NCBI RefSeq assembly: GCF_900101995.1
Contig: NZ_FNAS01000016.1
Span: 1 to 57,703 of the forward strand
Reading direction: 5' to 3'
DNA length: 57,703 bases
DNA from: Riemerella columbipharyngis
GTDB taxonomy: Bacteria; Bacteroidota; Bacteroidia; Flavobacteriales; Weeksellaceae
Shown here: positions 1 through 57,703 of the stretch, piece by piece
How the letters are laid out: the number at the start of each line of letters is the position of its first letter
Numbering within the stretch: the first letter of the stretch is position 1
Program-made: the position numbers and the translations under genes
The notes under the pieces: model-generated
Databases searched by the model: none
Seen by the model: the letters and a program-made list of their open reading frames with translations, nothing else
What the model was told of the DNA's origin: nothing

Positions 1-32
1 CTACGAAAGTGGGAGAGTAGGTCGCCGCCAGT
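1..32 (+). rRNA. rrf: 3' end of 5S rRNA (partial)
   Basis: The first bases match the conserved 3' strand of bacterial 5S rRNA (GGGAGAGTAGGTCGCCGCC), followed at once by a T-rich stretch and a terminator. The 5' part and the rest of the rRNA operon lie before the window. The exact 3' end cannot be fixed by eye. Confidence 0.8.
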
Positions 33-47
33 TTTTATTTTTGAAAA

Positions 48-77
48 AGGTTGCATATATTTTGCAGCCTTTTTTTG
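48..77 (+). terminator. Rho-independent terminator of the rRNA operon
   Basis: The arms AGGTTGCA and TGCAGCCT pair with one G-U pair around a short A/T loop and are followed by seven T. The position directly behind the 5S end fits termination of the rRNA transcript. Confidence 0.75.
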
Positions 78-138
78 TTTTTTATTTTTTGTATTTCTCA
101 GGAAAGATGTATATTTACACCACTAAAATTTTATTGTT

Positions 139-828
139 ATGGATTATTCAAATAATTTAGTAGTAGCTTGTAATGATATTGAAAAAGGTATTTTCTATAG
201 AAAAGTTTATTTTCATTTAGCTTTGGCTATTCTTGCTTTCATAGGGGTAGAATCTTTCTTATTGAATATTGTCCCTGATCAAATGATATTAGCAATGTTT
301 CAGGGTAAGTTTATTTGGTTGTTTTTGATAGGGGCTTTTTGGTTAGGCTCTTTATTAGCAGATCGATGTACTTTTTCGGTGAATCGTTCAGTACAGTATT
401 TAGGTCTCTTATTTTATGTCTTTTTAGAGGCTATCATCTTTTTGCCAATGATGTATATTGCCATGACATACTCAGATACTTCTGTTATTTATCAAGCGGC
501 AATAATTACTTTAGCTCTTTTTGTAGGCCTTACAGGTGTGGCATTTACTTCTAAAGCAGATTTTTCCTTTTTAAGGAATATTCTTGTTATTGGTGGTTTT
601 GTTGCTTTGGGAGTTATTGTAGCAGGGGCTTTATTTGGGTTTAATTTAGGCTTGTGGTTTTCTGTATTTATGATACTTTTAGCCGGAGGTTCTATTCTTT
701 ATCAAACACAAAAATTGAAATATACATTCACTAGTGGTCAGTATGTAGGGGCGTCTTTACAGTTATTTTCTTCGGTGATGCTATTGTATTGGTATGTATT
801 AAAAATTTTACTTGATCGTAGAAAATAA
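139..828 (+). CDS. Bax inhibitor-1/YccA-family membrane protein
   Basis: The 229-residue protein is almost entirely hydrophobic, with about seven membrane segments, and opens with a short polar N-terminus (MDYSNNLVV). Length, the repeated Gly/Ala/Phe-rich helices and the acidic or charged residues only at segment ends fit the Bax inhibitor-1/YccA (UPF0005) family. Members sit in the inner membrane and are proposed to be ion channels or FtsH-linked modulators; no enzyme activity is established. It stands alone between the rRNA operon and the prophage remnant. The start is the first ATG after the rRNA terminator. Family membership is judged from pattern and length, not a search. Confidence 0.75.
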   Translation: MDYSNNLVVACNDIEKGIFYRKVYFHLALAILAFIGVESFLLNIVPDQMILAMFQGKFIWLFLIGAFWLGSLLADRCTFSVNRSVQYLGLLFYVFLEAIIFLPMMYIAMTYSDTSVIYQAAIITLALFVGLTGVAFTSKADFSFLRNILVIGGFVALGVIVAGALFGFNLGLWFSVFMILLAGGSILYQTQKLKYTFTSGQYVGASLQLFSSVMLLYWYVLKILLDRRK

Positions 829-1067
829 TTTTTGTATATTTATTAAACATAACCAAAATAAAAATGTTTCATTCTGAGGTATGACGATGTAACAAAATAG
901 CCCATTAATTATTAGAAAACCTTGTTGTCACTATACTTTGAGTACAGAAGTTATGCAAATTTACGTATAATAAATAGAGATGAAAATTTGTATTTCTGTT
1001 TTCGTGTATAATTCGCAAAACGAAATGTGCAGTTTTTTAGAGGTATGGTTGTAATTTTTTTACACAT

Positions 1068-1436
1068 TTAGTTCAAACTTTCTGCTATTTTTTTACAATA
1101 CATAATATCTGTGTACTTTTGCTTATTTTCACATTCGGTAGGATTGCCTGTCATTTGTACAATTTGCCCTATGGAAAGGATTAACATTGCTTGCTATGCG
1201 TGTCTCCAGCCACTCACAAAGCTCCACGATATGTGACTTATTGCTTGTAAAATAATAAAACTTGAACCTTGTAGCATTTCCAACACTTCCAAATAATCCG
1301 TGAGCTTCCAATATTTATCGCTGGCATAAGTGGCATCGCTTGGAAAATCTTTCAAAGCCTCTCTAAAATGTTTCACAAAATTTCTCTTTTGTCCTTAAAA
1401 TGGTAAGGGTGCTGTTTTAAATTCTATTCTTTTCAT
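1068..1436 (-). pseudogene. Remnant of a phage DNA adenine methylase
   Basis: Starting at the ATG at 1436, the minus strand reads MKRIEFKTAPLPF, an ochre stop (1395-1397, probably a former CAA), then GQKRNFVKHFREALKDF. This resembles the start of D12-class DNA adenine methylases carried by Bacteroidota phages. After SDATYA the frame jumps to YWKLTDYLEVLE, normally found near the C-terminus of such enzymes. Frameshifts at about 1262-1270 and 1170-1175 then connect to FKFYYFTSNKSHIVELCEW and to a C-terminal piece ending at 1068. The middle, including the catalytic D/NPPY motif, is missing, so it cannot be active. It probably marks the left part of the Mu-like prophage. Family recognition is from memory. 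Confidence 0.6.
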
Positions 1437-1464
1437 TGTTTATATTTAATTTTTCTTATCTTTG
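1436..1464 (+). promoter_or_regulatory. Bacteroidota-type promoter for the 71-residue membrane protein
   Basis: A perfect -7 box TATCTTTG (1457-1464) lies 18 bases after TTG (1436-1438), close to the Bacteroidota consensus TTTG-N19-TAnnTTTG. It precedes the ATG at 1482 by 17 bases. Confidence 0.6.
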
Positions 1465-1481
1465 CGGAAAGCATTTTAGGT

Positions 1482-1697
1482 ATGAAAAAATATATTTTTC
1501 TTATAGCTGTTTATTTAATTCTCTTATTTGTCTTTCCAGCTATAATAGGAGGAATTACCTTTGTCGCAATGGTCATTTTGATAGCTAATGTTTTCACTCG
1601 TTTCGTTACCAAACATTGTTTTTCTGACGATACAAATAACGATGAGAATTGGTATGATTTAGCTTCGGCTTACTTGCATTTCAAGAAAAAAGACTAA
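1482..1697 (+). CDS. Small membrane protein inside the prophage remnant
   Basis: A 71-residue protein begins with a Lys-Lys start followed by two hydrophobic stretches (about residues 4-20 and 22-40) and ends in a polar, acidic tail (DDTNNDENWYDL). It has its own host-type promoter, and its stop overlaps by four bases the end of a phage reading frame on the other strand. No family was recognised. Its placement between a tail-gene remnant and a methylase remnant makes a prophage-carried accessory (moron) gene expressed in the lysogen the simplest guess. Confidence 0.55.
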   Translation: MKKYIFLIAVYLILLFVFPAIIGGITFVAMVILIANVFTRFVTKHCFSDDTNNDENWYDLASAYLHFKKKD

Positions 1698-1893
1698 CTC
1701 CCGAAGAGTTTTAAAAACATTTCGGCTTGGTTCTGCAAGCGCCAATGTTCCAACCATTGAGCTTGGGCATATAATTTATTCCACTCACTTACTTGCAGGC
1801 TCTCTGGGTTTATCCCAAAATTAGCCCTAATCAACGCATCGGCTTTCCACTTCTCTCTTTCCGTATATTGCGAGCCACAGAGCTCGCTTACAA
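1694..1893 (-). other. -1 frame extension (tail-assembly chaperone T-like end)
   Basis: An open frame of 66 codons follows the shift site at 1894-1900 in the -1 frame and ends at TAG 1694-1696. It has no ATG, GTG or TTG start that fits. It contains EREKWKADALIRANFGIN and WNKLYAQAQWLEHWRLQN, a hydrophilic helical segment of the sort that forms the frameshift-made end of tail assembly chaperones (the lambda G-T pattern). Joined to the upstream frame it gives a product of about 373 residues. Family assignment is inference from position, length and the frameshift signal. Confidence 0.55.
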
Positions 1894-1900
1894 GTTTTTT
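1870..1900 (-). promoter_or_regulatory. Programmed -1 frameshift signal (slippery site plus hairpin)
   Basis: On the minus strand the heptamer A AAA AAC (1900-1894) is in the X XXY YYZ register of the zero frame (GCA AAA AAC TTG TAA). A six-base spacer TTGTAA follows, then a perfect stem GCGAGC/GCTCGC (1887-1882 with 1875-1870) around a six-base loop. A -1 slip enters the 66-codon open frame directly. This is the standard layout used by tailed phages to make the long form of the tail assembly chaperone. Confidence 0.7.
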
Positions 1901-2814
1901 GCTTCGGCAGTGGTTTTCTGCATTCGCGCCATGAGCGCTTCCACCGCTTTGGCTTTGAGCATATCTCGTAGCTCTATTTCCTCGTCGGCTTTTACAATGT
2001 AATTGGCATAGGCAGACTGCACGGCTTTCATTTCGTTGGTCTTGCTAATTTTCGTTAGTGCTTCCAATTGCTGGGGTGTGTAATCGCCGAGCTTGGAGCC
2101 ATCACAAAAGGCGGGCACATCCAATTCCAAAGCTTTCCACTCATCACCCGTTAAGGCTTTGTCGTAAGTGGTAGTTACTAAATTCTGACGCTCTACATAG
2201 GCCACGCTTTCGTGGACTTGGGCTTTGGATAACGCGCCCAAAATTGTCCCAATGCACGAGAGGGAGGGGTTGGTTTGGTGCAAAAAGTTTCCACGCCCTG
2301 CACCGTCTTGCCCAATGATAACGCTTACCTTGTCGCTTTCCATTGCGTGCAAATCTGGAAGAGAGGTCATCTCCGAAGTTTGAATTTTCAAGGAAAAAAG
2401 AATAGAAAGTGGCGTAATACGCTGGCTAAGTTCTTGGGCTATGGCTTGTAATTTCTTGACGCAAGTTTGCAGATTGGAGCTTGCCGTTTTAAAATCACAA
2501 ACGGCCAATTGCCTAATTTTCCCTTGTGCGAAATTCTGTAATACTTTTACTTCGGTGTAGTTCTGGTCGGAAGTTGCTACCGCTTGCACATAAAGTTTTG
2601 CCCCTAAATTGATGCGAAAAAACTCGCTCACTTGATAGTGCAAAACAGGGTGCGAAGTGGCGGAAACCCCCAGTGCTTCCAATTCTTCCACCGATAAAAT
2701 AAGGGCTTTTTCCACGGCTGTTTCGCCGTACACGATAAGTCCGGAGGTAGCGTCCTCACTGGCAAGGGTTCTGCCCAGCCCGCCGTTTTCTCTGATAAAT
2801 TTAACGCCGTTCAT
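1888..2814 (-). CDS. Tail sheath N-terminal part fused to tail-chaperone-like end (DUF2586-like, deletion product)
   Basis: Residues 1-254 look like the DUF2586 family, the contractile tail sheath protein of Bacteroidota Mu-like phages. Signs are the start MNGVKFIRENGGLGRTL, the VSVIIGQDG and GTILGALSKAQVHESVAYV segments, and ELDVPAFCDGSKL. The usual sheath C-terminal region is then missing. After about residue 255 (near base 2052) the sequence becomes Lys/Glu/Ala-rich helix (KADEEIELRDMLKAKAVEALM) and ends at a frameshift site. In Mu-like phages the order is sheath, tube, tail chaperone, so one internal deletion could have removed the sheath end, the tube gene and the start of the chaperone. 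The hybrid is unlikely to assemble a working tail. It follows the 74-residue gene with no gap. Confidence 0.65.
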   Translation of the reverse strand: MNGVKFIRENGGLGRTLASEDATSGLIVYGETAVEKALILSVEELEALGVSATSHPVLHYQVSEFFRINLGAKLYVQAVATSDQNYTEVKVLQNFAQGKIRQLAVCDFKTASSNLQTCVKKLQAIAQELSQRITPLSILFSLKIQTSEMTSLPDLHAMESDKVSVIIGQDGAGRGNFLHQTNPSLSCIGTILGALSKAQVHESVAYVERQNLVTTTYDKALTGDEWKALELDVPAFCDGSKLGDYTPQQLEALTKISKTNEMKAVQSAYANYIVKADEEIELRDMLKAKAVEALMARMQKTTAEAKNL

Positions 2815-3039
2815 TTATTTTTTCGTTTTGGTTTGTTTTTTATTAGGTTCTGCAACATCTTCGGTTGCTGTCTCCTCTACTTTTTCGGATTTATCCTCGC
2901 CACGCACTAATTTTTTAACCTTTTTATCCTCTAAATTTGAGGCGTAGTTTTTAGCGTCGTTTTCTGTATAAAAATATTTTCCGTCGGAAGTCTTATACAC
3001 TACATCAAGCTGTGGGTTTTCTTTAAATATAGGTTCCAT
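2815..3039 (-). CDS. Small charged phage protein downstream of the capsid gene
   Basis: The 74-residue protein has an ordered-looking first half (VVYKTSDGKYFYTENDAKNYA) and a Lys/Glu-rich disordered tail ending in KKQTKTKK. It sits between the major capsid gene and the sheath gene and abuts the latter without a gap. Mu has small genes such as gp35 in the matching place, but no real similarity can be claimed. The aromatic N-terminal segment followed by a charged tail recurs in short Bacteroidota prophage proteins of unknown role. Confidence 0.65.
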   Translation of the reverse strand: MEPIFKENPQLDVVYKTSDGKYFYTENDAKNYASNLEDKKVKKLVRGEDKSEKVEETATEDVAEPNKKQTKTKK

Positions 3040-3106
3040 TTGATTGTTTTTAAATAATTGATAATTAAAGAAAAAGGGCTAAATAGGCTTAGCCCTTACA
3101 TCCTTT

Positions 3107-3988
3107 TTAGATTAAAGCCGCACGCCATTTATCTTCCACAGGAGTAGCGATAAAATAATGACGATAACTGAGTAAATTGGCTTGGTTCTCCGGATCTTTC
3201 CCTGCCTCACTAAAATATTGTTTAGTGATACCGGTTTTCTTGGCAGTATTCTCCAATACAAAGGCTACCGATGCAGGTTTGTCGCCACTGCCAGCTACTT
3301 CGCCAAAGGCTTTTTTAGTCTTATCGGCTTTATAGTGTGGTGAGGCAATGTATTTTTTAATCTCAAAGCCTGCAATGACCGGAGAAACTTCTCCTGTTTT
3401 GTAATTGATAAGCTGGTCACCGAAGTTTTTGCGGTCCTTTAAAAGGGCGTTCCAGTGCTTGTTGCAAAGCACTAAACGGCGTCCCTCTTCTGGCCACTCG
3501 GCAGCATCGCATTTGTCTTTGAGGTTTACCAAATCCTCATAAGTACACCCCACAGAAGCATCGGCAATATCTAACACGATATTCCCTTTGGTAGGCTCGT
3601 CTTGTTGTGGTGCGATGGAGTGTAGGGCTTTTTTCATTTTCCTTGCTCCAATGGAGTTGGTTTGTGCTTTGGTAATGGCATCAATACGCTCGTAGCTCGC
3701 CCCTTGAATTTGGTCGTCGGTGAGTTTGGCGGGTTTGGTTTGGTATTTATCCAAGTTGATAACTACTTCGTCATCATCGTACTCTTGCACGGGAAGCGGA
3801 TAAGTGTTGTTGTTAATCAACACCTCCGGTGCAAATTGTGTGGTGGGTACATGGATAATGTTTTTTTCACCCATTTGGGTAACATCGCCGTCAAGTTCTG
3901 CTACACCGTCAAGGAAATCGGCGTTGGCTCCTTTTTCGAGGGTTTGTCTTACTCGTCCCTCCCATATCTCTGGAAAATTCTTTGGCAT
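3107..3988 (-). CDS. Mu-like major capsid protein
   Basis: The 293-residue protein is soluble, with no signal peptide. It starts MPKNFPEIWEGRVRQTLEKG and ends in a segment with RHYFIATPVEDKWRAALI. Length and position directly downstream of the protease/scaffold gene match the major head protein of Mu-like phages (Mu gpT position). Internal features such as VINLDKYQTKP and RRLVLCNKHWNALLKD fit a HK97-fold shell protein. It would form the icosahedral head after the scaffold is removed. The frame is complete with no sign of decay. Assignment rests on gene order and familiarity with Bacteroidota prophage capsids. Confidence 0.75.
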   Translation of the reverse strand: MPKNFPEIWEGRVRQTLEKGANADFLDGVAELDGDVTQMGEKNIIHVPTTQFAPEVLINNNTYPLPVQEYDDDEVVINLDKYQTKPAKLTDDQIQGASYERIDAITKAQTNSIGARKMKKALHSIAPQQDEPTKGNIVLDIADASVGCTYEDLVNLKDKCDAAEWPEEGRRLVLCNKHWNALLKDRKNFGDQLINYKTGEVSPVIAGFEIKKYIASPHYKADKTKKAFGEVAGSGDKPASVAFVLENTAKKTGITKQYFSEAGKDPENQANLLSYRHYFIATPVEDKWRAALI

Positions 3989-4022
3989 AATTCTATTTTT
4001 TTTATTGGTTTTTAATTATTGT

Positions 4023-4490
4023 TTAAAGTGATTTTAAAATGGCTTTATAACCCTCTGGATTCGATTGTTTAAACGCCAATTGCTCCGTCAAACTCAATTT
4101 TTGAAACTCTTCCATGGTTTGGACCACTCCGCTTGGAGTTTTCACATCGGGCGAAAAGTTTTGTTTCGCTGGAATAGCCTCAAGCGCTGATTTGGCTAAA
4201 TCAAAATTCTGATGAGCTAAGTCAATGAACGATTGCTGTTTGTCGGCGGTGATTTTGCCTTGTTTCACAGCAAGCGATACCATCTCGGTAATGGCTTTGT
4301 CTTTTTCTTCTTTTGCCTTTTTTTCATAGGCTTGTACTTTTTCCTCTGAAAGCTGGAGTTTTTGTTCTAAATCTTTCTTTTGCTTATCCAAGCTCAGCAA
4401 TGCCTCATTGATTTGTTCGGCATCTAATTCCTGCGCTGTTGCAAATCCTAAGATGAGCAATGCAGCTGTGCTTAATTGTACTTTTTTCAT
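4023..4490 (-). CDS. Possible nested scaffold protein (Mu Z-like internal start)
   Basis: An in-frame ATG at 4490 begins MKKVQLSTAALLILGFATAQ, just before the coiled-coil scaffold region of the protease gene. In Mu, scaffold Z is made from an internal start within protease gene I, so the same arrangement is plausible. The first 20 residues look like a signal peptide, odd for a scaffold, and no strong ribosome site is visible. The product would be about 155 residues. Confidence 0.35.
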   Translation of the reverse strand: MKKVQLSTAALLILGFATAQELDAEQINEALLSLDKQKKDLEQKLQLSEEKVQAYEKKAKEEKDKAITEMVSLAVKQGKITADKQQSFIDLAHQNFDLAKSALEAIPAKQNFSPDVKTPSGVVQTMEEFQKLSLTEQLAFKQSNPEGYKAILKSL

Positions 4491-4967
4491 ATGTTCTGGT
4501 TTAAAATTTTCGTTATTTTCAATAGATAGGCACAGGTTCTGCACTTCATCGCCTGTTAAAAGTTTGTTGTCTACATATAAGCGCAAAGCATTGGCATTGC
4601 TGGGAATGGAAACGATACTTGCCTCTAAAAGCTCGCAAGCGGAGAGGATTAGCTCGCCATTTTCATAATGTAAATCCTGACGCTTAAAGGCAATACCCAT
4701 ACTTGCCCCTTTGATAACTCCACGCTCTACTTTGCCTGCAATTAAGGCGGCGTTTTGGTCCTCTGTATCAAAATCGGTATCGGCAGAGAGTTTGCCCTCT
4801 TCTGTCTGAATATCTTTCCATTTACCTATTACGGAAAGATTGGACGGATTATGCCCGTCGAGCATTACAGGATTTTGAGCAAAACGCTCCAAATTGATAC
4901 CATCAGTTTTTATTTTAAAGCCGTACGAGTTGGCCTTTGTTTCATCGTTTAATATAAATCGTGGCAT
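4023..4967 (-). CDS. Prohead maturation protease with C-terminal scaffold region
   Basis: The 314-residue protein starts at MPRFILNDET (ATG 4967); longer upstream starts read through a non-coding-looking leader. Residues 1-130 resemble HK97-type prohead proteases (family U35/S78), with a candidate catalytic His39 (MLDGHNP) and Ser89 (KGASMGI). From about residue 160 it changes to a long coiled coil rich in Lys, Glu and Gln (DKQKKDLEQKLQLSEEKVQ), typical of a scaffold. This matches Mu protein I, whose 3' half also encodes scaffold Z from an internal start. It lies directly before the capsid gene and heads the leftward transcript, divergent from terminase. Confidence 0.75.
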   Translation of the reverse strand: MPRFILNDETKANSYGFKIKTDGINLERFAQNPVMLDGHNPSNLSVIGKWKDIQTEEGKLSADTDFDTEDQNAALIAGKVERGVIKGASMGIAFKRQDLHYENGELILSACELLEASIVSIPSNANALRLYVDNKLLTGDEVQNLCLSIENNENFKPEHMKKVQLSTAALLILGFATAQELDAEQINEALLSLDKQKKDLEQKLQLSEEKVQAYEKKAKEEKDKAITEMVSLAVKQGKITADKQQSFIDLAHQNFDLAKSALEAIPAKQNFSPDVKTPSGVVQTMEEFQKLSLTEQLAFKQSNPEGYKAILKSL

Positions 4968-5167
4968 TTTCGTTGTTTTAATTTTGATTGAACACGGAGG
5001 TTGTCCGCTCTGTTTTACGGTGCAAATTTGGAATGTAAAAGACTGATATAAAAATAGTTGTTTGACTATTTGACAGGTTTGTATCAACATTCTACAATGT
5101 TGTCGCATGACGATACAATTCTTTTTTTTCAAGATATTTCTATTAGAATTTTGCCCATAAAAAGACA
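4968..5167. promoter_or_regulatory. Divergent control region of the prophage head genes
   Basis: This 200-base gap separates the leftward head-protease operon from the rightward terminase operon. It holds two inverted repeats: AATAGT-N6-ACTATT (5053-5070) and AACATT-N4-AATGTT (5086-5101). They could be operators for a phage regulator that turns on both late transcripts. No perfect TAnnTTTG box is placed clearly for either side. Confidence 0.4.
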
Positions 5168-5593
5168 ATGGCAAAGACTCAAACACGCCTCAAGGCAGAG
5201 GAATTTTATATTGAGAATTTAGAAATCACTTTAAAAGAAGTGGCCGGACATTTTAAGGTAACCGAAAAAACCATCGGCAACTGGGCAAAGGCGGACAACT
5301 GGGAACAAAAACGCCTCAATTTCCACGCATCGCCAACTGCTATAAAACAAAAGCTCCAGCAAGAGGCACTTCGTGTGGCCAATGGCGAACCCGCAACCTT
5401 TAACGCTGATGCTGTGAATAAACTCATGGCGGCCATTGATAGACTCAACAAACAAGCCGACCCCATTGTCATTCATAAAATTTTAAAGGAACTGGATTAT
5501 TTCATTGCGGAGCAAGACCCGCAGTTTGCCAAAGAGTGCACCAAGTATCATAAACTTTTTTTACAATTAAAAATCAACAACATAGATAAGTAA
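5168..5593 (+). CDS. Phage terminase small subunit (HTH, DUF1804-like)
   Basis: The 141-residue protein has an N-terminal helix-turn-helix (LKEVAGHFKVTEKTIGNWAK, about residues 21-40) followed by WEQKR, the pattern of gpP-type/DUF1804 terminase small subunits. These bind phage DNA and guide the large subunit in packaging. The C-terminal half is helical. Its stop overlaps the start of the large-subunit gene by one base (TAATG), a coupling that supports the pairing. It heads the rightward head operon. Confidence 0.7.
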   Translation: MAKTQTRLKAEEFYIENLEITLKEVAGHFKVTEKTIGNWAKADNWEQKRLNFHASPTAIKQKLQQEALRVANGEPATFNADAVNKLMAAIDRLNKQADPIVIHKILKELDYFIAEQDPQFAKECTKYHKLFLQLKINNIDK

Positions 5594-7155
5594 TGGGCAA
5601 TAACAAATATTTAAAACTTTTACAGGATTACGACAAGCATTGCCAGCGTATTGCACAAGCAACTTCGGTTAAAGTAGGTGAAACCTCCAAAGAAAAAACC
5701 GAGCGTATAAGGCATTTAGAGGCGGATTATCTCCGCTGGTTTGCTTATTATTTTCCCAACTATGCCAAAAAACCCTCCGCGTGGTTCCACGCCAAGCTGG
5801 CGAGGCAAATTGTGAAACACAAGCGTTTAAGATTACTGGCAGAAATGTATCGCTCTGCCGGTAAATCCGTGCATATTGATATGGGTATTCCCTTGTATTT
5901 GTATTTGGCTAAAAATGATTTAAAGTTTATGCTTTTAGTGGGCGAGACCGAGCCTAAGGCAAAAAGGCTGCTTTCTTCTATACAGGCGCAATTGCAGTTT
6001 AATAATCGTATTAAAAACGATTACGGGCAGCGTTATTCTGCTGGGAATTGGGCGGATGGCGACTTTGCGACTTCCGACGGCGTGCGATTTATGTCGCTTG
6101 GCTTTGGGCAAAACCCACGAGGTGCCAGAGAGCAAGCCGAACGCCCCGATTACATTGTCGTTGATGATGTGGATAGTAAAAAATCCATCCACAACGACCG
6201 CATTATGCGCGAAGCAGTGGACTATATTACAGAGGATATTTGGGGCTGTTTTGACACCGACGAAGACGCTACCGAGCGTTTTGTTTTTGCCAATAACAAC
6301 TTTCATAAAAACTCCATTACCAACCGCTTAAAAAGCTATTTCAAACAAGTAATTGCAGGGGAAGATAAAAAGGAAAAAAGCGCCCTGCATTTTGAAGTTT
6401 TAAGCGTTTGTGCCGTCAAGGATTTAATCAACTTTGAACCCGAATGGCCGGAGAAAACCAGTGCTGATTATTGGCGCAAAAAGTACGAAAAAACACCGCG
6501 CCGTTCTTTTATGCGTGAATATATGCACACCCACATTGAAGACGGTGCGATATTCAAGCACGAAAATATTTTGTATAAACCCGCCCTACCGCTTAAAAAA
6601 TACGATGCGCTGTGCTTTTATGGCGCCCTTTCCTATAAGGCCAACGCTGATTACAAAGCGCTGGTTTTGGTAGGTATCACCGGCAAGGAATATCATATCA
6701 TCACCGCCTATATGCAGCAAAAAAGCCGTGCCCATTGCGCCGAATGGCTTTATAATACCTACGAGGAGAACCATTTAGAAAAATTTAATATCCGCTATCT
6801 CATTGAGGGGCTTTTTGCAATGGACGATTTTGTTTCGGACTTTGACCGAGAGGGCGAAAAGCGTGGTTATTATATTCCAGTGGTAGCCGATAAGCGCCCC
6901 AAAACGGATAAGTTTGATAGGATAGAAAGTTTGTCGGGGTATTTTGAGCGTAAGAATGTGTTTTTTAACGCCAACTTAAAAGAAGACCCCGATATGCAAA
7001 CACTCATTGACCAGTTCCTTGCTTTTGAGAAAGGAAGTGGGGCTCACGATGACGGGCCCGATGCTGTGCATGGTGCCTTTAACTACCTAAGCACGCGTAC
7101 ACGAAGAAATAAAAGCACCTACCGATTTGGCGCAAGAGTAAATAATAAATATTGA
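5593..7155 (+). CDS. Phage terminase large subunit
   Basis: The 520-residue protein has an ATPase part with MYRSAGKS (about residues 86-93) as a Walker-A-like motif and YIVVDDVDS as Walker B. The C-terminal part looks like an RNase H-fold nuclease (DYKALVLVG, later AHDDGPDAVHGAF). It would power DNA packaging and cut the genome in Mu-like head assembly (Mu gp28 position). One oddity: where relatives usually read YxDPS before DYKA, this protein has FYGALSYK, so the first nuclease Asp seems absent. The frame is otherwise intact. Confidence 0.8.
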   Translation: MGNNKYLKLLQDYDKHCQRIAQATSVKVGETSKEKTERIRHLEADYLRWFAYYFPNYAKKPSAWFHAKLARQIVKHKRLRLLAEMYRSAGKSVHIDMGIPLYLYLAKNDLKFMLLVGETEPKAKRLLSSIQAQLQFNNRIKNDYGQRYSAGNWADGDFATSDGVRFMSLGFGQNPRGAREQAERPDYIVVDDVDSKKSIHNDRIMREAVDYITEDIWGCFDTDEDATERFVFANNNFHKNSITNRLKSYFKQVIAGEDKKEKSALHFEVLSVCAVKDLINFEPEWPEKTSADYWRKKYEKTPRRSFMREYMHTHIEDGAIFKHENILYKPALPLKKYDALCFYGALSYKANADYKALVLVGITGKEYHIITAYMQQKSRAHCAEWLYNTYEENHLEKFNIRYLIEGLFAMDDFVSDFDREGEKRGYYIPVVADKRPKTDKFDRIESLSGYFERKNVFFNANLKEDPDMQTLIDQFLAFEKGSGAHDDGPDAVHGAFNYLSTRTRRNKSTYRFGARVNNKY

Positions 7156-7160
7156 AAACT

Positions 7161-7655
7161 ATGTTTCTACAAAAAGAAGATTTAAAAAACAACATTTACG
7201 GCTATCAAGTAGAGCAAATCACAGAGGGAGACGATAGCATTGTTTTACAGGCTATGGCAGCCGCAGAGCAAGAGCTAAAAAGTTACTTGCAAGGCAACAA
7301 CAAACGCGAGTATCTGGACGGGCGCTTGCGTTATGATATAGATAAAATCTTTTCCGCACAAGGCGATGAGCGTAACGCGATGCTTTTAAACTGCGCTATC
7401 AATATTGCCAAGTGGAATATTATTGATTTATGTAATGCGGATATTCTTCACGAGCGAGCCAAAGAACGCTATGACCGCGCCACCCAATGGCTTAAACAAC
7501 TCGCCAAAGGAGAGGTAAATTTACCAGACTTGCCCGTGCTTTCTGATGATGAAAACCAAAACCCAGACGGCACAGAAAAAATCGTTTTTGTATATGGCTC
7601 TCGACCTAAATTCAACCATAGTTTTGACCCTATAAATAAAATGAAAAATGAATGA
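7161..7655 (+). CDS. DUF1320/gp36-like phage head-tail protein
   Basis: The protein (MFLQKEDLKNNIYGYQVEQI) is rich in charged helix, with AEQELKSYLQG and ERYDRATQWLKQLAKGEVNLPDLP. The DR-x-x-QWL...G...LP end is typical of DUF1320 proteins (Mu gp36), which help connect head and tail. The ATG at 7161 is chosen. A TTG at 7152 overlapping the terminase stop (TTGA) is an alternative that adds three residues. The last codons overlap the next gene by eight bases. Confidence 0.65.
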   Translation: MFLQKEDLKNNIYGYQVEQITEGDDSIVLQAMAAAEQELKSYLQGNNKREYLDGRLRYDIDKIFSAQGDERNAMLLNCAINIAKWNIIDLCNADILHERAKERYDRATQWLKQLAKGEVNLPDLPVLSDDENQNPDGTEKIVFVYGSRPKFNHSFDPINKMKNE

Positions 7656-7944
7656 TATACAACTCACTGATGAGTACGATTTGGTGTTTAAAAAGGGGGA
7701 TTTAGCCGTTTCTGAAAGCTCCGAGCGACACATAGAGCACTTGCTTATCGCCGCACAAGGAGAGTACAAAGAATCGCCCCTCACTGGCTCGGATATTCAA
7801 AAGGCAAAGCACGGCAAAATAGACCGAATGCTTGACCGCCATATACGCGTACAAATGGAAGCTGACGGCTTTCATTTGGAGCAATTGGCCATCACCGAAA
7901 AAGGAATACAAATCAAAGGCAAATACAATGAAAAAAACAAATAA
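7648..7944 (+). CDS. gp25/W-like baseplate-type small protein
   Basis: The 98-residue protein has the pattern DLVFKKGDLAVSES...HIEHLLIAAQGEYKESPLTG...IRVQMEADGF, seen in short gp25/gpW-like proteins of Bacteroidota prophages. gp25 forms part of the contractile-tail baseplate wedge. It overlaps both neighbours, the upstream start by 8 bases and the portal start by 17 bases, so all three are translationally linked. Finding a baseplate-type gene between terminase and portal is unusual. Confidence 0.5.
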   Translation: MNDIQLTDEYDLVFKKGDLAVSESSERHIEHLLIAAQGEYKESPLTGSDIQKAKHGKIDRMLDRHIRVQMEADGFHLEQLAITEKGIQIKGKYNEKNK

Positions 7945-9133
7945 CAAAGCTACAAAACGAAGCAAAAATAACCCTGCACGCTATTTTAAAACCATTGAGC
8001 CAAAGGCTATGGCACAAACGCGCATTGATGTACAAATATGGAAACAAGCACAAGCACAAGCCTCTAATGTAGAACGCCCTAAAATGTTTCCATTCTACAA
8101 TTTAATGCAAGAAATGATGCTTGATGCGCACGCTTATTCGCAACTGCAAAACCGCAAGCGCAAAACCCTTTCGGCTAACTTTTCACTCAAAAAACAAAAC
8201 GGCGACACCCACGAGGAGCTTACGGATAAATTCCAGAAATCTAAACTCTCCAGCGATATTATTTCGGCAATTTTGGATGCGGAGTTTTACGGGCATTCTC
8301 TCATTGAATTTGCCTATAATACCGAAAGCCTCAACCTTGAAGCTCCGCTGGAAATGGCACTTATTCCACGCCAAAATGTAATTCCCCAAAAGGGCGAGCT
8401 TGTCAAAGACTACACCGACGATAGAGCGATAAAATACCGCGAGACGCCCGAGTTTGGCACTTGGCTGTTGGAGTTTTCTGGCAGTGAACCGCTGGGGCTT
8501 TTAAACAAGGCTGTGCCACATATTTTATTCTCTCGTTTCGCCCAATCCTGCTGGTCGGAACTGTGCGAGATTTACGGCATTCCACCGCGCGTGATGCACA
8601 CCAATACGCAGGACCCGTATGCCTTGAAACGTGCCGAAAAAATGATGATGGATATGGGTGCCGCCGCGTGGTTTATCATTGACGACACCGAAAAATTTGA
8701 GTTCGCCAATACCGGCACACCCGCCAGTGGCGAAGTCTATAACGGACTCATTAAGCTCTGCCGTGATAATATTTCACTTTTGATTTCTGGGGCTATCATT
8801 GGGCAAGATACAAAATTTGGAAGCAAGGGCAAGGAGCAGAGCTCGCAGGAAATGTTGCAGGAGCTTATCAATGCCGACCAAACGATGGTAGAGTTTTATA
8901 TGAACGATAGTGTTTTGCCCGCACTTGCACGCATTGGCTACTTGGAAGAGGGGCTAACCTTTGCCTTTGACCAAGTAGATGATTTGGCGGAGCTTTTCGA
9001 CAGAACCATTAAACTTTTGCCCTATAAAAATATTCCAGATGATTGGATAAAAGAAAAATTTGGTGTGGAAGTCTCCGGTGAGCGGGTAGCACCGAACACA
9101 GGACAAAATTTAGCCTTAGATTTTTTCGACTAA
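7928..9133 (+). CDS. Mu-like portal protein (DUF935)
   Basis: The start MKKTNNKATKRSKNN (ATG 7928) is preferred over a longer frame that runs through the upstream gene. The 401-residue protein has LMQEMMLDAHAYSQLQNRK near the N-terminus, HILFSRFAQSCWSELCEIYG in the middle and LINADQTMVEFYMND near the end, consistent with DUF935/Mu gp29 portals. Twelve copies would form the channel at one head vertex. The last codons GAT TTT TTC GAC TAA contain a slippery heptamer followed by a strong hairpin, so part of the product may continue into the MuF frame. The gene appears intact. Confidence 0.75.
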   Translation: MKKTNNKATKRSKNNPARYFKTIEPKAMAQTRIDVQIWKQAQAQASNVERPKMFPFYNLMQEMMLDAHAYSQLQNRKRKTLSANFSLKKQNGDTHEELTDKFQKSKLSSDIISAILDAEFYGHSLIEFAYNTESLNLEAPLEMALIPRQNVIPQKGELVKDYTDDRAIKYRETPEFGTWLLEFSGSEPLGLLNKAVPHILFSRFAQSCWSELCEIYGIPPRVMHTNTQDPYALKRAEKMMMDMGAAAWFIIDDTEKFEFANTGTPASGEVYNGLIKLCRDNISLLISGAIIGQDTKFGSKGKEQSSQEMLQELINADQTMVEFYMNDSVLPALARIGYLEEGLTFAFDQVDDLAELFDRTIKLLPYKNIPDDWIKEKFGVEVSGERVAPNTGQNLALDFFD

Positions 9134-9166
9134 GGGCTGAAAATACTCAACGCTATTTTTCAGCCC
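9121..9166 (+). promoter_or_regulatory. Candidate programmed -1 frameshift signal joining portal and MuF
   Basis: T TTT TTC (9121-9127) lies in the X XXY YYZ register of the portal frame. Six bases later (GACTAA, including the portal stop) begins a perfect ten-pair stem GGGCTGAAAA/TTTTCAGCCC (9134-9143 with 9157-9166) with a 13-base loop. A -1 slip reads CGA CTA AGG and stays open through the MuF gene to 10620. No T-run follows the stem, so it is not a terminator. The layout copies that of the tail-chaperone signal at 1870-1900. Confidence 0.6.
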
Positions 9167-9264
9167 TGCACCAAAGTTTAGAGGAGCAATACCAGCCCTG
9201 CGATTGCCCCTCTTGCCAAGCGCAAAGGGAACACCTTAATTTAAATAAAAAGCCCGCCCATGCT

Positions 9265-10620
9265 ATGGGCAAGTTTAAACAGGTTTTAAACTATGCTGAA
9301 AAGGCTTTTAAAACGCTTTACGAAAAGCAAGGTTACCACCCAGAGGATTTGGCACAGATTACCGAATATAAAGGCTTAATTAATAAAACGGCGGAGATTT
9401 TAAGCGAACAAATCCCCTATGAAACTCCTGCCGAAATGCGCCAATATCTGGAGCAGGATGTGTTTGTTTTCTCTGGATTAAAAACCCACGCCCAGCTAAC
9501 AGAGGCACGCTCTTACCTCAAAGATGAACAGGGCAATTTAAGGGCTTACCACGATTTTGAACAAAAAGTTTTAAAACTCAATGAAAAATACAACCACCAT
9601 TATTTGGAGGCAGAGTATGAATTTGCCGCGCATAGTGCTATAAGTGCCAGCCAATGGGCAAATTTAGAAAACGACACCGAGCGTTATTGGTTAGAATACC
9701 GCACCGCCGGCGATGAACGCGTAAGAGCCTCACACGATGCCTTGCGTGGGGTATGCTTGCCTAAAACCGACCCTTTTTGGGATAGTTTCTACCCACCCAA
9801 TGGCTGGCGATGCCGTTGTGTAGCCGTAGAAGTTTTAGCAAGAGAAAAAACGCTTACCGATAGCCAAAAGGCACAAGAAATGGGAGAAAAAGCCACTACC
9901 CAAATAGGCAAAAATGGCAAAAATAAACTGGCAATGTTCCGTTTCAATGCAGGAAAAAATAAAAAGATTTTTCCGCCTGAAAATAGCTATACCAAGGTAG
10001 TTGGAGCCAAAGAAGCTAAAAAGGCAGTGGAGGACTTATTGAAAAAGGATTATGAAATACTACTGCACGAAGACACTGGTTTTAAAATAATCCTCTCCGA
10101 TATTAAAAAGCGTTATATGGAGGTTTTTCCTAAAATAGATATTGAAAAGCGGGCTTCGGTAAGGATGTATACTACCTCTTTTTATGATGAACTGAATAAG
10201 TTTAACAGAAAGATAGGGCAAGGAAGCCCCGAGAGGAAAGACTTTTACCACGCCATTACCCGCACCATAAATAAAGCCTTAGACGAAATCCCCGACCGAT
10301 TTACAGGTAAGGTGTATCGAGGCGTGGAATTTAGTAAAAGAAAGAATAATTTAGATGTTTTGGAGAGCTATAAAAAAGCCTTTGAAACAGGGGAGACTAT
10401 CATAGAGAAAGCACATTTATCTACTTCCTATGATGAAAAATCAAAATTTAATGGAAATGTTATTTTTGAAATAGAAGCTAAAAATATCGCCATTATTGAA
10501 AAACTTTCGCGATTTGGTTCGGAAAAAGAAGCATTATTTAAAGCAGGTCAAGAGTTTAAGGTTACAGATGTAATAGATAAAGGAAATGATGAATATTTGA
10601 TAAAAATGACACAAATTTAA
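9265..10620 (+). CDS. MuF-type head protein with C-terminal ADP-ribosyltransferase domain
   Basis: Residues 1-190 form a phage Mu F-like minor head domain, with the family signature YWLEYRTAGDERVRASHDAL and GWRCRCVAVEVL. Residues about 290-451 look like an ADP-ribosyltransferase exoenzyme domain (PF03496 type): Arg352 (VYRGVEF), Ser386-Thr387-Ser388 (AHLSTSYD) and Glu420-x-Glu422 (GSEKEALF) form the R-S-E core. MuF-toxin fusions are known in other prophages, where the enzyme is packaged in the head and may be injected with DNA. ATG 9265 is the first ATG, but the frame is open upstream to 9112 without a usual start. Those 46 codons include CDCPSC and could be translated by frameshift from the portal. 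Confidence 0.75.
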   Translation: MGKFKQVLNYAEKAFKTLYEKQGYHPEDLAQITEYKGLINKTAEILSEQIPYETPAEMRQYLEQDVFVFSGLKTHAQLTEARSYLKDEQGNLRAYHDFEQKVLKLNEKYNHHYLEAEYEFAAHSAISASQWANLENDTERYWLEYRTAGDERVRASHDALRGVCLPKTDPFWDSFYPPNGWRCRCVAVEVLAREKTLTDSQKAQEMGEKATTQIGKNGKNKLAMFRFNAGKNKKIFPPENSYTKVVGAKEAKKAVEDLLKKDYEILLHEDTGFKIILSDIKKRYMEVFPKIDIEKRASVRMYTTSFYDELNKFNRKIGQGSPERKDFYHAITRTINKALDEIPDRFTGKVYRGVEFSKRKNNLDVLESYKKAFETGETIIEKAHLSTSYDEKSKFNGNVIFEIEAKNIAIIEKLSRFGSEKEALFKAGQEFKVTDVIDKGNDEYLIKMTQI

Positions 10621-10808
10621 CTTACGGTAGATTGCATTTTATCAGCCCAACGGCGTTCTTCTTCCAAAACTTGCTTTAAGTCTTCAGAAGATAGTTCAGA
10701 TTGTAGCTTTTCAATTTCTGCAGTATACCACTTGGCTCTATCAAACGCATCTAATTCTTGAGGAGCTTTTAGTTCTTCTACCGCTTTACGATACTCTTGC
10801 AGTGTCAT
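10617..10808 (-). CDS. Small convergent protein next to MuF-ART; possible immunity/antitoxin
   Basis: The 63-residue acidic, helical protein (YRKAVEELKAPQELDAFDRAKW, SSEDLKQVLEEERRWADKM) has no recognised family. It lies on the opposite strand inside the rightward head operon and overlaps the end of the MuF-ADP-ribosyltransferase gene by four bases. It carries its own Bacteroidota-type -7 box, so it could be made while the phage genes are silent. That position and small acidic nature fit an immunity or antitoxin protein for the ADP-ribosyltransferase, but this is inference. A plain moron gene is the alternative. Confidence 0.55.
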   Translation of the reverse strand: MTLQEYRKAVEELKAPQELDAFDRAKWYTAEIEKLQSELSSEDLKQVLEEERRWADKMQSTVS

Positions 10809-10830
10809 AATACTAAATGTTTTTAGAGCA

Positions 10831-10838
10831 CAAAGTTA
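10831..10838 (-). promoter_or_regulatory. -7 promoter box for the small convergent gene
   Basis: On the minus strand TAACTTTG matches the Bacteroidota -7 consensus TAnnTTTG and lies 22 bases before the ATG at 10808. The -33 box is weak, with no TTTG at the ideal distance. Confidence 0.45.
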
Positions 10839-10858
10839 CAAAAAAATAAATATAAACT

Positions 10859-11398
10859 ATGAAACCCGAAGACTTTTTAAAAACCACACTCACGGATATA
10901 AAGGTAAAGATCAGCGAGGAGTTTGATAGAAACTTTGAGCGCAAAGCCTTTTTTGATAAGAAATGGAAACAGCCTAAGCTCATCAACCGCCGTGGCTCTG
11001 TAATGATACGAACAGGGAAACTCCGCCGCTCTATCAGTTCAAAGCTCACCCCCAAAGGCATTGTTTTCACCAGTGCAATGCCTTACGCAGAGATGCTTAA
11101 CAACGGCGGAGAAATCATCGTTACCGAGAAAATGAAACGCTTTTTTTGGGCAAAATATTACGAGAGTTCTGGGGCTATCAAAACCACAAAAACAGGTAAG
11201 GTTTCCTACTCCCAACGAAATAAAAAATTAAGACTTGAAGCCGAACAATGGAAAGCCCTTGCGCTTAAAAAAGTAGGCTCTAAAATGAAAATAGAACCAC
11301 GCCAATTCATTGGGCATCACCCGCAAATTGATAACACCATTAGGGAAATTGTAAATAAAAACCTCAAAGAATTAGAAATAAAACCTTTTAAAAAATGA
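10859..11398 (+). CDS. Phage virion morphogenesis / tail completion protein (Mu gpG-like)
   Basis: The 179-residue basic protein has the pattern of the phage virion morphogenesis family: KKWKQPKLINRRGSVMIRTGKLRRSI, then FTSAMPYAEMLNNGGEI, then PRQFIGHHP near the C-terminus. Members (Mu gpG, P2 gpS) act at tail completion or head-tail joining. It starts just after the small convergent gene and overlaps the next gene by ATGA. It resumes the rightward operon after the interruption and appears complete. Confidence 0.75.
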   Translation: MKPEDFLKTTLTDIKVKISEEFDRNFERKAFFDKKWKQPKLINRRGSVMIRTGKLRRSISSKLTPKGIVFTSAMPYAEMLNNGGEIIVTEKMKRFFWAKYYESSGAIKTTKTGKVSYSQRNKKLRLEAEQWKALALKKVGSKMKIEPRQFIGHHPQIDNTIREIVNKNLKELEIKPFKK

Positions 11399-11847
11399 AA
11401 ACACTTTTAGAAAACTTACAAGCCCGCCTTTCAGAAGTTACCGAACTAAAATATATTGATGAAAACTGGGGGCAGTTAGACTACTATTCGCCCAATATGC
11501 CTGTACAATGGCCGTGCTGCCTTATAGATATAGCACAGGCGGATTATTCCAATATGGGGAAAGATTTTAGTAAAAAGCCCAAAGACAGACAGAATGTCAG
11601 CCTTTCGGTGGAGTTTACCCTTGCTAATGTAAAGCTAACCAATACCAGCCTCAAAGCCCCACAAAACCAAAAAGACAACGCGTGGGCAATCTTTGAATGG
11701 GCGGAGAAAATTCACGAAAAACTGCACGGCTTTTCGCCTTTGGAAAACGCCTCCAAAATGCTCCGTTTTTCCTTTGGGAGAGTGCAAAGAGACGACGGCG
11801 TGCAGGAGTATAAAATCATCTATCATTTAGAGATGCACAATGTTTAG
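11395..11847 (+). CDS. Phage tail-terminator-like protein of unknown family
   Basis: The 150-residue protein has WPCCLIDIAQADYSNMG, then SLSVEFTLANVKLTN, then a helix and a closing strand YKIIYHLEMHNV. The mix of strands and helix, and the place right after the virion morphogenesis gene, fit tail-terminator proteins (Mu gp37/gp38 or lambda gpU role). No sequence family is claimed. Its start overlaps the previous stop (ATGA). It is the last gene of the rightward head operon. Confidence 0.6.
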   Translation: MKTLLENLQARLSEVTELKYIDENWGQLDYYSPNMPVQWPCCLIDIAQADYSNMGKDFSKKPKDRQNVSLSVEFTLANVKLTNTSLKAPQNQKDNAWAIFEWAEKIHEKLHGFSPLENASKMLRFSFGRVQRDDGVQEYKIIYHLEMHNV

Positions 11848-11918
11848 CAGACAGCATCCGTAGGCAATATTTTTCTGGTAAATAAACAAAAGGCAACGGA
11901 GGCTATTGCCACTTGCTT

Positions 11919-12158
11919 TTACAAGTCAAAGAGTGTGGGTTGTGTACGGTTGATTTCTTGCAATTCTTCCTCAATGGGTGTATTTAAAATGCGATACAGC
12001 GTGTGGCGGCTGATATGAAATTTAGGGTAAATAAACTCTCTGTGAATCACCGAAATGGGAATATAACGGCAATCGTGTTTGTTAAACTCGTCCATTACAT
12101 CTTGGTATCTGCGGAGTAAGTTTCGTTTTCGTCCTATTTGCATTGATTTGGTTTGCAT
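11919..12158 (-). CDS. Small phage-associated HTH-like protein
   Basis: The 79-residue basic protein (RKRNLLRRYQDVMDEFNKHD, then VIHREFIYPKFHISRHTLYRIL) has a likely helix-turn-helix at residues about 40-60 and a polar tail ending TLFDL. Similar short proteins occur in Bacteroidota Mu-like prophages and are probably DNA-binding regulators. It is transcribed toward the head operon from a good promoter with TATCTTTG. It marks the right edge of recognisable prophage sequence. Its targets could be the inverted repeats at 5053-5101, but nothing in the sequence proves that. Confidence 0.55.
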   Translation of the reverse strand: MQTKSMQIGRKRNLLRRYQDVMDEFNKHDCRYIPISVIHREFIYPKFHISRHTLYRILNTPIEEELQEINRTQPTLFDL

Positions 12159-12162
12159 AACG

Positions 12163-12197
12163 CAAAGATAACAAACTAAAAAACACCTGAATATTCA
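12163..12197 (-). promoter_or_regulatory. Promoter and palindrome upstream of the HTH-like gene
   Basis: The minus strand has a perfect -7 box TATCTTTG (12170-12163) five bases before the ATG at 12158, giving an almost leaderless mRNA. A ten-base palindrome TGAATATTCA (12188-12197) overlaps the -33 area and could be an operator for self-regulation. Confidence 0.5.
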
Positions 12198-12301
12198 AGT
12201 GGTTTAATGGAAAAAAATTAAACTTCATCTTCCAATTGCGGGTCTGGGTATCAATAAAATCTATAAGTATTGAATTATCAGTTTCTTAGTGATTTTTTCT
12301 T

Positions 12302-13262
12302 TTATCTAATTGTTCCCAATAATCCAAACTGATAGTCAATATTATCATTCAATTTATTTTTTCTGTAATCTTTTGGAAATACTCCTTTCATACGAGTAAA
12401 AAACTTTGTGAAAGCTGATTGATCCGAGAAATGAAACTCATCCGCTAATTGGGTTATTGTTAGATTTATAGTCTTTAATTTTATGGCTGTCTCAGAGGCA
12501 AGAGTTTGATGAGTAAAATCGACAACTGTATGTCCATTCATCTTTTTCACTATACGGGAGAGATAAGTAGTACTCATGTGAAGTTTATCTGCATAAAATA
12601 ATAAATCATGATGTGCCTTATAATGTTGATGAACCAGTTGTAGAAATGCTGCAAATATACCACTACAATAAGGAACCATATCAATGTGCTGTTCTTGTAT
12701 TTCTATCAGATTCAAACTTATAAGTTGCATAATAGCAATAATTGCTTCATTTTGTGTTTTAGACGGACGGTGAATACGTTTTCGCAACATATCCATGAGC
12801 TCTGAGAGTTCAAAAGTTTATTTTGAACTCAATGTTAGTTTAGGATAGCTCAATTCGGCAACCGGGAAAAAAAGCAACTCTTACCACATGATTTAATGTT
12901 GGTGTATCATAAATAAACTGTTTATCACAATGTAATAAACACGCTTCATAATCATCACTCACAGATATTACTTTTGTGGGAATTCCGGGGGCATAAGTAT
13001 GTACCTCACCTGCTACTACTTCTATCTTCTTCTTTTTGTATTCAACAGATATGCAACCTTTTAACACCAACAAAAAAGAGAACACAGAGAAACCATCATA
13101 ATCAATACCAGAGGGGATGAATTTCTCTTCTACAAACTGGCAGGCAATATGCCCCTCCCAAATATCTCCGGCATATTGTTCACCAGCATCTCTTATGATT
13201 TCTCTTAGTGTGTACATATCTGAATGCAAAGATATAAAAAACATCTGTTTCGATTTGAACAT
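12302..13262 (-). pseudogene. AraC-family transcriptional regulator, broken
   Basis: The N-terminal part (from ATG 13262) looks like an AraC ligand-binding cupin domain (FLLVLKGCISVEYKKKKIEV, VVAGEVHTYAPG). The C-terminal part has the two-HTH AraC domain (LHMSTTYLSRIVKKMNG, FHFSDQSAFTKFFTRMKG, FPKDYRK). Reading frames join if one extra C is removed in the GGG run at 12864-12866. An in-frame TAA (12818-12820, probably a former CAA) then remains before FELSELMDMLRKR. Two independent lesions argue for true decay. It is divergent from the broken NmrA-like gene it probably controlled. Confidence 0.75.
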
Positions 13263-13337
13263 GTTTTGTTTCGATTCTGACTTCCTACATTTTATATCCC
13301 ATATTACCTTTGCACCGTGATTTTTAAAGTTAGTAAT

Positions 13338-14196
13338 ATGAAAGAAAATATCTTAGTAACCGGCGCAACCGGAGGATACGGTAGCTTAGCAATTCAACAC
13401 ATTTTGTGACTCAATCCCGATGTTAACCTATTTGCTCTTGTACGAGATGCAGACAAGGGGAAAGGCTTGCAAGAGAAAGGTGTCGGAATACGAGTTGCCG
13501 ATTATGCAGATGTAGATGCACTGACCAAAGCCTTTGAGGGGATTGACCGTCTGCTCTTCGTTTCTATCCCTACTCCTAATTTTCAACGAAATGTAGTTAA
13601 AAGCTGCCAAGTGCAGTGACATTGGTTATATCGTATATACCAGTATTCACGCCCCCGAACAGGGTAAGTTGGAATTAGAGATCAACCACCTTGCCACAGA
13701 AGCTCTCATCAAAAAATCAGGTATCCTCTATACTATTTTACGCAATGGGTGGTATATGGAGTTACACCTGTCTCTGCTTGTTATGTCTCGGGAATTAAAA
13801 CATATATATTATGTATTTGGCAATGAGGTTGTGGCAGGTACTCTCAAAACCGAGTATGCTAAGACTGGAGCCAAAGTAATTCTAGAAGGTGTACCTCATA
13901 GCATCATTGAGCTGACCAGTTGCCTGTTCACCTATGGCGAATGAGCGGAAGCCATCTCAAAAGCACTTAATAAGGATATTAAGATTGAAGCAGTGAGCGT
14001 GGAAGAGTTGCATAAACAACTTCAACGTCTCAAAGATTTCCCTCAAGGTTGGAAGGCCTCAGTTCTGTCTTTCCAAGCCTATACCCAAGCCAGTAATAAT
14101 GGAGAGGGATTATCCGACCCAACAGCCTTTGAGAACATTCTCGGACACAGACTTGCCACGTTGGAGGAAGCTATAGCAGCATTATCGGCATATTAA
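13338..14196 (+). pseudogene. NmrA-like NAD(P)-binding oxidoreductase, broken
   Basis: The frame begins MKENILVTGATGGYGSLA, a Rossmann GxxGxxG motif, and goes on through LFALVRDADKGKGLQEKGV, VYTSIHAPEQGKLELE and YTILRNGWYMEL, all typical of NmrA/QorB-type NAD(P)H:quinone oxidoreductases (usual length about 285 residues). It is broken by TGA at 13407-13409, a one-base insertion in the A-run at 13599-13602, and TGA at 13942-13944. The C-terminal part (from 13993) matches the family end. The pair with a divergent broken AraC regulator suggests a lost stress-response unit. Confidence 0.8.
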
Positions 14197-14316
14197 CCCA
14201 ATAAAAAGTTTAAATCAATTTGAAGTTATTTACAGTGGGGATGGAATTATGTCTTCTATTCCATCTCTACCGTATAATTTAATTGTCTTGTGGCTTAACA
14301 ATCATATATAATAAAG

Positions 14317-14583
14317 ATGACGCAAAATAGAAACTTTGTCATACATCCGTCTCAGCTTTTTCATTGGGTAAAGATGAAAAACGACAATATTTATACTAAA
14401 GATATTCACCAGCGCTGTCAAATAGACTATTTGAAGAAACAGCTAACGAGTGATGTACAGGAGGTAGTATCCATAGAGTTGAATGACACCGGAAAATATG
14501 TAGAACCCGGAATGATGTTAGGAATATTCAATCATTCTGAAGAAACCGATTTGCCGGCGTATTATCGTGTGATACTCAATTAG
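14317..14583 (+). CDS. Hypothetical protein, 88 residues
   Basis: A complete frame encodes a soluble protein (FVIHPSQLFHWVKMKNDNIY, YVEPGMMLGIFNHSEET, AYYRVILN) with no signal peptide or membrane segment. The family is not recognised. It stands alone between decayed genes, and no clear promoter was found, so it may itself be a fragment. The preceding 120 bases (14197-14316) hold nothing recognisable. Confidence 0.4.
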   Translation: MTQNRNFVIHPSQLFHWVKMKNDNIYTKDIHQRCQIDYLKKQLTSDVQEVVSIELNDTGKYVEPGMMLGIFNHSEETDLPAYYRVILN

Positions 14584-14608
14584 TGATATTACCGGTATAT
14601 TCCGTTCG

Positions 14609-14729
14609 ATGAGCAATAAAATATTTGATAAAATCATAGAACTTATTACAAAGAAAAATAAGAAATATTCACTACTTGAAAAAAGATGAAATAGAACTTA
14701 ATAAGAGTTATTTTAGGACTAAAAAATGA
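14609..14729 (+). pseudogene. Tiny transposase remnant, IS1595-like (tentative)
   Basis: The frame MSNKIFDKIIELITKKNKKY...LLEK, with one base removed from the A-run near 14686, continues as DEIELNKSYFRTKK. This resembles the DEIELDESYFGAKR catalytic segment of IS1595-family transposases, also seen at 25040-25280. It is far too short to be functional, and the match is brief. Confidence 0.3.
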
Positions 14730-14758
14730 TCTTACTCCATTTTTATATTTGTAAAGAC

Positions 14759-14787
14759 AAAAAAGCATCGAATATTCGATGCTTTTT
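14759..14787. terminator. Bidirectional Rho-independent terminator
   Basis: A near-perfect palindrome has the stem AAGCATCGAA/TTCGATGCTT with A-run before and T-run after. It closes the accB-accC transcript from the right and could stop transcription from the left. Confidence 0.85.
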
Positions 14788-14811
14788 TGCTATTATATAA
14801 AACTACGATTT

Positions 14812-16167
14812 TTATATGCTTTCGTAGTCTTTATTCATTTTAAAACCTTCCATAAATTTAGTGGTATAATTCCCCGCAATATAATCAGGATCGTCCATCA
14901 GCTGTCTATGGAAAGGAACAGTGGTTTTAACCCCATCTATGTAGAACTCTTCTAATGCTCTTTTCATTTTTGCAATGGCTTCTTCACGAGTTTGAGCCGT
15001 TGTTATCAATTTTGCAATCATAGAATCGTAGTTAGGCGGAATCACATATCCGCTATAGACATGTGTATCTACTCTTACACCGTGCCCACCCGGAATATTA
15101 AGCCCTTTGATAACCCCCGGAGACGGTCTGAAATCCGAAAAAGGATCTTCTGCATTTATCCTGCACTCTATAGAATGTAATTTTGGATAATAGTTTTTAC
15201 CTGATATAGGTTCTCCTGCTGCTAAGAGAATTTGTTCTCTAATTAAATCATAATCCACTACTTGCTCGGTTATCGGATGTTCTACTTGGATACGGGTATT
15301 CATTTCCATAAAATAAAAATTTCTATGTTTGTCTACCAGAAATTCTATTGTTCCTACACCTTCGTAGCCTATATATTCAGCTGCTTTTACTGCGGCAGCT
15401 CCCATCTTTTCTCTTAATTCTTTTGTCATAAACGGAGATGGTGTCTCTTCTGTAAGCTTCTGATTTCGTCTCTGAACAGAGCAATCTCTTTCCGAAAGAT
15501 GACAAGCTTTTCCAAATTGATCTCCGGCTATTTGGATTTCGATGTGGCGGGGCTCTTCTATCAGTTTTTCCATATACATCCCACCATTGCCAAATGCTGC
15601 CACAGCTTCCTGTATTGCAGAATCCCAATGATCTTTCAAATCTTCTGCTTTCCACACGGCACGCATTCCCTTGCCTCCTCCGCCGGCGGTAGCTTTTATC
15701 ATCACGGGATAACCTATTTCTTCTGCAATGCGGGCTGCATCTTCATAAGAGTCTATAAGCCCGTCTGAACCGGGGACACATGGTATTCCTGCTTCTTTCA
15801 TCGTGGCTTTAGCTGTAGCTTTATCTCCCATTCTCTCGATTTGCTCAGGGGTTGCACCAATGAATTTAATATTATTCTTAGCACAGATCCTAGAAAAATT
15901 TGCATTTTCAGAAAGAAAACCATACCCGGGGTGTATAGCATCTGCATTGGTTATCTCTGCAGCCGAAAGAATGTTAGGTATTCTAAGATAAGAATCTTTG
16001 CTGGGAGCAGGGCCTATACAAACGGCTTCATCTGCGAAACGGACATGTAGACTATCCTTATCCGCTGTGGAATAGACAGCTACTGTCTTGATACCCATTT
16101 CTTTGCAAGTACGAAGAATACGCATCGCAATCTCTCCGCGGTTTGCGATTAATATTTTCTTAAACAT
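14812..16167 (-). CDS. accC: Acetyl-CoA carboxylase biotin carboxylase subunit
   Basis: The 451-residue protein has the full biotin carboxylase architecture: [21 protein letters not shown] start, [13 protein letters not shown], the ATP-grasp glycine-rich loop ([12 protein letters not shown]), and [14 protein letters not shown] with catalytic residues. It carboxylates biotin on AccB using ATP and bicarbonate, the first half of malonyl-CoA synthesis. It lies 40 bases downstream of accB in one transcript that ends at the palindromic terminator. Length matches the family. Confidence 0.95.
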
Positions 16168-16207
16168 TTTTTACAATTTAATCATTAGACCGTATAAAAA
16201 ACAGATC

Positions 16208-16699
16208 CTAAGATGGATCTACTAAAAATAATGGTTGGTCATATTCTACCGGTGTAGCATCATCAACCAAAATTTTCACTATTTTGCCGCTTACTTCACT
16301 TTCTATTTGGTTGAAAAGCTTCATTGCTTCTATCACACAAACCACTTTACCCTCGGATACAGAATCTCCTACACTTACAAAAGGGTCTTTGTCCGGAGAT
16401 GGTTTTCTGTAGAAAGTCCCTATCATAGGGGATTTTATAGCAACAAACTTGCTTTCATCTACTGATGATTCCTCTGCACTTGGTGCTGGTGTACTTGCAG
16501 GTACCAGTGCTGGCGCAGATGCAGAATGAGCTACTGGTGCCTGAGCGGGCATCGGATAAGCCTGTGGCACGAATGTTACTGTCTCTTGAGCATTTGGATT
16601 TTTGATGTTAATTTCAAAATCTTTAGTCTTGTATTTTACCTCTGCCACTTCCGATTTAGAAACGAACTTAATGAGGTTTTGTAAGTCTTTTAAATCCAT
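16208..16699 (-). CDS. accB: Biotin carboxyl carrier protein of acetyl-CoA carboxylase
   Basis: The start MDLKDLQNLIKFVSKSEV (ATG 16699) is preferred over an ATG eight codons upstream because AccB proteins begin like this. The 163-residue protein has an N-terminal helical region, a Pro/Ala-rich linker (about residues 50-80) and a biotinyl domain with EAMKLFNQI, where Lys127 carries biotin. It shuttles carboxyl groups between AccC and the carboxyltransferase. A good promoter lies just upstream, so accBC can be made apart from rpmF. Confidence 0.93.
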   Translation of the reverse strand: MDLKDLQNLIKFVSKSEVAEVKYKTKDFEINIKNPNAQETVTFVPQAYPMPAQAPVAHSASAPALVPASTPAPSAEESSVDESKFVAIKSPMIGTFYRKPSPDKDPFVSVGDSVSEGKVVCVIEAMKLFNQIESEVSGKIVKILVDDATPVEYDQPLFLVDPS

Positions 16700-16720
16700 T
16701 ATCGTAATAATTTTAATGTC

Positions 16721-16751
16721 CAAATATACTAAACTTTCATTTCAAAACAAT
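16721..16751 (-). promoter_or_regulatory. Promoter of accB-accC
   Basis: On the minus strand the -7 box TATATTTG (16728-16721) lies exactly 19 bases after ATTG (16751-16748), matching the Bacteroidota consensus spacing, and 22 bases before the AccB start. Confidence 0.6.
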
Positions 16752-16752
16752 A

Positions 16753-16792
16753 AAAAAACCACTCAAATTTAAATAAATAAGAGCGGTTTTTT
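16753..16792 (-). terminator. Terminator-like hairpin between rpmF and accB
   Basis: The arms AAAAAACCACTC and GAGCGGTTTTTT pair with one mismatch around an A/T loop, with T-runs in both directions. It would end the yceD-rpmF transcript and partly overlaps the accB -33 region. Confidence 0.55.
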
Positions 16793-16824
16793 GTGTTTTT
16801 GAATAAAAAAAGAGGCAACAGAGA

Positions 16825-17028
16825 TTAGTTTTCTTCTGTAGATTCTACTTCTTTTTCTAATACTACTTTTCCTCTGTAGTAGAGTTTTCCTTCGTGCCAA
16901 TGAGCTCTGTGGTAAAGGTGCATTTCTCCTGTAGTTGCATCTTTTGCCAACTGAGGAAGAACAGCTTTGTAGTGAGTTCTTCTTTTATCTCTTCTGGTAG
17001 ACGATTGTCTTCTCTTAGGATGTGCCAT
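16825..17028 (-). CDS. rpmF: 50S ribosomal protein L32
   Basis: The 67-residue basic protein begins [20 protein letters not shown], the universal L32 start, and has [14 protein letters not shown] in the zinc-ribbon region. The usual CxxC/CxxC cysteines are replaced, as in other zinc-independent L32 forms. It binds the large subunit near the peptidyl transferase centre. It lies 24 bases after yceD, a pairing conserved widely in bacteria. Confidence 0.95.
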
Positions 17029-17052
17029 TATTCTCTATATTTTAATTACTAA

Positions 17053-17616
17053 TTATTTTTTAATCTTTTTATCTTTTAATTTTTTCAAAGCCGCCCATCT
17101 TGGGTCTATTTCTTCGTCCTCCTCTTCAGAAAATTGGTCTAAATCCAAATCTTCTTCAAAAACGGGACTGTATTTTTCCAAAAGCTCTTTATACTCGGGG
17201 TGGTTTTCCACTTCCGGAGAAATCTTTTTCATTGGGATAGAAAGCAATGTCGCTTCATAAATAAGCTGTGAGACATTGAATTCATAATCTGACATAGGAA
17301 TGGTAATTACTTCATCATTGCTATCGTCATAGCTTTCTCCGAACTTCACCAAGACCTTTATTTCATTATCAATAGGATAAGTAAAAATACCACCACTGAT
17401 ATCACAATATAAATCTACGCTTCCTTCCACATCAATTGTAAAATCCAAAAATGTAGAATGCTTATCCAAAAGAATCTTAGCTAAAATCTTAGGGGTTTCA
17501 AACTCCACATCGGCCTCGAATAAATCAAAGAACTTCTTATCTATTTCAAATTCAAAACTATGCTTCCCATTTTTTAAACCTGAGAAAGCAATATCATATT
17601 TTCTTATCCGATTCAT
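17053..17616 (-). CDS. yceD: YceD/DUF177-family protein
   Basis: The 187-residue acidic protein has the DUF177 pattern: a strand-rich N-terminus, VDLYCDISGGIFTYPI where others have a CxRC motif, an acidic stretch (EEDLDLDQFSEEEDEEIDPRWAAL), and a Lys-rich end. The family is needed for normal 23S rRNA accumulation in Escherichia coli and plants, though the mechanism is unclear. Its place directly before rpmF is the classic arrangement. Confidence 0.88.
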   Translation of the reverse strand: MNRIRKYDIAFSGLKNGKHSFEFEIDKKFFDLFEADVEFETPKILAKILLDKHSTFLDFTIDVEGSVDLYCDISGGIFTYPIDNEIKVLVKFGESYDDSNDEVITIPMSDYEFNVSQLIYEATLLSIPMKKISPEVENHPEYKELLEKYSPVFEEDLDLDQFSEEEDEEIDPRWAALKKLKDKKIKK

Positions 17617-17676
17617 AAAATGGTCTGCAAAGATAAACTATTTTTTTTAGATAACAAAAATCATTTCAAAAAAACA

Positions 17677-19026
17677 TCAAACGCTCTCAAGAAAAGTTTC
17701 GAAAGCGGGAAAAACAGAAACACTACCATCTGGATTTATTTGGTTAAGTTTCAAATATTCTATTTGATTTACAGAACTTTCATTAAAAGGCTTGCATACT
17801 CTCACATAATTATCGGTGAACCCGTACATCATTCCGTCTTTATTTTCGTGTTCCCAAAGCACGGGTTTTATTTTGCCCAGCTGCGAACGATAGAAACTCA
17901 TTTTTTTCTTTTCAGATAAGATTCTCAACATCTTATTGCGTTTTTTTCTTACGGAATGCGGAACGGCATCAGGCATTGCCTCTGCCTCTGTGTTTTCTCT
18001 TTCGGAATAGGTAAATACATGCAAATAGGTAATAGGCAGATTTTGTATATAATGATAAGTTTCCATAAAGAGCTCTTCTGTTTCGCCTGGAAAACCTACG
18101 ATTACATCTACGCCTATTGCTGCATCTGGGAGGGTTTGTCTTATCTTTTCAATACGATTTGTGTATAGCGAAGTAAGATATCTCCGCTTCATTTTTTTTA
18201 ATATTTCATCACTACCCGACTGCAACGGAATGTGGAAATGAGGCACAAAACGCGAGCTATCCGCCACCAAGTCTATACTTGCATCTTTGAGAAGATTAGG
18301 TTCAATGGAAGATATCCTGATTCGCTCTATCCCTTCTACTTTATCTAATTCTGATACTAAATCCAAGAAAGTATGCTGATGTCTCTTGTTTCCAAATTCC
18401 CCTTTACCATAGTCCCCAATATTTACTCCGGTGAGGACTATTTCTTTAATTCCTTTGAGGGCTATTTCTTTGGCATTTTTAGTAATGTTCTCTATGGTGT
18501 CTGAACGCGAAATCCCTCTTGCCAAAGGAATCGTGCAATAGGTACATTTGTAATCGCAGCCGTCTTGAACTTTAAGGAATGCCCTTGTCCTATCTCCAAT
18601 GGAATAAGAACCTATAAAGAAATCTACCTTTTCTATATCGCAAGAGTGCACTAATCCTTCTTGTTCGGATTTGTGTAAGTCTTCTAAATAACTCAACACA
18701 CTAAACTTTTCACTTGCCCCCAATACCAAATCTACACCTTCTATCTGTGCAATTTCGTCTGGTTTTAGCTGGGCGTAGCAACCGATTACGACAACTAATC
18801 CATCAGGATTAGCTTTCATTGCTTTTTTTACGATTTGCTTACACTCTCTGTCTGCATTTTCTGTAACGGAGCAAGTGTTGATGACATAGACATTGGCTTT
18901 GTCGGAGAAATCTACTTTTCGGTATCCGGCATCAGTAAGCTGCCTTGCGATAGTAGAAGTTTCAGCAAAGTTCAGTTTGCAGCCCAAAGTGTGGAATGCA
19001 ACGGTTTTGTCAATAGATGTTATCAT
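17677..19026 (-). CDS. mtaB: tRNA (N6-threonylcarbamoyladenosine(37)-C2)-methylthiotransferase MtaB
   Basis: The 449-residue protein has the methylthiotransferase N-terminal domain with cluster cysteines (HTLGCKLNFAE, VINTCSVT, VVIGCYAQ) and a radical SAM core with CDYKCTYC. The HTLGCKLNFAET start marks MtaB rather than MiaB or RimO. It turns t6A37 of ANN-decoding tRNAs into ms2t6A using two 4Fe-4S clusters and SAM. The C-terminal TRAM-like region is present. It is transcribed alone between rho and yceD. Confidence 0.92.
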   Translation of the reverse strand: MITSIDKTVAFHTLGCKLNFAETSTIARQLTDAGYRKVDFSDKANVYVINTCSVTENADRECKQIVKKAMKANPDGLVVVIGCYAQLKPDEIAQIEGVDLVLGASEKFSVLSYLEDLHKSEQEGLVHSCDIEKVDFFIGSYSIGDRTRAFLKVQDGCDYKCTYCTIPLARGISRSDTIENITKNAKEIALKGIKEIVLTGVNIGDYGKGEFGNKRHQHTFLDLVSELDKVEGIERIRISSIEPNLLKDASIDLVADSSRFVPHFHIPLQSGSDEILKKMKRRYLTSLYTNRIEKIRQTLPDAAIGVDVIVGFPGETEELFMETYHYIQNLPITYLHVFTYSERENTEAEAMPDAVPHSVRKKRNKMLRILSEKKKMSFYRSQLGKIKPVLWEHENKDGMMYGFTDNYVRVCKPFNESSVNQIEYLKLNQINPDGSVSVFPAFETFLESV

Positions 19027-19066
19027 AAATAAAGCAAATTACAAAAAAGATAAAATAATATCCTCT

Positions 19067-20758
19067 TTACTTATTCATAGACAATAGAAACTCATTATTA
19101 TCTATAGTTCCTTTTATGTTTTTTTGTATAAATTCCATAGCTTCTACAGGATTCATATCAGAAAGGTATTTTCTAAGAATCCACATACGCTGTTGGGTGT
19201 TTTCATCGTGGAGCAAGTCGTCTCTTCTCGTGCTGGAAGCAATAAGGTCTATTGCCGGGAAAATTCTTCTATTGGCAATTTTCCTATCTAATTGCAGCTC
19301 CATATTTCCTGTTCCTTTAAACTCTTCAAATATCACCTCATCCATTTTGGAGCCCGTATCTATAAGTGCGGTGGCAATAATCGTTAAAGAACCTCCTCCT
19401 TCGATTTTTCTTGCGGCACCAAAGAATCTTTTTGGTTTGTGTAGTGCATTGGCATCTACCCCTCCGGATAGTATTTTACCTGAAGCCGGCGTTACAGTAT
19501 TATAAGCTCTCGCCAGTCTTGTGATAGAATCCAAAAGAATTACCACATCGTGCCCGCATTCTACCATTCTTTGCGCTTTAGAAAGAACCAAATTGGCTAC
19601 TTTCACATGCTTCTCTGCCGCCTCATCAAAGGTGGAAGCTATCACTTCCGCATTTACGCTCCGCTGCATATCTGTTACTTCTTCCGGTCTTTCATCTATG
19701 AGAAGAATCATCATATACGCTTCAGGGTGATTAGCCGAAATAGAGTTCGCTATGTCTTTAAGCAACATGGTTTTACCCGTTTTAGGCTGAGCTACAATCA
19801 TTGCTCTTTGTCCCTTACCAATAGGGGCAAACAAGTCTACTATTCTTGTAGAGATGGTCGCATTTTTACCGGTTAGGTTAAATTTCTCTTGAGGGAATAA
19901 TGGCGTAAGGTATTCAAACGCTACACGATCTTTGATGAAGCTTAGGTCTCTACCGTTCACTTCTATAGGTTTTTGCAAAGAGAAATACTTTTCACCTTCT
20001 TTTGGCAATCTCACATAGCCTTTTACCGTATCTCCTGTTTTTAGCCCATAGTTTCTAATTTGGTTTGTAGAAACATAGACATCATCCGGAGAAGAAATAT
20101 AATTGAAGTCTGGCGAACGCAAAAATCCGTAGTTATCCGGTAGAATTTCCAGCACCCCTTCTACGATGACGATGTTATCAAAGTTAAATTCTCTTTCTTG
20201 AACCTTTTCTTCGTGGTGATTTTTGTTATTCCTATTATGGTTGTTGTTTTTATGTTCGCTGCGATGCTCGCTTCCTGCTGGTTTATCCGTTTTGTTTTGA
20301 ACAGGTTTAGAAGATTCTGTTTCTATCTCTTTTTTTATGCCTCTTCTGCGTGTTTTTTTCTGTGGTGTATGTTCTTTGTCTGCCGTTGCAGCTGCCTCTA
20401 CCTCTTTGTCTTTTTGAGGTTCCTTGGAGGTTGCTGCATCTACAGCAGCCTCATCGGTGCTTTGTTTTGCTTCCGCAGGAGCTTCGTCTGTATTTTTTTT
20501 AGGTTTTCTGCCTCTTTTTTTAGGAGCCGGCTTTTCGTTTGTCTTTACGATAGGCTCTTCAGCTGTTTTTCCATCTTTATTTTTATTATTTGTCCCAAAA
20601 TATTCTTTCATTATTTTAGGGTTCGAGGCTTGGAAATCCAAGATGTTATATATCTTTTCATCGTCAGTACTTCCTCTTTTGGTTTTTATACCCAAATCTT
20701 TCGTAATTTTAGTTAATTCCGCTGTGGATTTTAACTTTAGACTTTCAATGTCAAACAT
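19067..20758 (-). CDS. rho: Transcription termination factor Rho
   Basis: The 563-residue hexameric helicase has an N-terminal Rho_N/SAP-like part (residues 1-60), then about 130 residues of Lys/Glu/Ala-rich low complexity, a cold-shock RNA-binding domain ([20 protein letters not shown]), and the RecA-like motor with Walker [11 protein letters not shown] and Walker [17 protein letters not shown]. It ends factor-dependent transcripts. The long charged insert between Rho_N and the RNA-binding domain is common in Bacteroidota and makes it longer than the 419-residue E. coli protein. Confidence 0.95.
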
Positions 20759-20939
20759 AAACGTTTTTGTGTTGTTGATTATGATTTTGATTTTGTTTTT
20801 TATCCTGATTAAAAGGCTTATCGAAGAAATGATTGCCTATTGAAATTCGTAGTTGAAAGTGCAAATTTACAATATTTTTGACAAATACAAAAAAATATTG
20901 TTATTTTTGCAAACCAAATTAAGTCTAAAATGTAACTTT

Positions 20940-21329
20940 ATGCTACAGAGAATACAAACCATCTGGATGTTTTTAGCCGTGTTAGGAACTTTTTTTCTGT
21001 ATCTTAGCAGTCAAGATGTAGAGGCTTTTGGCAGTACGATGCTTTTGCCTATTGCCTGTTGTGTTTTGATTGTTTTGGAGACTTGGACTATTTTTTCTTA
21101 TAAAAACCGAAAAAATCAAATGATGCTGAATAGTATCAGTATCTTTATAAACGCTTTGTTGATAGGTGTATTGGCGTACTGGCTGCTAAACTTACCTGGA
21201 GGAATGCAATTTCCGGAGAAAGGTATTGAGCCGCTGTTTCCGTTTTTGAGTACTGTATGTTTGCTTATCGCAAATGTATTCATAAAAAGGGACGAAAGGC
21301 TTGTAAAATCTGTGGACAGACTTCGGTAA
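20940..21329 (+). CDS. DUF4293 membrane protein
   Basis: The ATG at 20940 (MLQRIQTIWMFLA) is chosen because DUF4293 proteins start like this; the upstream frame from 20853 overlaps the likely promoter (TATTTTTG, about 20900). The 129-residue protein has four membrane segments and a short basic tail. It is found almost only in Bacteroidota, commonly beside rho, as here, where the two genes are divergent. The function is unknown. Confidence 0.8.
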   Translation: MLQRIQTIWMFLAVLGTFFLYLSSQDVEAFGSTMLLPIACCVLIVLETWTIFSYKNRKNQMMLNSISIFINALLIGVLAYWLLNLPGGMQFPEKGIEPLFPFLSTVCLLIANVFIKRDERLVKSVDRLR

Positions 21330-21353
21330 ACTCACAACGATTTATTTTGAGTG

Positions 21354-21385
21354 AAACCGGCTTCCTTGTGGAGCTGGTTTTTTTA
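21354..21385 (+). terminator. Rho-independent terminator
   Basis: The arms AAACCGGCTTCC and GGAGCTGGTTT pair with one bulge or mismatch and are followed by a T-run. It closes the DUF4293 transcript before the ABC exporter gene. Confidence 0.75.
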
Positions 21386-21438
21386 TTTGTAAGTCAATGA
21401 TTATTTTTCCGTACTTTTGTGGTTCAATTTCTCTTTGA

Positions 21439-23277
21439 ATGAAACCATTAAATAGAATTTTATATTTTGCAAAACCCCACCAAAGGTTTTTATTTCTGAG
21501 TATTTTTTTCAATATCTTGTATTCATTATTGAATATATTTTCCGTAGCGACTATGCTCCCTATTTTAGGGTTGATGTTCGGCACAATAGATAAAGTGGAT
21601 ACTTCCAGCCCTCCTGTTTATAGTGGCGGCATCGGGAAACTGTTCTCGTACGGAAAAGAATGGGCATATTACAAAATACAGCTCAATATAGACCATTATG
21701 GGGTTATCAATGTTTTGGCGGTACTATGCATTACTACGGCATTTGCTTTTTTGGTTCGTAATTTTTTTCGTTATTTAGGAGCCTTTTTTTTGGTGAATTA
21801 TCGCGTGGATATTACCAGAGACTTGAGAACGGCTATGTATCATAAATTTCTAAAACTACCGGTGTCTTTCTTTACGGAACAAAGAAAGGGAGATATGATG
21901 TCTCGGATTTCTAATGATATAGGTGTGGTAGAAGGCTCTATAATGGGTTCTTTGGTGGATATCATCAATGCTCCTTTTATGATTTTGGCATCGTTGTTTA
22001 CCTTGTTTTTAATGGATGCTAAGCTCACATTGTTTTCGTTGATTGTTTTTCCTATAATGGGATGGTTGATTTCTATAGTCGGAAAAAGCCTGAAAAAACA
22101 AGCCCATTATGCCCAAGTAGAATTAGGAAATTTGTTTTCTTTAATCGATGAAACTTTGAAATCATCTAAAATCATCAAAATTTTTAATGCTGATAAAATT
22201 TTAGAAAAAAGATTTCAAAACACTAATAACAATTGGCAAAAACACACCATCGCAATGAGCCGAAGACGAGAGTTGGCTTCTCCTATAAGTGAGTTTTTGG
22301 GCTCGGTAACCATCTTGCTGATTACCTGGTTTGCGGGGGTGCAGATTATAGAAAATCATACGATGAACCCCGAGACTTTTTTGGTTTTCATTGGTATGTT
22401 TTTCCAGATTTTAGACCCTGCCAAAAAACTATCTTCCGCTGTTTCTTCCATACAAGGCGGGACAGCAAGTCTGGAGCGTATATCAGAAGTTTTAGACTAC
22501 GATTTGAAAGTAGAAGAAGTTAGCAATCCTATTCCTATCAAAACCCTCAAAGATCATATTTCCTTTGAGAATGTGAGTTTTTTCTATGATAAAGATAATG
22601 TTATTCTCAAGAACTTCACGATGAACATTCCAAAAGGAAAAACGGTGGCTCTGGTAGGTCAATCCGGAAGTGGAAAAACCACAGTAGCAAACCTTTTGGC
22701 AAGATTTTACGATGTAAATGAAGGTGCTATAAAAGTAGACGGAGAGGATATCCGTAATCTCAATCTTAAAGATTTTAGGGAGCTTCAGGGTATGGTTACC
22801 CAGGAATCAGTACTGTTCAATGACACTGTTTTCAACAATATCCTAATGGGAAAACCAGAGGCGACGAGAGAAGAAGTCTATCAAGCTGCGAAAATAGCCA
22901 ATGCACACCGATTTATAGAAGGGCTTCCTGAAGGCTATGATACGAATATAGGTGACGATGGCAATAAGCTATCGGGAGGGCAGAAACAGAGAATATCTAT
23001 TGCAAGAGCTGTTCTTAAAAATCCGCCTATTATGATTTTAGACGAAGCCACTTCGGCTTTGGATACAGAAAGTGAACGCTTTGTGCAAGATGCTCTTGAT
23101 CGAATGATGGAAAATAGAACCTCCCTCATCATTGCCCATAGGCTTTCTACAATACAAAAAGCCGACCTCATCATCGTAATGGAGCGTGGTAAAATAGTAG
23201 AGCAGGGAACCCATCCTGAACTTATTGCAAGAAATGGTATCTATAAAAAACTTGTAGAATTGCAGAATTTTGAGTAA
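21439..23277 (+). CDS. ABC exporter, MsbA-like permease/ATPase
   Basis: The 612-residue half-transporter has six membrane segments in residues 1-330 and an ATPase domain with Walker A GQSGSGKTT, signature LSGGQKQR, and Walker B MILDEATSALD. It works as a homodimer in the inner membrane. The overall pattern and Bacteroidota context fit MsbA, the flippase for lipid A-core, but a general lipid or peptide exporter cannot be excluded. It is followed by coaX 25 bases later, probably in one operon. Confidence 0.85.
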   Translation: MKPLNRILYFAKPHQRFLFLSIFFNILYSLLNIFSVATMLPILGLMFGTIDKVDTSSPPVYSGGIGKLFSYGKEWAYYKIQLNIDHYGVINVLAVLCITTAFAFLVRNFFRYLGAFFLVNYRVDITRDLRTAMYHKFLKLPVSFFTEQRKGDMMSRISNDIGVVEGSIMGSLVDIINAPFMILASLFTLFLMDAKLTLFSLIVFPIMGWLISIVGKSLKKQAHYAQVELGNLFSLIDETLKSSKIIKIFNADKILEKRFQNTNNNWQKHTIAMSRRRELASPISEFLGSVTILLITWFAGVQIIENHTMNPETFLVFIGMFFQILDPAKKLSSAVSSIQGGTASLERISEVLDYDLKVEEVSNPIPIKTLKDHISFENVSFFYDKDNVILKNFTMNIPKGKTVALVGQSGSGKTTVANLLARFYDVNEGAIKVDGEDIRNLNLKDFRELQGMVTQESVLFNDTVFNNILMGKPEATREEVYQAAKIANAHRFIEGLPEGYDTNIGDDGNKLSGGQKQRISIARAVLKNPPIMILDEATSALDTESERFVQDALDRMMENRTSLIIAHRLSTIQKADLIIVMERGKIVEQGTHPELIARNGIYKKLVELQNFE

Positions 23278-23302
23278 CCCCTCCCTAACTATGCCAAAAA
23301 TA

Positions 23303-24076
23303 ATGAAAACAATCGTTATAAATATTGGAAATACCAATATTCGTTTCGGGTTTTTCCATAAGGATGAATGCCAGGTATCTTGGGTTATCAATACCAAGCC
23401 TTACCGCACGAGAGACGAAATGTTCGTACAGTTTCTAATGCTCTACAAATCCTACGAAATAGACACAGAGAATATTGATAAAATTATTATAGGCTCCGTA
23501 GTCCCACAGATTACCCAAGATGTACTAAGTGCCATTTCCAAAATCCATCACAGGACACCTATTTTGGTGGATAGAAATACTCCGTCGGGGGTTTTGCCAA
23601 AATCAAAGCAAATGGGAACAGATATCTATGCAAATTTAGTAGCCGCTCACTATCTTTACCCTAAAGGAACAAAATTGATTTTTGATTTTGGAACCGCTCT
23701 TACAGCAAGTTGCATTTCCGAAAGCGGCGAGACCATAGGCGTTATCATAGCACCGGGAATCATCACTGCGCTCAACAGCCTTATTCACGATACGGCTCAG
23801 CTTCCGGAAATAGAACTGAAAAAGCCCAAAAGCATACTCGGCTTAGATACAGTCACTTGTATGCAAAGCGGTATGGTCTATGGCTATCTCGGTATGGTAG
23901 AGGGCTTTATAGAGCGTATCAATCGCGAGCTGGAGACGGAGTGTTTTGTAATTGCTACGGGTGGTGTGTCTCATGTGTATAAACCTCTAACGGATAAAAT
24001 ACATGTTGCGGACCGTCTGCACACCCTGAAAGGGCTTTATTTTTTAGACGGAAAAGAAATCATTAAAGAAGCTTAA
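23303..24076 (+). CDS. coaX: Type III pantothenate kinase
   Basis: The start MKTIVINIGNTNIRFGFF (ATG 23303) places the nucleotide-binding DxGNT-like motif at the N-terminus, as expected; the longer frame from 23270 overlaps the ABC gene. The 257-residue protein has DFGTALTASCI, a second phosphate-binding motif, and GMVYGYLGMVEGFI. It phosphorylates pantothenate in the first step of coenzyme A synthesis. The usual Asp of DIGNT is Asn here (INIGNT). Confidence 0.88.
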   Translation: MKTIVINIGNTNIRFGFFHKDECQVSWVINTKPYRTRDEMFVQFLMLYKSYEIDTENIDKIIIGSVVPQITQDVLSAISKIHHRTPILVDRNTPSGVLPKSKQMGTDIYANLVAAHYLYPKGTKLIFDFGTALTASCISESGETIGVIIAPGIITALNSLIHDTAQLPEIELKKPKSILGLDTVTCMQSGMVYGYLGMVEGFIERINRELETECFVIATGGVSHVYKPLTDKIHVADRLHTLKGLYFLDGKEIIKEA

Positions 24077-24077
24077 T

Positions 24078-25010
24078 TCAGAGTTTAATCGGCCGAAAAG
24101 TTTCTGCCGGATTTTCCACCCACGGAAAGTGACCGGCTCTATCTATTATCGCAAACTTTGAATGGGGTAATATTTTGTGTAATTTTTCTGCATATTTCGG
24201 AGGATTATTGGTATCGTATTTTCCGTTAATGATAAGAACGGGAACCTTAATCTCTCTAAATCTTTTTTGATAATTCAAATATTTCTGCCTTTCTTTTGTG
24301 GTTTCTATCGGATATTGATTATTAACAAGTTTTTTCCTGCCCGCTTTAGTAATTTCTTTTACTATCGGTATCACTTTCTAAGAGGTTGCCTCGTTGTAGC
24401 ACCACCATTTAATTTTTGCATACAAAAGATTTCTTCCCGTGCTATCCGTATCGGTTTTATGAGCGTCCATATAATCCCAATCTTTAATAACCTGCCGGAA
24501 CCAGAACCATCGGGACTCCTTCATTCTTTTGTTTTCAGATGCTTTACGCTTTTCAATATCCTCTTGCTGAGTACCCGCAAAACTTGTCCCCGTCAAAATC
24601 AATCCAAGAGTGTGCTTGGGAAACCTCAATGCGTATTCTAATGCGATAGAACTTTGCTCAGAATGCCCAAAGAGATAAATTTGCTCTACTTTTAGCTTTT
24701 TCCTAAGACCTTCGATTTCATTGACAATACAATCTTGATTATAATCTTCAATCGTTCTGGGAACTTCCGATTTACCCGTTCCTCTCGGATCGTAATAAAC
24801 CATTGTAAAGTATTTTTCCAGCTCTTTAAGTGTCAATTCATAGCCTATTTTTCCGGAAGACAAATGTCCGACTATCATTACAGGTCCTTTTCCTCGAATG
24901 GTATAGCTTAATTTTAAGTTTTCTACTTTTTTTTGTAATGAGTCTCTTATCTCAAATCTTAAGACTCCACCAAACTACAGCAAGTACACAACCATATAAA
25001 TAATATTAAT
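24078..25010 (-). pseudogene. Alpha/beta hydrolase lipoprotein, broken
   Basis: The minus strand encodes an alpha/beta-hydrolase fold like proline iminopeptidase: VYYDPRGTGKSEVP, the nucleophile elbow LFGHSEQS (GxSxx Ser), VLIINGKYD and IDRAGHFPWVE with the catalytic His. An in-frame TAG (24378-24380) splits it, and a frameshift near 24960 separates the hydrolase from a lipoprotein-like signal (LILFIWLCTCC). The enzyme would have been an outer- or inner-membrane-anchored peptidase or esterase. The signal region runs directly into the IS1595 remnant, so the 5' end may have been rearranged. Confidence 0.7.
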
Positions 25011-25039
25011 CGGATATGTGGTTTCCTTTTGCTTCTCCT

Positions 25040-25280
25040 CTTTTCTCGTGAACTCCGTTTGGCTCCGAAATAACTCTCGTCAAGTTCTATTTCCCCTTTA
25101 TCTTTCTCGCATTCTTCTGCAATTCGCTCTCTTATTTTTCAAATATTTTATTGATTATCAGTTGTGAACATCACAAAAATACCACTTATTTTGGGCTTTA
25201 ATATTAATACAAAATAGATCTAAAATTTCTCTAAATTTTGCCTCGGAAATTCTTGAATGGGCAATATATTTATTTTTCAT
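25040..25280 (-). pseudogene. IS1595-family transposase N-terminal remnant
   Basis: From ATG 25280 the frame reads MKNKYIAHSRISEAKFREIL, a stop, then in another frame IRERIAEECEKDKGEIELDESYFGAKR. IELDESYFG is the first catalytic Asp segment of IS1595/ISXO2 transposases. The zinc-ribbon start and all downstream catalytic parts are gone. The rest of the 24975-25469 gap holds no other feature apart from the ricT promoter. Confidence 0.6.
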
Positions 25281-25469
25281 TGATTAAGAATGATTTACAA
25301 AACTATAAATCTTCTTAAGTTATCTTGAACTTAATTTTATTATGTCTAAACTCTCTTTTATAGAAAATTTTGGTTTTAGAATTGGTTTAAATTTTTGGAG
25401 CAATAAAAGAAACTGGCTTTTAATAAAATAAAATATAGTAAATTTGCACTTATATAAAATAATAAGAAT

Positions 25470-26741
25470 ATGAGTTGTGGATGTAAATCATCCGGAAGCT
25501 CTCAACATAATTGCGGTACTAAAAGTGTCACAGGATGTGCAAGCGTGGACACTTGTGGTAATAGCTATAAATTAAGTGTATTTGATTGGCTTTCAAACAT
25601 ATCGTCTGCACCATCTGCGTCATCAGAGTTTGTAGAGGTAAGGTTTAAAAATGAAAGGAAATGTTTTTTTAGAAATGTTTATCATCTACCTGTTTCTGTA
25701 GGTAGCGTAGTTACAGTTGAGGGAAATCCGGGACACGATATAGGCGTGGTAAGCCTTACGGGAGAACTGGTAAAAATCCAAATGAAAAAGAAAAATGCAA
25801 AGGAGGAGGATTGCCTGAAAATATATAGAATAGCGAACCAAAAAGATATCGATACATGGAAGCAAAGCCGCTCCAAAGAAGAGGATGTCAAAGTTTTGGC
25901 GAGAAAAATAGCCCAAAGTCTTAGGCTTGAAATGAAAATTTCAGATGTAGAGTTCCAAGGAGATGGAACCAAGGTAACTTTCTACTATACAGCAAAAGGG
26001 AGGGTGGATTTTAGGCAGCTGATAAAGGAGTATGCTGCCGCTTTTCGTACGCGGATTGATATGAAACAGATTGGTTTCCGTCAAGAGGCCGCTAAGATAG
26101 GAGGTATAGGCTCTTGTGGTAGGGAGCTTTGCTGTTCTACTTGGCTCACAGATTTTCGTTCGGTCAATACCAATGCTGCCCGTTACCAGCAATTGAGTAT
26201 AAATCCTCAGAAATTGGCAGGGCAGTGTGGTAAGCTGAAGTGTTGTCTTAATTTTGAATTGGAAAGCTACCTCGATGCATTAGATCATTTCCCTTCTACC
26301 AATACCACTTTACAGACCGAAAAAGGAGAAGCGTTTTGTATAAAAATAGATGTATTTAAGCAAAAAATGTGGTTTACCTATGTGGGAAACTCTATGCTGT
26401 GGTACGATTTGGATATAGATGAGGTAAAAAGATTGGTTGGGTTGAATAAAAAAGGGGAAAAACTGCCGCCTTTGGAAGAACTTAGAGCTCCGTCTTCAAA
26501 TGAATTCAAGTCTGTAGATTTGATACAAGAGAATAGTGTAGATCGTTTCGAAAAACCTCAAAAAAATAAAAGAAAAAATAATAAGAGACCTGATAAAAAC
26601 GGAAAACCTCAAGAAAAAAGAGAAAATACGAAACTTCTTCTGTCAGAATCTAATCTTTCCCCCAAAAATGCCAAAAAGAGGAGAAGTGATTTCAGTAGGA
26701 ATAATCAAGGAAATCAAAGGAATTTTGGTTCAAAAAAATAG
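25470..26741 (+). CDS. ricT: RicT/YaaT-like PSP1-domain protein
   Basis: The 423-residue protein has a Cys-rich N-terminus (MSCGCKSSGSSQHNCGTK), a PSP1 domain with GGIGSCGRELCCSTWL and GQCGKLKCCLNFE, and a Lys/Asn-rich disordered tail. RicT of Bacillus subtilis forms the Fe-S Y-complex with RicA and RicF that assists RNase Y-dependent mRNA processing; the Bacteroidota role is not settled. A -7 box TAAATTTG (25439-25446) lies just upstream. It is followed by gldH and PBP1A in one operon, an arrangement known in Flavobacterium. Confidence 0.85.
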   Translation: MSCGCKSSGSSQHNCGTKSVTGCASVDTCGNSYKLSVFDWLSNISSAPSASSEFVEVRFKNERKCFFRNVYHLPVSVGSVVTVEGNPGHDIGVVSLTGELVKIQMKKKNAKEEDCLKIYRIANQKDIDTWKQSRSKEEDVKVLARKIAQSLRLEMKISDVEFQGDGTKVTFYYTAKGRVDFRQLIKEYAAAFRTRIDMKQIGFRQEAAKIGGIGSCGRELCCSTWLTDFRSVNTNAARYQQLSINPQKLAGQCGKLKCCLNFELESYLDALDHFPSTNTTLQTEKGEAFCIKIDVFKQKMWFTYVGNSMLWYDLDIDEVKRLVGLNKKGEKLPPLEELRAPSSNEFKSVDLIQENSVDRFEKPQKNKRKNNKRPDKNGKPQEKRENTKLLLSESNLSPKNAKKRRSDFSRNNQGNQRNFGSKK

Positions 26742-26750
26742 CAATGTGAT

Positions 26751-27218
26751 ATGTTAATCCGCAGTTTATATTTCTGTATATTTTTGATTGTTTTATTTTC
26801 TTGTAAACAAGATGAAAACGACTTTGTGCAAGTGAATGCTGTAAATGGGAAATGGAATAAAAATAAAGTAGAAAAATTTGACATAGAAATAAAAAATGCT
26901 CAAATACCCAAAAATATTATATTTGTAGTGAGGAATAATAACAATTATCCTTACAATAATATTTTTTTAATCAGCCAGATAATGTTTAACGATAAATTTG
27001 TCGGAAAAGCAGATACGCTAAATTATATATTGGCAGAACCTAACGGGCAATGGCTGGGCAGTGGTTTTGGAGATACTAAAGAAATATTATTCCAGTATAA
27101 AACTAATTATAAATTCCCGAAAAATGGGCATTATACGATAAGCGTAAAACAAGCAATGAGAGCGGATACCCTGAAGGGTATTGAGGATTTTGGTATTAAA
27201 ATACAATCAGCAAAATAA
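26751..27218 (+). CDS. gldH: Gliding motility lipoprotein GldH
   Basis: The 155-residue protein has a lipoprotein signal with lipobox LIVLFSC (Cys near residue 18) and a conserved C-terminal part (NYKFPKNGHYTISVKQAMR). GldH is an outer-membrane-associated lipoprotein needed for gliding in Flavobacterium johnsoniae and linked to type IX secretion. It follows ricT by nine bases and precedes PBP1A by one base, so the three are co-transcribed. Non-gliding relatives also keep it. Confidence 0.82.
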   Translation: MLIRSLYFCIFLIVLFSCKQDENDFVQVNAVNGKWNKNKVEKFDIEIKNAQIPKNIIFVVRNNNNYPYNNIFLISQIMFNDKFVGKADTLNYILAEPNGQWLGSGFGDTKEILFQYKTNYKFPKNGHYTISVKQAMRADTLKGIEDFGIKIQSAK

Positions 27219-27219
27219 T

Positions 27220-29568
27220 ATGAAATCAAAAAAGCAACAACATAAATCATCATCTTTCCCACTCCCTAAAAAGAAAAAAAGCTCGGGGATCGGGAAGTGG
27301 ATCGCTATAGTTTGGATTGGATTCACCGCTACAATTCTGGGTATTGCAGCACTTTTTTTTGCTACTTCTCAGGGGTTACTCGGTGAGATGCCTGATGTGA
27401 AGCAGCTTGAGAATCCGGATATTTACTCTGCTTCGGAGATTATATCCTCAGACGGTGTTGTCTTAGGGAAATTTGAATTGGAGAAAACAGACCCCGTTAC
27501 CTTCAGTCAATTGCCACCTTATTTAGTTTACGCTCTTCAGGCTAAGGAAGATGAACGATTTAGAGAGCATTCGGGAATAGATTTAAGGTCTATTCTAAGG
27601 GCAGTAAGGTTCGGAGGAGATAGAGGCGGTGGTTCTACGATTTCCCAGCAATTGGCTAAGCTATTATTTACTAAGACACCCTCTCAAAATAAAATAAAAA
27701 GGGTGATACAAAAACTAAAAGAATGGGTAGTAGCAGTGAGCCTTGAGAAACGCTATACCAAAGAGGAACTCATTACGATGTATTTCAATAAGTTTGATTT
27801 TACTCATAATGCACATGGGGTTGAAATGGCCTCTAAGGTTTATTTTAATAAACATACCAACGAACTTACTCTGCCGGAGGCGGCAATGTTTGTGGCAATG
27901 CTGGAAGCACCGGTAGCAAACAATCCTCTCAGAAATAAAGAACGAGCCAAGAGAAGAAGAGATGTAGTCCTGAAAAAAATGTATGATGACGGCTATATAG
28001 ACAAATCTGTCTATCAGAATGCAATAGATACCCCCATAATTACAGATTACCATCCTATAAAAAAAATAGTACAAGGAAATTCGGAATATTATAAATACTT
28101 CTTGAGAAAACAAGTAGATGAGTACTTGAAGGAATATGAAAAGGAAACAGGGCGTACTTTGGACTTGTTCCGAGATGGTCTTAAAATATATGTAACACTG
28201 AATTCACATATGCAAAAGTATGCAGAAGAAGCTATGAAAGAGCATCTCACGCACTTACAAAGATCTTTTGATGCAGAGCAGAAAAGAAATCCTAACTATC
28301 CTTTTTACAGAATATCCAAGTCTCAAGCAGATAAAATTATTCTAATGGCACTTAAACGGAGTGGAAGGTATCAACAGCTGAAAGATGCAGGCATATCCGA
28401 AGATTCCATAGTGGCAGAACTCAAAAGACCAATCAAAATGTCTATATTTTCTTGGAACGGAGAAAAAGAAGTTATGATGTCTCCATGGGATTCTATACGC
28501 TATCATAAGCAAATTGCGCAGTCTGGACTGATGTCTATGGAACCATTGACCGGAGATATAAAAGCTTGGGTAGGAGGAATCGATTGGTCTCACTTCAAAT
28601 ACGACCATGTAAAACAGGGTAAAAGACAGGTGGGTTCTACATTTAAGCCCTTTGTATATGCCGCTTCTATTATTGACTTAAATTATACGCCGTGTACTAC
28701 AATATCCAATGCCAGCTATAGTTTAGGTAACTGGCATGTAAAAGGGAGAGGCGGTATGCTGCCTCTAAAAGACGCTTTAGCATACTCTCAAAATGCTGTA
28801 GCGGCAAGGCTTATCCAAAATGTGGGCGTAGACAGAGTGATTGCTCTGGCACGGGATATGGGGGTAACCAGCGATATCCCACGGAATAATACGATAGCTT
28901 TAGGTTCTTCAGATATTTCCATTTACGAAATGGTGGGGGCATATAGCACATTTGCAAACTTTGGTAATTACATCAAACCTCATATGATTTGGAGGATAGA
29001 AGATGCTAATGGCAGAGTCATAAAAGAAGTGAAAGATGATTTGGTAGAGGTAATGGATGAGAAATATGCCTATACAATGATTACCCTGATGGAAGGCGTG
29101 GCAAGCTATGGAACTGCCTCTGGAGAGCTTAGAAGGAGAGGAATAAGCGGAGTCGATATAGCAGGTAAAACGGGAACTACCAATAATAATTCCGACGGTT
29201 GGTTCATCGGAATAGTACCGCAGCTGTCCACCGGCGTATGGGTAGGATGGGAAAGTAGAGCTACTCACTTCCTAAGTACGGGAGAAGGACAAGGTGCCAA
29301 AATGGCCTTGCCTATATGGGCTATCTTTATGAAAAAAGTATGGGCAGATAAAGAACTGAACATATCCCCCAATGAAAAATTTGCGAAGCCAACGGGTTGG
29401 ACAAACAGTTGTGACAACTTACACGGCGGAGGAAACTATGGCTACGGCGGAGGACTTCGTACTATAGATGAAATAAGAAGCTCCGACAGCGTACGGCAAG
29501 AAGCTCCTAAAAGAGAAAATATTAACGAAAATATAAATACCTCCGACGAGGTTGATTTTAATCAGTAA
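27220..29568 (+). CDS. Penicillin-binding protein 1A (bifunctional)
   Basis: The start MKSKKQQHKSSSF (ATG 27220) is preferred over the TTG at 27181 that overlaps gldH. The 782-residue protein has a basic N-terminus, one membrane anchor (about residues 24-48), a GT51 glycosyltransferase domain (KEDERFREHSG, GGSTISQQLAK) and a transpeptidase domain with Ser473 (GSTFK), SQN, and Lys650-Thr-Gly. It polymerises and cross-links peptidoglycan. The C-terminus is Gly/Tyr-rich then acidic. Confidence 0.92.
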   Translation: MKSKKQQHKSSSFPLPKKKKSSGIGKWIAIVWIGFTATILGIAALFFATSQGLLGEMPDVKQLENPDIYSASEIISSDGVVLGKFELEKTDPVTFSQLPPYLVYALQAKEDERFREHSGIDLRSILRAVRFGGDRGGGSTISQQLAKLLFTKTPSQNKIKRVIQKLKEWVVAVSLEKRYTKEELITMYFNKFDFTHNAHGVEMASKVYFNKHTNELTLPEAAMFVAMLEAPVANNPLRNKERAKRRRDVVLKKMYDDGYIDKSVYQNAIDTPIITDYHPIKKIVQGNSEYYKYFLRKQVDEYLKEYEKETGRTLDLFRDGLKIYVTLNSHMQKYAEEAMKEHLTHLQRSFDAEQKRNPNYPFYRISKSQADKIILMALKRSGRYQQLKDAGISEDSIVAELKRPIKMSIFSWNGEKEVMMSPWDSIRYHKQIAQSGLMSMEPLTGDIKAWVGGIDWSHFKYDHVKQGKRQVGSTFKPFVYAASIIDLNYTPCTTISNASYSLGNWHVKGRGGMLPLKDALAYSQNAVAARLIQNVGVDRVIALARDMGVTSDIPRNNTIALGSSDISIYEMVGAYSTFANFGNYIKPHMIWRIEDANGRVIKEVKDDLVEVMDEKYAYTMITLMEGVASYGTASGELRRRGISGVDIAGKTGTTNNNSDGWFIGIVPQLSTGVWVGWESRATHFLSTGEGQGAKMALPIWAIFMKKVWADKELNISPNEKFAKPTGWTNSCDNLHGGGNYGYGGGLRTIDEIRSSDSVRQEAPKRENINENINTSDEVDFNQ

Positions 29569-29711
29569 TATTTTTGGAGCAAAGAAAAAGACAGTTCAGT
29601 AGAATATTATAGAGCGTTGTAGGCTTTATTAAATTTATATAAAGTTTTGATTTAACGAAAATAGGCGGATGTCCGAAAAGCCTTCGACAGAGTAGGAATA
29701 AAAAAATAAAA

Positions 29712-30239
29712 ATGTTTTCAGTTAGTTTTATTACTTCGTATTTAACTTTTTATTTAAGATCTAAGATTCTTATAGAAGGAGAGTTTTTCAAGATATATAA
29801 TCCTAAAACTTTTCTAAAAACCATTCCTTTGGGAAGAAATAAGAGTACGATATCTGTCAATAAAATCTCGTCTGTCAATACAAGTTTTGGCTTAGATTTT
29901 CTGGCTTTGCTTTGGGGGCTTGCAATTGGGGCGGGAGTTTATTTGTACATAAAAAATTACGATGCCGATTGTACACTGTGGAAATGGGAGCTGGTTTTTT
30001 GGGTCTATGCTCTATTGACGATGCTAAGCTCTTTTCAGATTAAACTAAAAATGCACACCCTGTCGGGAGAGGTTTTCTCTGTTAATGCCATTATATTTAG
30101 CAAAGCAAAAGTAGAAAACTTACTATCCACCATACAAAGCCTTATTAAAAGAAATACAGACGACAAAAATACCGATGTTGCCGAAAAGATTGACAACCCT
30201 GATACGACAGCAGCAGAGCCAAATCAGGATATTTCTTAG
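29712..30239 (+). CDS. Hypothetical membrane protein
   Basis: The 175-residue protein has a strand-rich N-terminal part (KILIEGEFFKIYNPKTF), two membrane segments (about residues 58-75 and 90-105) and a disordered Asp/Thr-rich tail. The mixture recalls PH-like bacterial membrane proteins, but no family is recognised. It is separated from PBP1A by 143 bases with no clear terminator. That gap contains AAAATAGGCGGAT, repeated at 32284-32296. Confidence 0.6.
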   Translation: MFSVSFITSYLTFYLRSKILIEGEFFKIYNPKTFLKTIPLGRNKSTISVNKISSVNTSFGLDFLALLWGLAIGAGVYLYIKNYDADCTLWKWELVFWVYALLTMLSSFQIKLKMHTLSGEVFSVNAIIFSKAKVENLLSTIQSLIKRNTDDKNTDVAEKIDNPDTTAAEPNQDIS

Positions 30240-30284
30240 TATTTGGGATAGTGATTTTATCAGAAATTCATTACCTTTGTAGGT

Positions 30285-31799
30285 ATGGCAACAAAGATGC
30301 TTTTCAATACGGTGGTCAATTGGTTTATTCGCCAGAGAATAGACCAGATACAGAACTTTATAAAACATCCTATTGAGACACAGAAAGGCGTCTTGTTTTC
30401 GCAATTGTATAAAGCAGAGAATACGATCTATGGAAAAAAATATGGTTTCCGAGATATCAATAATTACCAAGATTTCAGCCGCCAGGTACCGATTGTTTCT
30501 TACGAAGATTTTGAACCTTATATAGAACGAGCAAGACGGGGAGAGAAAGATGTGATATGGGACGGCAGTATCCGTATGTTTGCAAAATCTTCGGGAACTA
30601 CTAATGCCAAGAGTAAGTTTATTCCAATTTCTCAAGATTCTTTGGAAAATTGCCATTTCAAAGCAGGTAAAGATCTTGTAGCTATTTATGCTAATAATCA
30701 TCCTGATAATACTTTATTTCAATATAAAAATTTAAGATTAGGAGGCAGTTCAGAGCTTTATGAGGATTTTAACACGAAATTCGGAGACCTTTCTGCAATC
30801 TTAATTGAAAATCTTCCTTTTTGGGTAGAAATCACGACGACGCCGAGCAAGAAAACTTCTCTAATGTCAGAATGGGAAACCAAGCTGAAAGCTATAGTAG
30901 AAGAGGTTTCAAAAGCCGATGTAAGCAGCCTTACGGGAGTGCCAAGCTGGATGATGGTTTTACTGAAAAAAGTTTTAGAAGAAACCAAGATGACGACCAT
31001 TTCGGAGCTTTGGCCAAATTTGGAGGTGTTCTTCCACGGCGGAATCAGCTTTGTGCCGTACAGAGAGCAATACAAACAGATTATAGGGAAATCTATTAAC
31101 TATTACGAGATATACAACGCTTCAGAGGGTTTCTTTGGCATACAAGACCAGTCTGAAAGTGATGAAATGCTCTTGATGCTCGACTATGGTATCTTCTATG
31201 AATTTATACCGATGGATAAGTTCTGTTCCGAAAATCATCAAGCCATACCTTTGGAGGAGGTAGAAGTAGGAAAAAACTATGCGATGGTAATTACCACCAA
31301 TGGAGGTCTTTGGCGTTATCTCATCGGCGATACGGTCGTCTTTACGAATAAAGAGCCTTACCGAATAAAAATTTCGGGGCGTACGAAACATTATATCAAT
31401 GTTTTTGGAGAAGAACTAATGATAAATAATGTTGAGACTGCTCTTAGCAAGGCTTGCGAAAAAACGGGAGCCGAAATAACGGACTACACCGGAGCACCGG
31501 TATTTATGTCTGAGAGCCAAGGCGGTGCCCACGAATGGATTATAGAATTCAGCCAAAAACCTAATGAGATGTCCTTGTTTGCTCAAGTTTTTGACGACAC
31601 ACTGAAACAGCTAAACTCGGACTACGAAGCAAAGCGGTACAATAATATGACGCTAAATCCACCTATTATTCATTGTGCCAAACCCAATCTTTTCTACGAT
31701 TGGATGGCACATCGGGGGAAACTCGGCGGACAGAACAAAGTGCCCCGCCTGAGCAACGATAGAAGCTATATAGACCCTTTGCTTAAAATGAATGGATAG
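30285..31799 (+). CDS. GH3-family acyl-acid-amido synthetase-like protein
   Basis: The 504-residue protein matches the GH3 family: KSSGTTNAKSKFIPIS near residue 105 (ATP/AMP-binding motif), EVFFHGGISFVPYREQY, NASEGFFGIQDQ and GGLWRYLIGDTVVF. Plant GH3 enzymes adenylate carboxylic acids such as auxin and join them to amino acids; bacterial members are conserved in Bacteroidota, but substrates are unknown. A -7-like box TACCTTTG (30272-30279) ends only five bases before the ATG, so the mRNA may be nearly leaderless. Confidence 0.85.
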   Translation: MATKMLFNTVVNWFIRQRIDQIQNFIKHPIETQKGVLFSQLYKAENTIYGKKYGFRDINNYQDFSRQVPIVSYEDFEPYIERARRGEKDVIWDGSIRMFAKSSGTTNAKSKFIPISQDSLENCHFKAGKDLVAIYANNHPDNTLFQYKNLRLGGSSELYEDFNTKFGDLSAILIENLPFWVEITTTPSKKTSLMSEWETKLKAIVEEVSKADVSSLTGVPSWMMVLLKKVLEETKMTTISELWPNLEVFFHGGISFVPYREQYKQIIGKSINYYEIYNASEGFFGIQDQSESDEMLLMLDYGIFYEFIPMDKFCSENHQAIPLEEVEVGKNYAMVITTNGGLWRYLIGDTVVFTNKEPYRIKISGRTKHYINVFGEELMINNVETALSKACEKTGAEITDYTGAPVFMSESQGGAHEWIIEFSQKPNEMSLFAQVFDDTLKQLNSDYEAKRYNNMTLNPPIIHCAKPNLFYDWMAHRGKLGGQNKVPRLSNDRSYIDPLLKMNG

Positions 31800-31839
31800 A
31801 ATTTTAATTACGCCTATTCAACAATTATTCTAAGTCTAT

Positions 31840-32154
31840 ATGAAAAAGTTACTCTTTATACTTCTTAATTTTGATGATGGCTCTTGGTTGCTTTTTTTTA
31901 AGAGAAGCTAAAATGCTTAAAATAGAGGAAAAATATACTTTAGTAAATGAAAATAGAGATAAAATTCCGGTAACTATATATTCCATATATATGCGAGGCG
32001 ATGAGAAAGGAAATATATACAAAATCTTGATTTTTTTGATAAAGAACTTAAAATGGGATGCAGTTTCATTGTTGTTATTCCTAAATATAAGGTAATTAGT
32101 ATTATTGAGGGAGGCAAAATAAAATTTGTGAAACATGAAAATAAAGTTATTTAA
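31840..32154 (+). pseudogene. Small lipoprotein gene, broken
   Basis: MKKLLFILL followed, after one extra A at 31867-31868, by ILMMALGCFFLREAKML forms a lipoprotein signal with a Cys. A second frame change near 32008-32012 leads to LDFFDKELKMGCSFIVVIPKYK and an end at 32154. The pieces would give a protein of about 105 residues of unknown family. The rest of the gap to topA (32155-32419) shows only the 13-base repeat at 32284-32296 and the topA promoter. Confidence 0.5.
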
Positions 32155-32396
32155 TTATCAAAAAGCTCAAATAGGTTTACTATGCTGAATAATTACGCCT
32201 TTTTTGATAATCCCAATATGAAAAATAAGCTTAAAATTAATTATATTTAATAGTTTTGGAGAGCTTAAAATCATTGTGCTCGAAAAATAGGCGGATTTGT
32301 TTATAGTCTATTTGAAATGAGAAAGTTTTTCTATTAGTATAACTTGGATTAGAATTACAATTCGGAAATAACAAATCACTTTCAAAAAATAATTTC

Positions 32397-32404
32397 TACT
32401 TTTG
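32397..32404 (+). promoter_or_regulatory. -7 promoter box of topA
   Basis: TACTTTTG matches TAnnTTTG and lies 15 bases before the topA ATG at 32420. The -33 element is weak. Confidence 0.45.
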
Positions 32405-32419
32405 CAAAAAAAAATAAAT

Positions 32420-34945
32420 ATGTCTAAGAGTTTAGTCATAGTAGAGTCGCCGGCAAAGGCTAAAACAATCCAAAAATACTTAGGTAAAGATTTTGAAGTG
32501 AAATCGAGTTTTGGCCATATCCGAGATTTACCCAAAAAGGGAATGGGTATAAATTTAGACGATTTTACGCCTGATTATGAAGTTCCCGAGGATAAAAAAA
32601 AATTGGTTTCTGAGCTTAAGTCTGCTGCCAAAAAAGCAGATGTAGTATGGCTGGCATCGGATGAGGACCGAGAGGGAGAAGCGATTGCATGGCATCTTGC
32701 CCAAGAGCTTAAACTTAAAGATGATAATACGAAGCGTATTGTTTTCCATGAGATTACCAAAAATGCTATTCTAAAAGCCATCGAAAATCCAAGAAAAATA
32801 GATCAAAATTTGGTCAACGCACAGCAGGCAAGGCGTATCTTAGATAGAATTGTGGGGTTCGAAATGTCGCCCGTTCTTTGGAGGAAAGTACGCACAGGGT
32901 TATCTGCGGGGCGTGTACAGTCTGTAGCGGTAAGGCTTATTGTGGAAAGAGAAAAAGAAATCCAAAATTTTAAATCAAAATCTGTATTTAAGGTAAATGG
33001 AACTTTTCTCAACAAAGAAAAGCAGGTACTTTCTGCAAAACTTAAAGCAACTTTTAATAATGAAAAAGAGGCAGAGTTCTTTTTAGAAAAAATTAAACCA
33101 GCCGAGTTTAAGGTTCTCAATGTAGAGATGAAACCCGGCTACCGTTCGCCATCGGCACCTTTTACCACTTCTACACTTCAGCAGGAGGCGAGTAGTAGGC
33201 TGGGGTATAATGTAACGACAACAATGCGTGTGGCACAAAGGCTCTACGAAGAGGGGTATATTACCTATATGAGAACAGACTCTGTAAACCTTTCTCAGGA
33301 GGCGATAGAAGGAGCGAAGCAACAGATTGTAAGAGAGTTTGGAGAACGCTATTCCAAACCTAAGAAATATACGACCAAATCTTCTTCTGCACAGGAGGCC
33401 CACGAAGCCATCCGTCCCACGGATTTTAAACTAAAGAGAATAGCAGACGAACAGCTTAACAAGCTCTATCAGCTTATTTATAAAAGGACTCTAGCAAGCC
33501 AGATGGCTAATGCGGAGATAGAAAAAACCGTAATAGAAATAGGTGCTAAGGAATCTGATTATCCTTTTGAAGCACAAGGCGAGGTGATTGCATTTGATGG
33601 TTTCTTGCGTGTATATGGTATCTTGAAATCAGAAGATGTAGAAGATGATGACGAGAATACTCTTTTGCCGAAAGTAAAAACAGGGGAAGTTTTGGAGCGT
33701 AAATCTGTTACCGCAAAAGAAAAGTTCTCCAGACCGGCATCCAGATATACCGAAGCAGGATTGGTGAAAAAATTGGAGGAGCTTGGGATAGGGCGTCCAT
33801 CTACTTATGCCCCGACGATACAGACGATACAGAATAGAGAGTATGTAGAGAAAAAAGAGATTCTGCCGCAAAAAAGAGAGGTGATAGAAATTACTTTGGA
33901 AAAAGAAGAATTAAACAGAAAGGTACTGGTAGAAAACTTCGGAGGAGACCGAAACAAATTTACGCCTACGGATATCGGTGTAGTGGTTAATGACTTCTTA
34001 ATCCAAAATTTCGAGGAAATACTTGATTATGGTTTTACGGCGAAAGTGGAGCAGGATTTTGATGATATTGCTAACGGTGATGAGAAATGGAAAAGTATGC
34101 TGAAAAACTTCTATAATGATTTTCATCCTAAAATAGAAGATGTAGCAGAGAATGCAGACCGTGCGACAGGAGAAAGATTATTAGGAAAAGACCCAAAATC
34201 CGGCAAAAATGTATATGCCAGAATAGGGAGATTTGGTCCAATGATACAAATAGGAGATTCTGATGATGAAGAAAAGCCAATTTTTGCATCACTAATGAAC
34301 AGTCAAAATATTGCTACTATCTCTTTGGAGGAAGCTTTGGAGTTGTTTAAAATTCCTTTCGAGCTTAATGATTACGAGGGGAAACCTGTTTCCGTAGGTG
34401 TGGGCAGATATGGGCCATATGTGAAATGGGGAGATACATTCATCAGTATTCCAAGGAAAGAAGACCCACTATCAATAGATAACCAAAGAGCAATAGAGAT
34501 TATCGAAGAGAAAAAAGAAACAGATGCTCCTATTGCATCATATAAAGGTGAAGCAGTAACTAAAGGAGTGGGAAGATTCGGTCCATTTTTGAAGTACAAA
34601 AATTTATATGTGAATGTGCCTAAAAAGTATGATTTTGACCATCTGTCTCAGAAGGAAGTTAATGAGTTGATAGACGCGAAGCTAGAGAAAGAAGCAAACC
34701 GATATATACAAGAATGGAAAGACGAAAAAATATCAATAGAAAACGGAAGATGGGGACCATTTATTAAGTATAAAAAATCCAACTTTAAGATTCCGCCTAA
34801 GAAAGGAAGTGAAAAATATACCGTAGAGGAATTAAAAGAAGTGTCTTTGGAACAAGTGAAAAAATGGATTACGATACAAGATAAAAATGCCTTTGCAGAG
34901 AGCAAGCCGACAGCTAAAAAGAAAACTACAGCCAAGAAAAAATAA
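32420..34945 (+). CDS. topA: DNA topoisomerase I
   Basis: The start MSKSLVIVESPAKAKTI (ATG 32420) places the TOPRIM domain at the N-terminus; DEDREGEA carries the metal-binding acids, and Tyr283 in TYMRTDS is the strand-cutting residue. The 841-residue protein lacks C-terminal zinc fingers and has instead repeated GRxGPxxK units (VGRYGPYVKW, GRFGPFLKY, GRWGPFIKY) plus a Lys-rich tail. It relaxes negative supercoils. Nine bases separate it from the next gene. Confidence 0.95.
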   Translation: MSKSLVIVESPAKAKTIQKYLGKDFEVKSSFGHIRDLPKKGMGINLDDFTPDYEVPEDKKKLVSELKSAAKKADVVWLASDEDREGEAIAWHLAQELKLKDDNTKRIVFHEITKNAILKAIENPRKIDQNLVNAQQARRILDRIVGFEMSPVLWRKVRTGLSAGRVQSVAVRLIVEREKEIQNFKSKSVFKVNGTFLNKEKQVLSAKLKATFNNEKEAEFFLEKIKPAEFKVLNVEMKPGYRSPSAPFTTSTLQQEASSRLGYNVTTTMRVAQRLYEEGYITYMRTDSVNLSQEAIEGAKQQIVREFGERYSKPKKYTTKSSSAQEAHEAIRPTDFKLKRIADEQLNKLYQLIYKRTLASQMANAEIEKTVIEIGAKESDYPFEAQGEVIAFDGFLRVYGILKSEDVEDDDENTLLPKVKTGEVLERKSVTAKEKFSRPASRYTEAGLVKKLEELGIGRPSTYAPTIQTIQNREYVEKKEILPQKREVIEITLEKEELNRKVLVENFGGDRNKFTPTDIGVVVNDFLIQNFEEILDYGFTAKVEQDFDDIANGDEKWKSMLKNFYNDFHPKIEDVAENADRATGERLLGKDPKSGKNVYARIGRFGPMIQIGDSDDEEKPIFASLMNSQNIATISLEEALELFKIPFELNDYEGKPVSVGVGRYGPYVKWGDTFISIPRKEDPLSIDNQRAIEIIEEKKETDAPIASYKGEAVTKGVGRFGPFLKYKNLYVNVPKKYDFDHLSQKEVNELIDAKLEKEANRYIQEWKDEKISIENGRWGPFIKYKKSNFKIPPKKGSEKYTVEELKEVSLEQVKKWITIQDKNAFAESKPTAKKKTTAKKK

Positions 34946-34954
34946 TTACAGGAT

Positions 34955-36022
34955 ATGAATATTGAGGATCTCTTTGCACCTTTTGAAAAACCGAAAGTAA
35001 AGGACTGGCAGATGGGGAATTTGGTAAGTCCTGAGATGTTAAAAGACAGTATTGCACTGATTTTTTGCTCTGATGATAGGGGGGCTAACGGTAAGCCAGA
35101 GGCTAAAGATTTCTCACTATTCAGAGAGGTGTTTTACAAGCTTTCAAAATCTGATTTTGAAATACCTGTCTCCGATTTAGGCGATCTCATCTCTGGGAAA
35201 AACAATGAGGATACTCACTATGTCATTAAAGAATTGGTACACAAATGTCTTCAAGATAATATTCTGCCTATCATTATTGGAGGGAGTTTAGATTTGTCCT
35301 ATGCATTGGCAGAGGGAATTTCTCTCCACAAGAAAAGTATTCAATATACCCAGATAAATCCATTTATTGATTTAGAAAATGAAGGAGGCAGGCTTTCGGA
35401 AAAGAATTATCTTTACCGATTGCTAAGTGAGGATAAGATATCTATTTCTAAGTACAACCATATTGGTTATCAAACACATTTAGTGTCCAGAGCTGCCATA
35501 AAATTATTGAAAGAGGTAGATTTTAATGCTATGAGGTTGGGAGAAATAATGGGAGATGTTACTAGCGTAGAGCCTTTTTTCAGGCGTTCGGATCTTACGA
35601 CAGTCAGCTGCGATGCAGTGGAGAGTTTTGGAATTCCGTTTTCTTTTAATCCTAATGTAAATGGCTTAAACAATAGAGAAATCTGTGCTATAATGAAAGA
35701 GGTAGGAATGGGGGAAAGATTGTCCGGTGTGGGAATTTTTAATTTTAATTATTATTCATGCAATAAGCTCAATATCCAGCTTTTAGCACAGATGCTTTGG
35801 TATCTTGTGGAGGGGATAAATATACAGAGACTACACCCTAAGGAAAGAAATTATGAAACATTTTTCGTTATGATAAATGATACGGAATATTGTTTCAAAA
35901 GAGACAGCTTCAGTGGGCTTTGGTATTTTGGAAATTCGGAAAATATTGAGCAATGCATTCCTTGCACCGAAAATGATTATCACTTGGCTAAAAAAGGAAT
36001 CTTAAATATTCGGTTACAATGA
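34955..36022 (+). CDS. Arginase/formimidoylglutamase-fold protein lacking metal ligands
   Basis: The 355-residue protein has an arginase-like layout, with LPIIIGGSLDLSYALAEG where ureohydrolases have GGDHS, INPFIDLEN in place of DAHxD, and TTVSCDAVES in place of SxDxDxxDP. Most metal-binding His and Asp residues are therefore absent, so normal manganese-dependent hydrolysis is unlikely. Similar degenerate arginase-family proteins seem common in Flavobacteriia beside topA. It could be structural or bind another ligand. It follows topA closely and overlaps the glycosyltransferase start (ATGA). Confidence 0.75.
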   Translation: MNIEDLFAPFEKPKVKDWQMGNLVSPEMLKDSIALIFCSDDRGANGKPEAKDFSLFREVFYKLSKSDFEIPVSDLGDLISGKNNEDTHYVIKELVHKCLQDNILPIIIGGSLDLSYALAEGISLHKKSIQYTQINPFIDLENEGGRLSEKNYLYRLLSEDKISISKYNHIGYQTHLVSRAAIKLLKEVDFNAMRLGEIMGDVTSVEPFFRRSDLTTVSCDAVESFGIPFSFNPNVNGLNNREICAIMKEVGMGERLSGVGIFNFNYYSCNKLNIQLLAQMLWYLVEGINIQRLHPKERNYETFFVMINDTEYCFKRDSFSGLWYFGNSENIEQCIPCTENDYHLAKKGILNIRLQ

Positions 36023-37011
36023 TAAAAGTTTCTGTAATAGTACCGGTATATAATGTGGAGAGATATTTGGATAAATGTCTTTCTTCGCTTGTGAATCAGA
36101 CACTGGAAGAGATTGAGATTATTGTTGTGAACGACGGTAGCACCGATACTTCGCAGAGTATTATAGATGAATTTTATCATCAATATCCGGCTAAAATAAA
36201 ACCTTATACCAAAGAGAACGGGGGGCTGAGTGATGCGAGGAATTTTGGTATTGATAGGGCTTCGGGGCGGTATATTGCTTTTGTGGATAGCGATGATTAT
36301 GTGTCTGAAACGATGATGGAAGACTTGTACAATTTGGGCGAAAAACATAATGCAGATATCACAATTTGCAATATTCAGAAAGTAGATGAAAATGGGACGG
36401 TAACACAGAAGCTTACACAAATACCTAATATGCCTGAAAAAATAATTTTGAGAGAACATTTTTCGGTGTTTTCGGATTTAAGCTATTTTGCCTGTAACAA
36501 AATTTTTAGAAAAGAATTGTTTGAAGGCAACAGGTTTAAAAAAGGGGCACATTTTGAAGATATACAGCTTATTCCTCAGCTTTTACTGAAGAGTACAGTG
36601 GTAGCACAAACACAGAAGTTTCATTATCAATATCTTGAAAGACAAGACTCCATTACCAAAACCCATACGGAAAGAGGGCTAGATATTCTTAAGGCTGTGG
36701 AAGATGTGGAAAAAGCTTTTGCAAAATCACAATATAAATATGATAAGAAAGCTTTGGAAAACTTTTGTATTTTAGAAGGAGTATATACATTCTTAGCCTA
36801 TTTAGCTTTTGTGAGAGATGATAAAATTTATCGAGAAATGTCTTCTCAGCTACGCCGTTTTAGGGATGATAGAAATTTAAATTTGAAAAAAATATTGTTT
36901 TATAAGAGATTTGGTAAAAATTATCTCGTATCTTTGTATTACAAAAAAAAGATTTATTATTTATTATATTTTTTTCATCAGTATTGGATTTTGAGAAAGA
37001 TATTAAAATAA
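36019..37011 (+). CDS. Glycosyltransferase family 2
   Basis: The 330-residue protein has the GT-A start KVSVIVPVYNVERYLDKCL, the VNDGSTD nucleotide-binding motif and the metal-binding VDSDD segment. The basic C-terminus (KKKIYYLLYFFHQYW) may lie on the membrane. It adds a sugar to a lipid-linked surface polysaccharide; the specific sugar cannot be told. It is the first gene of the polysaccharide operon and overlaps the arginase-fold gene by four bases. Confidence 0.88.
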   Translation: MIKVSVIVPVYNVERYLDKCLSSLVNQTLEEIEIIVVNDGSTDTSQSIIDEFYHQYPAKIKPYTKENGGLSDARNFGIDRASGRYIAFVDSDDYVSETMMEDLYNLGEKHNADITICNIQKVDENGTVTQKLTQIPNMPEKIILREHFSVFSDLSYFACNKIFRKELFEGNRFKKGAHFEDIQLIPQLLLKSTVVAQTQKFHYQYLERQDSITKTHTERGLDILKAVEDVEKAFAKSQYKYDKKALENFCILEGVYTFLAYLAFVRDDKIYREMSSQLRRFRDDRNLNLKKILFYKRFGKNYLVSLYYKKKIYYLLYFFHQYWILRKILK

Positions 37012-37017
37012 ACGCAG

Positions 37018-38136
37018 ATGCATATTGTATTTCTACATCCTGTATTTACGGTAGTTACATTGATTCTTATAGGGTACAACTTTTTAGAAGTTTACAACTA
37101 TAAGAATTATAAATCTTTGTGGATTGTATGTGGAGTGATGATTTTGTTAATAGGGCTTAGATCTTGGATAGGAGCAGATTATGGAGAGTATGTGAAAATG
37201 TATAATTATTTTGGTTTGAATTATCTATTTTCTGATATATTTAAAGGCTGGGCTTTCAAAGATACGGGACTTGGGGTAGAGTGGCTTTATGTTTTATTTG
37301 GCAAAATATTTTTTTTATTTGGACTACCTTTTTTTATATTTACATTGTTTGTAAGTGTTATTTCATTGGTTCCCAAATTTTATTTTTTTGAGAAAGTATC
37401 TGTCTATCCGGCGTTGAGTATCTTGCTGTATATGTATCCGTCTTATTTTTCGGCTGATGGAGGGCATATGAGGCAGGCAATAGCAATGGGCTTGGTCATG
37501 ATTTCTTTTCTTTTTATTCAGAGAAGGAATCTATTAATGTTTTTGTTTATATTGTACATAGCGGTAGGTTTCCATAAATCAACGGTTATTTTTCTTCCCG
37601 CATATTGGCTTGCTATTATACCTATGAATTCAAAAAAAATAGTAGCGGTAGTTCTTTTCAGTATGCTATTATCACCATTGCACATATATGATTATTTTTC
37701 AGTATTTAATGCCATAGCACCATCGGAGATATATCAAGGATTTTCAGATTATAGTGATATAACAGCAGATACAAATAGGATAGGGTTTATGGATACTATT
37801 AGTATGTTTTACCTTTATTTTATAGTAACATTTGACAAAGCTGCGTGTAGAAAGATTCCGTATTATGAGTATATGAGAAATATAAGTGTGGTAGGAGTCT
37901 GTTTATTTTATATTTTTAGGGGGAGTCCTATCTTTTCTACTAGGCTTACGGCTATTTATTTTATTTTTATGATTATAACAATTCCTAATATATTAGCATC
38001 TGTTGGAAATAAAAACTTGCAAAAGTATTTGCATATTATATTGATTTTATACATAATATTTTATTATTTTGTATATACTTCTTTTCAAGCAAGAGCAGGA
38101 TATATAATGGGAGTTTATAGAAATTATTTATGGTAA
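37018..38136 (+). CDS. EpsG-family polysaccharide polymerase (Wzy-like)
   Basis: The 372-residue protein has about ten membrane segments and the EpsG start pattern (LIGLRSWIGADYGEYVKMYNYF), with SADGGHMRQAIAMGLVMISF in the middle. EpsG/Wzy proteins polymerise repeat units at the periplasmic side. The codon use is very A/T-rich (many TTT and ATA), lower in GC than neighbours, as is common for polysaccharide genes. It overlaps the next gene by seven bases. Confidence 0.75.
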   Translation: MHIVFLHPVFTVVTLILIGYNFLEVYNYKNYKSLWIVCGVMILLIGLRSWIGADYGEYVKMYNYFGLNYLFSDIFKGWAFKDTGLGVEWLYVLFGKIFFLFGLPFFIFTLFVSVISLVPKFYFFEKVSVYPALSILLYMYPSYFSADGGHMRQAIAMGLVMISFLFIQRRNLLMFLFILYIAVGFHKSTVIFLPAYWLAIIPMNSKKIVAVVLFSMLLSPLHIYDYFSVFNAIAPSEIYQGFSDYSDITADTNRIGFMDTISMFYLYFIVTFDKAACRKIPYYEYMRNISVVGVCLFYIFRGSPIFSTRLTAIYFIFMIITIPNILASVGNKNLQKYLHIILILYIIFYYFVYTSFQARAGYIMGVYRNYLW

Positions 38137-40115
38137 TGGAGTATCAAAATACAATAGAGTTTTTTTTTAGAGATATAGGAGTTCCTTTTTTTACCTTAAA
38201 GGTAATTTTAGGCTTTATTGTACCTATTATTCTTTGCAATATTTGTATTCCGACTATACTTAAAATTTCTAAAAGAAAAAATCTTATGGATGAACCGGGA
38301 ATAAGGAGTTCTCATAATAGAAAGATTCCCAATTTGGGGGGGATAGCCATATTTTATGGAATAAGTATATGTGTCCCTTTATTTGCTTATCAGCTTTTCG
38401 AAACTTATAAGTTTCTTTTTCCTGCATTAGTAATTTTACTGTATATAGGCGTGATGGATGATATTGTCGTTACCAGGGCTCTGAAAAAATTGATTGTTCA
38501 GCTTATAGTCGCAACATTAATCGTGGTAGGCTCTGATGTTAGAATAAAAAGTCTTTTTGGGCTTTTTGGAATTCACGAATTAAACTATGTATTCAGCGTA
38601 TTATTCAGTATAGTTACATTTATTATTATTATCAATTCTTTTAATTTAATAGATGGGATAGATGGCTTGTCGGCTTCTTTTGCAATAGTATGTTATATAG
38701 TGTATGCAATTAGCTATTATCGATTGGGAAGTCACAACTATCCAATGGTGATATTCTGTATTATTATAATAGGTGCTTTGGTAGGTTTTCTGAGGTTTAA
38801 TTTGTCTAAAGGGAGAAAGAAAATATTTATGGGAGATACTGGCTCTCTAATTATTGGTTTTTTACTGGCTTTTACTTCTATATATTTTATTAATATATTT
38901 GTCGTAGGTAAAGGAACGGGAGATATTCTGACATATCATTTATCTACGGCTCCGGTAATTGCGTTTTCTCTATTGATTTTACCAATGATAGATACCCTTA
39001 ATGTGATTATTATTCGTATTCTAAAAAAGCGATCTCCCTTTGAAGCAGATAAAAATCATATTCATCATAAGTGGTTGAAATTAGGTATGAGTCATATAAA
39101 TACAACATTTTGTATGGTTTTCTATTACTTATTTATTATTTTTGTCGCCTATAAGTTTAGACACATAGACATAAATTTATTATTTATTTTAATTTTATCA
39201 TTAGGTTTTTTGGGGGCTTATATACCCGACATTATCTATTGGCATAAAAAAAGAAGACGTATGAAAAATACTAAAATATTAGCCTTGTTATTCTTGATTT
39301 CTCTTATTTCTAAATCTTGTATTACAACAAAAGAAGTAAGATATCTTCAGCCTAACGAACATTTAACTTTAAACGAAAAAGGTTTAATACCTTATTCTTA
39401 TGAAGAATATAAAGTTACTAAAAATGATATATTCAGGCTCAATGTTATTACCACGCCGGAAGGGGATGCCGCACAGTTCTATTCTGCTTATAATACTTCT
39501 GGTGTGGCCGGTGTCGGAAATGTTGTCTCAAACAGAGGAGGACAAAGTGGTACTGTCAATGGAGGGAATGCCAGTTTTTATTTTGATGGAATAAAAGTGA
39601 ATGAAGATGGAAATATTTATGTTTTTGGAATAGGAAATATAGCTGCAGAGGGGCGTAAAGTATCGGATATTCAGAAAGATATACAAGAAAAAGTGGATGA
39701 GAATTTTCTTGAAGGAAAATCAGAAGTGAGACTAAATTTAGATGGAATTACATACTATATCTTAGGCGATTTAGAAACCGTAGGAATGGCGGGAGAAAAA
39801 AAATATTATAAACAGCATCTCAGTATCATAGAGGCTTTGGCGGCTAATGGAGGACTTAATAGAACGGTAGATAAAAGAAATATAATTTTAGAAAGACATT
39901 ATCCTGAAGGCATAAAGAGGGTAAAGTTAGATTTAACAAGAGAAGATATAATGAATTCCCCATATTATTGGGTACAAAATGGTGATGTTATTTTGCTGAA
40001 TACTCGTGAGAAAAGTTTGTATGGATTCGGAAAAGAGCCGCTTCAAACGCTTACAACGGGGGTTTCTCTTGTTACAACGGCCTTGTCCATATATTTACTA
40101 ATTTCAAGATTTTAA
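38130..40115 (+). CDS. WecA-like sugar-phosphate transferase joined to Wza-like export lipoprotein
   Basis: Residues 1-377 form a MraY/WecA-type undecaprenyl-phosphate sugar-1-phosphate transferase with many membrane helices, MDDIV, NLIDGIDGLSA (about residue 172), GDTGSL and NHIHHKW (about 310). Residues 378-661 start MKNTKILALLFLISLISKSC, a lipoprotein signal, and contain a polysaccharide export/SLBB region (YKVTKNDIFRLNVI). The two are normally separate genes. Here no stop lies between them. With one base fewer in the A7 tract (39246-39252) the transferase would end WHKKEDV at a TGA overlapping the second ATG. A mutation, a sequencing error or a real fusion are all possible. Confidence 0.7.
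   Translation: MVMEYQNTIEFFFRDIGVPFFTLKVILGFIVPIILCNICIPTILKISKRKNLMDEPGIRSSHNRKIPNLGGIAIFYGISICVPLFAYQLFETYKFLFPALVILLYIGVMDDIVVTRALKKLIVQLIVATLIVVGSDVRIKSLFGLFGIHELNYVFSVLFSIVTFIIIINSFNLIDGIDGLSASFAIVCYIVYAISYYRLGSHNYPMVIFCIIIIGALVGFLRFNLSKGRKKIFMGDTGSLIIGFLLAFTSIYFINIFVVGKGTGDILTYHLSTAPVIAFSLLILPMIDTLNVIIIRILKKRSPFEADKNHIHHKWLKLGMSHINTTFCMVFYYLFIIFVAYKFRHIDINLLFILILSLGFLGAYIPDIIYWHKKRRRMKNTKILALLFLISLISKSCITTKEVRYLQPNEHLTLNEKGLIPYSYEEYKVTKNDIFRLNVITTPEGDAAQFYSAYNTSGVAGVGNVVSNRGGQSGTVNGGNASFYFDGIKVNEDGNIYVFGIGNIAAEGRKVSDIQKDIQEKVDENFLEGKSEVRLNLDGITYYILGDLETVGMAGEKKYYKQHLSIIEALAANGGLNRTVDKRNIILERHYPEGIKRVKLDLTREDIMNSPYYWVQNGDVILLNTREKSLYGFGKEPLQTLTTGVSLVTTALSIYLLISRF
39261..40115 (+). CDS. 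Wza-like polysaccharide export lipoprotein (internal start)
   Basis: Read from ATG 39261 this is a 284-residue outer-membrane polysaccharide export protein. It has a signal peptide with lipobox ISKSC (Cys near residue 20), a Poly_export domain, an SLBB-type domain (YYILGDLETVGMAG) and a C-terminal hydrophobic segment (TALSIYLLI). It would form the export channel and work with the Wzc-like protein encoded four bases downstream. An internal signal peptide in a long fusion would be strange, which favours translation from this start. Confidence 0.65.
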   Translation: MKNTKILALLFLISLISKSCITTKEVRYLQPNEHLTLNEKGLIPYSYEEYKVTKNDIFRLNVITTPEGDAAQFYSAYNTSGVAGVGNVVSNRGGQSGTVNGGNASFYFDGIKVNEDGNIYVFGIGNIAAEGRKVSDIQKDIQEKVDENFLEGKSEVRLNLDGITYYILGDLETVGMAGEKKYYKQHLSIIEALAANGGLNRTVDKRNIILERHYPEGIKRVKLDLTREDIMNSPYYWVQNGDVILLNTREKSLYGFGKEPLQTLTTGVSLVTTALSIYLLISRF

Positions 40116-40118
40116 ACT

Positions 40119-42593
40119 ATGATTCCGGAAAAAAATATCTCTGAAAAGCATATACATACAGAAGAAAAAGAAAAAATAGGAACTTTTGAATTTTTTGATA
40201 TAGAGCATTTTTTGAGGAGAGTTCTCAAAAATTGGTATTGGTTTCTTATTCTTGCTTTTATTGGATATTTAGGAGCATTTATTTATAAAAGATATTTTGT
40301 ACAATATTTCTATGCTTCTAAAATATCTCTTAATGTATCAAAAAATACATCTAGCTATACTGGAGCTAACTCTATTAATTTCATTTGGGGACAAAGTTCA
40401 AATTCTGAAGGACTTCTCTTAGAGCGTCTTTTAAAATCGAGAACTCATAATGAAGAGCTTATTAAGAGTTTAGATCTTTTTATTAATTATACAACAAAGG
40501 GAAATATAAAGACTACTTATTTAAGTAAGAGCGATTCTCCTTTTTTTTTAGAAGTAGATAAGTCTCATCCCCAAATAGTGAATATTCCGATTACTTTTAT
40601 TCGAAAAAATGGAGGATATGAGGTTAATTTACCAGAAAAATTACCGAGTACTGCATATATTTATAATACAGAATCTTTCGTTCAAGTTAAAGCAGTTCAT
40701 CCTAAACCACAATTTATAAAATTTAATGAATGGTATGAGATGCCGTACCTTAAGTTTAAAATTGTAAAAAACCCGATTACTCCTGCCAAAAAACTAGATA
40801 ATATTATTATAAATTTGAGAACGATAGAACAAACTATACAGAGTATTTTAGGATCTATAAATGTGCAGTTTGATAAGGAATTACCAAGTATAATGTATAT
40901 TACTAAAAAAGGTTATAATGTAAATTCAACAGTAGATTTCTTAAACAATACGGTAAAAGTTCTTATTAAGAAAAGGATGGAGGAACGTCAAAAGATAGAC
41001 AAAAATACATTGGCTTTTATTAAAAAAAATCTTTCTGATATTAAAAAAAGATTAGATTCTAGTACTCAGGCTCTCAATAAAATTAAAATAAATGAGAAAG
41101 TAACTAAAAATACTAGTATAGATTCTACACTATCGGCACTTAAATCTCTTGATGAAGAAAAACAATTATTACTTACAAAGATAGAAACACTGAATAAAGC
41201 AAAAAATGCATTAAATAAAAATATAGATGAAATGCTTTCCTTGCCTTACGATATCTCTGAAGAGGGGTTTTCTACATCTGTAAATGACTTAAAAGAATTG
41301 TATAACAAAAGAGAGCTAATGAGTAAAATTTATACTCCTAACTCTGAACCTATGCTTGAAATTAATAGATTGATAGAACAGGCAAGAAAAAAATCTATTA
41401 TACCTTTACAAAATTATTATGAAAAATATCAGCAAAAACTTAATAAAATCAATGAAACAATCTTTACTAAAGAGCAAGATTTAGAAATATTACCAAGTAA
41501 AGAAAGACGATTCATAGATGCAAAAAGGAGAAATAGTATAAATAATTTTACATATAATAACCTGCTAGAAGCTCAAATAAAAACAGAAATGAGATTGGCG
41601 GTTGCTAGCTCAAATATAGAGATAATAGATCCGGCAAAGAATTATGGACAAGGGCCAATAGGGCCTAATACTTCGTTATTAGGAGTAGGAGTTATTTCTG
41701 TGCTGCTTGTTATACCATTATTGTTAATATTTATTTCAGAAATATTAAATAATAAAATAAGAAAAGTAAGCGAAGTGGTAAGAGCCACAAAAATACCACT
41801 TTTGGGAATTATTGGCGAGAGCTCAGAAGAAGGAAACCTTACAGTGTTGGATAAACCAAAATCTTCTGTAGCAGAGTCTTTTAGAGGAGTTAGGGCTAAT
41901 CTTAAGTTTTTATACGACGAAACTAAACCTGGAGGTAAAGTGATACTAATGACGTCTTCAATAAGTGGAGAAGGAAAAACATATGTATCCATTAACATAG
42001 CTTCTGTACTGGCTCTCAGCGGTAAAAAAGTTATTCTCTTGGGAATGGACCTTAGAAAACCTAAAATATTTGGAGATTTCAATATCAATAATAAGTATGG
42101 GATGTCAAATTACCTTACTGGCGAAATTTCTATGAAGGATATTATCAATAAAACTAAAATTTCAACTTTAGATGTGGTTACCTCTGGACCTATTCCGCCA
42201 AATCCTTCGGAATTACTGATGAGTGATAGGAATCTTCATCTTATAGAGGAGCTTAAAAAGAGTTACGATTTTGTGATTATAGATACGCCTCCAATCGGTT
42301 TGGTAGCAGACTCTTTTGAACTTATGAAGTATAGTGATGCCAATATTTATGTAGTAAGACATGACTATACCGAAAAATATATGCTGAAAATGATTATTGA
42401 GAAATACCACAATAAGGAGGTGAAACATTTAGGATTGGTGTATAACGGGTTCTTTAATAAACAAGGTTATGGCTACGGTTATGGTTATGGTTATGGTTAT
42501 GGTTATGGTTATTTTGAGGAAGATGTTAATTATCAGGAACCAGTAATCATACGGTTGAGGAATAAGATTCGTAAAGTTTTTAATAAAATTTAA
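40119..42593 (+). CDS. Wzc-like polysaccharide co-polymerase / tyrosine autokinase
   Basis: The 824-residue protein has an N-terminal Wzz domain with membrane segment (FLILAFIGYLGAF), long periplasmic coiled coils, a second membrane segment (about residue 515-535) and a cytoplasmic BY-kinase with Walker A SISGEGKT (near residue 616), Walker A' VILLGMDLRKPK and Walker B FVIIDTPP. The C-terminal tail has eight Gly-Tyr pairs, the autophosphorylation cluster that controls chain length and export. It closes the operon with the export lipoprotein. Confidence 0.88.
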   Translation: MIPEKNISEKHIHTEEKEKIGTFEFFDIEHFLRRVLKNWYWFLILAFIGYLGAFIYKRYFVQYFYASKISLNVSKNTSSYTGANSINFIWGQSSNSEGLLLERLLKSRTHNEELIKSLDLFINYTTKGNIKTTYLSKSDSPFFLEVDKSHPQIVNIPITFIRKNGGYEVNLPEKLPSTAYIYNTESFVQVKAVHPKPQFIKFNEWYEMPYLKFKIVKNPITPAKKLDNIIINLRTIEQTIQSILGSINVQFDKELPSIMYITKKGYNVNSTVDFLNNTVKVLIKKRMEERQKIDKNTLAFIKKNLSDIKKRLDSSTQALNKIKINEKVTKNTSIDSTLSALKSLDEEKQLLLTKIETLNKAKNALNKNIDEMLSLPYDISEEGFSTSVNDLKELYNKRELMSKIYTPNSEPMLEINRLIEQARKKSIIPLQNYYEKYQQKLNKINETIFTKEQDLEILPSKERRFIDAKRRNSINNFTYNNLLEAQIKTEMRLAVASSNIEIIDPAKNYGQGPIGPNTSLLGVGVISVLLVIPLLLIFISEILNNKIRKVSEVVRATKIPLLGIIGESSEEGNLTVLDKPKSSVAESFRGVRANLKFLYDETKPGGKVILMTSSISGEGKTYVSINIASVLALSGKKVILLGMDLRKPKIFGDFNINNKYGMSNYLTGEISMKDIINKTKISTLDVVTSGPIPPNPSELLMSDRNLHLIEELKKSYDFVIIDTPPIGLVADSFELMKYSDANIYVVRHDYTEKYMLKMIIEKYHNKEVKHLGLVYNGFFNKQGYGYGYGYGYGYGYGYFEEDVNYQEPVIIRLRNKIRKVFNKI
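42465..42512 (+). repeat. GGTTAT hexanucleotide repeat in the Wzc tyrosine cluster
   Basis: Six perfect GGTTAT copies (42477-42512) follow GGTTAT GGCTAC (42465-42476), encoding eight Gly-Tyr pairs. Copy-number change would add or remove phosphorylatable tyrosines in steps of one without breaking the frame. Confidence 0.9.
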
Positions 42594-42633
42594 GATTTTA
42601 TACTCCTCGTAATTTCGATTTATTATTTTATTT

Positions 42634-43338
42634 ATGCTAAAAGAGAAAATAAATCATATATTTTTTGATTTAGATAATACCCTTTGGGATCACCGTAAGA
42701 ACGCGAGGCTTGCACTAAAAAAGCTTTTTGATAACCATTCTTTGGCAGATAAGCTGAATGTGGATTTTCAAGGTTTTTACAAATGTTACTATAATAGTAA
42801 CGAAAGCCTTTGGGATAAACTGAGAGACGGTAAAATAGACAAAACATATCTGAGAAAACATAGATTCTACGATGTCTTCATAGATTTTGGATTTAATGAT
42901 TTTGAGCTTAGCCAAACTTTTGAAGAACAATTCTTGGAAACCATCATTGAATTTAATGAACTCATTCCGGATGCTCGGGAAATACTTCAATACCTTAGCG
43001 AAAAGGATTATGTTATTCATATTGTATCAAATGGTTTTCAGGAGGTTACCTATCGTAAGATAGAGGGAGGGGCACTCGGGGCATATTTTACAACTGTTAC
43101 CAGTGCCGATGAAGTAGGGGTAAGAAAGCCGAATCCTGAAATTTTCCAATATGCCGTAGATATAGCAGATGCAAAGGTGGAAGAATCTATTTTTATCGGA
43201 GATGATTGGATTGCCGATGCGTTAGGAGCACGGGATTTTGGGATGAAATCCGTATTCTTGGATTTATTTAACCAAAACCCTTATGCAGAGGGTGTTTTAA
43301 CCATCAAAGAACTTAAAGAGATTAAACAAATTCTTTGA
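42634..43338 (+). CDS. HAD-family nucleotidase (YjjG type)
   Basis: The 234-residue protein has HAD motif I HIFFDLDNTLWDH, motif II IVSNGF, the conserved Lys in VRKPNPEIF and motif III FIGDDWIAD. Pattern and length fit the YjjG/YfnB subfamily of pyrimidine 5'-nucleotidases that remove non-canonical nucleotides. It starts 40 bases after the Wzc gene and is convergent with the T9SS plug gene. The actual substrate cannot be read from sequence. Confidence 0.8.
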   Translation: MLKEKINHIFFDLDNTLWDHRKNARLALKKLFDNHSLADKLNVDFQGFYKCYYNSNESLWDKLRDGKIDKTYLRKHRFYDVFIDFGFNDFELSQTFEEQFLETIIEFNELIPDAREILQYLSEKDYVIHIVSNGFQEVTYRKIEGGALGAYFTTVTSADEVGVRKPNPEIFQYAVDIADAKVEESIFIGDDWIADALGARDFGMKSVFLDLFNQNPYAEGVLTIKELKEIKQIL

Positions 43339-43346
43339 TTAAAAAC

Positions 43347-44549
43347 TTATCTGACTGGATTTCGGAGTTCGCCATATCCGATTAGTGCATCATAGTTTTG
43401 TCCGAAAGGATGATAGTAGATAAATGCTTGGTAAAGATTTTCGGTTTCCCAGAAATTCCCATTGATTTCATTATAGTTGAGAGGAGAGTTTCCTTCTTTT
43501 GTCACCAATAGATAGCTGTAAAACCCTTGTTTTAGATAGATTTTGGCAATGTATTGATGGCGGTCTTCATCGTAATGCATTTGGTTGCGTTTATCAGCAG
43601 TATAGTTGTTAAATCCGCCTAAAACATAAATGTCTTTATCCATTTTTTCAGAGTCCAAAGAAAAATAAACCCACGAGTAATCTCCCTCGGTATCGGCATT
43701 CCGCTCCTGTCCCAAATCATTCCGCCGGAAGTAGAACGCTCCGTCTGTATCCGGCTGATATTGATAATTTAGAGGATATGCCGAAACAGGGTAGAGGTAG
43801 GTGTAATTTACATTGTCAATCGTTTCGGCTTTTGCCACCATATCAAACGGCTGGGTTATATTTTTATTGTCAAAATAATAAAACTCGTTATTTCCAGGGA
43901 AGGCTAAAGAAAACTGTTGAAAAACAATTTTATTCCCCATATTGCCGCTTGGCTTTTGCCCAAAAATACCCAGGTTCCAATTATTATTTTGGATAACACT
44001 GAGGGTGATAGAATTGAGATTATTGTCAATATTACCAATCGCTTGAACTTGTATTCTTTGGTTTAGATTCGGCTGTTTGGAAGAGCTGTATCGGCTTATA
44101 TTCAGAGCGACCTGAGCATTGTTTTCTGTAATGCAAAACCGTCTTGTAAATATTGGTCTGGAAGGAGAATCTTTATAGACAATAATTTCGTAATTACCGG
44201 AAATTTTTGGCATCATATCTTTGTTTGGAAAAGACAGGGTGTAGTGGGTGTACTTCTGTAATGTGTTGAAAGAGTATTGGTAATTATTTATAAGTGCATT
44301 AAGGTTGCCGCTGGCATATTCCGTAAAAAAAAGTTCATCATCCTGCCAGTTTCTATCAAAGTGTTTTATCGTGTACCGGTAAGAAGTGTTGCCATTGTCA
44401 AAGTCGTCGAAACTTAAAATTAAATTGTCATTAAAGCCTATTATAGGGGTTTCGTCATTTGTTTTAGGGTTGAATAATTGTATGCTGTGGATGTTTTGTC
44501 CAAATAAAAAACAACCGATGAGTAGTGATAGCAAATGTAATCTTTTCAT
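43347..44549 (-). CDS. Type IX secretion system plug protein (DUF5103)
   Basis: The start MKRLHLLSLLIGCFLFG (ATG 44549) gives a clear signal peptide; the longer frame from 44615 runs into the divergent promoter area. The 400-residue protein is beta-rich, with YTIKHFDRNWQDDELFF, VLGGFNNYTADKRNQM and KQGFYSYLLV, matching DUF5103, the PlugA-type protein that seals the SprA channel of the type IX secretion system. It supports a secretion-competent Flavobacteriia host. Confidence 0.8.
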   Translation of the reverse strand: MKRLHLLSLLIGCFLFGQNIHSIQLFNPKTNDETPIIGFNDNLILSFDDFDNGNTSYRYTIKHFDRNWQDDELFFTEYASGNLNALINNYQYSFNTLQKYTHYTLSFPNKDMMPKISGNYEIIVYKDSPSRPIFTRRFCITENNAQVALNISRYSSSKQPNLNQRIQVQAIGNIDNNLNSITLSVIQNNNWNLGIFGQKPSGNMGNKIVFQQFSLAFPGNNEFYYFDNKNITQPFDMVAKAETIDNVNYTYLYPVSAYPLNYQYQPDTDGAFYFRRNDLGQERNADTEGDYSWVYFSLDSEKMDKDIYVLGGFNNYTADKRNQMHYDEDRHQYIAKIYLKQGFYSYLLVTKEGNSPLNYNEINGNFWETENLYQAFIYYHPFGQNYDALIGYGELRNPVR

Positions 44550-44615
44550 AGATACGAAGATAAACATTTTTTTTGATTGATGATAATTCACTAAAAAAAC
44601 ATAATTTTGCATCAA

Positions 44616-45335
44616 ATGAAAATTTCAGATTACATTATAGAAGTATTGAAAGAGAAAGGAGAGGTTTTTGTCCCTCGTTTCGGTGTATTTTCTTTAGTGC
44701 GTTCGGCAGCGGTGGTTAATCAGGAGGATAATAGTATTTTGCCCCCAGCCTACCAGATTACATTCTCATTTGATAAAACATTGGAGAAAGACAGTATCTT
44801 AGACTTTTATATGAGGAATAAGCATATTCCTCGTGAGCAGGCTCTTTTTGAGCTTAATACACAGGTAGAATACTGGAATAAAAAGCTGGATGCCGGAGAA
44901 AGCTTTTTATTAGAACCTTTGGGAGAATTTGTGATAAGCGATAGCATTGTCCGTTTTTTAGGAAAAAGGATAAAAACAGATAACCCTGATTTTTTTGGAT
45001 TAGAAGAAATCAACCTTTCCGAGATTAAATCCAAAAACCATTTCCAAAGAAATAATCCAAAAGTTAAAGAAGGCAGTACACAATGGATATTGTGGTTGTT
45101 TTTAATCATTTTCCCGCTGACCGGGATTGCCTATGTGGCGGCTACCAAATGGAATGTGCTTGTGGGGGAAAAGTCTATAGATACCTTTAGCACCAAAACT
45201 TCTATGCACCGCATTACTTCTGATGAAAAAATTACCAAAGAGGTTCCGAAACAAGATTCTGCCCTCGTGAAAGACTCTTTAGCAAAGGATCCTGCAAATA
45301 TAGAAATACAGGAATCTTTATCTAACCCAAAATAA
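44616..45335 (+). CDS. HU-CCDC81-type protein with one membrane anchor
   Basis: The start MKISDYIIEVLKEKGEV (ATG 44616) is preferred over a TTG nine bases upstream. Residues 1-125 match the prokaryotic HU-CCDC81 domains (VPRFGVFSLVRSAAV, FLLEPLGEFVIS). A membrane segment follows (WILWLFLIIFPLTGIAYV), then a short periplasmic tail. Related proteins usually end in a peptidoglycan-binding SPOR domain, which is absent here. It may link cytoplasmic filaments or DNA to the envelope. It is co-directional with the thioesterase gene six bases on. Confidence 0.7.
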   Translation: MKISDYIIEVLKEKGEVFVPRFGVFSLVRSAAVVNQEDNSILPPAYQITFSFDKTLEKDSILDFYMRNKHIPREQALFELNTQVEYWNKKLDAGESFLLEPLGEFVISDSIVRFLGKRIKTDNPDFFGLEEINLSEIKSKNHFQRNNPKVKEGSTQWILWLFLIIFPLTGIAYVAATKWNVLVGEKSIDTFSTKTSMHRITSDEKITKEVPKQDSALVKDSLAKDPANIEIQESLSNPK

Positions 45336-45341
45336 ATAATT

Positions 45342-45857
45342 ATGAATAAAATAAAAAAGCCAAGTGATTCGCTCACTATTATGACTAATATTGTTTTACC
45401 TAATGAAACCAATTCTCTGGGGAATTTATTCGGAGGCGAGCTTTTAGCAAAGATGGATAGATGTGCTTCTATTTCTGCGGCAAGACATTGCCACAGACGG
45501 GTAGTAACGGCTTCCGTAAACCATGTCTCGTTTGACTTTCCTATTCCAGAGGGAGGAGTCGTGGTATTGGAATCTAAAGTATCTCGTGCATTCTCTACCT
45601 CTATGGAGGTCTATGTGGATGTTTGGCTGGACGATCCTATAGAGAAAAAGAGAATTCACACCAATACCGGTATTTATACTTTTGTCGCAGTAGATGAGTT
45701 CAATAAGCCATTACCAATACCCGGGCTGGAGCCTGAAACAGAAGAAGAAAAAAGACGCTACGATGAAGCACTCAGAAGAAAAGAGCTGTCCCTTATTTTC
45801 TCGGGAAGAATGGCACTTGAAGATTCTGTAGAATTGAAAAAATTATTTGATATCTAA
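45342..45857 (+). CDS. Acyl-CoA thioesterase (hotdog fold)
   Basis: The 171-residue protein has the hotdog signature NETNSLGNLFGGELLAKMD and ASVNHVSFDFPIPEGGVV, with catalytic Asn/Asp residues of YciA-type acyl-CoA thioesterases. It hydrolyses acyl-CoA to free acid and CoA. The preceding gene ends six bases before, and the MscS gene starts 16 bases after, so the three probably form one transcript. Confidence 0.85.
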   Translation: MNKIKKPSDSLTIMTNIVLPNETNSLGNLFGGELLAKMDRCASISAARHCHRRVVTASVNHVSFDFPIPEGGVVVLESKVSRAFSTSMEVYVDVWLDDPIEKKRIHTNTGIYTFVAVDEFNKPLPIPGLEPETEEEKRRYDEALRRKELSLIFSGRMALEDSVELKKLFDI

Positions 45858-45873
45858 AAAAGCAGTATTTATA

Positions 45874-46707
45874 ATGAATAACGATACCTACCAAGCGATC
45901 AATACTTTTCAGCAGTCTTTAGACAGGCACTATGAGAATTTTATAGATATGCTGCCGCGTATTATTTTAGGCTTGGCTGTTATTATTGTAGGAGTTCTTA
46001 TTTCTAAAGTTATTACGAATATCTACGAGAACAAAATCAAGAGAAAAGCCACAGACCCTCTTATGGCTAAGTTTCTGTCACGGCTTATACAGTTGATATT
46101 CGTGGTAATAGTGTCAATGCTTGCTTTGGAGGTAGCAGGGCTTAGTCAGATAGCAGGAGGGATTTTAGCCGCGGCAGGAGGGGTTGCCATTGTTGCTGGA
46201 TTTGCATTTCAAGATATTGGAAAAAACTTTTTAGCAGGAATTATTTTAGCATTCAACAGACCATTTAATGTTGATGATTTTATAAAAGTAGGCGAACATT
46301 TCGGGAAGGTAAAGGCAATGAACTTCCGATACACGCAAGTGAAAACTGTAGATGGAAGAGATATCTATATCCCCAACAGTGATGTCCTTACCAAGCCTGT
46401 AGAAAACTATACCCGAGACGGCTTTTATAGAATGGATTTTTTTGTGCATATCGGCTACGAAAATAATATAGAACAAGCCAAGGGGATTATTCAAAAAATA
46501 TTAAACGACCATCCGGATATTATAGAGGATTCCGAGCATAGGAACTTCGTAATGGAAGATGAATTAACGAATAATGCGGTAAAACTAAAGGTCTTATTTT
46601 GGATAGATACCAAAGATTATAAGGTAAAAGCCAATGAGGTGAGGGGCGGCATCATAAGACAAGTAAAAGAAACTCTTATAAAGAACGGTGTCAATATGAA
46701 TGTGTGA
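45874..46707 (+). CDS. Small-conductance mechanosensitive channel MscS
   Basis: The ATG at 45874 (MNNDTYQAINTFQQS) is preferred over one overlapping the thioesterase gene. The 277-residue protein has three membrane helices, with the Gly/Ala-rich pore helix GGILAAAGGVAIVAGFAFQDIGKNF, followed by the cytoplasmic beta domain (DVLTKPVENYTRDG). It releases solutes during osmotic downshock. The length equals the compact MscS type of E. coli. Confidence 0.9.
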   Translation: MNNDTYQAINTFQQSLDRHYENFIDMLPRIILGLAVIIVGVLISKVITNIYENKIKRKATDPLMAKFLSRLIQLIFVVIVSMLALEVAGLSQIAGGILAAAGGVAIVAGFAFQDIGKNFLAGIILAFNRPFNVDDFIKVGEHFGKVKAMNFRYTQVKTVDGRDIYIPNSDVLTKPVENYTRDGFYRMDFFVHIGYENNIEQAKGIIQKILNDHPDIIEDSEHRNFVMEDELTNNAVKLKVLFWIDTKDYKVKANEVRGGIIRQVKETLIKNGVNMNV

Positions 46708-46860
46708 AAATATTTTAGTTAAGTTCAATATGGTTTGATAATAATTTAAGCAGGTTGTTTTGTATCAATTTACTACATAGTCAAAACTCTCTATTCCATT
46801 GAATAGATGCCTATCTAAAGTAAATTCATTTTATTATTTTAAACAACAAAAGAATATCTT

Positions 46861-47403
46861 ATGGAAGGTCAAAACATCATTTGGAGATTAAAAAATCAAG
46901 ACAATCATTCTTTCGGATTATTGTATGAAAATTATTTTGATATGGTAAATCGTTTTGTAACCAAAAATAGCGGCCGCACGAGTGATGCAGAAGATATATT
47001 TCAAGACACAATGGTCGTCCTTATATCGAAATTAAACCGTGATGATTTCCAATTAACGGCTTCTATCAAAACCTATATTATGGCCATTGCCAAAAATTTG
47101 TGGTTGAAAAAGTTAAGAAAAACATATAGAGAAGTAGAATTTACAGAAAATTACACTGATGCCTTTTTTGAAGAAATCACAGAATCTATAGAACAAGAAA
47201 AAAGTTATCGGGAGAAACTTCGCAGTTATATGGGCAAGATTACCGCCCATTGCAGAAAACTTATTTATGAAATATTTTTCAAAGAAAAAAGCACACAGCA
47301 AATACAACAAGAGTACGGCTATTCCAGCAGACATAATGTTAATAACCAAAAGTATAAATGCATAGAACAAATTCGAAGAGCTAAAATAAAATTAGAAAAG
47401 TAA
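46861..47403 (+). CDS. ECF-type RNA polymerase sigma factor
   Basis: The 180-residue protein has a sigma region 2 (LYENYFDMVNRFV, SDAEDIFQDTMVVLI, IKTYIMAIAKNLWLKKLR) and a shorter region 4 (IYEIFFKEKSTQQIQQEYGY). No anti-sigma gene is adjacent. Upstream, CTATTC-CATT-GAATAG (46791-46806) is a perfect inverted repeat that could be a control site. The two or three small genes that follow may be its targets or partners. Confidence 0.85.
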   Translation: MEGQNIIWRLKNQDNHSFGLLYENYFDMVNRFVTKNSGRTSDAEDIFQDTMVVLISKLNRDDFQLTASIKTYIMAIAKNLWLKKLRKTYREVEFTENYTDAFFEEITESIEQEKSYREKLRSYMGKITAHCRKLIYEIFFKEKSTQQIQQEYGYSSRHNVNNQKYKCIEQIRRAKIKLEK

Positions 47404-47487
47404 AAAAATCGGGTGATATTTTGAATCTAATGGTATCAATCTATGAGTCGTTAATATTGACGATTGTAACTTATAAATTTTTAACTA

Positions 47488-47697
47488 ATGATTTTAAAAT
47501 TAACCCCAAAAAAAGATTCGGGCTTGTTTAGAGGATGGACATTACCCTCTGTGCATACAGCCGAAAAAGCAAAATGTTTAGAACAGAACTATCTAAACGA
47601 GAAGACAAAACTCTCCGCAAGAAAAGACAAAAAGCTCAATGTCTTTGATACGATGGTGAAATTAAAAAATAGTATTTCTTTTAACCCTAATATATAA
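47488..47697 (+). CDS. Hypothetical protein, 69 residues
   Basis: A small basic protein (MILKLTPKKDSGLFRGWTLPSV, NEKTKLSARKDKKLNVFDTMV) with no signal peptide or membrane helix. The family is not recognised. It lies between the sigma factor and a membrane protein, only seven bases before the latter, suggesting one transcript with a function linked to the sigma factor. Confidence 0.5.
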   Translation: MILKLTPKKDSGLFRGWTLPSVHTAEKAKCLEQNYLNEKTKLSARKDKKLNVFDTMVKLKNSISFNPNI

Positions 47698-47704
47698 TTT
47701 TACC

Positions 47705-48139
47705 ATGAACTCAAGAATTCAAAGAATAATTTTATCCGGAATTATAGGAACAGCCGCAATGACTGTTTTCGCAACTATTGCCCCAATGATGGGGATGCCG
47801 GAAATGTCGCCTGCGAAAAAAATTTCAGCAATGCTGAAATTGCCTCTTTTTATAGGTTGGGTAATGCATTTTATGATGGGAATTATTTTCACTTTCTTAT
47901 ATGTAATCCTATGGGCGGATCATTGTAAAATTAAATACAAGTGGCTCAAAGGAGGAATATTCGGTGTTATGATTTTTTTGATTGCACAAATACTAATGCT
48001 TATTACTCAACCAATGAATAATTTTGATATTATGACAGTAGCAACAATGATGGGAAGTCTGGTGGGGCATATTGTTTTTGGTATTGTCGTAGCTATGATA
48101 ATGGGAAATTCTTGTCGTACAAACAAATATTGTAATTAA
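47705..48139 (+). CDS. DUF6789-like four-helix membrane protein
   Basis: The 144-residue protein has four membrane segments, is Met-rich (MMGMPEMSPAKKISAML, VATMMGSLVGHIVFG) and ends with a polar tail (CRTNKYCN). The pattern IIGTAAMTVF...PMMGMP...LGH-like fits DUF6789 membrane proteins of unknown function. It is seven bases after the 69-residue gene. Confidence 0.65.
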   Translation: MNSRIQRIILSGIIGTAAMTVFATIAPMMGMPEMSPAKKISAMLKLPLFIGWVMHFMMGIIFTFLYVILWADHCKIKYKWLKGGIFGVMIFLIAQILMLITQPMNNFDIMTVATMMGSLVGHIVFGIVVAMIMGNSCRTNKYCN

Positions 48140-48146
48140 ATCAATA

Positions 48147-48272
48147 ATGAAATATTTAACTGGTAATTGCACACAAAAGAAACGAAAGCCAAGTCTTACT
48201 CTTTGTGATATTAAATCAATAGTAATATTTGCATTGATAATAGTTTTGCTTGTCATGGAATTTACGAAATAA
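48147..48272 (+). CDS. Very small membrane protein, 41 residues
   Basis: ATG 48147 to TAA 48270-48272 encodes MKYLTGNCTQKKRKPSLTL followed by a membrane helix (SIVIFALIIVLLVMEF). It starts seven bases after the preceding gene and is followed by a good terminator, so it is the last gene of the sigma-factor cluster. The basic N-terminus and single helix fit a small inner-membrane protein; the function is unknown. Confidence 0.5.
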   Translation: MKYLTGNCTQKKRKPSLTLCDIKSIVIFALIIVLLVMEFTK

Positions 48273-48292
48273 TCAAATTCCAACTTTATTCC

Positions 48293-48313
48293 ATCCCCTT
48301 TTAGGGGATTTTT
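48293..48313 (+). terminator. Rho-independent terminator
   Basis: The perfect arms ATCCCC and GGGGAT enclose TTTTA and are followed by TTTTT. It closes the sigma-factor cluster. The 310-base gap to nadD holds this, a promoter and a leader hairpin. Confidence 0.8.
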
Positions 48314-48442
48314 ATGTTTAAAAACTTAATAGCCTGACTACCTTAATATTAGAAATTTCATTCAAATTTAAACGATTAATTATCCTGTAGCTGTCGAAAA
48401 ACTCTAATGAACACATTGCTTTTTATTTCATAAATAATAAAA

Positions 48443-48474
48443 TTTGCACATTTAATTTTTTATACATATCTTTG
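48443..48474 (+). promoter_or_regulatory. Promoter of nadD
   Basis: TTTG (48443-48446), 20 bases, then TATCTTTG (48467-48474) match the Bacteroidota promoter consensus. Transcription would start near 48481, about 100 bases before nadD. Confidence 0.65.
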
Positions 48475-48515
48475 CCCCCTTTCATTTTTACTTTTTATTA
48501 GATTTATTTTAATGT

Positions 48516-48565
48516 CGGCATTTTTGTTCTCTGCGAACTTAGATGCCGTATTTTTTATTATTTTT
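48516..48565 (+). promoter_or_regulatory. Attenuator-like hairpin in the nadD leader
   Basis: CGGCAT (48516-48521) pairs with ATGCCG (48543-48548) and is followed by a T-rich run. The structure lies in the leader between promoter and nadD and resembles a transcription attenuator or riboregulator. No known riboswitch class was recognised. Confidence 0.4.
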
Positions 48566-48582
48566 GTCTAATTGATTTAATA

Positions 48583-49167
48583 ATGAAAAAAGCTGGATTA
48601 TTTTTTGGCTCTTTCAATCCTATCCACATAGGGCATTTGATTTTAGCCAATTATATTTTAGAAAATTCTGATATGAATGAATTGTGGTTTGTGGTAAGCC
48701 CTCAGAACCCTTTTAAGGAGAAAAAATCTCTACTAAGAGACCACAACCGCCTCGATATGGTACAACTTGCTATAAAAAACTATCCGAGAATGAAAGCCTC
48801 TAATGTGGAATTTTCATTGCCCCAGCCCAATTATACGATAGACACACTGGCTTACCTTAAAGAAAAATACCCTAATTACGCTTTCAGCCTTATTATGGGG
48901 GAAGACAATCTAGCTTCTTTGCACAAATGGAAAAATGCCTATCTCTTAGTTGATGAACATCAAATCATTGTTTATCCAAGGTTATCTGACGAACCTCTTC
49001 CTGAAAGCAAATTTGAGCAACATCCTAATATCTGCAGAATAAATGCTCCCATCATTGAAATCTCTGCAACAGAAATCCGCAGAATGATAAAGCTCAATAA
49101 AAATGTACGTCCTATGCTTCCTCCAGAAGTGTTTGAGTACCTTGATGGAAGCAGTTTCTACAAGTAG
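48583..49167 (+). CDS. nadD: Nicotinate-nucleotide adenylyltransferase
   Basis: The 194-residue protein has the nucleotidyltransferase start GLFFGSFNPIHIGHL (HxGH) and the C-terminal ISATEIRRMI motif. It adenylates nicotinate mononucleotide in NAD synthesis. Length and motifs match NadD rather than CoaD. It is convergent with pdxA and has a 100-base leader with a hairpin. Confidence 0.92.
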   Translation: MKKAGLFFGSFNPIHIGHLILANYILENSDMNELWFVVSPQNPFKEKKSLLRDHNRLDMVQLAIKNYPRMKASNVEFSLPQPNYTIDTLAYLKEKYPNYAFSLIMGEDNLASLHKWKNAYLLVDEHQIIVYPRLSDEPLPESKFEQHPNICRINAPIIEISATEIRRMIKLNKNVRPMLPPEVFEYLDGSSFYK

Positions 49168-49183
49168 AAAAAAAGAAAACTCT

Positions 49184-50272
49184 TTATTCATCAGGCAAAT
49201 CCTCATCTATACCGTCTGCATTATACCTTTTATCCTTTATTACAAGTTTGTTTTTAACAAGTTCTTGGTATTCTTTTCTGTTTTGAAATATTTTAATTCC
49301 CGTAAAAATAGCTTCTTCAAAAGACTGCTCATCTGCCATATTTTTCCCTGCAATATCATAGGCGGTTCCATGATCCGGCGAAGTCCTTACGAAAGGAAGT
49401 CCCGCTGTATAGTTCACGCCATCTTCGTAAGCAATCGTTTTGAATGGTGCTAAACCTTGGTCGTGGTACATAGCCAACACCGCATCAAAGGCTTTGTATT
49501 TATCGGGCTGAAAAAAGCTGTCCGCAGGATAAGGACCAAAAGCCATAATTCCTTCATCAAAAGACTCTTTAATTGCCGGCGATATAATCTCTATTTCCTC
49601 CTTGCCAATCGTACCGCCGTCTCCCGCGTGAGGATTGAGTCCCAGTACTGCTATTTTAGGTTTTTCAATACAAAAATCTTCTTTCAGACAAGCATTAAGA
49701 AGTTTCAGCTGTGACTTTATTTTATCCTTACTTATCGAGGAAGCCACCTCTGCCAAAGGGATATGATGGGTAGAAACCGCTACTTTAAGACTATCCGTAA
49801 CCAAAAACATCAATCCTCTTTTACCAAATTTCTCCTCCAAATACCCTGTATGCCCTGTATGTTTAAAGCCATATTTCATCATCTCATCTTTGTTGATAGG
49901 GGCTGTTACCAGAATATCTACTTCTCCGTTTTTAAGTGCCTCCACCGCTGCCTCCAGAGAGTCTTTTGCCATACGGGTAGATTCCTCCGTAGGGGTTCCC
50001 AGCTCTACGGCTACATTATCTTTCCAAAGATTGACAACATTGATTTTCCCCGCTGTAGCTTCCGTTGCTTTACTTATATAATTAAAGTTCATCTGCAGTT
50101 TGAAGATATTTTTTTGGTAAGAGAGCAATTTACCCGAGCCAAAAATAATCGGCGTAAAAAAATCTGTAATGGACTTATCTTTAAGGGATTTCAAAATAAT
50201 CTCGGGACCGATGCCGTTAAAATCACCTACAGAAATTCCCACCCTTACTTTATAATGATGTTTAGTACTCAT
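49184..50272 (-). CDS. pdxA: 4-hydroxythreonine-4-phosphate dehydrogenase
   Basis: The 362-residue protein has GISVGDFNGIGPEIILK at the N-terminus, VTAPINKDEM, and the conserved MYHDQGLAPFK with metal-binding His and Asp. PdxA oxidises 4-phosphohydroxy-threonine in the DXP-dependent vitamin B6 pathway. The gene is divergent from ribE, 53 bases apart, so both promoters lie in that short gap. Confidence 0.92.
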   Translation of the reverse strand: MSTKHHYKVRVGISVGDFNGIGPEIILKSLKDKSITDFFTPIIFGSGKLLSYQKNIFKLQMNFNYISKATEATAGKINVVNLWKDNVAVELGTPTEESTRMAKDSLEAAVEALKNGEVDILVTAPINKDEMMKYGFKHTGHTGYLEEKFGKRGLMFLVTDSLKVAVSTHHIPLAEVASSISKDKIKSQLKLLNACLKEDFCIEKPKIAVLGLNPHAGDGGTIGKEEIEIISPAIKESFDEGIMAFGPYPADSFFQPDKYKAFDAVLAMYHDQGLAPFKTIAYEDGVNYTAGLPFVRTSPDHGTAYDIAGKNMADEQSFEEAIFTGIKIFQNRKEYQELVKNKLVIKDKRYNADGIDEDLPDE

Positions 50273-50325
50273 TTTTGCTTATCTTTGTTAAATAATTAAA
50301 ATACAAATTTAGGAATTTATTAGTT

Positions 50326-50904
50326 ATGTTTACAGGAATAGTAGAAAGTACAGGAATCATTAGGAATATTGAAGCGGTAGAAGGAAATATCCATTTCACG
50401 CTAAGCTGCCCTTTTACAAGAAAATTAAAGATAGACCAAAGTCTTGCCCACGACGGATGCTGCCTTACCGTAGTGGACATAAAAAACGATGAATACCGCG
50501 TAACGGCTATCCGAGAAACCTTAGAGAAAACAGCACTCGGAAATTGGAAAACGGGAGACCGTGTGAATTTGGAGCGTTGTATGGTACTTAATGAAAGATT
50601 AGACGGACATATCGTACAAGGGCATATTGACGGCACAGGGATTGTGAAAAAAATAGAGAATCTCGGAGGTAGCCACAAAATCACCATCTCCTATGACTCA
50701 AATTTCGTTACCGTACCACAAGGATCCATTACCGTAAACGGCATAAGCCTTACGGTAGCAGAGAGCCAAGACAACTGCTTCTCCATCGCTATTATTCCTT
50801 ACACTTGGGAACACACCAATATGAAATATCTGAAAGTAAACCAGAAGGTAAATTTAGAGTTTGATATTATCGGAAAGTATATAGCACGGCTTATGAAAAA
50901 ATAG
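50326..50904 (+). CDS. ribE: Riboflavin synthase
   Basis: The 192-residue protein begins MFTGIVESTGIIRNIE and has the two tandem lumazine-binding repeats; the second starts GHIDGTGIVKKIE. It carries DGCCLTVV and VNGISLTV at equivalent positions. The enzyme converts two 6,7-dimethyl-8-ribityllumazine molecules to riboflavin. It is 16 bases before the histidine kinase gene. Confidence 0.92.
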   Translation: MFTGIVESTGIIRNIEAVEGNIHFTLSCPFTRKLKIDQSLAHDGCCLTVVDIKNDEYRVTAIRETLEKTALGNWKTGDRVNLERCMVLNERLDGHIVQGHIDGTGIVKKIENLGGSHKITISYDSNFVTVPQGSITVNGISLTVAESQDNCFSIAIIPYTWEHTNMKYLKVNQKVNLEFDIIGKYIARLMKK

Positions 50905-50920
50905 AAAAAAAGACATTAAG

Positions 50921-52354
50921 ATGAACATTAGGGATAAACTTTTTTTTTGTATCTTTTCGGTCTCCATAGTCTGCATCGTTGCTTCTATGGCTATTTCTTA
51001 TGTGGTTTTCACAAGAAGCAATGGCATAGAAAACCAGCAAAAAATCCGGAATAAAACCAAGGCCATTACCACAGCCCTAAATTACGCCGTAAGCAAAGAA
51101 AACCTTACCCAAGACAACATCAAAGCCAAACTTGAAAACAAAATAAAGGAGATTGCAGATATCAATAATCAAAACATCGAAGTCTATAGCCTGCAAGGGC
51201 AGTATCTTTTTTCTAATCAAGAAAAAAAAGGGAACGAAAAAAAAAGAATCCCTCCTTATAATTTGAAGAATCTAGAGAAAACAGACATCAACATAAAATC
51301 TACCGATCCAGTATCTAAAAGAAAATATATCTGTTCTTTCATTCTGCTCAGGAACAATGTTTTTGAGCCTATTGCCATTGTACACTACGACAGCTCTATC
51401 GGAAAAAATATTTATTGGGAAACATTCTATCAATATGAGCGTGAAATTTTGGTAGGCATATTATGCATTATTATCATATGTTTCATTTCCAGCCGTATTA
51501 TCGCCAATGGCTTAACCAGAAGACTTAATGATATAGCTAAAACCATTAAAGAGACTGATATCACTAACAAAGACTTTAAGCACATTAAGTATTATAAAGA
51601 CAATGAACTGGGGACACTCATTAACGCCTACAATAGTATGATTACCCAAATAGAGGACCAAAAGGAACAAATCTCCTACCGAGAGAAAAATGAAGCGTGG
51701 AAAGAGATGGCAAAGCAAGTTGCCCACGAAGTAAAAAATCCTCTCACTCCGATGCGTTTGCTTGTACAAAATTTTGAAAGAAAATTTGATGTAAAAGATC
51801 CCAATATAGAGACAAAAGTAAAACAACTTACCACTTCCCTCGTTGATCAAATAGATGCAATATCAAGCGTAGCTACGGCATTTTCCGAATACACCAAATT
51901 ACCAGAAAAAAAAGACCAAAAATTAAATATCCACCAAGAGACCAAGGACATCATAAGACTTTGGAATGACCAAAAAGAGATATCCCTCCACAGCAATAAG
52001 GGAAACATCATAATAAATATGGATAAATCTTATTTTACAAGAATAATGAACAATCTGCTAAAAAACGCCATCCAAGCAAAAGATGACAATAGGAAACTCT
52101 CTATAAAGGTTTCTCTGGAACAAATCCATCACAAAGTAAACATACGAGTAGAAGACAATGGTATAGGGATACCCGAAAACCGCATCAATAGAATCTTCGA
52201 GCCAAATTTTACTTCTAAAAACAGTGGTATGGGGCTCGGGCTTACAATGGTAAAAAAACTTATAGAGGAATACAAAGGGGAAATAAGCGTAACCTCCGAA
52301 GAAGGTATAGGCACTACTTTTCTTATCCAGCTCCCTATGGGTAATATTTCGTAA
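50921..52354 (+). CDS. Membrane sensor histidine kinase (NtrY-like)
   Basis: The 477-residue protein has two membrane segments (about residues 7-30 and 172-192) around a periplasmic sensor region, a HAMP-like linker, a dimerisation box AKQVAHEVKNPLTPMR with phospho-His269, and an ATPase domain (NNLLKNAIQA, VEDNGIGIP, GMGLGLTMVKKL). The H-box with KNPLTP resembles NtrY-class kinases. No response regulator lies beside it, so the partner is encoded elsewhere. A rpmH promoter follows. Confidence 0.88.
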   Translation: MNIRDKLFFCIFSVSIVCIVASMAISYVVFTRSNGIENQQKIRNKTKAITTALNYAVSKENLTQDNIKAKLENKIKEIADINNQNIEVYSLQGQYLFSNQEKKGNEKKRIPPYNLKNLEKTDINIKSTDPVSKRKYICSFILLRNNVFEPIAIVHYDSSIGKNIYWETFYQYEREILVGILCIIIICFISSRIIANGLTRRLNDIAKTIKETDITNKDFKHIKYYKDNELGTLINAYNSMITQIEDQKEQISYREKNEAWKEMAKQVAHEVKNPLTPMRLLVQNFERKFDVKDPNIETKVKQLTTSLVDQIDAISSVATAFSEYTKLPEKKDQKLNIHQETKDIIRLWNDQKEISLHSNKGNIIINMDKSYFTRIMNNLLKNAIQAKDDNRKLSIKVSLEQIHHKVNIRVEDNGIGIPENRINRIFEPNFTSKNSGMGLGLTMVKKLIEEYKGEISVTSEEGIGTTFLIQLPMGNIS

Positions 52355-52465
52355 TTCCTCTGTAGCTATCAAAAAGAATTAACTAAAAAACTTCATCTAT
52401 AACACTGTTCTTATAAAAGAAATTATAGGAGGTAAAAAATATTTCAAAAACTTTTTGATTATATT

Positions 52466-52496
52466 TTTGCAGATGAGATAAATTTGTATATCTTTG
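52466..52496 (+). promoter_or_regulatory. Promoter of rpmH
   Basis: TTTG (52466-52469), exactly 19 bases, and TATCTTTG (52489-52496) form a perfect Bacteroidota promoter, 44 bases before the L34 start. Confidence 0.8.
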
Positions 52497-52540
52497 CGAT
52501 CTGAAAAAGTAACAATTACGGATTATATAATATAAACGCA

Positions 52541-52696
52541 ATGAAAAGAACATTCCAACCATCAGAAAGAAAGAAAAGAAATAAGCACGGCTTCCGCGAA
52601 AGAATGTCTACTCCTAATGGTAGAAGAGTTTTGGCAGCCAGAAGAGCAAAAGGCAGAAAAAGACTAACTGTGAGTGTTTCTCGTGCTAAAAGATAA
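52541..52696 (+). CDS. rpmH: 50S ribosomal protein L34
   Basis: The frame encodes a 51-residue, strongly basic protein starting [20 protein letters not shown] and ending VSRAKR, with [19 protein letters not shown], the universal L34 signature. It is a small protein of the large ribosomal subunit. It is transcribed alone between a perfect promoter and a strong terminator. Confidence 0.97.
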
Positions 52697-52727
52697 GATT
52701 TAAACCAAAATCTTTTATAGTAATAAA

Positions 52728-52757
52728 AATGCTTGGATATATCGTCCAAGCATTTTT
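52728..52757 (+). terminator. Rho-independent terminator of rpmH
   Basis: The perfect arms AATGCTTGG and CCAAGCATT enclose ATATATCGT and are followed by a T-run. Confidence 0.9.
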
Positions 52758-52848
52758 TATAACCAGCTGTTAAATTTTAATAAATTTCACCTACTTTCCG
52801 AAAGAATTCCTTAATTTTGGAGGGTATAAAATTAAACTCTTTTTTAGT

Positions 52849-53559
52849 ATGCTACATACAAACGAAAGCGGAAGCGATATCATTATCCTAAAGAATGCCA
52901 AGATAGTTCAGAAAAATTTTACTGTTTTAGATCATGTAAATCTCAATATTAAAAAAGGAAGATTTTGCTACTTAATTGGTAAAACAGGGTCTGGTAAAAG
53001 TTCCCTGCTAAAAACATTGTATGGACATCTTCCTCTAAAAAGTGGTTCTGGAATGGTCGCAGGATACGATCTTTCTAAACTTAGGACTTCGGATATTCCA
53101 AACCTTAGAAGAAACTTAGGCATCGTATTTCAGGATTTTCAGTTGCTTACAGATAGATCTGTTGAAAAAAACTTACACTTCGTATTGAGAGCTACCGGCT
53201 GGAAAGACAAACACAAGATAGAACAAAGAATAGACGAAGTGCTGGAAAGCGTAGGAATGAAAACTAAAAAACACAAAAACCCTCACCAGCTGTCCGGAGG
53301 TGAACAACAGCGTATCGCCATTGCCAGAGCTTTGCTTAATAAACCGAAACTTATACTGGCAGACGAGCCTACCGGAAATTTAGATCCAGAAACCTCCAAT
53401 GATATTATGACCCTGCTAAAGCGTGTAGCCCAAGAAAATCACTCTGCCGTAGTGATGGCTACCCACGATTATCATATGATACAAAACTTCCCAGGAGAAG
53501 CTATACGCTGTAATAATGGAATGGTAACCGTACTAAACACTGTGGAACTTTTTGAGTAA
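52849..53559 (+). CDS. ftsE: Cell division ATP-binding protein FtsE
   Basis: The 236-residue ATPase has Walker [14 protein letters not shown]-loop VFQDFQLL, signature LSGGEQQR and Walker [13 protein letters not shown]. The pattern and the [10 protein letters not shown] switch fit FtsE, which with FtsX controls septal peptidoglycan hydrolases. ftsX is not adjacent, as is usual in this phylum. A LolD-like role is a less likely alternative. Confidence 0.8.
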
Positions 53560-53568
53560 CCCAAAAGG

Positions 53569-54123
53569 CTACTTTATCCTATTGGGGTTCTGCTTGATGA
53601 AACTTGCCCAGTTAGAGTAAGATTTTTCATTGGTGCTCTTTCCCGAATTAAAATGATGGCAAACCGCTACAGCAAGGCCGTCAGAGGCATCTAAATAACG
53701 GGTGGGAAATTCCGTCATTTTGAAAAGATTTTTCAGCATACCTGCCACTTGCTCTTTACTGGCATTTCCATTTCCCGTAATAGCCATTTTTATCTTTTTG
53801 GGAGAATATTCCGTAATTGGGATATCTCTATAGAGACTTGCCGCCATAGCGACACCTTGGGCTCTGCCAAGTTTGAGCATACTTTGCACATTTTTACCAT
53901 AAAACGGAGCTTCCAGTGCAACTTCATCTGGATAGTATTCGTCGATTAACACTAAGGTTTTCTCAAAAATATACTTTAATTTTTCAGCGTGGTCAGAATA
54001 TTTTTTAAGGATAAGCTCCGTAATGGCAACCAGTCTCATCTCATTTCCTATAACAGAAATAACCCCAAACCCCATTATCGTAGTTCCGGGGTCTATCCCT
54101 AAGATAATTTTCTCTGATTTCAT
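53569..54123 (-). CDS. ruvC: Crossover junction endodeoxyribonuclease RuvC
   Basis: The 184-residue protein starts MKSEKIILGIDPGTTIMGFG with the first catalytic Asp, has ALEAPFYGKN with the catalytic Glu, and DASDGLAVAVCHH with the C-terminal acids. RuvC cuts Holliday junctions made by RuvAB. The gene follows the TPR gene by six bases and is convergent with ftsE. Confidence 0.92.
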   Translation of the reverse strand: MKSEKIILGIDPGTTIMGFGVISVIGNEMRLVAITELILKKYSDHAEKLKYIFEKTLVLIDEYYPDEVALEAPFYGKNVQSMLKLGRAQGVAMAASLYRDIPITEYSPKKIKMAITGNGNASKEQVAGMLKNLFKMTEFPTRYLDASDGLAVAVCHHFNSGKSTNEKSYSNWASFIKQNPNRIK

Positions 54124-54129
54124 CTTATC

Positions 54130-55521
54130 TTAGTTGCCCTCCTTATCAAAATCTTTCGGAGCAATAGACGAAAACCCCGATAGCTTATCTTTCTCGTTTT
54201 TTTCATCCAAAAGAGCTGCTTTTCTAAAGAGCTGCTGTGCTTTCGGATTTTCATCCGTTAAAATGTGAACATCTCCCAAAAGATAATAAAGCTCCGACCT
54301 ATTAAACATCTCTATCGCTTTCGTAAGAACCTCTTTTGCTTTTTGATATTGGGATAGAATCACCAATATCTCAGCATAAGCATACCAATTGTAGAATTGA
54401 TTGGGCTCACGAGAAACAATATCTTCTAATAAAGGAATAGATTCCTCGTAATCAAAGTTTAATGCATATAGTAGAGCCAGCCTTTTTTTGAAATAAAGAT
54501 TATCCGGATCCATAGAAACAGCTTGTTCTGTAAAGTAGAGAGCTTCTTTCATCATCCCCATCTCCTCATATACACAAGACTTTTCTATCATTGCCAAGTA
54601 AAACTGAGGATCTTCCACCAATGCTTTCTGAAAAGCTCTAAGTGCTTTTTCAAACTCTTTCTTTTCCCGATAACAAATCCCTATTTTATAATGCGTACTA
54701 GCATTAAAGCTATCTTTCTGAATCATAGCTTTGTAAACAGCTATTGCATTATCCCACTCTTTCAGCCCCTCGTAGCAAGCCGCTTTATAGGAATTAACAC
54801 TTATAGAATCTGGATTTATGGCAAGAATATAATCAAAGCCGTTGAGTGCTTCTTCATAATTCTTACGGCTCATATAGAATTTTCCATATTCCAGCCAGGC
54901 TATCTCCGAGAAAGGATGGTTTTTAAGATAATTCTTAAGAAAAGCTATAGAGTCCTCCGCCTTTCCTAAACGGTTGAAACAATTCATTATATTCCCTAAT
55001 GCATACTCATCTTCATCATCTTCCAGCAAGGCTTTTTTGTAATATTTCAGAGCACTAAGCGGGTCATCCATATTGATATATTCATCTGCGATAAAATCAT
55101 ACAAAAAATTCTCCTCATCGGAATTTTCCAAAGCCTTTTTACAATATTCTATAGCCTTTTGGGAGTTACCGAGATTGGAATAAAACTTGGCACAACACAC
55201 CAAAAAATCAGAAGATTCCGAAGCATAATCTTTCAGCTCTTCTATGAGTTTCTTAGCTTCAAGATTTCTATTCATTTCAAGAAGAACTTCCAAATATTTT
55301 ACTTTGATATCATAAGAACCGGGATGCAGCTCCATAGCATACTCTACAGCAAGTTCTGCATAGGAAATATCTCCCATCTCGAGATAATGAATGACAATCT
55401 GCTCCATTTCGTCCGAATCAAAATAGAGTTTTTCGTGGTCTTCCACCATCTGCTCAAACTTATCTACAAGCTCGTTATTAAAAAAGTTTTCCAAATAAAT
55501 ATTCTTTTTATAAAATGCCAA
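54130..55521 (-). CDS. Tetratricopeptide repeat protein
   Basis: The 463-residue acidic protein lacks a signal peptide and has at least ten 34-residue TPR units, such as YKIGICYREKKEFEKALRAF and FYMSRKNYEEALNGFDYI. It is probably a cytoplasmic adaptor. It lies between glmM and ruvC with short gaps, likely in one operon. The exact partner cannot be deduced. Confidence 0.8.
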   Translation of the reverse strand: MAFYKKNIYLENFFNNELVDKFEQMVEDHEKLYFDSDEMEQIVIHYLEMGDISYAELAVEYAMELHPGSYDIKVKYLEVLLEMNRNLEAKKLIEELKDYASESSDFLVCCAKFYSNLGNSQKAIEYCKKALENSDEENFLYDFIADEYINMDDPLSALKYYKKALLEDDEDEYALGNIMNCFNRLGKAEDSIAFLKNYLKNHPFSEIAWLEYGKFYMSRKNYEEALNGFDYILAINPDSISVNSYKAACYEGLKEWDNAIAVYKAMIQKDSFNASTHYKIGICYREKKEFEKALRAFQKALVEDPQFYLAMIEKSCVYEEMGMMKEALYFTEQAVSMDPDNLYFKKRLALLYALNFDYEESIPLLEDIVSREPNQFYNWYAYAEILVILSQYQKAKEVLTKAIEMFNRSELYYLLGDVHILTDENPKAQQLFRKAALLDEKNEKDKLSGFSSIAPKDFDKEGN

Positions 55522-55541
55522 CTACCAAATCAATACCAAAC

Positions 55542-56930
55542 TCATCGCTGGATATAAGATTTTATTTTAGCGATTATTCTATCTGCCAAACGATCCGCCT
55601 CCTCTTGAGACTTCGCCTCTGTATAGATACGGATAATAGGCTCTGTATTGGATTTTCTTAGGTGTACCCAGTTTACCGAGAAGTCTATTTTCACACCGTC
55701 TATCGTTGATATTTCCTCATCTTTATATTCCTCTTTCATTTTCTCCAAAAGGCTGTCCACATCTATATCCGGGGTAAGCTCTATTTTCTTTTTGCCCATA
55801 AAGTATGCAGGGTAAGTCGCTCTAAGCTCAGAAACGGTTTTATTTTCTTTCGCTAAATGGCTCAAAAACAAAGCTATTCCCACTAAAGAATCTCTTCCGT
55901 AGTGCAAGTCCGGATAGATAATACCACCATTCCCTTCACCTCCTATTACTGCGTTTTCTGCTTTCATCAGCGTAACCACATTTACTTCGCCTACGGCACT
56001 AGCTTTATACTCGGAGCCTAATGATTTGGCTACATCCCTCAATGCACGGCTTGAAGAGAGATTGGATACAGCCATTCCCTTCTTATGTCTTAGCAGATAA
56101 TCTGCCACAGCGACTAAGGTATATTCCTCGCCGAACATTTCTCCGTTTTCGTCTATCAGTGCCAGCCTATCCACATCAGGATCTACCACGATGCCTAAGT
56201 CTGCGTTTTCCTCTTTCACCAATGCACAAATATCCATAAGATGCTCTTTCAGAGGTTCCGGATTATGGGGGAAATGTCCGTTTGGCTCGCAGTAGAGTTT
56301 TACCACCGCGCAGCCAAGTTGTTCCAAAAGAATAGGCAACACTATCCCCCCCGTAGAATTAACGGCATCTAAAACCACTTTGAATTTCTTAGCTCTAATA
56401 GTCTCTGAATCTACCATTGGCAATGCCAAAATTTGCTTGATATGGATATCAAAAGCATCCGTACGGGTCTCGTAGCCTCCTAAGTCATCTACTTCTGCAT
56501 AATTAAAATCTTCATTTTGAGCTAATGCCAAAACTTCCACACCATCTTCAGCACTAATGAATTCTCCTTTATCATTCAGAAGTTTCAGAGCATTCCATTG
56601 TTTAGGATTGTGAGATGCTGTGAGGATAATTCCCCCATCGGCATCCAGCTCTGGTACCATAACCTCCACTGTAGGCGTCGTAGAAAGTCCTAAATCCACG
56701 ACATTTATCCCCTGTCCCTGAAGCGTAGCAGAAACCAAAGAGGACATCATCTGTCCTGATATACGAGCATCTCTTCCAATTACGATTTTCAGATTTTTTT
56801 TATTCTTGGTATTTTGGAGCCAAGTTCCGAATGCTGAAGTAAATTTCACTACATCCAGCGGTGTAAGGTTATCGTCTACTCTGCCGCCTATGGTTCCTCT
56901 AATCCCCGAAATAGATTTTATAAGTGCCAT
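55542..56930 (-). CDS. glmM: Phosphoglucosamine mutase
   Basis: The 462-residue enzyme has the phosphoserine loop ILTASHNPKQWNALK (Ser106), metal-binding DPDVDRLAL, and the sugar-binding GGEGNGG. The start MALIKSISGIRGTIGG is typical for phosphohexomutases. It turns glucosamine-6-phosphate into glucosamine-1-phosphate for peptidoglycan and LPS. In Bacteroidota the same family also serves as phosphomannomutase, so substrate choice is inferred. Confidence 0.82.
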   Translation of the reverse strand: MALIKSISGIRGTIGGRVDDNLTPLDVVKFTSAFGTWLQNTKNKKNLKIVIGRDARISGQMMSSLVSATLQGQGINVVDLGLSTTPTVEVMVPELDADGGIILTASHNPKQWNALKLLNDKGEFISAEDGVEVLALAQNEDFNYAEVDDLGGYETRTDAFDIHIKQILALPMVDSETIRAKKFKVVLDAVNSTGGIVLPILLEQLGCAVVKLYCEPNGHFPHNPEPLKEHLMDICALVKEENADLGIVVDPDVDRLALIDENGEMFGEEYTLVAVADYLLRHKKGMAVSNLSSSRALRDVAKSLGSEYKASAVGEVNVVTLMKAENAVIGGEGNGGIIYPDLHYGRDSLVGIALFLSHLAKENKTVSELRATYPAYFMGKKKIELTPDIDVDSLLEKMKEEYKDEEISTIDGVKIDFSVNWVHLRKSNTEPIIRIYTEAKSQEEADRLADRIIAKIKSYIQR

Positions 56931-56972
56931 TGTTATTTTGTTTCTCGTTCGCCATGCAAATATAACTAATTT

Positions 56973-57330
56973 TTAAGAGTTTGTTTCAATTTTATGTTCC
57001 AATTTCATAATGGCACATTCAACCAACCAATGTGACAATTGATAAAAAAGGTCTTTCGGAGTTTTAAAGTTTATGTTTGCCCTTGGTCTTCGGTTAATTT
57101 TATATTGAACTTTTTTGATATATTCATCATCAATGGTACTAAATTCTAATAATTTCGGAATGTATCGTCTGACTCATTTATTAATGTATTCACTAAGGTC
57201 CCTTTCTCAAGAACAATATGAATGAGCAAAAAAAATGTAGTCTGCAACTGTTTTGCAATCTTTTGATGAGGACAAACTCAGCTTCCAAATAAGCATTTAA
57301 TGCGTATCTTTGTGCTAAAGTTAATGACCC
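56973..57330 (-). pseudogene. IS30-family transposase remnant
   Basis: Reading leftward from about 57330, LTLAQRYALNAYLEAEF resembles the IS30 N-terminus. A frameshift leads to KTVADYIFFAHSYCS, then a TGA where the family has Trp (YSSWERG), a second TGA, and YIPKLLEFSTIDDEYIKKVQ and INRRPRANINFKTPKDLFYQ, the IS30 C-terminus. The middle is deleted. Two stops, one frameshift and the deletion make it inactive. Confidence 0.65.
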
Positions 57331-57464
57331 ATTGTTATTTTTGTTTGGAAAATAAAGATTGAATATTTTACTTTACAAGAGAAAGATTTTTTTGTTTTTC
57401 TCTCTTTTTTTAGGAATCTTCTTAATTGAAATAAAGCTTCTGTCTCATTTGCTGCTTTTTATAT

Positions 57465-57656
57465 TTGAACTTAGGTTTATCCAAGTGTCGGATGGTATTC
57501 TTCATTCAAGTTCGGATAGATGTGATGATGGCAGCCGATGAACTGAGGCTTCTGGGGAACCTAAGAGAATGCCAAAATACGCTGGTGTACGATTTTCTTA
57601 ATGCTTTTGTAGAATCAAAAAAAATCCATAAAATAAAACAAAATGCACAAAAATAA
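57465..57656 (+). CDS. Hypothetical short frame next to the IS30 remnant
   Basis: The frame encodes up to 63 residues; the most gene-like part is MMAADELRLLGNLRECQNTLVYDFLNAFVESKKIHKIKQN. It overlaps the next start by 14 bases, the way real operon genes do. The N-terminal part may have been lost to the IS30 insertion. No family is recognised. Confidence 0.35.
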   Translation: MNLGLSKCRMVFFIQVRIDVMMAADELRLLGNLRECQNTLVYDFLNAFVESKKIHKIKQNAQK

Positions 57657-57703
57657 TTCTTATCTGGAACTGAAAAACTACTTCGGTAACCTTGTAGAAC
57701 AAT
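57643..57703 (+). CDS. Start of an unrecognised gene (cut by window end)
   Basis: ATG 57643 begins MHKNNSYLELKNYFGNLVEQ and is still open at the window edge. The frame is soluble and helical so far. It overlaps the preceding frame by 14 bases. Too little is present to name it. Confidence 0.4.
   Translation, partial: MHKNNSYLELKNYFGNLVEQ

Follow-up and report, generated by a model that had tools for sequence, protein, structure and literature searches.

In the tail-assembly chaperones of phage lambda (G/GT) and SPP1 (gp17.5, at UUUUUUC), a -1 frameshift on an X XXY YYZ site near the end of a morphogenesis gene yields a minor extended product, as given in the available parts of two papers (PMC6316719, PMC7911831). 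Capsid genes offer a second case, and the available part of the source describes a frameshift in T7 10A/10B and the phiEco32-like phage Privateer that gives a minor, longer head protein found in virions (PMC7881722). The MuF polymorphic toxins are encoded directly after the portal and end in a variable C-terminal toxin (Jamet 2017, PMC5576092), and Bxa carries an ADP-ribosyltransferase domain (PMC11699363). In the portions of these two papers that are available, MuF is a separate protein, and the word frameshift is absent from both main texts. In the gp6-gp7 pair of SPP1, one to a few copies of the MuF-type gp7 are recruited to the portal vertex by non-covalent binding, according to excerpts of two sources (PMC5576092, PMC6316719). 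In the Microbacterium phage clusters EA3, EA5, EA8 and EB, a MuF-like protein is fused in-frame to the portal as one gene, and the frameshifts mentioned in the same paper concern tail chaperones (PMC7302621). A full-text literature search found no description of a frameshift at the portal-MuF pair, and the initial annotation likewise knew of none.

The window analysed here is a stretch of 57,703 nucleotides from Riemerella columbipharyngis (NZ_FNAS01000016.1), in which a portal gene is followed by a MuF-ADP-ribosyltransferase frame at -1. From sequence comparison, a conserved heptamer and hairpin at the portal end are predicted to yield both the portal and a portal-MuF(-toxin) fusion from one message, a reading to which we assign a probability of about 0.92. 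The features concerned are as follows:

5168..7655, + strand: context in the same prophage, namely a DNA-binding protein (possible small terminase), large terminase and head-tail adaptor
7928..9133, + strand: portal gene of the Mu gp29/DUF935 type, 401 aa, from ATG 7928 (Portal_Mu, E 2.8e-69)
9121..9127, + strand: T TTT TTC, a slippery heptamer in the portal's X XXY YYZ register (from sequence and enrichment)
9128..9133, + strand: spacer GACTAA, 6 nt, including the portal stop at 9131-9133 (from sequence)
9134..9166, + strand: hairpin with 5' arm 9134-9143, loop 9144-9156 and 3' arm 9157-9166 (from sequence, folding and covariation in relatives)
9127..9264, + strand: 46-codon MuF extension in the -1 frame, without ATG, GTG or TTG (conserved as protein in near relatives)
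9127..10620, + strand: MuF-ADP-ribosyltransferase frame, 497 aa, entered by the predicted -1 slip (domain scan)
about 9547-9825 and about 10117-10605, + strand: MuF domain and ADP-ribosyltransferase, respectively (domain scan)
10859..11847, + strand: context in the same prophage, namely a neck/tail-completion protein and a phrog_6911 protein

The last portal codons read GAT TTT TTC GAC TAA, and the zero-frame product ends in ...LDFFD. An AlphaFold model of this portal (pLDDT 80) has the JBD30 and Mu portals as its top PDB matches. The heptamer is correct, base for base, as the initial annotation gave it, and the perfect ten-pair hairpin that it placed six bases further on is also borne out: the arms GGGCTGAAAA (9134-9143) and TTTTCAGCCC (9157-9166) enclose a loop of 13 nt, with A9133-T9167 as a possible eleventh pair. 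The window thus has both a heptamer in the zero-frame register and a structure within the 5-9 nt or so downstream that mark a -1 frameshift signal. Folding of 71 nt around the site gave -17.5 kcal/mol (z = -2.74), and 3 of 200 shuffles were equally stable. A role of the hairpin as an intrinsic terminator was considered and dropped, because no T-run follows it on either strand when inspected by eye. Though the slip site resembles that of the tail chaperones, it lies between portal and MuF domains rather than between a major tail gene and a tape measure gene, and the product would be a toxin-bearing part of the virion. As in the capsid cases, a small share of a head protein is predicted to be extended, but there the shell protein gains a tail, whereas here a 12-fold portal would gain the entire protein encoded downstream, which has a family and a toxin domain of its own.

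The MuF frame runs for 512 codons without a stop, from 9082 to 10620, and encodes Phage_Mu_F (2.1e-12) and ADPrib_exo_Tox (9.3e-10) domains. As in the MuF polymorphic toxins, a MuF domain directly follows the portal and a toxin domain stands at the C-terminus, here an ADP-ribosyltransferase as in Bxa; the predicted portal extension is what sets the window apart from the separate proteins described in the available parts of those papers. The earlier description of this frame holds throughout: 46 stop-free codons (9127-9264) lead into the MuF ATG, the frame has no ATG, GTG or TTG from 9082 until ATG 9265, and the predicted product comes to 897 residues (400 + 497). These codons had also been said to look like real protein, and they are conserved in the -1 frame only: over 28 pairs of 8 loci, the mean BLOSUM62 score is 91.5 in this frame, and the two alternative frames score 25.2 and 24.5. 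Near relatives share the motif LH..L..QY..CDC..C within them. Across the wider set of 223 relatives introduced below, CxCxxC occurs within 60 residues of the extension in 80 and is thus not universal, while some C-x(0-3)-C occurs within 70 residues in 151. Among 95 sampled MuF frames of 202 eligible, 92 contain Phage_Mu_F, with several toxin families behind it.

A survey of portal-MuF junctions placed the window in a recurrent arrangement. In 223 of 265 non-redundant Bacteroidota-type junctions, a slippery heptamer in register, with both frames open across it, connects the portal to MuF at -1; the rest are 29 single-ORF portal-MuF fusions and 13 other or broken cases. Here, Bacteroidota-type denotes the nearest portal query, and the host phylum, checked for 80 loci, was Bacteroidota in all of them. 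The control group (Mu, D3112 and other types) was likewise set by nearest query, takes in pippi-type Flavobacterium phages, and has a heptamer at none of 49 classifiable junctions. As enrichment was first counted on junctions chosen by their heptamer, it was recounted without that choice: of 236 unfused Bacteroidota-type portals, 152 have TTTTTTC in register among their final 26 codons, and none of 52 unfused control portals does, against a background of 2 in 91,579 codons of portal body. The signal extends across five Bacteroidota classes, with certain lineages using other heptamers instead, and the 223 sites comprise 158 T-type, 18 mixed or other and 47 A-runs. In five further genomes, without DNA overlap with the earlier loci, heptamer and stem (the stems judged by eye) were found in four and an in-frame fusion in one. 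IMG/VR holds an identical junction at 100% portal identity, which is probably from the same isolate and therefore not independent.

This recurrence bears on a rival reading, in which translation of MuF starts independently of the portal, from ATG 9265 or some non-standard codon past the portal stop, and the hairpin serves coupling or reinitiation. ATG 9265 is present in the window, Mu and D3112 are annotated in this manner, and ATG stands within 60 nt of the stop in 30 of the 223 relatives. Counting all positions at or before +60, an ATG occurs in 37 of 223, in 15 of them upstream of the portal stop, as in hankyphage (ATG at -4); thus, the overlapping -1 frame that is conserved as protein and lacks its own start in the window is not startless in every relative. 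With GTG and TTG included, 93 of 223 have a start within 60 nt, and separate initiation is therefore possible at those junctions. The first MuF ATG lies beyond +60 in 186 of 223, however, compared with 4 of 49 controls. In the nearest relative (L007), whose portal is 63% and MuF about 67-69% identical, heptamer and spacer match the window exactly and the arms nearly so, with one terminal pair G-U for A-U, while the ATG corresponding to 9265 is gone, beside a 3-nt deletion, leaving the first ATG at +305 and the first TTG at +50. The initial annotation had named a clear MuF ATG at the same place in homologues as grounds for refutation, and its nearest homologue has none. Given the loss of this ATG, the -1-frame conservation of the 46 codons before it and the 223 of 265 junctions at -1 with an in-register heptamer, separate synthesis of MuF appears very unlikely, and an independent start at ATG 9265 was dropped since the ATG is not conserved.

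Stems accompany most of these heptamers. A stem score of at least 12 was reached by 89% of the 158 T-type sites (3.3% of shuffles) and by 78% of the 18 mixed or other sites (5% of shuffles). The 5' arm mostly starts 5-6 nt past the heptamer, and the commonest offset, 6, is seen at 83 of the 141 stem-bearing T-type sites. When the test was restricted to loci aligning gap-free outside the stem, 278 of 359 double-changed stem cells (77%) still paired, compared with 22-45% with slid partners, the cells not being independent of one another. In a cruder test without an indel check, no signal was seen (44%, with slid controls at 42-44%), because loop lengths vary among loci. Heptamer, spacer and stem, with compensatory changes in the stem, are kept down to about 25% portal identity, the pattern of conservation that had been proposed as support for a frameshift; the other ground for refutation given in the initial annotation, loss of heptamer and stem in close relatives, therefore did not hold.

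RNA polymerase slipping on a homopolymer, giving mixed messages on which the ribosome does not shift, would leave this stem and its spacing without explanation. Transcriptional slippage needs a homopolymer of about 9 or more, and the window, like 145 of the 158 T-type sites, has a run of only six T; the heptamers A AAT TTT, C CCT TTC and G GGA AAG do not consist of a single base at all. The A-type clade is different, as most of it reaches that length: runs of exactly 10 A occur at 33 of its 47 stop-default sites and in all 5 A-type fusions, no A9 occurs in 53,532 nt of portal body, and in one further locus (L340) a ten-A run precedes MuF at +1. As A-type sites are nearly without stems (2 of 47), transcriptional slippage is an equally good explanation there, and the ten-A clade may use it. 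For the window, slippage by the polymerase has very little probability, and ribosomal frameshifting is preferred.

The natural in-frame fusions are informative in another way. In E. coli dnaX, a slippery site lies within a long ORF and a -1 slip stops translation early. A slip site and a -1 stop inside a long ORF are found in 27 of the 29 natural fusions, though the cellular gene dnaX has a single orientation, whereas here either product can be the default, and the window itself has the opposite layout. A fusion from Flavobacterium covae (L028) reads LDFFRLSPESYFGALHQKL...CDCNGC, against LDFF followed by RLRAENTQRYFSALHQSL...CDCPSC predicted for the window; that is, the junction peptide predicted for the window is encoded by a natural fusion. 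Both this shared junction and the slip site kept in 27 of 29 fusions argue further against a separately made MuF. In all five fusions scanned, Portal_Mu, Phage_Mu_F and a PBECR2 toxin domain share one ORF of 829-853 aa. The in-register heptamers retained at these 27 junctions, 22 with a stem, were scored by a criterion set after the fusions were seen (T-type or CCCTTTT with a stem, or A AAA AAA/G, at codons 375-500), and in-register A/T heptamers of any kind have a background of 96 per 20,570 codons. The junction Phe-Phe is T TTT TTY in 21 of 21 fusion cases, compared with 20 of 198 Phe-Phe pairs elsewhere. One fusion (L100) keeps the stem and has lost the heptamer. In the 27, the -1 stop follows 1-36 codons on; those at 15-36 codons are about as expected by chance, and near stops, at 1-13 codons, are confined to the A-type fusions, as in L022, where A AAA AAG is followed by GAA TAA at -1. 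A viral-contig search with L022, an own-genome fusion, matched only itself. By parsimony, the default frame switched at least 13 times; the tree of the loci omits L369 and L011, along with any junction that could not be classified and portals shorter than 300 aa. The fold predicted for another fusion (L240) has moderate scores (pLDDT 74, pTM 0.49) and supports only the location of the junction in a low-confidence linker (373-432). A slip at in-frame fusions would give the portal alone, a dnaX-like mirror image of the window, and the retained slip sites suggest selection for both products.

The existence of in-frame fusions could also be taken to mean that the two ORFs of the window belong to one gene that is broken or was mis-sequenced, or that the signal is a dead relic. 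The window prophage is indeed a remnant, its region consisting of head, neck and one sheath-like gene flanked by host genes. The same out-of-frame layout, with the heptamer kept, is found in 223 clusters, however, and a sequencing error or broken gene was dropped because of this recurrence; a relic, for its part, would have been functional until recently, as both frames are intact. Together these readings seem extremely improbable, and the predicted fusion product that the initial annotation drew from the window is supported by the comparison of loci.

In the proposed frameshift, the ribosome would pause at the hairpin and the two Phe-tRNAs slip in tandem from TTT-TTC to TTT-TTT, while the remaining ribosomes would terminate at TAA. 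Because the portal is a ring of 12 subunits, slippage at a rate of some percent would leave about one to a few MuF-bearing subunits in each such ring. MuF and its C-terminal toxin, on a flexible covalent tether, would then replace non-covalent recruitment of the kind seen with SPP1 gp7. In lineages with one frame, the retained signal would act in reverse, giving portal without MuF. As the slip signal would serve either default, a mixture of products is most likely the trait under selection. We lean towards extending this to the Mu-like phages of the whole phylum, with one recoding signal setting how many of the 12 subunits carry a toxin-tethered MuF, a default that flipped many times while the signal was kept, and the ratio as the selected trait.

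If so, a single protein would come from two frames that ordinary gene calling splits, those of hankyphage among others, and annotations that begin MuF toxins at a downstream start would miss the real N-terminal part. It would also explain how MuF enters the virion without a separate start, provide a genetic rule for toxin copy number at the portal vertex, and offer a natural experiment with the same signal in both orientations. Toxin delivery through the portal would also be open to direct testing, because silent heptamer changes should abolish the fusion and leave the portal intact.

The 13 Bacteroidota-type exceptions were inspected one by one. Five (L011, L042, L136, L321 and L357) have a heptamer or ten-A run and end or break downstream, while another five (L013, L178, L309, L367 and L368; 5 of 265) are ordinary-looking junctions. 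A +1 shift would be needed in L340 and L182, and L040 has no heptamer. In the Flavobacterium phages pippi8-1 and FPSV-S4, MuF starts at an ATG in the +1 frame. Among control-type sequences that are not representatives, one fragment (L447) carries A AAA AAC next to an ATG at +2.

The portal ORF (7928-9133), of the Mu gp29/DUF935 type, ends in GAT TTT TTC GAC TAA, as described in the initial annotation, and the frame of the next gene, MuF, is open from 9082 to 10620 with no ATG, GTG or TTG before 9265, which bears out the claim that this frame has no normal start upstream. Pfam domains assign Portal_Mu to the first ORF, and Phage_Mu_F and ADPrib_exo_Tox to the second. The predicted -1 ribosomal frameshift joining portal to MuF would use two elements:

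9121-9127, + strand: slippery heptamer T TTT TTC, in the portal register
9134-9143 with 9157-9166, + strand: perfect ten-pair hairpin, starting six bases past the heptamer, with the stop codon within those six

Equal folding was reached by 3 of 200 shuffles of the slip-site stretch. The 46 codons past the heptamer had been noted as looking like real protein, and they are conserved in the -1 frame: across eight near loci, the mean BLOSUM62 score is 91.5 there vs 25.2 and 24.5 for the remaining frames. When the window is compared with locus L007, substitutions number 7, 14 and 18 at codon positions 1, 2 and 3, and indels are of three bases each. The ATG at 9265 is missing from L007, beside a three-base indel; a MuF ATG at the same place in homologues had been named as evidence against a slip. 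By its coding pattern, the extension is protein.

Portal-MuF junctions were collected from the window's own and near genomes, annotated phages, Bacteroidota genomes and IMG/VR contigs. In the Bacteroidota genomes 254 places were confirmed and the best 80 of them used; each of the 80 belongs to Bacteroidota according to its record title, and those with a class given span five classes. The IMG/VR contigs were retrieved with four Bacteroidota-type portal queries, two of which gave at least 80 loci each; L022, an own-genome fusion used as a further query, matched itself alone. D3112 and Mu served as control queries. Among the matches listed, 469 loci gave 450 with a portal stop and 319 after clustering portals at 90% identity, with "Bacteroidota-type" assigned by nearest query, not host.

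In 223 of the 265 Bacteroidota-type clusters MuF lies at -1, and the portal register holds a heptamer (second half A or T) with both frames open. The remainder comprise 29 single-ORF fusions, three at -1 without heptamer, five at +1, one at 0 and four cut or broken. Of 54 control clusters, 49 are classifiable (27 at +1, 12 at -1, 10 at 0); none of these 49 junctions carries a heptamer, and 45 have an ATG no later than +60. Five control clusters remain: L427 and L467, two long ORFs that count as fusions by length, two clusters in which no short ORF follows the portal and one in which it does. Outside the representatives, a control-type fragment (L447) has A AAA AAC at -7, next to an ATG at +2. 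Most members of the frameshift class reach their first ATG only past +60 (186 of 223), and 144 only past +150; an ATG, GTG or TTG occurs within 60 nt in 93.

The heptamers chosen at the 223 sites are TTTTTTC (148), AAAAAAA (34), AAATTTT (15), AAAAAAG (13), TTTTTTT (10), CCCTTTC (2) and GGGAAAG (1). Portal-register TTTTTTC occurs in this set twice per 86,739 body codons vs 148 times per 5,798 codons in the last 26. Because the 223 had been picked for carrying a heptamer, the count was redone on every unfused Bacteroidota-type cluster with a stop (236): TTTTTTC stands in the last 26 codons of 152, with 2 per 91,579 codons in the bodies, and none of 52 unfused controls has it there. Additionally, 296 genomes of the phylum Bacteroidota were drawn as an out-of-sample set; besides the own genome, five matched, at loci overlapping no earlier one (blastn, 1e-20). 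Four carry heptamer and stem (stems by eye), with T TTT TTC in three and A AAT TTT in one; in the fifth, portal and MuF are fused in frame, and the check there covered the heptamer, A AAT TTT close to the junction.

Stems were scored as pairs plus GC pairs for the best stem starting 4-9 nt past the heptamer. A score of at least 12 is reached at 89% of 158 T-type sites (heptamers of T runs) vs 3.3% of shuffles, and at 78% of 18 mixed or other sites vs 5%. The 5' arm of T-type stems begins at 6 nt in 83 of 141 and at 5 nt in 38. In a comparison with the stem defined from one locus and 691 ordered pairs (116 loci) aligning gap-free outside it, pairing is kept in 278 of 359 double-changed cells (77%) vs 22-45% with partners slid by 1-3 nt, the cells being non-independent; single-changed cells pair in 307 of 676, and the version without the gap criterion gave no signal. 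Conservation of heptamer and stem and compensatory stem changes, both proposed earlier as checks, are found among the relatives.

A-type sites (heptamers of A runs) are without downstream structure: the threshold is reached at 2 of 47 (4%) vs 1.8% of shuffles. The run is exactly ten A at 33 of 47 stop-default sites, where the portal ends at its stop unless a slip occurs, and in 5 of 5 A-type fusions; A9 is absent from 53,532 nt of A-type portal bodies. Ten-A portal ends occur in both layouts (L290-L369, L304, L335, L022), and in L340 a ten-A run stands with MuF at +1. The exact run length, the near absence of stems and L340 all speak for transcriptional slippage in this clade, which would give the same fusion and is a live alternative there to ribosomal frameshifting.

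Portal and MuF are read as one ORF in L028, L078, L091, L129, most of L235-L254, L374 and others. Where a slip in the window would yield LDFF|RLRAENTQRYFSALHQSL...CDCPSC, the Flavobacterium covae locus L028 encodes LDFFRLSPESYFGALHQKL...CDCNGC. A seventh T sets L028 apart from the window, and this single genome may therefore contain a sequencing error in the homopolymer; the other fusions have a related yet different junction (FF..AP). Five of five scanned fusions (L240, L129, L078, L374, L022) contain Portal_Mu, Phage_Mu_F and PBECR2, and Porphyromonas phage015a is annotated as one portal CDS of 853 aa. Fused and shifted layouts switch at least 13 times on a FastTree tree of 306 portals.

Though fusions should need no heptamer, 27 of 29 keep one in register at the junction, by a criterion fixed after inspection and against a background of 96 A/T heptamers standing in register among 20,570 codons. 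Of these, 22 are T-type or CCCTTTT with stem score at least 12 and spacer 5-7, and five are A-type. All 21 fusions with a Phe-Phe at the junction spell it T TTT TTY, and two further Phe-Phe seven codons upstream are spelled otherwise; elsewhere this spelling accounts for 9 of 96 Phe-Phe pairs within portal bodies and 11 of 102 within MuF bodies. Judged from sequence, codon choice at the fusion junction shows constraint. A -1 slip in a fusion, the mirror image giving portal alone, would reach a stop 15-36 codons on at T-type sites, which chance could give, vs 1-13 at A-type sites; L022 lies on a different contig of the genome that carries the window, and there the -1 reading after A AAA AAG is GAA TAA. 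The fusion in L100, a Tannerellaceae MAG, keeps the stem (by eye) with the heptamer altered to CTTTTTC, and is perhaps a lineage losing the slip; the L369 fusion is partial.

In hankyphage p00 (BK010646) the signal lies at 2534-2582, 46 nt before the portal stop: T TTT TTC, then GCCCCG...CGGGGC after a spacer of 6 nt. A heptamer is at this place in 28 of 28 classifiable hankyphage-type viral contigs, and three more run off the end. As hankyphage has this T-type signal plus an annotated MuF ATG at -4, both routes are open there, and that ATG may not be the sole MuF start. In Flavobacterium phages pippi8-1 and FPSV-S4, MuF lies in the +1 frame and starts at an ordinary ATG; both, and Peternella, are Winoviridae by their records.

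A portal-MuF frameshift is not described in the full text of the openly accessible journal articles searched. In the accessible text, frameshifts already described concern tail chaperones and capsid proteins, that of SPP1 gp17.5 using UUUUUUC, and Microbacterium phages are reported to have in-frame portal-MuF fusions (PMC7302621). Tail chaperones were the training set of PRFect, and "portal" is absent from its main text (PMC10885494).

At the level of sequence, the site, register, spacing, structure and conservation, along with the natural fusions, are established for the predicted frameshift. Tandem slippage at the heptamer would leave the portal as main product and the fusion as minor product in the window layout, and could give mixed 12-mer portal rings. 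The best matches of the window portal model (pLDDT 80; comparison by structure, plus a sequence profile) are the C12 portal of JBD30 and that of Mu. In the window model, pLDDT is below 50 for the last 12 residues, and in the L240 fusion model the junction (codon 413) lies inside a low-confidence linker (373-432) ahead of the helical MuF domain, so a flexible tether between portal and MuF is plausible from the models.

Phage genes span about 1.9 to 11.8 kb of the window (1891-11847), comprising sheath-like, capsid, protease, terminase, adaptor, portal, MuF and neck genes. A Bax1-I gene (139-825) precedes them, and housekeeping genes follow, among them an AraC-type regulator and biotin carboxylase; all ten large ORFs additionally scanned between 16.2 and 31.8 kb are of housekeeping types. 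The ORFs scanned, part of all those in the window, include no transposase, and from them the prophage is a remnant. The 2.1 Mb genome holds six MuF loci (contigs C12, C14, C24, C32, C37, C38), of which the five readable ones show four slip layouts:

window and C24: T TTT TTC plus stem
C32: ten-A run
C12: G GGA AAG plus 10-bp long-range stem (by eye)
C38: in-frame fusion with ten-A run

Across the frameshift class, 95 of 202 eligible MuF frames were surveyed for toxins, and 92 contain Phage_Mu_F. The other domains are CdiA_C (21), PBECR2 (9), Gln_amidase (5), LPD3 (2), ADPrib_exo_Tox (1) and Imm43 (1); since the toxin families vary, the frameshift is not bound to one toxin, and in over half of the frames sampled it occurs with no recognised toxin. 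In the window, a 63-aa ORF (10617-10808, - strand) adjoins the 3' end of the MuF-ADP-ribosyltransferase gene and might be an immunity gene.
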